The notes: generated by a model from the letters alone, not told the origin. Shown: positions 1-35,515, counted from the stretch's first letter. The stretch: DNA of 35,515 nucleotides from an uncultured Clostridia bacterium (GCA_947589065.1 CANPZM010000015.1:1-35515), one strand, 5' to 3'. A program made the numbers and translations.

Positions 1-68
1 CTTTTAGGCGCTGGCAATGTTATAAGCCCTTTTAGGGCAAGTTCAAACCACGCGTTTTACACGTGGTT
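1..68. other. GC-richer left edge with two stem-loops, unlike the adjoining gene
   Basis: Two perfect inverted repeats lie close together: GCCC (26-29) with GGGC (35-38), and AACCACG (46-52) with CGTGGTT (62-68). The stretch is visibly richer in G and C than the rest of the window. In the frame of the following DUF2207 gene it has stops at 5-7 and 23-25 and does not look like DUF2207 protein. Recognisable DUF2207 sequence begins right after the second stem. It could be a structured RNA or repeat, or a mis-joined contig end. Confidence 0.4.
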
Positions 69-1690
69 ATGATTTTAATCTCATAGGAAATGAATGGGAT
101 ACAAGTATAAGCGGATTCACATTTAACATAACAATGCCAAAAGATTTTGATAAATCAACATTAGGATTTACAACAGGAGTTAAAGGAAGTAATGCTTATC
201 CAAGTGATTTAGAATATGTCGTAGAAGGTAACAAAATCATAGGAACTTTAAAAAGCACTTTAAAAGCAGGAGAAGGGTTAACAATTAGACTTACATTACC
301 AGACGGATATTTTGTAGGTGCAAGTTTAAACTTTGATATATACACAATATGTGTAATAGCTTTTTGCATTATAAGTATTTTAATAACATTTCTAATATGG
401 CAAAAATATGGGAAAAATGAAGAAGTAATAGAAACAGTTGAATTCTATCCTCCGGAAGGACTAAATTCAGCAGAAGTAGGCTTTTTATATAAAGGAAATG
501 CAGATATAAAAAGTATAATTTCTTTACTAATTTATTTAGCAAATAAGGGATATATAAAAATTGAAGAAACTGATCAAAAGAGATTATTTTCAAAATCAAA
601 AGTAGTTAAAATAATTAAACTTAAGGAATATGATGGAGATAATGAATGTGAAAAAATATTCTTTAATGGTTTATTTGATAAATTAAGACCAAAAGGAACT
701 TTAATTAAAGCAAGTAAAATTCAAAGGTCTGAACAAAGAAAATGGAATAAGATTTCTTGGAAAGATGCCAAAAAAAGAGCAGAAATTGAAGCAAAAATTG
801 AAGAAAGTAAAGATTACGTAACATTTAGAGATTTATATTTTGAATTTTGTAGAACAATTGGAATAATTGGTTTTAGATTTAATAATAAATATAATAAAGA
901 ACAAATATTAGAACCAATGTCTTTAGGAAAATGCATATATTTTATTTTTATTATTATTGCAATATTTATCTTAATAACAGTTAAACCAGTTAATGAATTA
1001 TATGGTGGCATAACAGTACCATTAACATTACTGTTATCTGGAATTAGTTATACGGTATTATTTAATATGATAGATGAAAAAAATTCAATAATAGCAATAA
1101 TATTTAAATTAGTATGTTTAGGATTTATAGGAAAATTTTGGGTAAATAATTTATTTTCATCTTTAACATATTATCCTATATACTTAATAACATACATAAT
1201 AGGAATTGTATGTATAATAGTATTAGTATTCTTTATAAAAATAATGCGTAAGAGAACACCGTATGGAAATAAAATGTATGGAAAAATAAAAGGATTTAAA
1301 AGATTTTTAGAAACTGCCGAAAAGGAACAACTTGAAGATTTAGTTGAACAGAATCCTGAATATTTTTACAATATATTGCCATATACTTATGCTCTAGGAG
1401 TATCAAAAAAATGGATGAAGCAATTTGAAACAATTGCTTTAAAAGGACCTGGTTGGTATTCTAGCAGTACAGAATTCAATGTAAGAACATTTAATAACTT
1501 TATAAATAGTACAATGAGATCTGCAACAAATGCAATGACATCAGGTAATTCATCAGGCAGCAGTAGTACATCAGGAGATTCATCTGGAGGAGCTTCATCT
1601 GGAGGTGGCGTATCAGGAGGAGGCTCTGGCCGGAGGCGGTGGAGGTTCATGGTAAAAACTTCTTTTACAAATGAATTAAGCATTAGCTGA
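68..1690 (+). CDS. DUF2207 family membrane protein, 5'-truncated, frameshifted near its 3' end
   Basis: This is the C-terminal part of a DUF2207 predicted membrane protein. The ATG at 134 is internal: family-like sequence (NLIGNEWDTSI) already runs from about base 70, and the N-terminal ectodomain is missing. Numbering from 134, a membrane helix spans about 67-89, followed by the cytoplasmic EFYPPEGLNSAEVGFLY motif (103-119), further helixes between about 265 and 378, and a block also present in the paralogue at 12425 (RTPYG, FLETAEKEQLEDLV, YNILPYTYALGVSKKW). The end is Ser/Gly-rich. As read, the tail leaves frame after GGGSGR and stops at 1690. Removing one C of the CC at 1630-1631 restores GGGGGSW and a stop at 1653-1655, the usual ending of the family. 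The molecular function of DUF2207 is unknown to me. Confidence 0.8.
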   Translation, partial: YDFNLIGNEWDTSISGFTFNITMPKDFDKSTLGFTTGVKGSNAYPSDLEYVVEGNKIIGTLKSTLKAGEGLTIRLTLPDGYFVGASLNFDIYTICVIAFCIISILITFLIWQKYGKNEEVIETVEFYPPEGLNSAEVGFLYKGNADIKSIISLLIYLANKGYIKIEETDQKRLFSKSKVVKIIKLKEYDGDNECEKIFFNGLFDKLRPKGTLIKASKIQRSEQRKWNKISWKDAKKRAEIEAKIEESKDYVTFRDLYFEFCRTIGIIGFRFNNKYNKEQILEPMSLGKCIYFIFIIIAIFILITVKPVNELYGGITVPLTLLLSGISYTVLFNMIDEKNSIIAIIFKLVCLGFIGKFWVNNLFSSLTYYPIYLITYIIGIVCIIVLVFFIKIMRKRTPYGNKMYGKIKGFKRFLETAEKEQLEDLVEQNPEYFYNILPYTYALGVSKKWMKQFETIALKGPGWYSSSTEFNVRTFNNFINSTMRSATNAMTSGNSSGSSSTSGDSSGGASSGGGVSGGGSGRRRWRFMVKTSFTNELSIS

Positions 1691-1740
1691 AGCTATAAGT
1701 ACGTTATATAAAAAATCCTTACAATTAAAATGCAAAATAA

Positions 1741-1788
1741 AAAGTAAGAAAAAGATAATAAAATATTTATCTTAATCTTACTTTTTTT
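1741..1788. terminator. Bidirectional terminator between convergent genes
   Basis: Interrupted stem: GTAAGA and AAGATAA pair with TTATCTT and TCTTAC, flanked by an A run on the left and seven Ts (1782-1788) on the right. It sits between the DUF2207 gene (plus) and the DUF4832-type gene (minus) and can serve both. Confidence 0.7.
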
Positions 1789-1930
1789 ATATTATAGAAA
1801 AGTTCTCTGAGCTTCAATAATATAAAGCATTCCACAGAAAAATTGTTATACAATTTTTCGCGGACAAACAAAGACACGGACTTTAAATATCATAAATAGC
1901 GAAAATGTTAATAATGTCCGCTTTTGTTCT
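1788..1930 (-). repeat. Dispersed structured element, copy A
   Basis: Read on the minus strand, this begins directly after the stop codon of the gene at 1930-3931. It matches copy C (27914-28058) over its whole length with scattered substitutions. The outer stem is GCGGAC (minus strand of 1916-1921) with GTCCGT (minus strand of 1876-1881), where one G-U pair replaces G-C. It also has the AAAAATTGT/ACAATTTTT hairpin and ends in the TATAATATA palindrome arm at 1788-1797. Confidence 0.8.
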
Positions 1931-3931
1931 TATAACTTTTTGAAGAAGTATATTGTAGGTACTGACAATAAGATTATAAAAAATATTAAAATTTTTTCTT
2001 CTAGCAAAACGCCAGCATAAGGAATTTTTTCAGAACTTACCGTATTGTCAGAATTATTTGTTATATTTGTAGTAGAACTGGTATTCTTATTAACATTATT
2101 TTTTTCATTAATACTATTTTGAGCATTATTAGTATCTAAATTATTATTAGTATTTTGATTTGCAGTAGGATTTTCTACTTTTGGTTCATCATCATTATTT
2201 TGATTGTTATTAGAAAAACTACCGTTTGAATCTTTATCATCATTATTTTCTAAATTATTGTCTGGTTCTTGAACTTCTGGCTTAATTTCTTCTGGCTCTT
2301 GAGTTTTAGGTTTATTTATCTCAGGTTCTTGAGCTTCTGGTTTATTTACTTCAGGCTCTTTAGTATCACTACTTTGATTATCATTTGGATTATCATCTGT
2401 TGGATTATTTACATCCTGATTATCGTCATTTTTATTGTCATCAGGTTCTTGAGGAGATGGAGGATTTTCTTCAATTATTTTTTTATAGTCAAATTGTCCA
2501 ACAAAATTTGCACCTAAAGTTTCATCCCAAATATTATTATTTGCTATACGAATACATTGATAATTATTATCATTTAAATAATCACCATATTTTGAAATTC
2601 TTAAATATGCTTTATATTCAGTTTCTTCAAAATCATCTGGCACAGTAATTGTCATGTTCAAATTTGTTATACTTCTAGTATTCCATGTAGTAGGATCTAA
2701 GTCAGTTACAAGTTCTAACATTTTAGAATCGCTTTCTAATATAACAGATACTTTCTTACTATTTACTAAATTTGCAAATCCAACATTTTCTATATCTAAT
2801 GTGATTTTTATTTTATTATTTTCTACCATACTAATATTAGAGTTTCTTAAAACAAATCTATATCCCATATGATTTGCTATATACAAATATCCATCTTTTC
2901 CTTTATAAAGTTCATCATCACCATTATATATTTCATCTTTCCAGGCATTAATAACATCATCATCATATTCAGAATTAAGATATGTAGTATGAGTTCTAAA
3001 AGCTTCTTTTGACATATATTCAGCAGAATTCAATTTATCATTTTCTTCATTTCCACGAGTTGCTACAATTTCACCACCATATAAAGTATGAAGAGCTTGA
3101 TTTTCAAGCCAAGAAACTTCAATTTCCCTATTTTCAAAAGTTCCTAAATCACTGTGAGAACCAAGATATCCATCATTAAAAAGGCCAACTCTATATTCTT
3201 TAGTTCCTTTAACAGTAATATTTCCATTTAATTTTGCTCTATCAATTCCAGCAAAATCTACATAATATTTTGGTTGTCTAACTCCAATTTTTATATCTTC
3301 CGGAGTATTGGCAAGCATCAGATTTAAAGCTTTAGTTACATTTGCCGGTGTACAAATATCACTTGAATGCATTTCACCCCAAGGTCCAAAAAATCCAAGT
3401 TCAACATAAGAAATTACATCTTTATTTTCAGTAAGAATAGGGCAAATTTGTTCAATATGTCTTAATATCATATCAAGAGAAGGTTCTAAATTTTCATCAC
3501 CATTAAAATCATCATATGCAAATCTAACAATTGCAGTTGCGCCATTTTTCTTAATTTTTTTCAAGATAGTGCCAAACATATTTAACATATCTTCTGAAAA
3601 TTCTAAATCCTTATTTCCATTTACTTTACCAGAAAATGCACTAATTCCTAGTCTTAAATGAAGTAAATTTCCTTCAAGTCTATAATTTTCAGGTTCTTCA
3701 TTTCCTAAAACTTTAAAATTATAACGAAGATGTGTATAAAATCCTCTTTCCGGATTATCAAAAGTATCTAAAGTTTCATTATAATCTATTTGCTGATTAA
3801 CAGTTTTTAAATTAGCTGTATCATTTGAATCAATTGAATTTGAAAGATTTACAGCATTACTACAATTTAAAGCAAAAATAAAAGATAAGATAATTAGTAA
3901 TAATATTGTAAATATTAAATATTTTTCTCAT
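1930..3931 (-). CDS. Secreted DUF4874/DUF4832-type surface protein with C-terminal anchor (frameshift in signal peptide)
   Basis: Probably a cell-surface, glycoside-hydrolase-like protein of unknown substrate. The reading frame extends well upstream of the ATG at 3588: it is open to base 3927 and encodes DNPERGFYTHLRY and other N-terminal features of the DUF4874 family, followed by a DUF4832-like region (VELGFFGPWGEMHSSD; GIDRAKLNG). The end is a long Asn/Asp/Pro/Glu-rich linker with KPE/QEPE repeats, then IPYAG, a hydrophobic helix and KKL, resembling a sortase-type sorting signal with Ala for Thr. The likely start is the ATG at 3931, with AAGGTGG five bases upstream and a good promoter. That ATG is one base out of frame. 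A run of five Ts (3922-3926) read as four would join it to a normal signal peptide (EKYLIFTILLLIILSFIFA). This is either a sequence error or a real slip-prone run. Confidence 0.75.
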
Positions 3932-3954
3932 TTTTTACCACCTTACAAAGCAAT

Positions 3955-3983
3955 ATTATAACAAATTATTCAGTAATAACCAA
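3955..3983 (-). promoter_or_regulatory. Sigma-A-type promoter for the DUF4832-type gene
   Basis: On the minus strand TTGGTT (3983-3978) is followed after 17 bases by a perfect TATAAT (3960-3955), 24 bases before the proposed ATG at 3931. A weaker divergent promoter (TTGACG at 3987-3992) for the gene at 4105 may lie back to back with it. Confidence 0.65.
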
Positions 3984-4104
3984 TGTTTGACGATTTTCAA
4001 AAGGTTAAATACTAAAATATATAATACAAATAAAAATAAATATGATAGAATAAATAAAAGTATATAAACATATGAAAAATTTATAAGTAGGAGAATTAAT
4101 AAAA

Positions 4105-4665
4105 ATGGACTTATTAAAAAAAGTAATAACAAGTTTACCAATTATTTTAATATTCCTATACTTTATCCCAATTGTAGGAATACTACTAATTTTATTAAAA
4201 TTTTTTACGGCAAGTCGTAGAAGAGTAAATATAACATTAGGCTTAATATTATTATTCGCTATAATTATTTTAATTCCAAAGATAATAGGTATCCTAGGAA
4301 TAAGCTATACAACTGTACCAAAATTTAATGAATTTATAACATCAGAATTGTATAATACTCAAATTATTAACTATAGCAAACTTTTAATAGGAACAGCAAT
4401 AATATACTATATTATATCTTTAATTTTCTACCATATAGGCAATAATGCAATTTCTGCACTAAAGAATTATATAAATAGAATAGAAAAAAGAGATGCAGAA
4501 ATTTCTCAAAAAAATGATTTAGAAATAAAATTAAAACAAGAAAAAGCTAAAAATACAACTGTTGTGCATTGTCCATATTGTGGCAATAACAACATTCTAA
4601 CAGAGAAAACTGGTAGATGTAAATTTTGCAGAAGAGAACTTATAAACGAAAATTATAAAGACTAA
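4105..4665 (+). CDS. Small membrane protein with C-terminal zinc ribbon
   Basis: A 186-residue protein of unknown function. Hydrophobic helixes lie at about 9-32, 42-64 and 92-111. A charged, probably coiled-coil stretch follows (118-150), then a CxxC-x12-CxxC zinc ribbon with Cys at 156, 159, 172 and 175 (CPYCG...CKFC). The start has TAGGAGAAT nine bases upstream, after a spacer shared with the divergent surface-protein gene. The layout (membrane part plus cytoplasmic zinc ribbon) is common among unassigned Firmicute proteins. It is separated from the next gene by about 140 bp containing a promoter, so it is probably transcribed alone. Confidence 0.75.
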   Translation: MDLLKKVITSLPIILIFLYFIPIVGILLILLKFFTASRRRVNITLGLILLFAIIILIPKIIGILGISYTTVPKFNEFITSELYNTQIINYSKLLIGTAIIYYIISLIFYHIGNNAISALKNYINRIEKRDAEISQKNDLEIKLKQEKAKNTTVVHCPYCGNNNILTEKTGRCKFCRRELINENYKD

Positions 4666-4749
4666 AAAAGTAGTTATTAGTCCTATATTAATAGATAAAA
4701 TACATATTAATTAAAATAAGAAATAAAACTGAAATATATATTTTATTAA

Positions 4750-4778
4750 TTGATTTTTTTAATTATTATCTATACAAT
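4750..4778 (+). promoter_or_regulatory. Promoter for the 4807-7739 gene pair
   Basis: TTGATT (4750-4755), 17-base spacer, TACAAT (4773-4778), followed by a strong AAGGGGGG ribosome site ahead of the ATG at 4807. Confidence 0.6.
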
Positions 4779-4806
4779 TAATTTATCATAAAAGGGGGGA
4801 AGAAAA

Positions 4807-6714
4807 ATGTCAAAAAAAATATTATATTCTTTACTATTCTTATTGGGATTTTTAATTATAAATAGTAAATTTTCAATGGCTGCATCTCCAGTAACATATT
4901 ATTTAGCAAATTCAATTAAAATTGAAAATGAGAATATTGAATTTGTTTCAGATGAAATAACAATTGATACAACAAATTCAAAAGTAAATAATACACTATT
5001 ATTAAAAAATAATTCTAATGAAGAAGCTATTATCAATGTAAATATTCCTTTAGAAATTAAAGACTTATCAATTTATGTAAAAAACTTAAACATAAAAATA
5101 AATAATACAAATGTTAAATATATTAAAAATGATAATGGTGAATATATTGTAAAAACAAAAGTACCAGCTAATTCAGGTAAAAAAATAGAAATAGAATATA
5201 TTACAAATAATGATTTAAATAATGCAAAAACAATTAAATATAATTTTGATAATCTAAAAAATAAAAAAGTAGACAAGCTTAAAGTTAATATAAAAATTGA
5301 TGAAAAAACAATCCCTTTAGTTCAAAAGATATATCCAGGACATTATACTTTTAATAATAACATTATATCTGTTGAATACTATAATTATAAAGTAAATTCA
5401 TTAACTAAAGAAGTTATATTAACCAAAGAAACTTTTAATAATTTACTATATGGTAGAGAAATATCATTAACGACTAAAGAAAAAGATATTATAGAAAAAT
5501 GGTCTAAAGAGAAAAATTTTGATTATGAAAAATTATATAATGAAGAATTAGATTTTGTTGAAACTCATAATAATTATTATAAAAATATAATTGACTATTT
5601 GAGTGCAAAAAATAATATAACTGAAGATGCATACTCTTTCGACTTAATTTCAAGTGATTTAATATATGAAATTTTTTCTGAAAAAATCATTCAAAAAGAA
5701 TTAGAAAAAGAAGAAGAGAATGAATGGACTTCTAGTGACTTTTTACATCAAAATAAAATATGTATAGATTATGTTGAAACAGAACAAGACAAAGATCTTT
5801 ATGTATTAATGAACACAAATTTATATGATGGAGGAGGACCTGGAACATATATATATAAAGAAATTTTAACACCAGAAAGAAAAATATTGCAAAGTTTAGT
5901 ATATGGAAACATGGACAGAAATGGGGCAAAAGTTATATTTATTAACCAAGGTATTAACGGAGAATGTCTTGGTGCAACAGATGCAGAAAAAATAGAATAT
6001 ATAAATTCCATAAATGCAGATATGTATATACGAGTAGAATTATATAGTGGAGATGGAGATATTGAAGTAGGTTATTATGATGACAATAATAGTGAAATAG
6101 TAAAAGAATTTTTATTAACTAAATATGATAGAAAACTAATGAGTAAAGAAGATTTTGAAATATACTCTAAAAACGATCCAACAGATTATCCATATTCAAG
6201 TTATGAAGATTATACAAAAAATTACCTTAAAGATTATTATAAAGAAGCTATAATTAAATTGGATAATTCTGAAATTTCTAATAAAAGTGAAATACCAACT
6301 GTTGTACAGTTTGTGGGTAGTATAGAAAAGAAAAATAATAAATATGTAATAGAAGAATTATCTGACTATGGAAATGTATTTTCAAGCTATAGAGGATTAA
6401 TAACTTGTCCAATTGTATTAGAAACGTCTCAAGCAAAAAAAATGCTAAAAGATAATAAGGAAAAAAATGCAAATATAAAAAAAGAAATAGAAAATAATAT
6501 ATCATCATTAGAAATTCAAGAAAATGAATCACAAATTCAGGAAGAAATTTCAGATATTTCAGATGAAATAATTATTGAAAAAACAGATAACAATATATTT
6601 TTTAGCTTGAATAAACAAAACATTATGATATTAGCTACAATTGCCACCTTAATTATCATAAGCTTGTTAGTACTAATTATAATAAATGTAAAATCAAAAA
6701 ATAAAGGAGAATAA
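4807..6714 (+). CDS. Exported protein anchored by a C-terminal helix, unknown family
   Basis: A 635-residue protein I do not recognise at family level. It has an N-terminal signal peptide (about 1-25, ending SMAA), a predicted beta-rich ectodomain rich in Asn, Lys and Ile, and a single C-terminal membrane helix (about 604-627) ending in a short basic tail. The middle (about 315-430) contains Gly- and Asp-rich stretches (NLYDGGGPGTY; SGDGDIEVGYYDD). The N-terminal 150 residues, with Asn-rich strands after the signal peptide, recall proteins such as DUF4424, but this is only an impression. The strong ribosome site AAGGGGGG lies a few bases before the ATG. The next gene starts two bases after its stop, so the two are translationally coupled and may act together at the cell surface. 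Confidence 0.75.
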   Translation: MSKKILYSLLFLLGFLIINSKFSMAASPVTYYLANSIKIENENIEFVSDEITIDTTNSKVNNTLLLKNNSNEEAIINVNIPLEIKDLSIYVKNLNIKINNTNVKYIKNDNGEYIVKTKVPANSGKKIEIEYITNNDLNNAKTIKYNFDNLKNKKVDKLKVNIKIDEKTIPLVQKIYPGHYTFNNNIISVEYYNYKVNSLTKEVILTKETFNNLLYGREISLTTKEKDIIEKWSKEKNFDYEKLYNEELDFVETHNNYYKNIIDYLSAKNNITEDAYSFDLISSDLIYEIFSEKIIQKELEKEEENEWTSSDFLHQNKICIDYVETEQDKDLYVLMNTNLYDGGGPGTYIYKEILTPERKILQSLVYGNMDRNGAKVIFINQGINGECLGATDAEKIEYINSINADMYIRVELYSGDGDIEVGYYDDNNSEIVKEFLLTKYDRKLMSKEDFEIYSKNDPTDYPYSSYEDYTKNYLKDYYKEAIIKLDNSEISNKSEIPTVVQFVGSIEKKNNKYVIEELSDYGNVFSSYRGLITCPIVLETSQAKKMLKDNKEKNANIKKEIENNISSLEIQENESQIQEEISDISDEIIIEKTDNNIFFSLNKQNIMILATIATLIIISLLVLIIINVKSKNKGE

Positions 6715-6716
6715 AT

Positions 6717-7739
6717 ATGGAAAACAAGAAAAAAACAAATTTATTAAATATAATCTTAATTATTTTTATAATAGCCTTATTAATAAGTGCAATATGCTAT
6801 TTTATTTATATACAAGTCAAAAAAAATGATAGCACCAATACAGCTAATACCGAAACAACAAATACAGAGAATGCAGAACTAACAAATACAGAAAATAATG
6901 AAACAGAAGTGGCTGAAACAACAAAAAGCAAAAATCTAACATTTACAAAAGAAGAATATCCCAAAGTCGATGGAGCAACAGCAATGTTGCCTATGTCAAT
7001 TGAAATTGCTAAATCAGTAATTGGATTATCTGATTCAGAAGCAGAAAGTTTTATCTTTCATAACACAACATCAAAGGCATATGAAAATTTAATAAACAAA
7101 AAAGCTGATTTAATTTTTGTATCTGAACCTTCAGATGACATTTTAAATAAGGCAAAAGAAAAAGGTGTTGAATTCGAAATGGTTGGAATAGGAAGAGATG
7201 GTTTTGTATTTGTTGTAAATAAAGAAAATCCAGTCAATTCTTTAACAATTGAACAAATACAAAATATATATACAGGTAAAATAACAAATTGGTCAGAAGT
7301 TGGTGGAGAAGATACAGATATAGTAGCATACCAAAGAGAACCAAATTCTGGAAGTCAAAATCTTATGGAAAAAATGGTTATGAAAGATCTTAAAATGATG
7401 ACTGCTCCAAAAGATTTGGAAATTGATGAAATGGCTGGTTTAATTGATAGTATAGCATCAAAAGAATATAGTAATTCAAAACAAGCTTTAGGATATTCAA
7501 TATATTTATATGCTAAAGAACAATATGTTAGAGATAATATTAAGTTTTTATCTATAAATGATGTATATCCAACAGATGAAACCATTGCAAATGGGACATA
7601 TCCATTATCAAAAGTAGTATATGCAATTTATAGAAAAGATGAACCAGAAGATAGTAATGTAAGAAAACTTGTAAATTGGCTTCTTACAGATGAAGGACAA
7701 AATGTAGTTGAAGCAGGAGGATATACAAAAATTAAATAA
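6717..7739 (+). CDS. Membrane-anchored PstS-like substrate-binding protein
   Basis: A 340-residue periplasmic-binding-protein-like domain of the PstS (phosphate-binding) type, held by an N-terminal membrane helix (about 9-31) rather than a lipobox Cys. A Thr/Asn/Glu-rich linker (about 36-75) is followed by the binding domain. Recognisable PstS-type sequence: YPKVDGATAMLPMS, the IYTGKITNWSEVGG motif, and NSGSQN in the anion-loop position. It ends with VNWLLTDEGQNVVEAGGY, also typical of the family. No pstCAB transporter genes are adjacent, so phosphate uptake is not supported by context; a sensory or sequestering role with the upstream exported protein is possible. The ATG is two bases after the upstream stop, and AAAGGAGAA in the end of that gene is the ribosome site. 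Confidence 0.8.
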   Translation: MENKKKTNLLNIILIIFIIALLISAICYFIYIQVKKNDSTNTANTETTNTENAELTNTENNETEVAETTKSKNLTFTKEEYPKVDGATAMLPMSIEIAKSVIGLSDSEAESFIFHNTTSKAYENLINKKADLIFVSEPSDDILNKAKEKGVEFEMVGIGRDGFVFVVNKENPVNSLTIEQIQNIYTGKITNWSEVGGEDTDIVAYQREPNSGSQNLMEKMVMKDLKMMTAPKDLEIDEMAGLIDSIASKEYSNSKQALGYSIYLYAKEQYVRDNIKFLSINDVYPTDETIANGTYPLSKVVYAIYRKDEPEDSNVRKLVNWLLTDEGQNVVEAGGYTKIK

Positions 7740-7751
7740 AATAAAAATAAA

Positions 7752-7825
7752 GAACAAAAGCGGACATTATTAACATTTTCGCTATTTATAACATTTTAAA
7801 GTTCGCGTCTTTGTTCGTCGGGGAA
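7752..7825 (+). repeat. Dispersed structured element, copy B (5' half only)
   Basis: Starts 13 bases after the stop of the PstS-like gene. It is identical to copy C through GCGGAC (7760-7765) and the 35-base loop. The closing arm is GTTCGC (7801-7806) instead of GTCCGC, a change that keeps the stem as G-U in RNA of this strand. The AAAAATTGT hairpin and the palindromic end are absent, so it is truncated or diverged after about 7820. Confidence 0.8.
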
Positions 7826-7835
7826 ATATGAAAAA

Positions 7836-7861
7836 AATAGTAAAAACTATTGATTTTTTTA
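7836..7861 (+). terminator. Short terminator after the PstS-like gene
   Basis: AATAGT (7836-7841), four-base loop, ACTATT (7846-7851), then GA and seven Ts. The stem is only six A/T-rich pairs, so it is weak by itself. It overlaps the -35 region of the carAB promoter. Confidence 0.45.
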
Positions 7862-7879
7862 TTTAATATTTATTATAAT
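7850..7879 (+). promoter_or_regulatory. Promoter of the carAB leader
   Basis: TTGATT (7850-7855), 18-base spacer, perfect TATAAT (7874-7879). The predicted start near 7886 leaves about 165 bases of leader before carA. Confidence 0.6.
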
Positions 7880-7908
7880 AGAAAAAATGCAAAAAAGGAG
7901 TTATAAAA

Positions 7909-7986
7909 ATGAAAAGCAAACTAGAAAAACTTAATTCAATATCATTAATATCTATTCTTTTTCTAGTTATTTCATTTATATTTTAA
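7909..7986 (+). CDS. 25-residue leader peptide upstream of carAB
   Basis: A short ORF with a strong AAAAGGAG ribosome site eight bases before its ATG. The peptide starts MKSKLEKLNS and ends in the hydrophobic run LISILFLVISFIF. The stop codon's last base is the first base of a terminator stem. The second half of the ORF is very U-rich. There is no run of Arg codons, so simple arginine attenuation is not indicated. The arrangement resembles the E. coli pyrBI leader, where a ribosome close behind RNA polymerase blocks the terminator when UTP is short. A small membrane peptide with its own terminator is the alternative. Confidence 0.55.
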   Translation: MKSKLEKLNSISLISILFLVISFIF

Positions 7987-8018
7987 ATAAGGACTATTTT
8001 TAGTTCCTTATTTTTTTT
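7986..8018 (+). terminator. Attenuator-like terminator ahead of carA
   Basis: AATAAGGACTA (7986-7996) pairs with TAGTTCCTTATT (8001-8012), with one bulged base, a TTTT loop and eight Ts at 8011-8018. It lies between the leader ORF and carA, with no promoter visible after it, so carAB transcription probably has to read through it. Confidence 0.7.
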
Positions 8019-8049
8019 GCGTAAAAAGAAAGGAAAGGTAAAAAATACC

Positions 8050-9139
8050 ATGAAAGAATTCAATAAAAAAATCATACTAGAAGATGGTGAAGAATATTAT
8101 GGATATGGTTTTGGAGCCGATAAAGAAAGTATATGCGAAATTGTATTTAACACATCAATGGTAGGATATCAAGAAATAGTATCAGATCCATCATACACTT
8201 ATCAAATGGTTGTAATGACATACCCTTTAATTCGGTAATTATGGAATTACCGATGATGATTATGAAACAAAACAACCTACAATTGGTGGCTTAATTGTAA
8301 GAGAATATAATAATTATCCAAGTAATTTTCGATACACCAAAACATTGTCTGAATATCTTGAAGAAAATAATATTCCTGGCATAACAGGAATAGATACTAG
8401 GAAATTAACACGAAGTATAAGAGATAAAGGAAGCAGAAAAGTAATAATAACAGATATAAATACTGATAAAGAAAAAGCATTAAAAATGTTGAAAGAATAT
8501 AAATTACCAAATGATGCTGTATCAAAAGTAAGTTGCAAAAAAAGATGGTATTCAAGAACATCAAATCCAGAATTTAACATTGTTGCTATAGATTGTGGTA
8601 TGAAGCTAAATATTGTAAGATCATTAAATAAAAAAGGATGTAATGTAACAATTGTTCCATATAATACAACTGCAGAAGAAATAATTGAATTAAAACCAGA
8701 TGGAATATTTATCTCAAATGGACCAGGTAATCCTGAGGATGTAGTAGAAGTTATAGAATTAATAAGACAATTAAGAGGAAAATATCCTATGTTTGGAATA
8801 TGCTTAGGTCATCAAATGATAGGTTTAGCATATGGAGCAAAAACATATAAATTAAAATTTGGTCATAGAGGTGGAAATCATCCTATAAAGAATTTAAAAA
8901 CCGACAAAATAGAAATCACAAGTCAAAATCATAGTTATGCAATAGATGAAGAATCTTTGAAAAAAACAAATCTGGTTGTAACACATAAAAATATTTTAGA
9001 TAACACAGTAGAAGGAATAGAGTGCAAGAAAGATAAAATATTTAGTGTTCAATATCATCCAGAAAGTGCACCAGGTCCACAAGACAGTGAATACTTATTT
9101 GATGAATTTATTTCATTATTAAAGAATAAAGGAGAATAA
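8050..9139 (+). CDS. carA: Carbamoyl-phosphate synthase small subunit, single-base frameshift
   Basis: CarA supplies ammonia from glutamine to CarB for carbamoyl phosphate, the shared precursor of pyrimidines and arginine. The ATG at 8050 ([13 protein letters not shown]) follows AAAGGAAAGG; the TTG at 8017 is too early and lies on the terminator. The frame breaks at 8233: an extra C turns the conserved TYPLIGNYGI into TYPLIR and a stop at 8236-8238. Deleting it gives an uninterrupted protein through the C-terminal glutaminase domain, with nucleophile Cys in FGICLGHQ and the [10 protein letters not shown] His/Glu pair. If the insertion is real, only the N-terminal 63 residues are made from this start. 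It is three bases from carB, so the two form an operon. Confidence 0.9.
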
Positions 9140-9142
9140 AAA

Positions 9143-12100
9143 ATGCCAAAAAGAAAAGATATAAAAACAGTATTAGTAATTGGATCAGGCCCAATTGTTA
9201 TTGGACAAGCAGCAGAGTTTGATTATGCAGGAACACAAGCATGTTTAGCTCTAAAAGAAGAAGGTTATAAAGTAATACTTGTAAACTCAAATCCTGCAAC
9301 AATTATGACAGATACAAGTATAGCAGATAAAGTCTATATGGAACCATTAACTCTTGAATATATTGCTAAAATAATTCGATATGAAAGACCAGATGCAATT
9401 CTTCCAGGAATTGGAGGACAAACAGGATTAAATCTTGCAATGCAATTATATAAAAAAGGTGTATTACATGAATGTCAAGTAGAACTTTTAGGTACAAGTA
9501 GTGAAAGTATAGAAAAAGCAGAAGATAGAGAAAAATTTAAAGAACTATGTAAAGAACTTGGTGAACCTGTATTAGAGTCAATGATTGCAACATCTATAGA
9601 AGAAGGAATTCAGGCTGCAGAAAAAATTGGTTACCCTGTTGTATTAAGGCCAGCATTTACATTAGGTGGGACAGGAGGAGGATTTGCTGATAACGAAGAA
9701 CAATTAAAATTAATAATAAAAAATGCATTAAAACTTTCTCCAGTAAATCAAGTATTAGTAGAAAAAAGTATAAAAGGCTACAAAGAAATTGAATATGAAG
9801 TAATCAGAGATAAAAATGATACAGCAATAACAGTATGTAATATGGAAAATCTTGATCCAGTAGGAATTCATACAGGAGATTCAATAGTCGTTGCACCTAG
9901 TCAAACATTAACAAATAAAGAATATCAATTATTAAGAGATAGTGCATTAAAAATAATTAGAGCATTAAAAATTGAAGGAGGATGTAATGTTCAATTTGCA
10001 TTAGACCCACATTCTTTTAAATATTATTTAATAGAAGTAAACCCAAGAGTATCACGTTCATCAGCATTAGCATCAAAAGCAAGTGGTTATCCAATAGCAA
10101 GAGTTTCAGCGAAAATTGCTGTTGGTATGAGATTAGATGAAATAATGCTAGCAAATACTCCAGCAAGTTTTGAACCTGCATTAGATTACGTTGTAACTAA
10201 AATAGCAAGATTTCCATTTGATAAATTTACATTAGCTTCAAATAAATTAAGCACACAAATGAAAGCAACTGGTGAAGTAATGAGTGTAGGTAGAACATTT
10301 GAAGAAAGTTTATTAAAAGCAATACGTTCACTTGAAACAGGCGTATGCCATATACAAATGGATAAATTTAATGATTTTCAAACAGAAGAACTTATGACAT
10401 ACATAAAAGATGGTACTGATGATAGAATTCATGCTATAAGTGAATTAATTCGAAGAAACATAGATATAGGATTAATTAACAATATAACAAGTATAGATAT
10501 GTTTTTCTTAGAAAAGATTAGACATATAGTAAAATTAGAAGAACGTCTCAAAGAAAATATTGGAAATATACAAGTTCTTAAAGAAATTAAAAAAATTGGA
10601 TTTAGTGATAAATATATAGGAAAACTTTGGAATAAAACAGAAGAAGAAATATACGAATTAAGAAAAAAGGAAAATATTTTTCCTGTATATAAAATGATTG
10701 ATACATGCAGTAGTGAATTTGAAAGTTATGTTCCTTATTTTTATTCAACATATGAAGAAGAAAATGAATCAATTATAAGCAAGAAAAAGAAAATTATTGT
10801 ATTAGGTGCAGGACCAATTAGAATAGGACAAGGTGTTGAATTTGACTATTCAACAGTACATGCCATTAAAACAATAAAAAATGCTGGATATGAAGCTATA
10901 ATAATAAATAATAATCCTGAAACAGTTTCTACTGATTATACAACAAGTGATAAATTATATTTCGAGCCATTAACAGTTGAAGATGTTATGAATATCATTA
11001 GATTAGAAAAACCAATAGGAATTATTGCAGCATTAGGAGGGCAAACAGCAATAAATCTTGCTGGTCCACTATCAAAACTAGGAGTAAAAATAATTGGCAC
11101 AGACGTAAATGCAATAGAAAAAGCTGAAAATAGAGATTCATTTGAAAGAGTAATGAAAAAATTAAAACTTTTACAACCTCAGGGAGAAGCAGTAACAAAT
11201 ATTGAAGATGGTATAAAAGTAGCAAAAGAAATAGGATATCCCGTACTAGTACGACCTAGCTATGTGTTAGGCGGTAGAGCAATGCAAATAGTTTCTAATC
11301 AAAAAGGATTAGAAAAATATTTAAAAACTGCTGTTGAAATAAATACAAAACAACCAGTTTTAGTTGATAAATATATTATTGGAAGAGAACTAGAAGTTGA
11401 TGCAGTATGTGATGGAACTGATGTATTTGTTCCAGGAATCATGGAACATGTTGAAAAAACAGGAATACATTCAGGAGATAGTATAAGCATATATCCAACA
11501 TTTAGTATTAGTGATAAAGCAAAAAAAGAAATATTAGATTATACAGTAAAACTTGGCTTAGGAATAGGAATTATTGGATTATACAATATTCAATTTATAG
11601 TTGACAAAGACGAAAAAGTTTATGTAATTGAAGTAAATCCTCGTTCATCAAGAACTGTACCATTTATTTCTAAATCAACAGGCTACTCTTTAGCAGATAT
11701 TGGAACACTAGCAATGCTTGGAAAATCTTTAAAAGAACAAGGAATTACTCAAGTATATCCAAAAGAAAAAGAAAAATGGTACGTAAAAGCTCCTGCATTT
11801 TCTTTCTCAAAATTAGACGGATTAGATATATGTCTATCACCAGAAATGAAATCAACAGGTGAAGCTATAGGCTATGATAAAAAATTAACAAGAGCACTTT
11901 ATAAAGCATTACAATCATCAGGAATGAAATTAGCCAATTATGGTACAATTTTTGTTACACTTGCAGATAAAGACAAAGAAGAAGCATTACCACTTATAAA
12001 AAGATTTTACAATTTAGGTTTCAATATCGAAGCAACAGAAGGAACAGCAAACTTCCTAAAATCACATAATATTCGTACAAGAATAAAGAAAAAAATTAGT

Positions 12101-12322
12101 GAGGGAAGTGAAGAAATATTAGAAACTATGAGAAAAGGATATGTAAATTATGTAATTAATACAAGTAAAATAGGCTCATTAGGTCAAGAAACAGATGGCT
12201 CAATAATTAGACGATGTGCAGTAGATAATAATATACCAGTATTTACAGCATTAGATACAGTAAGAGCAGTTTTAGATGTACTCGAAGAAATTACCTTAGG
12301 AATTTCAACAATTGATGAATAA
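9143..12322 (+). CDS. carB: Carbamoyl-phosphate synthase large subunit
   Basis: A 1059-residue full-length CarB, which makes carbamoyl phosphate from bicarbonate, ammonia and two ATP. The two homologous ATP-grasp halves are clear: [17 protein letters not shown] at about 14-30 and [16 protein letters not shown] near 555. The ATP-binding loops [14 protein letters not shown] and [12 protein letters not shown] and the metal-site motifs [17 protein letters not shown] and [17 protein letters not shown] are intact. An allosteric MGS-like domain forms the last 120 residues or so ([10 protein letters not shown]). The start ATG is three bases after the carA stop, with GGAG inside the end of carA. No other pyrimidine or arginine gene is adjacent, so the end product served cannot be read from context. 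Confidence 0.98.
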
Positions 12323-12424
12323 TATTTTATTAACTTTAATTTATTTTTTCATATTATTTTTCAATTTTGCTTTTCTTTTAAAATTTTTAACATTATAATA
12401 TTTAAAAAAAGGATAGGAAAACAA

Positions 12425-14464
12425 ATGAAAGAAATAAAAGTTTTAATTATATTTTCAGTATGTTGTATTCTAGCTATATTTTTCTTTACTCATATATATA
12501 CATCATCAGAGCCAAATACATCTACAGCAGATGGTTTTACAATATCAAAATATAAAGTCTTATTAAATGTAGAAAAAAATAATAAAGTTAATGTTATAGA
12601 AGAAATAACAACCGATTGGTATGAAACAGGACATCATGGAATTTATAAATTCACACCAGAATGGCTAGAATATACAGATAAAAATGGAAAAACACATAAA
12701 AGAAAATCAATAATTTCAGAATATAAAGCAATAGGAGATAAATATTTTGTAAGTAAGGTTAATAATAAATATAGACTTCAAATTGGTAGTTCAAGCAAAG
12801 AAGTAGATTTAGGTGAAAAAACATATACTGTAGCATATCAATATGATATGGGAAAAGACCCATATAAAAAATTTGATGAATTCATATTTCATGCATTTGG
12901 CGATTATTGGGGAACACCTATAAATAATGCCTCAATTGAGCTTAACATGCCTAAAAACATTGAAAAATATCCAATTAACTTCTTCACTGATAAATATAGA
13001 AAAAACAATGTCAACGATTTTGTAAATTATTATACTTATGACAATAAATTAATTGCAAATTTTGATGGTGAAAAATATAAGAATGAAAAAAATCAATCAT
13101 TAAATTCATCATTAACAGTTGATGTTGAACTACCAGAAGGTTATTTTGAAGGTGGAAGTTGGAACTATGGATATAAATCTTTAAGCCTATGCATAATAAT
13201 CGTTCTAATTACAGTATGGCAATTTCTAAGATGGTTAAAATATGGTAAAGATTTGCCAAAATATGTTGATGACATAGAATATTATCCGCCTAATAATCTT
13301 GATTCAGCTGAAATAGGTTATATTTATGGAAAGCAAAAGTCAAAAAAATTAACAATCTCAATAATTATAGATTTGGCAAGTAAAGGATTTATTAAAATTG
13401 ATGAATTAGATAAAAAACAAATCCAAATCACAAATATGCATTCAAAACCAAAAAAACCTATTAAGAACAAACCAACTCAAACCAGACAAATAACCATAAA
13501 AAAATTAAAAGAATCTGATGACTTCTTAAATTCAAAAGAATCTATGTTAATGAAATATCTATTCAGGCATGAAAATATAATCCAATTAGATACAAATATT
13601 GATACCTTTTTAGAAGTAAAAGATAAATTAGTACAAAATAAATACATTGAAATACTTAATGATAACTTAAAAGAAGTATTAATGGATTCAGAAAATATAG
13701 AAAATAAATATAAAGAAGAACTTAAAGAATATGACAAAAAAATGATAGAATATAATAACAGTAAATTAAATGGAACTGCTTTAAGTAAAATCGATGAAAT
13801 GGTATATCAAAAATTATTTGTATATAGTGATGTAATTATTTTAAGCGAGCACGAAACATTTTACGAAGTATTTAAAGATGTTGATACATATTTAAAAGAT
13901 AATTATGAAAATTTAGTTAATGATGAAAAATCTAGCAAAAAGGCTAAACAATCAATTTATATAACTTTATCAACAATAGTTATTTTCTTATTTTCATTCT
14001 TCATTTTTCAAGACCTCGACCCTGAAATAAATACATTATATATATTATCTTTTATATGTATATTTATAAATATATTCTTAACATTTATAATGAAAAGACG
14101 TACTGACTATGGAGAAAAGCTTATTTCCAAAATAAAAAGCTTTAGAAATTTTCTAATTACAGCTGAAAAACCACAATTAGAAGAATTAGTTTCAGAAAAC
14201 CCAAAATATTATTACAACATATTACCTTATACATATGTATTAAATATTTCAAAAAAATGGATCAAAAAATTTGAAAATATACCAATGCCTATCGAAAATA
14301 ATATCAGCACATATAGTGTAGATTTATTTAACGACTTTAATAGTAACATACATATTCCATCGAATAATGGCTCATCATCAGGAGGAGGTTGTTCTTCTTG
14401 TGGAGGTGGCTGTTCATCATGCGGTGGAGGATGTTCATCTTGCGGAGGTGGAGGCTCATGGTAA
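12425..14464 (+). CDS. DUF2207 family membrane protein with (GGGCSSC)3-GGGGSW tail
   Basis: A 679-residue full-length paralogue of the gene at the left edge. An N-terminal helix (about 5-24) is followed by the DUF2207 ectodomain (GIYKF; FDEFIFHAFGDYWGTPI), a helix near 255-275, the EYYPPNNLDSAEIGYIYG motif, a long charged cytoplasmic region, a helix pair near 514-560, and the shared block RTDYGEKL...YNILPYTYVLNISKKW. The tail, residues 653-673, is three exact heptads GGGCSSC, then GGGGSW. Gly-rich tails ending in SW are usual for this family; regularly spaced Cys pairs are not, and the paralogue has none. The stop overlaps the start of a SPASM radical SAM gene. I infer, without direct proof, that the tail may be modified by that enzyme. 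Metal binding or disulfide formation are alternatives. Confidence 0.88.
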   Translation: MKEIKVLIIFSVCCILAIFFFTHIYTSSEPNTSTADGFTISKYKVLLNVEKNNKVNVIEEITTDWYETGHHGIYKFTPEWLEYTDKNGKTHKRKSIISEYKAIGDKYFVSKVNNKYRLQIGSSSKEVDLGEKTYTVAYQYDMGKDPYKKFDEFIFHAFGDYWGTPINNASIELNMPKNIEKYPINFFTDKYRKNNVNDFVNYYTYDNKLIANFDGEKYKNEKNQSLNSSLTVDVELPEGYFEGGSWNYGYKSLSLCIIIVLITVWQFLRWLKYGKDLPKYVDDIEYYPPNNLDSAEIGYIYGKQKSKKLTISIIIDLASKGFIKIDELDKKQIQITNMHSKPKKPIKNKPTQTRQITIKKLKESDDFLNSKESMLMKYLFRHENIIQLDTNIDTFLEVKDKLVQNKYIEILNDNLKEVLMDSENIENKYKEELKEYDKKMIEYNNSKLNGTALSKIDEMVYQKLFVYSDVIILSEHETFYEVFKDVDTYLKDNYENLVNDEKSSKKAKQSIYITLSTIVIFLFSFFIFQDLDPEINTLYILSFICIFINIFLTFIMKRRTDYGEKLISKIKSFRNFLITAEKPQLEELVSENPKYYYNILPYTYVLNISKKWIKKFENIPMPIENNISTYSVDLFNDFNSNIHIPSNNGSSSGGGCSSCGGGCSSCGGGCSSCGGGGSW

Positions 14465-15453
14465 ACAGATTTATATTACAATGGCATTTAAGTGAAGCAT
14501 GTAATTTAAAATGTTTACATTGTTATCAAACAAATCATACTCCAGTTCAATTAGAATATGAAAAATTAGTAAAAATATTTAATCAATATTTAGAGCTATT
14601 AGAAAAATTAGAACTACCTGGCCATATAAATATTACTGGTGGTGAACCATTATGTAATCCATACTTTTTTAAAATTCTTGAACTAATAAATAACCATTCC
14701 GATAATATTACTTTTTCAATATTAACAAATGGAACACTAATTACTGAAGAAATTGCAAAAAAAATAAAGCAATTTAATCCTTATTATGTTCAAGTAAGCT
14801 TAGAAGGTGGGGAAAAAATAAATAACTACATTAGAGGAGAAGGAACATATAATCAAATAGCTAAAGGAATTAAAAATTTAAAAAAATATAACATATTTAC
14901 TTCAATATCCTTTACAGCAACAAATCAAAATTATAAAGAATTTCCTCAAGTAGTAAAATATGCAAAAAAATATAAAGTAAATAGTGTTTGGTCAGATAGA
15001 TATATTCCTTTGGGAGAATCAAATGATAAAGATTTAGCATTAAACAAAGAACAAACACAAGAATATCTAAAAATCATGAATAATGAAAGAAATTCATTAT
15101 TAAATGCAAAAAAACCTAAAATAAGAATTTTAATGAACAGAGCATTACAATTTCAAATGACAAATGAATATGCATATGGATGTACAGCAGGAGAAAGTTT
15201 ATTAACAGTAATGGAAAATGCAGACTTAGTCCCATGTAGAAGAATGCCTATAGTAATAGGTAACTTATTAAAAGACAATATGTATGAGCTTTATATGAAT
15301 AATAATATACTAAAAGATTTAAGAACAAAAAAAATTCCTGATGAATGTATTGAATGTGAACATTCTAAAATGTGTCATGGTGGATTAAAATGCCTAACAT
15401 ATGCTATTTATAAAGATTTAAACCATAAAGATATTGGTTGTAGCGAACAATAA
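14458..15453 (+). CDS. Radical SAM/SPASM domain enzyme, probable peptide or protein maturase
   Basis: A 331-residue radical SAM enzyme. The cluster motif CNLKCLHC (Cys 15, 19, 22) is followed by GGEPL (61-65) and ILTNGT (88-93). The C-terminal region carries seven Cys in a SPASM-like order: 242, 260, 297, 300, 306, 312 and 328, including Cx2Cx5Cx5C. SPASM domains bind extra Fe-S clusters and are typical of enzymes that modify ribosomal peptides or proteins. The start is the ATG at 14458, overlapping the upstream stop by seven bases. The Gly codons of the upstream tail (GGAGGTGGAGG, 14444-14454) double as its ribosome site, giving tight coupling. An in-frame start near 14389 would lie inside the tail repeats and encode Trp/Arg-rich nonsense. 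The neighbouring CSSC tail is the natural candidate substrate (inference). Confidence 0.88.
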   Translation: MVNRFILQWHLSEACNLKCLHCYQTNHTPVQLEYEKLVKIFNQYLELLEKLELPGHINITGGEPLCNPYFFKILELINNHSDNITFSILTNGTLITEEIAKKIKQFNPYYVQVSLEGGEKINNYIRGEGTYNQIAKGIKNLKKYNIFTSISFTATNQNYKEFPQVVKYAKKYKVNSVWSDRYIPLGESNDKDLALNKEQTQEYLKIMNNERNSLLNAKKPKIRILMNRALQFQMTNEYAYGCTAGESLLTVMENADLVPCRRMPIVIGNLLKDNMYELYMNNNILKDLRTKKIPDECIECEHSKMCHGGLKCLTYAIYKDLNHKDIGCSEQ

Positions 15454-15494
15454 AATAATCATATCATTAAAACATAATAAAGGAGTTATCAAAA

Positions 15495-16217
15495 ATGATT
15501 TTAACTGCTAACTCATTGAAAGATATTGAAAAAATAATTCCAAGCAATGTTACTATTATGGATTTAAAAAATAAAATTAGGCTAAATAAAAAAGATAAAA
15601 ATATTATTATATTAGCTGAATATGATTTATTAAATGCTGATGCAAAAAAAATTATAAAGCAAATATTAAAAATACAAAAACAATGTCAAAAGAAAAAAAT
15701 ACACATTGGATGTAAAATTAATAATGAAGATGTATACGCAATAATATTAAATAAATCAAATCATAAATTAAATATTAAAATATATGAAAGTTTAGAAATT
15801 ATACTATCAATATCAAATATATCATCAAAACAAGAAAGAATTGAATTTATTTATGATAAAGCTTGTGAATACTTAGACACAGAAAAACAAAAATTAAATT
15901 ATTGTGATTTTAAAAACGACTATTGTATAGGGAAAAGAAATCCTAACAATGGTAATCCCGTAAAAATGGGATGTTGCTATCATGTTAGTGTTATTCCTTT
16001 TAAAAAAAATACACTCTGTAAATATTTACACAATAAAGATTGTACTACAAAATGCTTCGCATGCAAATTATTTACTTGTGATGCTGTTAAAGTAAAATAT
16101 AAAATAAAAGATATAATATACGTAGATTGTTTTTTTAATATCATACAAAAAATAATTCTTAAAGCAACTGTTCTTACTTCAAAAGAAGCAATTATAAAAA
16201 TGCTAATGATATTTTAA
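15495..16217 (+). CDS. Cys-rich protein of unknown function following the radical SAM gene
   Basis: A 240-residue protein I cannot assign. The N-terminal half is Lys/Ile-rich and may form an alpha/beta domain. Thirteen Cys are present, nine of them between residues 137 and 195 (137, 144, 160, 161, 175, 183, 187, 190, 195), including KMGCCYH and KCFACKLFTC. The spacing looks like a metal- or Fe-S-binding module, not disulfides of a secreted protein, as there is no signal peptide. A good AAAGGAG site precedes the ATG, 41 bases after the radical SAM stop, so it is very likely in the same operon. It could be a partner or electron carrier of the enzyme, or a second substrate. prfB starts 19 bases after its stop. 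Confidence 0.7.
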   Translation: MILTANSLKDIEKIIPSNVTIMDLKNKIRLNKKDKNIIILAEYDLLNADAKKIIKQILKIQKQCQKKKIHIGCKINNEDVYAIILNKSNHKLNIKIYESLEIILSISNISSKQERIEFIYDKACEYLDTEKQKLNYCDFKNDYCIGKRNPNNGNPVKMGCCYHVSVIPFKKNTLCKYLHNKDCTTKCFACKLFTCDAVKVKYKIKDIIYVDCFFNIIQKIILKATVLTSKEAIIKMLMIF

Positions 16218-16236
16218 AAGAAGGGATGTGAAATAA

Positions 16237-17347
16237 ATGATTGATTTACTCGAAAATCAAAAAGAAATAAGTTCATTAAATTCTAAATTAAAAAGTATAG
16301 GTGATTCTCTTTGACATCTCTAATAAAAAAATAAAATTAGAAGAATTAGAGAATAAAACCTTAGAAAATGATTTTTGGAATAATAGTACAGAATCTAGCA
16401 AAATTCTTTCAAAGATTAAGTCTCTAAAACTTCAAGTAAACAATTATGATAACATAAGTAAAGAAATAAATAACATTATAGAAATGAATAAAATGATTTT
16501 AGAAGATTATGATGAGGATTTAGCAAAAGAATTACTAATTGCAACACAAAATATTTCTATCAGAATAGAAAAATTAGAATTAGAAACATTCCTTTCTGGA
16601 AAATATGATCAAAATAATGCAATACTTACAATACATCCTGGAGCAGGGGGAACAGAATCACAAGATTGGGCAGAAATGTTATATAGGATGTATACAAGAT
16701 GGGCAAACAAAAATAATTATCAAATAAATCAAGTAGATTATCTTGAAGGCGATGAAGCAGGATTAAAAAGTGTTACATTCGAAGTAATTGGAGAAAATGC
16801 ATATGGTTATCTAAAAGGAGAAATGGGTGTACATAGGTTAGTTCGTATATCACCATTTGATAGTAATAGTAGAAGACATACATCATTTGCATCAGTTGAA
16901 GTTTTACCAGAAATAACTGACGATATAGAATTAGATATCAATCCAGATGATTTAAGAATTGATACATATAGAGCATCAGGTGCTGGTGGACAACATATCA
17001 ATAAAACTTCATCAGCTGTAAGAATTACACATATTCCAACAAATATCGTAGCACAATGTCAATCAGAACGTTCACAAATTCAAAATAAAGAAACCGCAAT
17101 GAAAATGCTAAAATCAAAACTATTAGACTTAAAGGAAAAAGAACAAAAAGACACTATAGATGATTTAAAAGGCATACAAAGAGAAATTGCCTGGGGAAGT
17201 CAAATACGTTCATATGTATTTTGTCCATATACACTTGTAAAAGATCATAGAACAAATTATGAAGTTGGCAATGTACAAAGTGTAATGGATGGAAATATAG
17301 ATGACTTCATTGATAGTTATTTAAAATCAAATATAAAAAATAAATAA
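16237..17347 (+). CDS. prfB: Peptide chain release factor 2, with programmed +1 frameshift
   Basis: RF2 releases the chain at UGA and UAA. Translation starts at the ATG at 16237 (MIDLLENQKEIS). Codon 25 is CTT (16309-16311) and codon 26 is TGA (16312-16314). Slipping one base forward reads GAC at 16313-16315 and continues in the frame ending at 17347, giving 369 residues. An internal ribosome-site-like AGGTGA lies just upstream (16299-16304), as in other bacteria. This is the classical autoregulation: low RF2 favours frameshifting. The catalytic GGQ is in GAGGQHINKTSSAVRITH. It confirms that UGA is a normal stop here and that this frameshift is biology, unlike the other three. Confidence 0.97.
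16299..16315 (+). promoter_or_regulatory. prfB: prfB recoding site
   Basis: Shine-Dalgarno-like AGGTGA, four bases, then CTT TGA C: the standard RF2 autoregulatory slip site with the stop at codon 26. Confidence 0.93.
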
Positions 17348-17386
17348 GAATAAAAGTAGAACTTTTCTATTATAGAAAATACTAAA

Positions 17387-17417
17387 GGATGTTATTTCAT
17401 CATTTGAAATAACATCC
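17387..17417. terminator. Hairpin between convergent prfB and the YhcC-type gene
   Basis: Perfect 13-bp stem: GGATGTTATTTCA (17387-17399) with TGAAATAACATCC (17405-17417), five-base loop. The right arm is the last coding bases of the minus-strand gene, and the loop contains its stop codon. The T-run is poor on both strands, so it is a strong hairpin but an imperfect intrinsic terminator. Confidence 0.6.
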
Positions 17418-18314
17418 TTGATATAAATTATTTTCTCTTAAAATTCTATCTAAACCATTTAATATCAATTTTTTATGCAAATTCCATTCAGGAGTCACTA
17501 ATAAGTCTTTAGGTGCATCACCAGTAATCCTATGAATAATAATATTTGGATTTATATGTGTAATAACATAAGTTAATTGTTCTAAGTAATCTTCCAAAGA
17601 AATAGGAATATAAAAACCATTTATATATAATTCATATAACTTTGTTCCTTTTATAACATAAGTAGAATGAATTTTTATTCCTTGAATATCATGCATATTT
17701 ATAAAAGAAATTGTTTCTTTTGTATCATCAAAATCTTCATTTGGAAGTCCAATCATAATATGACAAATAACATCTATTCCGTAACTTCTAAGAATTTTTA
17801 CAGCCTTTGTAAATTCTGAAGAATAATAACCTCTATTAACAAACTCTGCAGTTGTATTATTTGACGTTTGTAGACCAAGTTCGACACACACATAATGTTC
17901 TTTTGAATATGAAGAAATTAGTCTTGCTATATCATCATTTATACAATCAGGACGTGTAGCAATTTGAATTCCAACAATTCTATTATCAATAAAAGCAGAA
18001 TCATATCTATTTTTTAAAGTATTTAAATCAGCATATGTATTTGTAAAGTTTTGAAAATATACAATAAATTTGTTAGCTCTTTCAGCTCTATAACTATTTA
18101 AAAATTCTAATATTTGTTTTTTTATAGTTTTATATGTCTTCAAATGCTCTCCAGAACCTTTTTCACCACAAAAAATACATCCGCCAGTCCCACAAGTTCC
18201 ATCTCTATTAGGACATGAAAATCCAGCATCAACACAAATTTTTAATGTACGTTCACCAAATTTATTTTTTAAATATTCATTTAAATGATTATATCTTAAA
18301 TATCTTTCTTCCAT
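17400..18314 (-). CDS. YhcC-type radical SAM protein (TIGR01212 family)
   Basis: A 304-residue radical SAM protein of the YhcC/TIGR01212 family, related to the Elp3-type core; its reaction is not firmly established. The chosen start gives MEERYLRYNHLNEYLKNKFG, the usual N-terminus of the family; a longer frame to 18389 adds a non-conserved hydrophobic stretch. The Cys motif is FSCPNRDGTCGTGGCIFCG (Cys 34, 41, 46, 49). Other family blocks: FQNFTNTYAD, IATRPDCI, VELGLQT and CHIMIGLPNEDFDDT. No clear ribosome site precedes this ATG. It is convergent with prfB and shares the hairpin at 17387-17417. Downstream of it there is no partner gene, so it is monocistronic. Confidence 0.9.
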   Translation of the reverse strand: MEERYLRYNHLNEYLKNKFGERTLKICVDAGFSCPNRDGTCGTGGCIFCGEKGSGEHLKTYKTIKKQILEFLNSYRAERANKFIVYFQNFTNTYADLNTLKNRYDSAFIDNRIVGIQIATRPDCINDDIARLISSYSKEHYVCVELGLQTSNNTTAEFVNRGYYSSEFTKAVKILRSYGIDVICHIMIGLPNEDFDDTKETISFINMHDIQGIKIHSTYVIKGTKLYELYINGFYIPISLEDYLEQLTYVITHINPNIIIHRITGDAPKDLLVTPEWNLHKKLILNGLDRILRENNLYQGCYFK

Positions 18315-18378
18315 AAATATAATATAGCAGTAAAGTGTTGAATCTACAACTATTATTATAAAATTAACATCTATAAAA

Positions 18379-18407
18379 TTGACTAACAATGTAAAATCTG
18401 ATATAAT
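18379..18407 (+). promoter_or_regulatory. Promoter for the small Cys protein
   Basis: TTGACT (18379-18384), 17-base spacer, perfect TATAAT (18402-18407), 33 bases before the ATG at 18441. Confidence 0.75.
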
Positions 18408-18440
18408 TACTTTGTAATAAATTTAATGGAGGTGTTATTT

Positions 18441-18560
18441 ATGGCAGTATACTGTGATGAATGCATGTGGTATGATCCTAGTTACAAAGGAGGATACTGT
18501 GACAAAAATAAAACAACTACAAGTTCTAGTAGTTCATGTGGAAGTTGGAAATCAAGATAA
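18441..18560 (+). CDS. 39-residue Cys-containing small protein
   Basis: A short but convincing gene: near-consensus promoter, GGAGGTG ribosome site six bases before the ATG, and its own strong terminator. The peptide begins MAVYCDECMWYDPSYKGGYC and ends with a Thr/Ser run, SSCGSW and KSR. Cys at 5, 8, 20 and 33 suggest a small zinc-binding or Fe-S knuckle. The C-terminal SSCGSW recalls the SSCGGGGSW end of the DUF2207 tail 4 kb upstream, which may be chance or a shared recognition motif. I do not recognise a named family. Confidence 0.75.
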   Translation: MAVYCDECMWYDPSYKGGYCDKNKTTTSSSSSCGSWKSR

Positions 18561-18572
18561 TTAAATACACAT

Positions 18573-18610
18573 AATATAGACTTTACTTATACGTAAAGCC
18601 TATATTTTTT
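18573..18610 (+). terminator. Terminator of the small Cys protein gene
   Basis: AATATAGACTTTAC (18573-18586) pairs with GTAAAGCCTATATT (18593-18606) with one mismatch, then a T-run. Confidence 0.85.
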
Positions 18611-18651
18611 CACTTGTTAAAAATAAATATTGAAAAAATATTTTTAAAATG

Positions 18652-18682
18652 ATAACATATTCACGGAATATGTTATTTTTTT
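18652..18682 (+). terminator. Second terminator-like hairpin, in the lysC upstream region
   Basis: Perfect stem ATAACATATT (18652-18661) and AATATGTTAT (18667-18676), CACGG loop, seven Ts. It follows another small hairpin (AAATATT/AATATTT near 18625-18644). No gene ends between the previous terminator and this one, so it ends an unseen short RNA or acts in the lysC leader. The leader is too short and unlike for a lysine riboswitch. Confidence 0.6.
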
Positions 18683-18758
18683 ATATAATATATTAAATTA
18701 CAGTGCAAAATTTAAACTTAAATTTGCTTTAACATTATTCTAAAGAAGGTGCCAAGCT

Positions 18759-19964
18759 ATGGGCATAATAGTACAAAAATTTGGAGGAAGTTCTGTCGCA
18801 ACTACAGAAAAATTAAAAATAGTTTGCAATCATATAACAAAAGAATTTAAGAAAGGAAATAATGTTGCAGTTATAGTTTCAGCCCAAGGAAAAACAACTG
18901 ACAAACTAATAAGTGAGGAAAAAGAAATTACATCCAGCCCAAATAGCAGAGAACATGATGTTTTAGTATCAACAGGGGAGCAAATAACTATTTCAAAATT
19001 AGCAATTATGCTAAATGACTTAGGTTATAAAGCAATATCACTAACAGGATGGCAAGTACCAATAATAACTGATAGCAACTTTGGAAATGCAAAAATCAAA
19101 TCAATAAAAAATGAAACAATATTAAACCTATTTAAAGAAGGTTATATTGTTATAATAGCAGGATTTCAGGGAATAACTGAAAATGGCGAAATAACAACAT
19201 TTGGTAGAGGAGGTTCTGACACAACAGCTGTAGCAATTGCTGCAAGCTTAAAAGCAGACAAATGTGATATATATACAGATGTTGATGGTGTATTTACAAC
19301 TGATCCACGAATTGCAGAAAACGTAAAAAAAATTGATTTAATATCTTATGATGAAATGTTAGAACTATCAAGTTTAGGAGCTAAAGTTCTTCATAACAGA
19401 TGTGTAGAAATAGGTAAAAAATTTGATATTCCAATTGTTGTAAAAGAAACAGGAAAAGAAAATTCAACCGGAACAATAGTAAAAAATAGTAAGTCTCTTG
19501 AAAACATGGAAATAAGCGGTATAGCAAAAGATGATAATATAACAAGAATTACAGTAATGGGACTAGAAAATAAAATTGGAAAAACATACAATATCTTCAA
19601 ATTACTATCAGAACATAAAATAAATGTAGATACAATCGTACAATCATTTGGTGAAAGTATTAATAAGAATTTATCATTTACAATAAAAACAGCCGACTTG
19701 ACTGAAACATTAAGAATTTTAGAAGAAAATAAAGATTCTTTGACTGCAAAAGAAATATTACATTTTGATAATTTATCAAAAGTTTCTATTGTAGGAATTG
19801 GAATGACAAATAGAACAGGAATTGCTTCTAAAATGTTTGAAGCATTATATGAATCAAATATAAACATGCATTTAATCAGCACGTCAGAGATAAAAATTAC
19901 AGTACTCGTTAATCAAGATGAAGCTGATAAAGCAGTAAAAGCAATTCACAATAAGTTTTTTTAA
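18759..19964 (+). CDS. lysC: Aspartate kinase
   Basis: Aspartokinase phosphorylates aspartate, the first step to lysine, threonine, methionine and, in spore formers, dipicolinate. The 401-residue length is normal for the Gram-positive monofunctional enzyme. The kinase domain shows VQKFGGSSV (5-13), STGEQIT, FGRGGSDTTAVAIA and YTDVDGVFTTDPRI. Two ACT domains fill about 265-401 (GIAKDDNITRITVMGL; VSIVGIGMTNRTGIASKMF), indicating amino-acid feedback. GAAGGTG precedes the ATG. It is monocistronic: its own terminator follows, and a hairpin-rich leader precedes it. An internal start for a separate beta subunit is possible in this family but cannot be judged here. Confidence 0.96.
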   Translation: MGIIVQKFGGSSVATTEKLKIVCNHITKEFKKGNNVAVIVSAQGKTTDKLISEEKEITSSPNSREHDVLVSTGEQITISKLAIMLNDLGYKAISLTGWQVPIITDSNFGNAKIKSIKNETILNLFKEGYIVIIAGFQGITENGEITTFGRGGSDTTAVAIAASLKADKCDIYTDVDGVFTTDPRIAENVKKIDLISYDEMLELSSLGAKVLHNRCVEIGKKFDIPIVVKETGKENSTGTIVKNSKSLENMEISGIAKDDNITRITVMGLENKIGKTYNIFKLLSEHKINVDTIVQSFGESINKNLSFTIKTADLTETLRILEENKDSLTAKEILHFDNLSKVSIVGIGMTNRTGIASKMFEALYESNINMHLISTSEIKITVLVNQDEADKAVKAIHNKFF

Positions 19965-19974
19965 AAGTAATTTA

Positions 19975-20015
19975 AACACCACATAATTGACTTAATCAAT
20001 ATGCTGGTGTTTTTT
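19975..20015 (+). terminator. lysC terminator
   Basis: AACACCA (19975-19981) pairs with TGGTGTT (20005-20011), with an inner ATTGA/TCAAT stem, ending in a T-run. Confidence 0.85.
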
Positions 20016-20093
20016 AATATTATAGGAAAGTTCTAAAATCACCAAGCATGCATATAATAATTTTATAATATAAAAAAAAGGGGAGACGATTAT

Positions 20094-20378
20094 ATGCAAC
20101 TTGATGATAATCAAACTAATATAATGCAAAATGTTATATTAGAAAATAGAAAAAAATTAACATTAACAGGAATAAAAGACGTTTTAAGTTTTGATGATGA
20201 AATTGTAATAGTAGAATCAGAATTAGGTCTATTAAATATCAAAGGAAGCGATTTAAAAGTAAATAAAATATCTGTAGAAACCGGAGACGTAATAGTTGAC
20301 GGTACAATCCGTGTTGTAGAATATTCTGATAAAAATTTAGGACCAAAACAAGGAATAATGAGTAAAATTTTTAAATGA
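20094..20378 (+). CDS. yabP: Sporulation protein YabP
   Basis: A 94-residue YabP/YqfC-family protein, needed for spore cortex or coat assembly in Bacillus. Family traits: NRKKLTLTGIKDVLSFDDEIVIVES, LLNIKG and IRVVEYSD. A strong GGGGAG site precedes the ATG. Its stop overlaps the yabQ start as ATGA. The order yabP-yabQ-divIC is that of Bacillus and Clostridia. Upstream, CATATAAT (20051-20058) loosely resembles a mother-cell sigma-E -10 element, but I see no convincing -35. Confidence 0.92.
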   Translation: MQLDDNQTNIMQNVILENRKKLTLTGIKDVLSFDDEIVIVESELGLLNIKGSDLKVNKISVETGDVIVDGTIRVVEYSDKNLGPKQGIMSKIFK

Positions 20379-20806
20379 TAAATACTGAATTTAATGTTTT
20401 TCTAGTCTTTGTATTACTAGGAATAATCATTAGTTTTTTATTTGATTTTTTCAGAATATTGAGACGTGTATATAAAACCCCTGATTTCATTACAATCCTT
20501 GAAGATATTGTATTCTGGATAATTTCTGGTATAATAATATTATCTGGTATATTTATATTAAATGAAGGAAAAATTAGAGCCTATCTATTTTTAGGACTAT
20601 TTGCCGGTATTACAATTTATATTATTACATTAAGTAAATTTATTACTAAAATAGGAATAATCTTTTTTAAATCAATAAATAAAATACTTTTTATACCAAT
20701 ATTAAAAATCATAAGATCAATTTATAAAATGATATATAAATTAGTAAAAAAATTAAAAAAAATAATTTATTCGACAAACCTAAAAATAAAAAAGATTAGA
20801 AAATAG
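20375..20806 (+). CDS. yabQ: Spore cortex biosynthesis protein YabQ
   Basis: A 143-residue integral membrane protein with helixes at about 7-28, 43-63, 69-87 and 89-108 and a strongly basic C-terminus (KLVKKLKK). FDFFRILRRVYKTPDFITILEDIVFWI is the recognisable YabQ block, given here as the segment at residues 24-50. In Bacillus YabQ localises to the outer forespore membrane and is required for cortex formation. Four-base overlap with yabP implies one transcript and translational coupling. Confidence 0.92.
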   Translation: MINTEFNVFLVFVLLGIIISFLFDFFRILRRVYKTPDFITILEDIVFWIISGIIILSGIFILNEGKIRAYLFLGLFAGITIYIITLSKFITKIGIIFFKSINKILFIPILKIIRSIYKMIYKLVKKLKKIIYSTNLKIKKIRK

Positions 20807-20884
20807 AAGGATTTATGAATTTTTTGTAGAATAATATAAATGTATATATTTTTATATGCATAACAAATTATCGGAGATTTACAG

Positions 20885-21172
20885 ATGAAAAAAATATTTA
20901 ATATAAAAAATTTATATATTAAAATTTTAGTTATCTTATTTTTTGTATGGTTTGTGTCAATTCTTATAAGCCAACAATCTAAATTAAATTCCTATAAGAA
21001 AACACAAGCATATTATCAAGACAAAACTACTGAGGCACAAGAATATCAAGAAAATTTAAAATCACTTAAGGAAAATATAAATTCGCCTGAATACATTGAA
21101 GAAATGGCACGTGAGAAACTAGATATGTACTATCCTAATGAACGTGTATATATTGATGTTGGTACAAAATAA
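20885..21172 (+). CDS. divIC: Septum formation initiator DivIC (FtsB family)
   Basis: A 95-residue bitopic protein: short basic cytoplasmic end, one helix (about 13-30), a coiled-coil external segment (about 35-65), then SPEYIEEMAREKLDMYYPNE, the standard DivIC/FtsB C-terminal motif. It is part of the divisome with FtsL and DivIB. ATCGGAG precedes the ATG. The position after yabQ matches the Bacillus order; the 78-base gap may hold its own vegetative promoter, since division needs it outside sporulation. Confidence 0.93.
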   Translation: MKKIFNIKNLYIKILVILFFVWFVSILISQQSKLNSYKKTQAYYQDKTTEAQEYQENLKSLKENINSPEYIEEMAREKLDMYYPNERVYIDVGTK

Positions 21173-21218
21173 AGTAACTATAAATATTTCTTTGTTATTA
21201 TAGTTACTTTATTTTTTT
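21171..21218 (+). terminator. Terminator after divIC
   Basis: AAAGTAACTATA (21171-21182) pairs with TATAGTTACTTT (21199-21210), followed by seven Ts; the stem starts on the stop codon. Confidence 0.88.
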
Positions 21219-21338
21219 ATATAAGTAGGAAAATTCTACTTTCCTATCATATTAAAAACTTACATTGAACAAAACTTTTTTCTAAAAAGATTTCCATTAA
21301 AAAAAATTATATTAACAAAAAATAGATAGGGGAAAAAT

Positions 21339-22622
21339 ATGAATATTAATGATTTATCACTTTCAGAATTAAAAGAAATTGCAAAAGAAAAGGAAATTAA
21401 AAATTACTCAAAATTAAAAAAGCAAGAATTAATAGATACAATTTCAGCACTTGAAAAAAAGAATGTAACAGCAAAAGAAGAAACTTACAAATTAACTAAT
21501 GAAGGAGATGAAATAGCTGAAGGAATATTAGAAGTAATGCCTGATGGTTATGGATTTTTAAGAGGAGATAATTATCTTTCAACATCTAAAGATGTATATA
21601 TATCTCCAGTTCAAATTAGGCGTTTTAAATTAGATACTGGAGATAGAATTAAAGGAATAATGAGAAATCCGAAAGAAGGTGAAAAATTTCCCGCATTAAT
21701 TTATGTTGGAGAAGTAAATGGACAACATCCTGAAAATGCAATGAAAAGAACTAGTTTTGATGATTTAATTCCTATATATCCAAATAAAAGACTAAAATTA
21801 GAAACAACATCAGACGAATATACAATGAGACTAATGGATTTATTATCACCAATTGGTAAAGGTCAAAGAGGAATGATTGTAGCTCCTCCTAAAGCCGGCA
21901 AAACTACTATCTTAAAAAAGATTGCAAATAGCATTTCTGCAAACAATCCTGAAGTTGAGTTAATTGTATTATTAATCGATGAAAGACCTGAAGAAGTAAC
22001 AGATATGAAAAGATCAATTAATGGAGATGTAATTTATTCAACATTTGATGAATTACCAGAACATCATATTAAAGTAGCAGAAATGGTTCTTGAAAGAGCT
22101 AAGAGATTAACAGAACAGAAAAAAGATGTTGTCATTTTATTAGATAGTATTACAAGATTAGCAAGAGCTTATAATCTTACAATCCCATCTTCAGGTAGAA
22201 CTTTATCTGGTGGTTTTGATCCAGCTGCATTACATAAGCCTAAACGCTTTTTTGGAGCTGCAAGAAATACAGAAAATGCTGGTAGTTTAACAATTTTAGC
22301 TACTGCATTAGTCGAAACAGGAAGTAGAATGGATGAAGTAATTTTTGAAGAATTTAAAGGAACAGGAAATATGGAAGTACATCTTGACAGAAGCTTATCA
22401 GAAAAACGTGTATTTCCTGCAATAGACATAAATAAATCTGGTACAAGAAGAGAAGATTTATTATTGACAAAAGAAGAATTAACAACTATGTATGCGCTGA
22501 GAAAGGCAATGTCAAAAATGACCAATATTGAAATAACTGAACAACTTATAAACATAATAATTTCAACAAAAACTAACAAAGAATTTATTGAAAAACTAGA
22601 TTACTTTTTTAAGAAAAAATAA
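21339..22622 (+). CDS. rho: Transcription termination factor Rho
   Basis: A 427-residue hexameric RNA helicase that ends transcription. An N-terminal SAP-like Rho_N domain ([18 protein letters not shown]) leads to the RNA-binding cold-shock domain ([22 protein letters not shown]). The ATPase follows, with P-loop APPKAGKTT near 184-192, Walker [17 protein letters not shown] near 262-277, the Q-loop region SSGRTLSGG, and the conserved end of the ATPase with [10 protein letters not shown] and [28 protein letters not shown] precedes the ATG. The Rho-independent terminators found here show both systems coexist. The following gene starts 24 bases later. Confidence 0.97.
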
Positions 22623-22645
22623 TCAAATTTGGAAAGGATAAAAAA

Positions 22646-23374
22646 ATGAAAAATTGGATTAAAATACTTGTAATAGTCATATTAATAGTTGTTATTTTAA
22701 TAGGAATAGTTGAAATACGTAATTTAACTAAGAAAGAAAACAATGATGTAGGAGCAAATAATTTAAATACTAACCAAGAAAATGCGGTTGAACCTGAGAT
22801 TCAAGAAGACAATACAAAACTTGAAGAATTTTATATACCTCTTTTTATAGCATCTGTAAAAGACGGAGAAGAGCAATCTGTAATTAATTCTTACATTTAT
22901 GAATTTAATTTAAAGAAAGAAGATAACTCAAAATATGATAAATATAAAGATGATGATACAGTTTCTTTATATTCAAAAACTGAAGTTGAAACATTAGCAC
23001 AAGAACTATTTCTTGAAAATTCAAATCATATAATACAATCAATGGATTTTGATAATGAAAACAATTTATATTTAATGTATGGCAATGATGCATATATACC
23101 ATACAAAGTAACAATTAAAAATATAGACAAGCAAGAAAATAATAATTACCAAATAGATTTTGAATATATTGAATTTTTTGATGGTGAATATATTGATTTT
23201 GCAGAAGAGTATAAATCAAAACATAATATAACAGATGACCAAGAAGAAGAATATTCTGATAAAATTAGTAAAGAATATTCTAATTCAAAAGAAAAAAAAT
23301 CTGGCAAGATTACATTAAAGAAAAATGAAAATTCTGAAACAGTACAATATCAATTTGTAAATATAGAAATTTAA
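22646..23374 (+). CDS. Membrane-anchored protein of unknown function
   Basis: A 242-residue protein with an N-terminal membrane helix (about 6-26), an Asn/Glu-rich linker (about 33-55) and an acidic external domain rich in Asp, Glu, Lys and Tyr (SLYSKTEVETLAQELF; DFEYIEFFDGEYIDFAEEYK). No catalytic motif or family is recognised. AAAGGAT lies before the ATG, 24 bases after rho; cls follows after 28 bases, so rho, this gene and cls may be one transcript. Its build (helix, low-complexity linker, small domain) is shared with the proteins at 25695 and 33040. Confidence 0.75.
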   Translation: MKNWIKILVIVILIVVILIGIVEIRNLTKKENNDVGANNLNTNQENAVEPEIQEDNTKLEEFYIPLFIASVKDGEEQSVINSYIYEFNLKKEDNSKYDKYKDDDTVSLYSKTEVETLAQELFLENSNHIIQSMDFDNENNLYLMYGNDAYIPYKVTIKNIDKQENNNYQIDFEYIEFFDGEYIDFAEEYKSKHNITDDQEEEYSDKISKEYSNSKEKKSGKITLKKNENSETVQYQFVNIEI

Positions 23375-23402
23375 TATCATAATTTGTAAGGGAGTAAAAG
23401 TC

Positions 23403-24908
23403 ATGTTAAACGCAGTAAAAAGAGTCGCAATAGTCGCACTAGGAATTCTTTTACAATTTGGATTTGCTATTGTCATTAGATTATTTTTCTACAATTATCT
23501 TGGAATCATAACATTGTTTTATAATATTTTAAGTATTTTAATTGTACTTCGCATACTAAAAGAAAGTACAAGACTATCAAATGATATACCATGGATGATA
23601 CTAATTTTAATATTCCCAATATTTGGAACACTTTTACTTATTACTCTAGGTAGAAATTATTCTAAAAACAGGCTATTAAAACATATATTTGAATGTGAAA
23701 ATAAATACAACAAATATTTAGTTCAAGATAAAAATTTAAAGAAAGAAATAGATGATAAAAAGTTAGACAATATCAAATATATAATAAATAGAACAAACTA
23801 TTTTGTAAGCACCAACAATAATATTACTTACTATAATTTTGGTGAAAAATTTTATCCAGAATTATTAAAAGAATTAAAAAAAGCAGAAAAATTTATTTTC
23901 ATGGAATATTTTATTGTTAATAAAGGTGTTATGTGGAATAACATATTAGACATACTAAAAGAAAAGGCATCTCAAGGTGTTGATGTGCGTATATTATATG
24001 ATGATATGGGAAGTATCGCAATGTTGTCAACTAATTACTCAAAACAACTTGCAAAATATAATATAAAGTGCATTCCTTTCAATAAATTAACTCCTTTTAG
24101 AGGCATATTCATGAATAATAGAGATCACAGAAAAATTACAATTATTGATGGCAAGGTAGCTTTTTCAGGTGGAGTAAATCTAAGTGATGAATACATAAAT
24201 GTAAATAGTAAATTAGGTGTTTGGAAGGATAATGGAATAAAAATTGTTGGTAGCGCAATTTGGAATTTAACAGTTATGTTTTTAACTTTATGGAACGCAA
24301 ATATAAACGAAGATAAAGACATTACTAAATTTAAATATGATTTTGAAAATAAAGGTGAGAATAATGGTTACGTTATTCCATATGGTGTAGCACCACTTCA
24401 TAAAGATTTAATTGGAGAAGATGTCTATATCAATATAATTAATAGTGCAAAAGACTATTTATATATAATGACACCATATTTGATAATTGATACTGATATG
24501 GTTAATTCACTTTGTAGAGCTGCCAAAAGAGGAGTAGATATACGAATAATCATACCAGGTATACCAGATAAAAAAATAGTCTATACTCAAACAACTTCAT
24601 TTTTTAAAGTATTACATGATAATGGAGTTAAAATCTATAAATATACAAAAGGCTTTGTTCATTCAAAAGTATTTTTATCAGATAATATAAGAGCAGTAGT
24701 AGGAACAATAAATATGGATTATAGAAGTTTATATCTTCACTTTGAAAATGGAATATATATGGAAGATGTTAGTGAAATAGGTGAAATATTAAAAGATTTC
24801 AAGGAAACATTTAAAGATTGTAAGCAATTAAATGATAAAGATGTAAAATCAGGATTTATAAAATCTTTGTGGCAAGCAGTTTTAAGACTTTTTGCACCAT
24901 TATTTTAA
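23403..24908 (+). CDS. cls: Cardiolipin synthase (phospholipase D family)
   Basis: Makes cardiolipin from two phosphatidylglycerols at the membrane. The 501-residue length is typical of Gram-positive ClsA-type enzymes. Hydrophobic helixes occupy about 8-32, 36-54 and 58-80 (WMILILIFPIFGTLLLITLGRN region). The two HxKx4D motifs are present: DHRKITIIDGKVAFSGGVNL near residue 240, and VHSKVFLSDN near 418 with VGTINMDYRSL. MEYFIVNKGVMWNNILDIL and YIMTPYLIIDTDM are family-typical. GTAAGGGAG precedes the ATG. Confidence 0.95.
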   Translation: MLNAVKRVAIVALGILLQFGFAIVIRLFFYNYLGIITLFYNILSILIVLRILKESTRLSNDIPWMILILIFPIFGTLLLITLGRNYSKNRLLKHIFECENKYNKYLVQDKNLKKEIDDKKLDNIKYIINRTNYFVSTNNNITYYNFGEKFYPELLKELKKAEKFIFMEYFIVNKGVMWNNILDILKEKASQGVDVRILYDDMGSIAMLSTNYSKQLAKYNIKCIPFNKLTPFRGIFMNNRDHRKITIIDGKVAFSGGVNLSDEYINVNSKLGVWKDNGIKIVGSAIWNLTVMFLTLWNANINEDKDITKFKYDFENKGENNGYVIPYGVAPLHKDLIGEDVYINIINSAKDYLYIMTPYLIIDTDMVNSLCRAAKRGVDIRIIIPGIPDKKIVYTQTTSFFKVLHDNGVKIYKYTKGFVHSKVFLSDNIRAVVGTINMDYRSLYLHFENGIYMEDVSEIGEILKDFKETFKDCKQLNDKDVKSGFIKSLWQAVLRLFAPLF

Positions 24909-24980
24909 TTTTAAATAAGGTGATATATAAAATTCCCGATGGAAAATATATATTTCACTATACCAAATTAAAATATAATT

Positions 24981-25016
24981 ATAGATGTAAATAATTACTT
25001 TTACATCTATTTTTTT
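24981..25016 (+). terminator. Terminator after cls
   Basis: ATAGATGTAAA (24981-24991) pairs with TTTACATCTAT (25000-25010), followed by a T-run. A second, bulged hairpin (GTGATATATA with TATATATTTCAC) lies at about 24922-24957. Confidence 0.85.
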
Positions 25017-25077
25017 ACTTGTCTACTAATAAATAAAGCAGTATAATAAATTCATATAGAAATAAAGGAGAAAATGT

Positions 25078-25503
25078 ATGGATAAATTTAAAGAAATAAG
25101 GCCAATCGTTCTTGGTATAATAAAAAAAGAAAATAAAATTTTAGTTAGTGAAGGATATGACAAAATAAAAAATGAAACATTCTATAGAAGTTTAGGAGGA
25201 GGTATTGAATTCTTAGAAAATAGTAAAGACGCACTTAAAAGAGAATTTAAAGAAGAACTTAATATTAACATTGAAGTAGGTAAGTTTTTGGGAATTTCAG
25301 AAAATATATTTACATATAATGGAAAAAATGCACATGAGTTAATATTATTCTATGAAATCAATATAAAAGAAGAAGATTACAAAGAAAAATACCATATAAT
25401 TGATGATGATTCTGAAACAGATGCAATATGGGTTGATATAAATAAATTTAAAAACAAAGAATTAAAAATATACCCAGAAGAAGTATTTAAATACTTAGAT
25501 TAA
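25078..25503 (+). CDS. Nudix hydrolase
   Basis: A 141-residue Nudix-fold pyrophosphohydrolase. The Nudix box GGGIEFLENSKDALKREFKEEL (residues 40-61) fits Gx5Ex7REUxEE, with the catalytic RE..EE. The N-terminus (EIRPIVLGIIKKENKILVSEG) and the end (TDAIWVDINKFKNKELKIYPEE) resemble the ADP-ribose/NUDIX clade with unknown nucleotide substrate. AAAGGAG precedes the ATG. It stands alone between the cls terminator and a spacer of about 190 bases. Confidence 0.92.
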   Translation: MDKFKEIRPIVLGIIKKENKILVSEGYDKIKNETFYRSLGGGIEFLENSKDALKREFKEELNINIEVGKFLGISENIFTYNGKNAHELILFYEINIKEEDYKEKYHIIDDDSETDAIWVDINKFKNKELKIYPEEVFKYLD

Positions 25504-25565
25504 TGTATTATTTTTTAGTAACAAACTACAATAATTAGCTATATAAGCATAAATAATAACATAAG

Positions 25566-25594
25566 TTGATTTTATATTTAAAATATGTTAAATT
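25566..25594 (+). promoter_or_regulatory. Possible promoter for the 25695 gene
   Basis: TTGATT (25566-25571), 17 bases, TAAATT (25589-25594). The predicted leader holds an inverted repeat, AAGCAATTA (25614-25622) with TAATTGCTT (25655-25663), separated by 32 bases, of unknown role. Confidence 0.4.
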
Positions 25595-25694
25595 ATAAGA
25601 GTACACTAATATGAAGCAATTAGTTTATAATTTTAAATTTTTCATGCAGTTTAATAATTGCTTTAAAAATATAAATAAAAAAGAGGTATAAAAA

Positions 25695-26336
25695 ATGGAA
25701 GGAAAAAAGATATTAAAAATTAGTATGATTTTCGTAATCATAGCCATAATAGTTGTCGTTGCTATAGTATTCTATATTGACAAAACAAATTCTAATAAAG
25801 AAATAGCAGATTTAAAAGAAAATATTAGTAGTCTTCAAAATGAAATAGCAGAGTTAAATAAGGAAAAATCAAATAATAATATTGATAATACGGTTAATAC
25901 AGAAAATACCACATCTTCTGAAAATGTAATAAATGAAAATAATGTAAATGATAATACTACAACAACAGAACCTCCATCTTCAGATAATACAACATATTCA
26001 GAAATAACAGAAACACTACAAGGTTCAGATGTACTTTTAGTTACTGACGCAATAGACAATCAAAATGGTACATATACATTAAAAGGAAAAGTGCAAACAG
26101 TTGACACATCAAGTCAACAAGAAACAGAATATCCAACTTATAAAGAAACTGGAGAATATAAACAAATAACTGTACCATCAGATACAGAATGCGTATATTC
26201 AGTAGACAGCTATGAAGAAAGCAAAGATATTGTTTCTAATGTATTTTCAAAAAAATTATATTTTGGTGGATGCTTTAATTTTAAATTTGAAAATGGAAAA
26301 TGTGTATCTGTTTATGAAATAGTAACTGGTCACTAA
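25695..26336 (+). CDS. Membrane-anchored protein with coiled coil, unknown function
   Basis: A 213-residue protein. N-terminal helix (about 7-28), coiled-coil segment (about 33-57, ADLKENISSLQNEIAELNKE), an Asn/Thr/Glu-rich linker (about 58-105) and a small external domain of about 105 residues with two Cys near the end (SDTECVYSV; FGGCFNFKFENGKCVSVYEI). No family recognised. The helix-linker-domain plan makes a surface protein likely. GAGGTAT precedes the ATG, and a good terminator follows, so it is transcribed alone. Confidence 0.75.
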   Translation: MEGKKILKISMIFVIIAIIVVVAIVFYIDKTNSNKEIADLKENISSLQNEIAELNKEKSNNNIDNTVNTENTTSSENVINENNVNDNTTTTEPPSSDNTTYSEITETLQGSDVLLVTDAIDNQNGTYTLKGKVQTVDTSSQQETEYPTYKETGEYKQITVPSDTECVYSVDSYEESKDIVSNVFSKKLYFGGCFNFKFENGKCVSVYEIVTGH

Positions 26337-26431
26337 AATTTAATAAAAATTAATTAAAAAATAATTTTATATAGATCATTATTTTATAATATAGAAAATT
26401 GTTTAATCATATTTAAAACAGATTTTCTTGT

Positions 26432-26462
26432 AACGTCTTAAAATCATTTTTAAGGCGTTTTT
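26432..26462 (+). terminator. Terminator after the 25695 gene
   Basis: AACGTCTTAAAA (26432-26443) pairs with TTTTTAAGGCGTT (26447-26459), with a U-G pair in the stem, ending in Ts. Confidence 0.85.
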
Positions 26463-26487
26463 ATATTATATAAAAGGAGAAATAATC

Positions 26488-27537
26488 ATGACTATCGAAG
26501 AAGAATTGTTTAGAAAAACAAAAGTTGATTTTGATAAATTACATAAATATGGATTTCAAAAAGATAAATCTGTATACAAATATTCTAAAAATATTATGAA
26601 CAACACTTTTAGAATAGATATTGAAATAAATAAATATGGAATAGTTAAAGGTAAAATTTATGATTTAGCTTTTGGAGATGAATATACAAACTTTCGTATA
26701 GAAGATAGTACAGGATTTTTTGTAGGACAAGTTAAAGATGAATTTAAGAGTTTATTGAAAGACATTAAAAATAAATGCTTTATTAAAGAAAACTTTATAT
26801 TTGAGCAATCAAATAAAATAGCAAATGCAATAAAAGAAAAGTATGGAGACAAACCTGAATTTGAATGGGAAAAGTTTCCTGGATATGCTACTTTTAGGAA
26901 TAAAGATAGTAAAAAATGGTATGGCATAATAATGAATCTTGATAAAAATAAACTAGATGAAAAATCTACTGGAGAAGTAGAAATAATTGATATAAAAGCA
27001 GAGCCAGAAGAAATAGAATATTTACTAAAGCAAGACGGATTTTATCCCGCATACCATATGAATAAGAAAAGTTGGATTACCGTTATACTAAATAATACCA
27101 TACCAGATGAAAAGGTAATGAGTTTAATTGAGAAAAGCTATTCATATACAGTCGTAAATAAAAATAACTCAAAACATGAATGGATAGTACCAGCAAATCC
27201 AAAATATTTTGACATAGAAAAAGCATTAAAAGAAAATAATACAATACTATGGAAGCAAAGTTCTGATATTAAAATAAATGATATTGTTTATTTATATGTT
27301 GCAGCACCTTATTCATCAATTATGTATAAATTTAAAGTAGCAGAAGTAAACATCCCATATAAATATAAAGATAAGAATATAAAAATTCAAAAAGCTATGA
27401 AAATAGATTTAATAAAAAGATACAAAAAAGGAAAATTTTCATTTACCAAATTAAAAGATTTTGGAATAAATGCAATTAGAAGTCAAAGATATATGTCATT
27501 AACATTAAGTAAATACATAAATAAAATTGAAGAATAG
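26488..27537 (+). CDS. MmcQ/YjbR-like protein fused to an EVE (PUA-like) domain
   Basis: A 349-residue two-part protein. The first 225 residues or so resemble MmcQ/YjbR proteins: a mostly helical start, then WEKFPGYATFRNKDSKKWYGIIMNL and GFYPAYHMNKKSWITVILNNTIPDEKVMSLIEKSY (residues 189-223), the usual YjbR signature. The last 120 or so (HEWIVPANPKYFDIEKAL; DIVYLYVAAPYSSIMYKFKV) have the pattern of an EVE domain, a PUA-like fold that binds modified bases in DNA or RNA. EVE proteins are often linked to restriction of modified DNA or to RNA modification; no nuclease or methylase is adjacent here. AAAAGGAG precedes the ATG. The assignment of both parts is from pattern recognition. Confidence 0.8.
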   Translation: MTIEEELFRKTKVDFDKLHKYGFQKDKSVYKYSKNIMNNTFRIDIEINKYGIVKGKIYDLAFGDEYTNFRIEDSTGFFVGQVKDEFKSLLKDIKNKCFIKENFIFEQSNKIANAIKEKYGDKPEFEWEKFPGYATFRNKDSKKWYGIIMNLDKNKLDEKSTGEVEIIDIKAEPEEIEYLLKQDGFYPAYHMNKKSWITVILNNTIPDEKVMSLIEKSYSYTVVNKNNSKHEWIVPANPKYFDIEKALKENNTILWKQSSDIKINDIVYLYVAAPYSSIMYKFKVAEVNIPYKYKDKNIKIQKAMKIDLIKRYKKGKFSFTKLKDFGINAIRSQRYMSLTLSKYINKIEE

Positions 27538-27584
27538 ATAAAAGCTTATTCATATTAAATAAATTGAAATTATGGAGATTATAG

Positions 27585-27842
27585 ATGAAAAAATGGAAAA
27601 TAGTTAAATTTGTTACTTTAATAGTAGTAATAATATTCATCATTTATTTAGTTTTTGATGCTATAGCATGTATGAATATGAATTACCCTCATTCTATGCT
27701 TGGAATAGATGCTAACACCTGGTTAGACCAGTTTGTTGTAGATTTAGCAGTCATTTTTGCCACATTTGGAATACCATTAATTATAGATACTGTTTTATTT
27801 ATTATAGCAATGAGAAAAATTAAAAAGTTTAAAAATAATTAA
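27585..27842 (+). CDS. Small two-helix membrane protein
   Basis: An 85-residue protein with membrane helixes at about 8-28 and 51-75 and a basic C-terminus (RKIKKFKNN). The segment between (MNMNYPHSMLGIDANTWLDQ) should face outside. No family recognised. ATGGAG lies about eight bases before the ATG. It starts 47 bases after the YjbR-EVE gene and may be cotranscribed with it. Confidence 0.65.
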   Translation: MKKWKIVKFVTLIVVIIFIIYLVFDAIACMNMNYPHSMLGIDANTWLDQFVVDLAVIFATFGIPLIIDTVLFIIAMRKIKKFKNN

Positions 27843-27882
27843 TGGAAAAATTACGCATGTATTAGTTTTTCTAGGGTATTTG

Positions 27883-27912
27883 TTGACAATTCTTGCTAAA
27901 TTGATTTATAAT
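27883..27912 (+). promoter_or_regulatory. Consensus promoter at the head of element copy C
   Basis: Perfect TTGACA (27883-27888), 18-base spacer, perfect TATAAT (27907-27912). Transcription would begin near 27919, just inside the element and a few bases before its GCGGAC arm. Confidence 0.75.
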
Positions 27913-27913
27913 A

Positions 27914-28058
27914 GAACAAAAGCGGACATTATTAACATTTTCGCTATTTATAACATTTTAAAGTCCGCGTCTTTGTTTGCCCGCGAAAAATTGTATAACA
28001 ATTTTTCTGTGTGAATACTTTATATTATAGAAAATTCAGAAAACTTTCCTATAATATA
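27914..28058 (+). repeat. Dispersed structured element, copy C (fullest copy)
   Basis: Starts GAACAAAAGCGGAC. The outer stem GCGGAC (27922-27927)/GTCCGC (27963-27968) is extended by ACAAA/TTTGT and closes a 35-base loop containing two TAACATTTT repeats. Next comes hairpin AAAAATTGT/ACAATTTTT (27986-28006), then an imperfect palindrome with arms TATATTATAG and CTATAATATA (28021-28058). Copies A and B match it. Confidence 0.85.
27919..28006 (+). ncRNA. Putative small RNA, about 88 nt
   Basis: A consensus promoter places the start at about 27919, and the hairpin at 27986-28006, whose right arm ends in five Ts, can act as terminator. The RNA would be an outer GCGGAC/GTCCGC stem with a large A/U loop plus the 3' hairpin. 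It has no ORF with a ribosome site. Substitutions in the other copies keep the stem only in RNA of this strand. It matches no RNA family I know. Confidence 0.5.
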
Positions 28059-28124
28059 ACAAAATTCGTCAATATTTTATAAAAATAGAGACAAATAAAA
28101 TAAAATAAAAAGGAACACAAGTAA

Positions 28125-28172
28125 ATGAAAATGGCTGAAATACAGATGGCTGTATATATATATATATATTAA
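28125..28172 (+). CDS. 15-residue micro-ORF over a TA repeat, doubtful
   Basis: The ORF MKMAEIQMAVYIYIY has AAGGAAC about eight bases before its ATG, and its end is an (AT)n microsatellite (28152-28169). A strong terminator follows at 28206. It may be a leader peptide of the acyltransferase transcript or a chance ORF. Confidence 0.25.
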   Translation: MKMAEIQMAVYIYIY

Positions 28173-28205
28173 TCGACATATTAAAAAAGAATAGTATTTT
28201 ATCGA

Positions 28206-28244
28206 AACCTACCTATCTTATTAAAAGATAGGCTAGGTTTTTTT
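28206..28244 (+). terminator. Terminator upstream of the acyltransferase gene
   Basis: AACCTA-CTATCTT (28206-28219) pairs with AAGATAG-TAGGTT (28225-28239), followed by Ts to 28244. No proper gene ends here, so it ends a short leader or small RNA begun within 28060-28200. Confidence 0.8.
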
Positions 28245-28293
28245 GTCTTTAATTTCCAAAAAATACATGTAAAAAGGATAGTGATAATAATAA

Positions 28294-29340
28294 ATGAAAA
28301 ACAAAGTAAGAGCATATTCAATATTAAGAATTCTATTAGTATTATTAGTAGTTATTGCACATTGTCAATATTTACGATCAACGACACCATTAGGAGGCGT
28401 AAATTACGCTATATCTAAAAAAATTATTGCAGTTCAGCCAATAGTCATTATTATAGGTTGGATACAGACATTTATAATGCCACTATTTTTTATGTTATCT
28501 GGTGCAGTATACCACTTATCAGAAAAAAATAGTATTGATGAATTAGCTAGTAAAAAATTTAAAAGATTAATAATACCTTATTTTTTATATGGATTATTAT
28601 TTATGCTACCAATTAAAAGAATAGCAAGTTTTTATACACATAGTGATTTCAGCGAAGTTATTAAAAATTTCCTAGGTGATGTAGGAGAGTCAGGACATTT
28701 ATGGTTTTTGCCAGCACTTTTTTGGATAAGTATAGTCTTTTTTATAATTTTAAAAATATTTAAAAATAAAAGCATTTTTGCTATTTTAATTACTTCATTT
28801 TTAGTTCAAATTTATCATGCAAAATACATACCAATAAACATATTTGGCTTTCAAGCAGGTATGAATTATATTTTTTGGTACGCACTAGGTTACTGTTTTG
28901 ATATATTTAGGCAAAGAAGTAACTTTTTCAATAGTAAAAAAAATATAATAGTATTGTTTTTGATTAGCCTTATTGTTGTGTTAATAAATAACAAGTATAA
29001 GATGTTAGATAAATATTTTACAGTTATTTTTAATGCAAGTATGTTTTATTCTTTAGTAAGCATAATTCTATTTACTAAAATAGGAAATACGAAAATGTGG
29101 GATTTTATGGAAAAATATAGTATGAATATTTATTTATATCATGATCCATTAAATTATGTTATTCTAATGCTTGCTCTTAAATATAATATATGTTCTTCAC
29201 TTATTGGAAAAATATTATATGTATTAGCAAGAACTATTGGAGTTGTCATAATTTCCATAATTTTAGCAAAAATAGTAAATAAAATTAAAACATTCGCAAT
29301 GGAAAGAAATATGCCTACAAGAGAAACAGCAAATTCTTAA
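28294..29340 (+). CDS. Acyltransferase family 3 membrane protein
   Basis: A 348-residue polytopic protein of the acyltransferase-3 (OafA/NolL) family, which transfers acyl groups to surface sugars or lipids. The N-terminus has the family's first helix (RAYSILRILLVLLVVIAHCQYLR) with the conserved R and catalytic-type His (about 9-28). About ten helixes follow; GHLWFLPALFWISIVFFI and FWYALGYCFDIF are typical, and YSMNIYLYHDPLNYVI is the usual late motif. The substrate cannot be deduced. AAGGATAG is about 14 bases before the ATG, longer than usual. The next genes are acyl-CoA enzymes, which could supply its acyl donor. Confidence 0.88.
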   Translation: MKNKVRAYSILRILLVLLVVIAHCQYLRSTTPLGGVNYAISKKIIAVQPIVIIIGWIQTFIMPLFFMLSGAVYHLSEKNSIDELASKKFKRLIIPYFLYGLLFMLPIKRIASFYTHSDFSEVIKNFLGDVGESGHLWFLPALFWISIVFFIILKIFKNKSIFAILITSFLVQIYHAKYIPINIFGFQAGMNYIFWYALGYCFDIFRQRSNFFNSKKNIIVLFLISLIVVLINNKYKMLDKYFTVIFNASMFYSLVSIILFTKIGNTKMWDFMEKYSMNIYLYHDPLNYVILMLALKYNICSSLIGKILYVLARTIGVVIISIILAKIVNKIKTFAMERNMPTRETANS

Positions 29341-29369
29341 AATAAAATATAATAATAAGTGAGGAAACT

Positions 29370-30665
29370 ATGATAAAAACAGTTACAATATTAGGTGCAA
29401 ATGGTACAATGGGCAGAAATATATCAGCAATTTTTGCTTCATTCGGACAAGCTAAAGTATTTTTAGCTTGTAGAACAAAAGAAAAAGCAGAAAAAGCTGT
29501 AGAAAATGCATATAATTCAATTAGATCAGAATCAATTTTATGCAATTTAATTCCTATAACATATGACGAAATTGAATACGCAATTAAGGAATCTGATTTA
29601 ATCCTTGAAGTATTAATGGAAGACTTAGAAATTAAAAAAAATATGTACAAAAAAATAATTCCATATATAAAAGATAATGCAATTATTGCGAGTGGAACTT
29701 CTGGATTAAGTATAAAAGAACTATCTAAAGAATTTAAAGATAAGGCACAAAACTTTTTCGGAATACATATGTTTAATCCACCATATAATTTAACTTTATG
29801 CGAGTTGATTATACATGATTCTAAACAAGAAAATTTAGCACAACAACTTGCAGACTATTTATCAAATAACTTAAAAAGAACAGTTATAAAAGTAAAAGAT
29901 AAACCAGCATTTTTAAGTAATAGAATCGGATTCTTTTTTATTAACGAATCTTTGAAACTAGCAAACGAAAATATTGATGAAGGTGGAATTGATTATATAG
30001 ATGCAATTCTTGGTTGTTTCACCGGAAGAAATATGCCTCCGCTAACAACGGCTGATTTTGTAGGTCTAGACATTTCTAAGGCAATTATTGATTATGTATA
30101 TGAAAACACAAATGATATATTTAGAAATTCCTTTGAAATGCCTAGCTATGTTAACAAATTAATTGAAAATGGCAAAATAGGAAAAAAAGCTAATATGGGA
30201 TTATTTTATCAAAACGATGATACAAAATTAAATTATGTATATGACATAAAAATGGATACATACAGACCAAAAAATAACTATGAATTTTATTTTTCAAATG
30301 AAATGATAAAAAATATAAAAATTGGAAAATATGAAGAAGCAATTCAGACACTAATAGAAGATGAAAGTCACGAAGCAATTATATGTAAAACAATGATACT
30401 AAAATATATAATTTATTCACTATATATAACAGATGATATAGCTTATGACATAAATGCATGTGATGATGCAATGGTTACAGGTTTTTCATGGTTGCCACCA
30501 ATTGCTTGGATTAATATTTTAGGTGAAAAAAATAAAATAGTAGAATTATCAGAAAAATATTTAGATAAAAAATGGGTAGAAATTATAAAAAATAAAAAGT
30601 TCTTCGAAAAAATTCCAGCAAAGTCTAAATATGATTATAGACATTTTCTAAAAGCAAAATACTAA
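29370..30665 (+). CDS. 3-hydroxyacyl-CoA dehydrogenase, with C-terminal extension
   Basis: NAD-dependent oxidation of 3-hydroxyacyl-CoA, or the reverse reduction. The Rossmann motif GANGTMGRNISAIFASFG lies at about 9-26 (usual form GxGxMG), followed by SGTSGLSI and FGIHMFNPP, which carries the catalytic His, CELI for the partner Glu, and LSNRIGFFFINE for the conserved Asn. At 431 residues it exceeds the 282 or so of the butyrate-type enzyme. The last 130 residues after GKKANMGLFYQ are an extra domain I cannot name, possibly a degenerate repeat of the C-terminal domain. GTGAGGAAAC precedes the ATG, 30 bases after the acyltransferase; the thiolase follows closely. Confidence 0.88.
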   Translation: MIKTVTILGANGTMGRNISAIFASFGQAKVFLACRTKEKAEKAVENAYNSIRSESILCNLIPITYDEIEYAIKESDLILEVLMEDLEIKKNMYKKIIPYIKDNAIIASGTSGLSIKELSKEFKDKAQNFFGIHMFNPPYNLTLCELIIHDSKQENLAQQLADYLSNNLKRTVIKVKDKPAFLSNRIGFFFINESLKLANENIDEGGIDYIDAILGCFTGRNMPPLTTADFVGLDISKAIIDYVYENTNDIFRNSFEMPSYVNKLIENGKIGKKANMGLFYQNDDTKLNYVYDIKMDTYRPKNNYEFYFSNEMIKNIKIGKYEEAIQTLIEDESHEAIICKTMILKYIIYSLYITDDIAYDINACDDAMVTGFSWLPPIAWINILGEKNKIVELSEKYLDKKWVEIIKNKKFFEKIPAKSKYDYRHFLKAKY

Positions 30666-30695
30666 AAATGGAAAAAGAGAAAGGAATAATAAAAA

Positions 30696-31988
30696 ATGGT
30701 TTCAGAAAATAAATCAGATTGCATAGAAAATTTCTCAAAGAAAAATGTATATATTTTAGGTGGTGCTCAAACAGATTTTCAAAGGAATTGGAATAAAGAA
30801 GGAAAAAATGTCATAGCCCTTCTAAGAGAAAATATCTTTGATGCACTAAAAAATACTGGAATATCTAAAAATGAAATTAAAAAATTAAATGAAGAAAATC
30901 GTGTTGCAATTTTTGTTGGAAATTTTATTTCAGAAAATTATATAAATCAAGGGCATTTAGGTGCTTTACTTACGGAAGTAGATCCATTATTTTACGGATT
31001 ACCTTCTGCAAGATATGAAGCAGCATGTGCATCAGGTTCAGTTGCAATAGATGCAGCTTCTAGCAAAATAAAAGATGGAACATATGATCTTGCTATTGTA
31101 ATTGGATTTGAAATTATGAAAACAGTAAGTTCTAAAGAAGGTGGAAATTTTTTAGGTAAAGCTGCATACTACGAAGAAGAAGCTAAAAACATTGAATTAC
31201 CTTTTCCAAAACTATTTGCTAAATTAGCTGATGAAATTATAATAAAATACAAACTAGATGAAAAAAGATTTTTAAATAATTTATCAAAAATTTCTTATAT
31301 TAATTATTCTAATGCTAAAAGAAATAATTTAGCTCAAACAAGAAATTGGTATATTGATGAAAAGCAAACAATGAATAGAGGAACAAAGACTAATCCTATT
31401 ATAGGTGGAAAATTATCATTAACAGATTGCTCACAAATAACCGATGGAGCAGCAACTATTATTCTATGTTCTAATAAATATAAAAAAGAAAAAAATTCAA
31501 ACACAAATGTAATAATAAAAGGTTTTGGGCATCGTGTTGCTCCAATGTTATTTGATAAAAAAATGCAAGAATCAGAAAACAGTCAGTTTATTTTACCTTG
31601 GACAAGACGTGCATGTGAAGAAGCTTATAATAGAGCAAATTTAACAGTAAATGATATAAATGTTTTTGAAACTCATGATTGTTTTACATCTAGTGAGTAT
31701 GCTGCCATATCTTGCTTCGGAATAACAGAACCAGGAAAAGAATATGAAGCCATTGAAAACAATATTATAGATTTCAATGGTAGCAAACCGATAAACCCAA
31801 GTGGAGGACTAATAGGGTGTGGTCATCCTGTTGGAGCTTCAGGAGTAAGAATGATGTTAGACTTATATAAACAAGTAACAAATACTGCAGGAGATTATCA
31901 AATAAAAAATGCAAAAAACGCAATGATGCTAAACATTGGTGGTTCTGCCACTACAAATTTTGCTTATATTGTTGGTCAGGAAGATTAG
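30696..31988 (+). CDS. SCP2-type thiolase (acetyl-CoA acyltransferase-like)
   Basis: A 430-residue thiolase. The nucleophile Cys is in [25 protein letters not shown] and the C-terminal [16 protein letters not shown] provide the His and second Cys. The HDCF motif in place of NEAFA places it in the SCP-x/SCP2 thiolase branch, not the common AtoB-type acetoacetyl-CoA thiolase. It could cleave or form 3-ketoacyl-CoA with the preceding dehydrogenase. No hydratase or acyl-CoA dehydrogenase is present, so the pair is not a full beta-oxidation or butyrate set. AGAAAGGAA precedes the ATG, 30 bases after the dehydrogenase. Confidence 0.9.
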
Positions 31989-32054
31989 AATTTAATATAT
32001 AATAAAATATTTAGTAATTCATAAAACAAAAAATTATTTGTATAAAAAATTTAT

Positions 32055-32102
32055 AACGAACCTAATAATTATATTTATAATAACGGGTTCATTATTTTTT
32101 TT
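32055..32102 (+). terminator. Terminator after the thiolase gene
   Basis: GAACCT (32058-32063) pairs with GGGTTC (32085-32090) with a final U-G pair, followed by a long T-run (32095-32102). The loop is long and A/T-rich. Confidence 0.6.
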
Positions 32103-32103
32103 A

Positions 32104-32132
32104 TTGATGTATGTCACAAAATGTGATACAAT
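32104..32132 (+). promoter_or_regulatory. Promoter with an operator-like palindrome
   Basis: TTGATG (32104-32109), 17 bases, TACAAT (32127-32132). The spacer contains TCACA (32114-32118) and TGTGA (32122-32126), a 5-3-5 inverted repeat well placed for a repressor. It would drive the hexapeptide acyltransferase with a leader of about 210 bases. Confidence 0.5.
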
Positions 32133-32154
32133 AAAGTCAAATTTTATATAATAA

Positions 32155-32274
32155 GCTTTATTAAGAATAATATCAAATAATGAAATATTAAAAGAGGTAT
32201 ATGACCCTAGTATTGCTAAAAAATGTCAAGAAATTATATATAATTTTATAAAGGAAATTGATTTATATGATTAA
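32155..32274 (+). pseudogene. Possible gene remnant, 39 codons, no start codon
   Basis: An open frame with protein-like content ending in EVYDPSIAKKCQEIIYNF and IKEIDLYD, but no ATG, GTG or TTG and two stops just upstream. It reads like the C-terminus of a small regulatory protein. The family is not recognised. It may equally be non-coding leader. Confidence 0.25.
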
Positions 32275-32317
32275 GAACTGTTGTAATCAGAAGAATACGT
32301 GTAGTTATTCCTGCTAA
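32267..32317 (+). CDS. 16-residue Cys-rich micro-ORF, doubtful
   Basis: The ORF MIKNCCNQKNTCSYSC has four Cys in 16 residues and stops 35 bases before the ATG of a serine-acetyltransferase-like gene. AAGG is about 13 bases upstream, a poor spacing. It could be a Cys-sensing leader peptide if the downstream gene were a true cysE, but no terminator or alternative hairpin is visible between them. Confidence 0.2.
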   Translation: MIKNCCNQKNTCSYSC

Positions 32318-32351
32318 AATAAAAAAATAGTAAGTCTCAGGAGATATAACA

Positions 32352-32885
32352 ATGATAAATGATTATATAAAAAGTGATTTAAATAGATATTATGGAAAAT
32401 ATGATTTCCTCACGTTTATAAAAGCAATAATTTTTAATTCAACATTCAGATTTCAATATGTATTCAGATTATGCCAAACAAAAGGAATTACAAAAATAAT
32501 AGGATATTTTTTTTGGGCACTAAACAGAACGAAGAAAAAGATACAATTACCAAAAAAACAAAAGTTCGGTTATGGATTGTACATAGGGCACGGAGGGCCA
32601 ATTGTAGTCAATCCGACTACAGAAATAGGAAATAATTGTAATTTATCTCAATTTACAACAATTGGTTCAAATAATAATCACGCTGCCAAAATCGGCAATA
32701 ATACATATATTGGTCCAAATGTCTGTATTATTGAAGATGTTAAAATTGGAAATAATGTTACCATTGGAGCAGGAAGTATTGTAACTAAAGACATACCAGA
32801 TAATGCAACTGCTGTTGGTAATTATGCAAAAGTAATCAATTTTAATAATCCTGGTAGATTTATACAAAATAGATGGAAATGCTAA
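32352..32885 (+). CDS. Hexapeptide-repeat acyltransferase, serine acetyltransferase-like
   Basis: A 177-residue left-handed beta-helix acyltransferase. After a helical N-terminus (DYIKSDLNRYYGKYDFLTF) come hexapeptide repeats: LYIGHGGPIVVNPTTEIGNN, then QFTTIGSNNNHAAKIGNN, TYIGPNVCIIEDVKIGNN and VTIGAGSIVTKDIPDNATAVGNYAKVI, the usual CysE/WbbJ closing block. The shortness, N-terminus and altered His loop favour a surface-polysaccharide O-acetyltransferase over a CysE of cysteine synthesis, but both bear the same database name. CAGGAGAT precedes the ATG. The nearby acyltransferase-3 and GT-C-like protein support a surface-glycan setting. Confidence 0.85.
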   Translation: MINDYIKSDLNRYYGKYDFLTFIKAIIFNSTFRFQYVFRLCQTKGITKIIGYFFWALNRTKKKIQLPKKQKFGYGLYIGHGGPIVVNPTTEIGNNCNLSQFTTIGSNNNHAAKIGNNTYIGPNVCIIEDVKIGNNVTIGAGSIVTKDIPDNATAVGNYAKVINFNNPGRFIQNRWKC

Positions 32886-32976
32886 TATATTTTGTTAGAC
32901 AATCTTCTTTAATTACTCTGAATTTCGATTTGACGAAGCCAACTAACAAATTCATTACTAGCAAAACCGTAGAAAA

Positions 32977-33005
32977 TTGACAAAACAAATTTTAAATAGT
33001 ATAAA
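32977..33005 (+). promoter_or_regulatory. Promoter for the 33040 gene
   Basis: Perfect TTGACA (32977-32982), 17-base spacer, TATAAA (33000-33005). Confidence 0.75.
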
Positions 33006-33039
33006 TATTTTATAAATAAAAAGAATGGAGAATATAAAT

Positions 33040-33609
33040 ATGAATAAGAAAAAAGTTATTATAATTTCTATAATTATATTAGTACTTATTATTGTTGCAG
33101 GTTTTGCATTTATCGTTCTTAAAAAAGAAAATAATCAAAAAGAACTTGATGAATTAGCAGAAAAATATGGTTCAGTAGAAAGAGAAACTGTAAATAATAT
33201 AATTGAAAAATTTAATACTGAAATAAAAAATGGAGAAATAAAAGATACAGCAAGAGATGTTTCTACAGATTCAGAAGAAGGTTTATATTGGTATGTTATA
33301 ACTGAAAATATTTCTTGTTATGTTCGACCAGTCGAATTTACAGGGAGCTATGAAAATGATAATGCTGAACTAATTTCACTATATTTTGATAAAGAAGGTT
33401 TTAAAGAAGAAACAGCTATATATTATTGGAAAAAATTAATTAAAGCTAACAATACCGAGTTAACAGATGAAGAAATAAATACTTTTATTGAAAATGCTAA
33501 GAAAGAAAAAAATAGTGACGAAATGACTGCAAATGGTAAAGGTCTTTACGCTTCTATTGTTGAAATAGATAATCATTATGAATATCAAGTAAAAAGACTT
33601 TATAACTAA
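33040..33609 (+). CDS. Membrane-anchored protein of unknown function
   Basis: A 189-residue protein. An N-terminal helix (about 5-25) is followed by a Lys/Glu-rich stretch and an external domain containing YWYVITENISCYVRPVEF and ELISLYFDKEG. No family recognised. I chose the ATG at 33040 (MNKKKVIIIS), because GGAG at 33027-33030 is its ribosome site; the ATG at 33025 overlaps that site. It has its own TTGACA/TATAAA promoter and terminator, so it is monocistronic. Confidence 0.75.
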   Translation: MNKKKVIIISIIILVLIIVAGFAFIVLKKENNQKELDELAEKYGSVERETVNNIIEKFNTEIKNGEIKDTARDVSTDSEEGLYWYVITENISCYVRPVEFTGSYENDNAELISLYFDKEGFKEETAIYYWKKLIKANNTELTDEEINTFIENAKKEKNSDEMTANGKGLYASIVEIDNHYEYQVKRLYN

Positions 33610-33633
33610 TTTAATCAAAAAATAATTATAAAG

Positions 33634-33665
33634 ACAGATAATGAATTTAATTTATCTGTTTTTTA
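33634..33665 (+). terminator. Terminator after the 33040 gene
   Basis: ACAGATAA (33634-33641) pairs with TTATCTGT (33652-33659), followed by a T-run to 33665. Confidence 0.8.
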
Positions 33666-33691
33666 TTATAATTTATAAAGAAAAAATTAAT

Positions 33692-33720
33692 TTGACAAGG
33701 CTAAATAATAACTATAAAAT
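33692..33720 (+). promoter_or_regulatory. Promoter for the GT-C-like membrane protein
   Basis: Perfect TTGACA (33692-33697), 17 bases, TAAAAT (33715-33720). The start near 33727 favours the second ATG (33756) of the next gene. Confidence 0.6.
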
Positions 33721-33755
33721 AAAATTAAAATTTTATGAAAGAAAGATATATTATT

Positions 33756-35234
33756 ATGAATACCAAAAAAGACGAAATAATTAAATATATAAGAGAAAGA
33801 TACATATATTTTTTGGCATATTTATATTTGTTCTCTTCTGTTGCAATATTTTTATTAGGTAATGTAAAATTCATAATTAGCATACCAATAGTTTGTGCAT
33901 TATTTATAGCTTTAGTTAAAGCTATAAATAATGCACCTATAATGAAAGTAAAATTATTTGCTAATAAAAAGAAATTTTTTATTATTTTTATAGTTATAAT
34001 ATTTTGGGTATTTTTTGGTGGAATAGGTGGATTTATATGGCAAAATCCATGGGACCATAAATTTAGAAATGCGGTTTTCATGGATTTAGTAAATAAAAGC
34101 TGGCCAGTAGTTCAAAATGGAAAAGCATTATGTTATTATTTTGGATTCTATTTACCTTCAGCCATTATAGGTAAAATTTTAGGATTACAAGTTGGATATT
34201 TATTTCAATGTATATGGGCAATATTAGGAATATCAATAGCATTTGGAATGTTATGTGAATATTTAAACAATGTAAAAATAAAAAATATATTTATTTTTAT
34301 CTTTTATAGTGGATTAGATATATTCTTATACTTAATATTTCAAAAACTATCACTAGGGCAATTAGCAAGCAGAATATATCAAGGTACACATATTGAACTA
34401 GCAACATGGTATTTTAATTCTTCATCCAACACAACATTAATATTTTGGTTATACAATCAAATAATACCATTTTGGGTTGGTATGATGCTACTATTACAAC
34501 AAAAAAATAGTAAATCTGTTGTTTGGATTTATTCACTAATGTTGCTATATTCACCATTTCCATTAGTAGCTTTAGCACCTATAATTGTATATTTGATTTT
34601 TAGAAATAACCAAGAAAATAAAATTGAAGAAAAGAATATAATAAAAAATATTTTCACAAAAATCAAATACGCATGTACATTTGAAAATATTATTTCAATA
34701 TTTATTATATTGCTTGTAGGATTGTTTTTTAAAAGTAATATTGCAGCAGGAAAAATTAGCTTATTAAAAATAAGCAAAGATACAATATGGAAATATTTAT
34801 GTTATATTTTCTTTGAATATTTGATATATTTAATCTTTATATATAAAGAAAATAGAAAAGACCCTATTTTAAATATATTAATAGTTACAACTTTCTTATT
34901 ACCTTTTATAAAATTAGGAAATGGTTATGACTTTGCATGGAGAACATGTATACCTTTAGCATTTTATATTATGGTATTAATAATGAAAAAATTAGAAAAT
35001 AGCAATACAAACAAAATAATTAAAATATGTATTGTAATAATTCTATGCTTAGGAGCAATTACACCAATGTCAGAAATGATAAGAACTTCTAGAAATGAAA
35101 TAAAAGCAATAAGAGGGAAAACACCAACAAGAAGTGAAAAATTACAATCAGTATTTATAAAACAAGAAAATGAATGTTATGATAATTTTGTTGCAAACAC
35201 TGAATCTATATTTTATAGATACTTTTCAAAATAA
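33756..35234 (+). CDS. Polytopic membrane protein, probable GT-C-fold glycosyltransferase
   Basis: About 492 residues with around ten to eleven membrane helixes. After the first helixes comes an external loop with WQNPWDHKFRNAVFMDLVNKSWPV, then YYFGFYLPSAIIGKILG. An acidic/aromatic first loop followed by such a helix is the plan of GT-C glycosyltransferases that use lipid-linked sugars, but I cannot name the family. Late parts (GNGYDFAWRTCIPLAFYIMVLIMKK) are also membrane-bound. An in-frame ATG at 33735 exists; it would leave a leader of only about eight bases, whereas 33756 has GAAAGA upstream. It may act with the surface acyltransferases upstream. Confidence 0.7.
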   Translation: MNTKKDEIIKYIRERYIYFLAYLYLFSSVAIFLLGNVKFIISIPIVCALFIALVKAINNAPIMKVKLFANKKKFFIIFIVIIFWVFFGGIGGFIWQNPWDHKFRNAVFMDLVNKSWPVVQNGKALCYYFGFYLPSAIIGKILGLQVGYLFQCIWAILGISIAFGMLCEYLNNVKIKNIFIFIFYSGLDIFLYLIFQKLSLGQLASRIYQGTHIELATWYFNSSSNTTLIFWLYNQIIPFWVGMMLLLQQKNSKSVVWIYSLMLLYSPFPLVALAPIIVYLIFRNNQENKIEEKNIIKNIFTKIKYACTFENIISIFIILLVGLFFKSNIAAGKISLLKISKDTIWKYLCYIFFEYLIYLIFIYKENRKDPILNILIVTTFLLPFIKLGNGYDFAWRTCIPLAFYIMVLIMKKLENSNTNKIIKICIVIILCLGAITPMSEMIRTSRNEIKAIRGKTPTRSEKLQSVFIKQENECYDNFVANTESIFYRYFSK

Positions 35235-35291
35235 AATAATCTAATCAATATAATAAATGAATTATAAAAAAATATAAGGAGATGTAATTAC

Positions 35292-35515
35292 ATGGATATA
35301 TGGGAGGAAATGTATTTAAAGGCAAAGGAAGAATATCATCCAGAAGAAGTCTCACCATTTATACAAGCACATCACGTTGTAGCTGCTGTGCAAGCTGAAA
35401 GTGGCAAAATATTTACAGGATTTTGTATAGAAAGCGCAAGTGGAGTTATGAATTTATGTGCTGAAAGAGTTGCAGCACTTAATATGTATATTAATACAGG
35501 AGAAACTAAAATAAA
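35292..35515 (+). CDS. Cytidine deaminase family protein, cut off by the window end
   Basis: The first 74 residues of a zinc-dependent nucleoside deaminase. The pattern AAVQAESGKIFTGFCIESASG is followed by NLCAERVAALNMY. The CAER motif supplies the first zinc Cys and the catalytic Glu of the cytidine/blasticidin-S deaminase fold. The second zinc motif (PCxxC) would lie beyond the end. AAGGAGATG precedes the ATG (MDIWEEMYLKAKEEYHPEEV). The N-terminus is closer to the short, non-housekeeping deaminases than to canonical Cdd, so the substrate is open. Confidence 0.85.
   Translation, partial: MDIWEEMYLKAKEEYHPEEVSPFIQAHHVVAAVQAESGKIFTGFCIESASGVMNLCAERVAALNMYINTGETKI

Follow-up and report, generated by a model that had tools for sequence, protein, structure and literature searches.

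A radical SAM/SPASM enzyme paired with cysteine-repeat tails of DUF2207 and other membrane proteins: a candidate two-gene tail modification system

The window, by which we mean the whole 35,515-nucleotide stretch of DNA analysed here, is contig 15 of a 1.8 Mb assembly (96 contigs) from an uncultured Clostridia bacterium of gut type. It carries a DUF2207 membrane protein gene, a radical SAM/SPASM enzyme gene that overlaps its end and a gene for a Cys-rich protein, with a second DUF2207 gene at the left edge. The features discussed are as follows.

134..1690, + strand: DUF2207 paralogue (DUF2207_C) with a Cys-free Gly/Ser tail and no adjacent enzyme of the family, serving as internal control
12425..14464, + strand: DUF2207 membrane protein, 679 aa, proposed substrate carrier (Pfam PF09972, PF20990; hydropathy)
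14381..14443, + strand: three tandem GGGCSSC units, proposed modification site (sequence, codons)
14444..14464, + strand: GGGGSW-stop, the tail end, an ending common to Cys-free DUF2207 tails (sequence)
14458..15453, + strand: radical SAM/SPASM enzyme, 331 aa, proposed tail modifier (PF04055, PF13353, PF13186)
14500..14523, + strand: CNLKCLHC radical SAM [4Fe-4S] motif (C15, C19, C22), invariant in 24 homologues
15181..15441, + strand: SPASM region with seven Cys, C242 to C328 (Pfam; 24-homologue alignment)
15495..16217, + strand: 13-Cys protein, judged not to be part of the system (co-occurrence in family genomes)

Both DUF2207 Pfam domains of the membrane protein scored above the gathering score (PF09972, 64.9 bits; PF20990, 106.8 bits), and an NCBIfam profile search found no match to the TIGR04222 signature. 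Hydropathy and positive-inside charges place transmembrane segments at residues 6-24, 253-271, 510-528 and 538-556. From the N to the C terminus, the layout is a transmembrane segment, an extracytoplasmic DUF2207 N-domain, a second transmembrane segment, a cytosolic part, a transmembrane hairpin, and a cytosolic C-terminal part with the tail. The topology predicted from hydropathy and charge is N-in, with four transmembrane segments in this protein and an even number in most hosts, so the tail is predicted to lie in the cytosol, the compartment in which the enzyme would be active.

The protein ends in GGGCSSCGGGCSSCGGGCSSCGGGGSW, and the Cys/Gly/Ser repeat spans its last 25 residues. The original prediction described three exact 21-base units encoding GGGCSSC, followed by GGGGSW. 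This holds for the protein, in which the units are identical, and not for the DNA, where pairwise comparison shows 4, 4 and 5 differences in 21 bases, every one of them synonymous. Because the differences are purely synonymous, the repeat looks as though it is held by selection on the protein and is not the product of recent duplication. Across 15 tails, codon differences per pair amounted to 12.8 synonymous versus 0.88 non-synonymous, and identity among 12 homologues was 96% in the last 25 residues, 23% in the 20-residue linker before them and 40% in the body. The DNA pattern for CxxCGGGCxxCG occurred in two of 398 phylum genomes, namely that of the window and one in which it lies elsewhere, in what we take to be a NifX-like protein; such rarity argues against a chance origin of the tail pattern. 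Unit number varies among tails from one to three or more. The Cys tails end in GSW in Bacilli and in AD/AS-type endings in Clostridia, resembling Cys-free DUF2207 tails, which suggests that the Cys tail arose from an ordinary Gly/Ser-rich tail of the DUF2207/TPM kind by the gain of regularly spaced cysteines.

The enzyme gene starts within the end of the DUF2207 gene, overlapping its stop by seven bases (ATGGTAA). This overlap, the CNLKCLHC motif and seven Cys in the SPASM region had all been claimed beforehand and were all found in the sequence. PF04055 scored 86.8 bits, over its cut-off, and the CxxxCxxC arrangement of radical SAM enzymes is present; PF13186 scored 21.7 bits against a cut-off of 21.5, which classes the protein with the SPASM enzymes. 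The Cys of the SPASM region are C242, C260, C297, C300, C306, C312 and C328, of which six are invariant and C300 is nearly so among the 24 homologues; they would be the ligands of two auxiliary clusters. The enzyme fell below every NCBIfam cut-off (ACGX, SbtM, PapB, StsB, AlbA, anSME and others), with TIGR04340 as the best match at 142 of 400 bits, and representative relatives were likewise under all NCBIfam cut-offs shown. By sequence its solved relatives are SkfB, anSME, CteB (listed as 5wgg), PqqE and SuiB, while the fold of the AF2 model (pLDDT 87) matches SuiB, SkfB, anSME and PqqE, so that the nearest solved structures by either measure are mostly peptide or protein maturases. In the model the enzyme opens with the first barrel strand (residues 5-12), followed by CNLKCLHC at residues 15-22, and an N-terminal RRE is absent. 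The nearest relatives of the enzyme are from uncultured gut Bacilli.

Relatives of the enzyme were gathered from GTDB genomes plus further genomes. Within the close clade (100/98 support), comprising the window, G010, G044, G225, L075-L085, L282 and L283, all 17 members directly adjoin a Cys-tailed DUF2207 gene; several of these loci are cut by contig ends. The wider clade retains a Cys-repeat tail next door in 25 of its 28 members, in agreement with the earlier claim tying the enzyme to a Cys tail carried by a large membrane protein. More distant relatives (at about 34-40%) lie directly downstream of Cys-repeat tails on other membrane proteins, the hosts being N-domain-only DUF2207 proteins (L087, L091), TPM-domain proteins (L088, L089, L250) and a multi-transmembrane family without a Pfam match (L086, L090). 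Less surely, a cable bacterium (L093) has the enzyme followed by a short transmembrane protein with a GGCGGGGGCGG tail; in this case the enzyme is the first of the two genes, its branch is long, and where the tail protein starts is uncertain. The pairing is kept in G044, which has a swapped gene order (LemA, enzyme, DUF2207) and CGGGCGGGCGGGGSW as its tail, and in L283, whose tail is a single unit, GGGCSSCGGGGSW. G341 carries a single in-frame deletion that joins DUF2207, from around residue 190, to the enzyme at around residue 107; the tail and the active-site half of the enzyme were thus lost together. The pairing spans Bacilli, Lachnospiraceae and Oscillospiraceae, and the tail label requires two to three changes on the trees versus about 9-14 when shuffled, on trees whose deep branches are weakly supported.

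The wider clade has three exceptions. Two are archaeal (L092, L104), with no Cys tail found near the enzyme; beyond these loci, the L092 genome yielded no Cys tail either, and the L104 genome gave scattered CxxCxxC matches. The third, L245, is a second enzyme in a Pseudobutyrivibrio and lies after a Ser/Asn/Gly tail that contains only one Cys. Outside the clade, the radical SAM relatives (some of L094-L154, and L246) had no such Cys tail. At the scanned pair loci no convincing separate Gly/Ser/Cys-rich precursor ORF was detected, the adjacent candidate being the tail of the host gene.

The reverse survey started from DUF2207_C genes regardless of the enzyme, in 195 family genomes and 219 phylum genomes, and the tails of 117 distinct complete proteins were read, most of these proteins being the highest in the domain-score list. 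The enzyme was adjacent to 4/4 Cys-tailed versus 0/113 Cys-free-tailed proteins (Fisher p about 1.3e-7, the four Cys-tailed proteins coming from related bacteria and not being independent events), and to 3/3 versus 0/66 in the subset where each side has 600 or more bases of flank. No Cys-tailed DUF2207 protein in this survey thus lacked the enzyme, as the original prediction had anticipated. Three proteins (L165, L182, L215) that appeared to be Cys tails without the enzyme were rejected as read-throughs past Gly-rich tails. The paralogue at the left edge of the window, earlier regarded as an unmodified relative, fits the Cys-free class, whose members have no adjacent enzyme. Its upstream part appears to lie at the end of contig C73, after a LemA gene. 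An apparent C-terminus of the paralogue, RRRWRFMVKTSF..., results from translation in the wrong frame; in the neighbouring frame the tail closes with GGGGGSW-stop. Taken from both directions, the pairing of the tail with the radical SAM/SPASM enzyme is strongly supported.

Because its relatives lie almost invariably next to such a tail, even where the host membrane proteins are unrelated, the enzyme very probably modifies the tail. We consider it likely that the two genes form an enzyme-substrate pair in which the tail is modified in the cytosol, most likely with thioethers. The enzyme would act on the C-terminal Cys/Gly/Ser repeat while the DUF2207 protein stays anchored in the membrane, and would take hydrogen from the tail with the help of SAM and of its own auxiliary Fe-S clusters. 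A Cys sulfur would then most likely be joined to the alpha-carbon of a nearby Gly or Ser, giving sactionine-type thioethers, and one or two links may form per GGGCSSC unit as the enzyme moves along the repeat. What computation shows directly is the constant pairing, a tail that is conserved and predicted to be cytosolic, cluster motifs that are intact, and the fold; we infer the tail to be the substrate, and the reaction to proceed in this order. The thioether chemistry is a weaker proposition than the tail as substrate and, taken alone, stands at about evens. It is favoured by the precedent of streptosactin, in which a SPASM enzyme forms bonds from Cys to the alpha-carbons of Ser and Gly (PMC8172795), and by Ser and Gly being the main residue types available in the tails. 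The lack of an RRE, unlike in sactisynthases such as SkfB and CteB, counts against our reading. In CSSC the third residue after the first Cys is another Cys and not the Gly/Ser acceptor of streptosactin, and with this different spacing the ring sizes would differ.

Modification of the tail by another chemistry, such as C-C cross-links, epimerisation, oxidation of Ser or Cys as by anSME, or thiazole-type changes, is rather unlikely, although several of the matches would fit it. These include anSME, which oxidises Cys or Ser in a large protein and has no RRE, and SuiB, a maker of C-C bonds, as well as profiles of the SbtM, ACGX and ScmE families, all far under cut-off. However, Gly, Ser and Cys are essentially the only residues of the tails, and the Trp, Lys or Tyr that takes part in known C-C links is missing; the lone exception, a terminal Trp, is absent in L086-L091. 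The conserved added residue is Cys, which favours sulfur chemistry. It is distinctly improbable that the tail is instead a metal- or Fe-S-binding segment left unmodified, either merely co-regulated with the enzyme or tethering it or feeding it electrons. Metal binding is common for CxxC repeats, and a cytosolic tail would be reduced, but the Cys spacings vary widely by host (CGGGC, CGGC, CSSC, CSSGSSC), unlike those of one metal site, whereas the enzyme family is constant. Electron transfer would also leave unexplained why different host folds each bear a tail beside one enzyme subfamily.

The 13-Cys protein had been proposed as a third partner, and its gene does lie on the same strand, 41 bases downstream of the enzyme; the claimed cluster of nine Cys in 59 residues was located at residues 137-195. 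Its co-occurrence makes a three-gene system very improbable, and we rejected it as a partner: homologues are present in 43 of 195 family genomes independently of the enzyme, the two same-genus genomes with the enzyme pair, G010 and G044, lack a homologue, and other pair loci have unrelated genes downstream. The protein had no Pfam, NCBIfam or PDB match, and a fold comparison of its AF2 model (pLDDT 78) with the PDB gave no hit. That an ordinary radical SAM gene came to lie beside a repeat-tailed gene by chance, conceivable in a genome with 15 radical SAM matches, is refuted by the surveys, in which the pairing recurs across three bacterial groups with different hosts and swapped order, and has virtually no chance of being correct.

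Several described systems resemble the proposed pair in part. Most known targets of SPASM radical SAM enzymes are small peptides or soluble enzymes. The radical SAM enzyme of the ACGX system, whose family supplies the best NCBIfam match (TIGR04340), targets short Cys-repeat peptides and is not known to act on membrane-protein tails. anSME shares with the window enzyme its fold (TM-score about 0.76), SPASM clusters and lack of an RRE, but identity is about 20-22%, TIGR03942 scored 74 bits against a 349-bit cut-off, and its substrate is a soluble sulfatase motif, a Cys or Ser of a full-size protein, rather than a Cys/Gly/Ser repeat tail. Sactipeptide and ranthipeptide maturases (SkfB, CteB, AlbA, streptosactin GggB) likewise combine a radical SAM domain with SPASM/twitch and act on Cys-containing substrates. 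These are small leader-bearing peptides, whereas the candidate substrate here is the end of a membrane protein of roughly 270-730 residues, and SkfB, CteB, AlbA and ThnB have the N-terminal RRE that the window enzyme lacks.

The nearest published parallel comes from a survey of MNIO (DUF692) enzymes, which proposes the Cys-rich tails of TIGR04222 membrane proteins as candidate substrates of these enzymes (PMC12452194, 2025). Both cases concern an integral membrane protein with a low-complexity Ser/Gly C-terminus containing Cys and an adjacent peptide-modifying enzyme. They differ in enzyme superfamily (radical SAM/SPASM here, MNIO there) and host family; moreover, the TIGR04222-MNIO pairs are mostly from Actinomycetota and their tails are predicted to be periplasmic, whereas those described here are predicted to be cytosolic. 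The association is also looser in that system, where 490 of 1372 genomes with TIGR04222 genes have no MNIO genes (PMC12452194). The present case is the same idea with another enzyme superfamily and other hosts. In the freely accessible literature we found no paper tying DUF2207 or TPM_phosphatase to radical SAM enzymes, nor one on Cys-rich membrane-protein tails with this pairing, and none of the NCBIfam models describes it. On balance we lean towards an undescribed, RRE-free radical SAM/SPASM subfamily that modifies the cytosolic Cys/Gly/Ser repeats at the C-termini of membrane proteins from several unrelated families (DUF2207, TPM-domain and multi-transmembrane). Such a system would be the membrane-anchored equivalent of RiPPs, with its substrate defined by the tail and not by the host fold.

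The repeat is simple and occurs naturally with one to three or more units, which makes it a convenient substrate series for testing the chemistry. As to biological role, our guess is a rigid, cross-linked tail on an envelope protein of the LemA/DUF2207/TPM type. In Streptococcus mutans, biofilm and the tolerance of acid and oxidative stress are influenced by one DUF2207 protein (PMC10457818). The enzyme family would give a handle on the widespread and poorly understood LemA/DUF2207/TPM group, and, if our reading is true, RiPP-type chemistry would serve to build tails on envelope proteins.

In genome G341, a relative of the DUF2207 gene and its overlapping radical SAM/SPASM enzyme gene (the tail enzyme) is present as a decayed pair: at L190:4640-5668, an in-frame deletion has joined the DUF2207 N-domain to the second half of the radical SAM enzyme, and the fusion ORF carries an in-frame stop further along. 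The Gly-rich tail of the Cys-free DUF2207 paralogue in the window (134-1690) lies out of frame at 1561-1660, near GGCTCTGGCCGGAGG; a shift by one frame yields the tail end GGGGGSW followed by a stop. Related MAGs show comparable out-of-frame Gly tails: many of their Cys-free DUF2207 genes have one, through either an assembly error or real frame instability.

Three further genes of the window were considered:
8017-9139, carA, the gene for the small subunit of carbamoyl-phosphate synthase (name assigned by inspection)
16237-17347, prfB (release factor 2), named by inspection
17400-18389, minus strand, second radical SAM gene with PF04055 and a PF16199 C-terminal domain

The carA gene is split into two separate ORFs (8017-8238 and 8345-9139), probably by a frameshift or an assembly error, and prfB apparently keeps its classical programmed frameshift (CTTTGAC, 16309-16315). 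The second radical SAM gene lies near the tail-enzyme pair, is of a different type from the tail enzyme and gave no SPASM match.

Pseudobutyrivibrio G755 encodes a second relative of the tail enzyme (L245), preceded by a protein that looks secreted and whose tail is rich in Ser, Asn, Gly and Pro and contains a single Cys (GGCITWR). In the cable bacterium Candidatus Electrothrix aarhusensis (L093:1074-2478), a distantly related enzyme of this family is directly followed by a transmembrane protein ending in GGCGGGGGCGGGGGGCGGCGGG.

The 13-Cys protein (15495-16217) and its relatives at L034-L063 form an uncharacterised family of approximately 250 amino acids, without matches in Pfam, NCBIfam or PDB. 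It has invariant Cys residues (pattern GCC..., C..KC..CKLFTC), and the family is common within the host's bacterial family.
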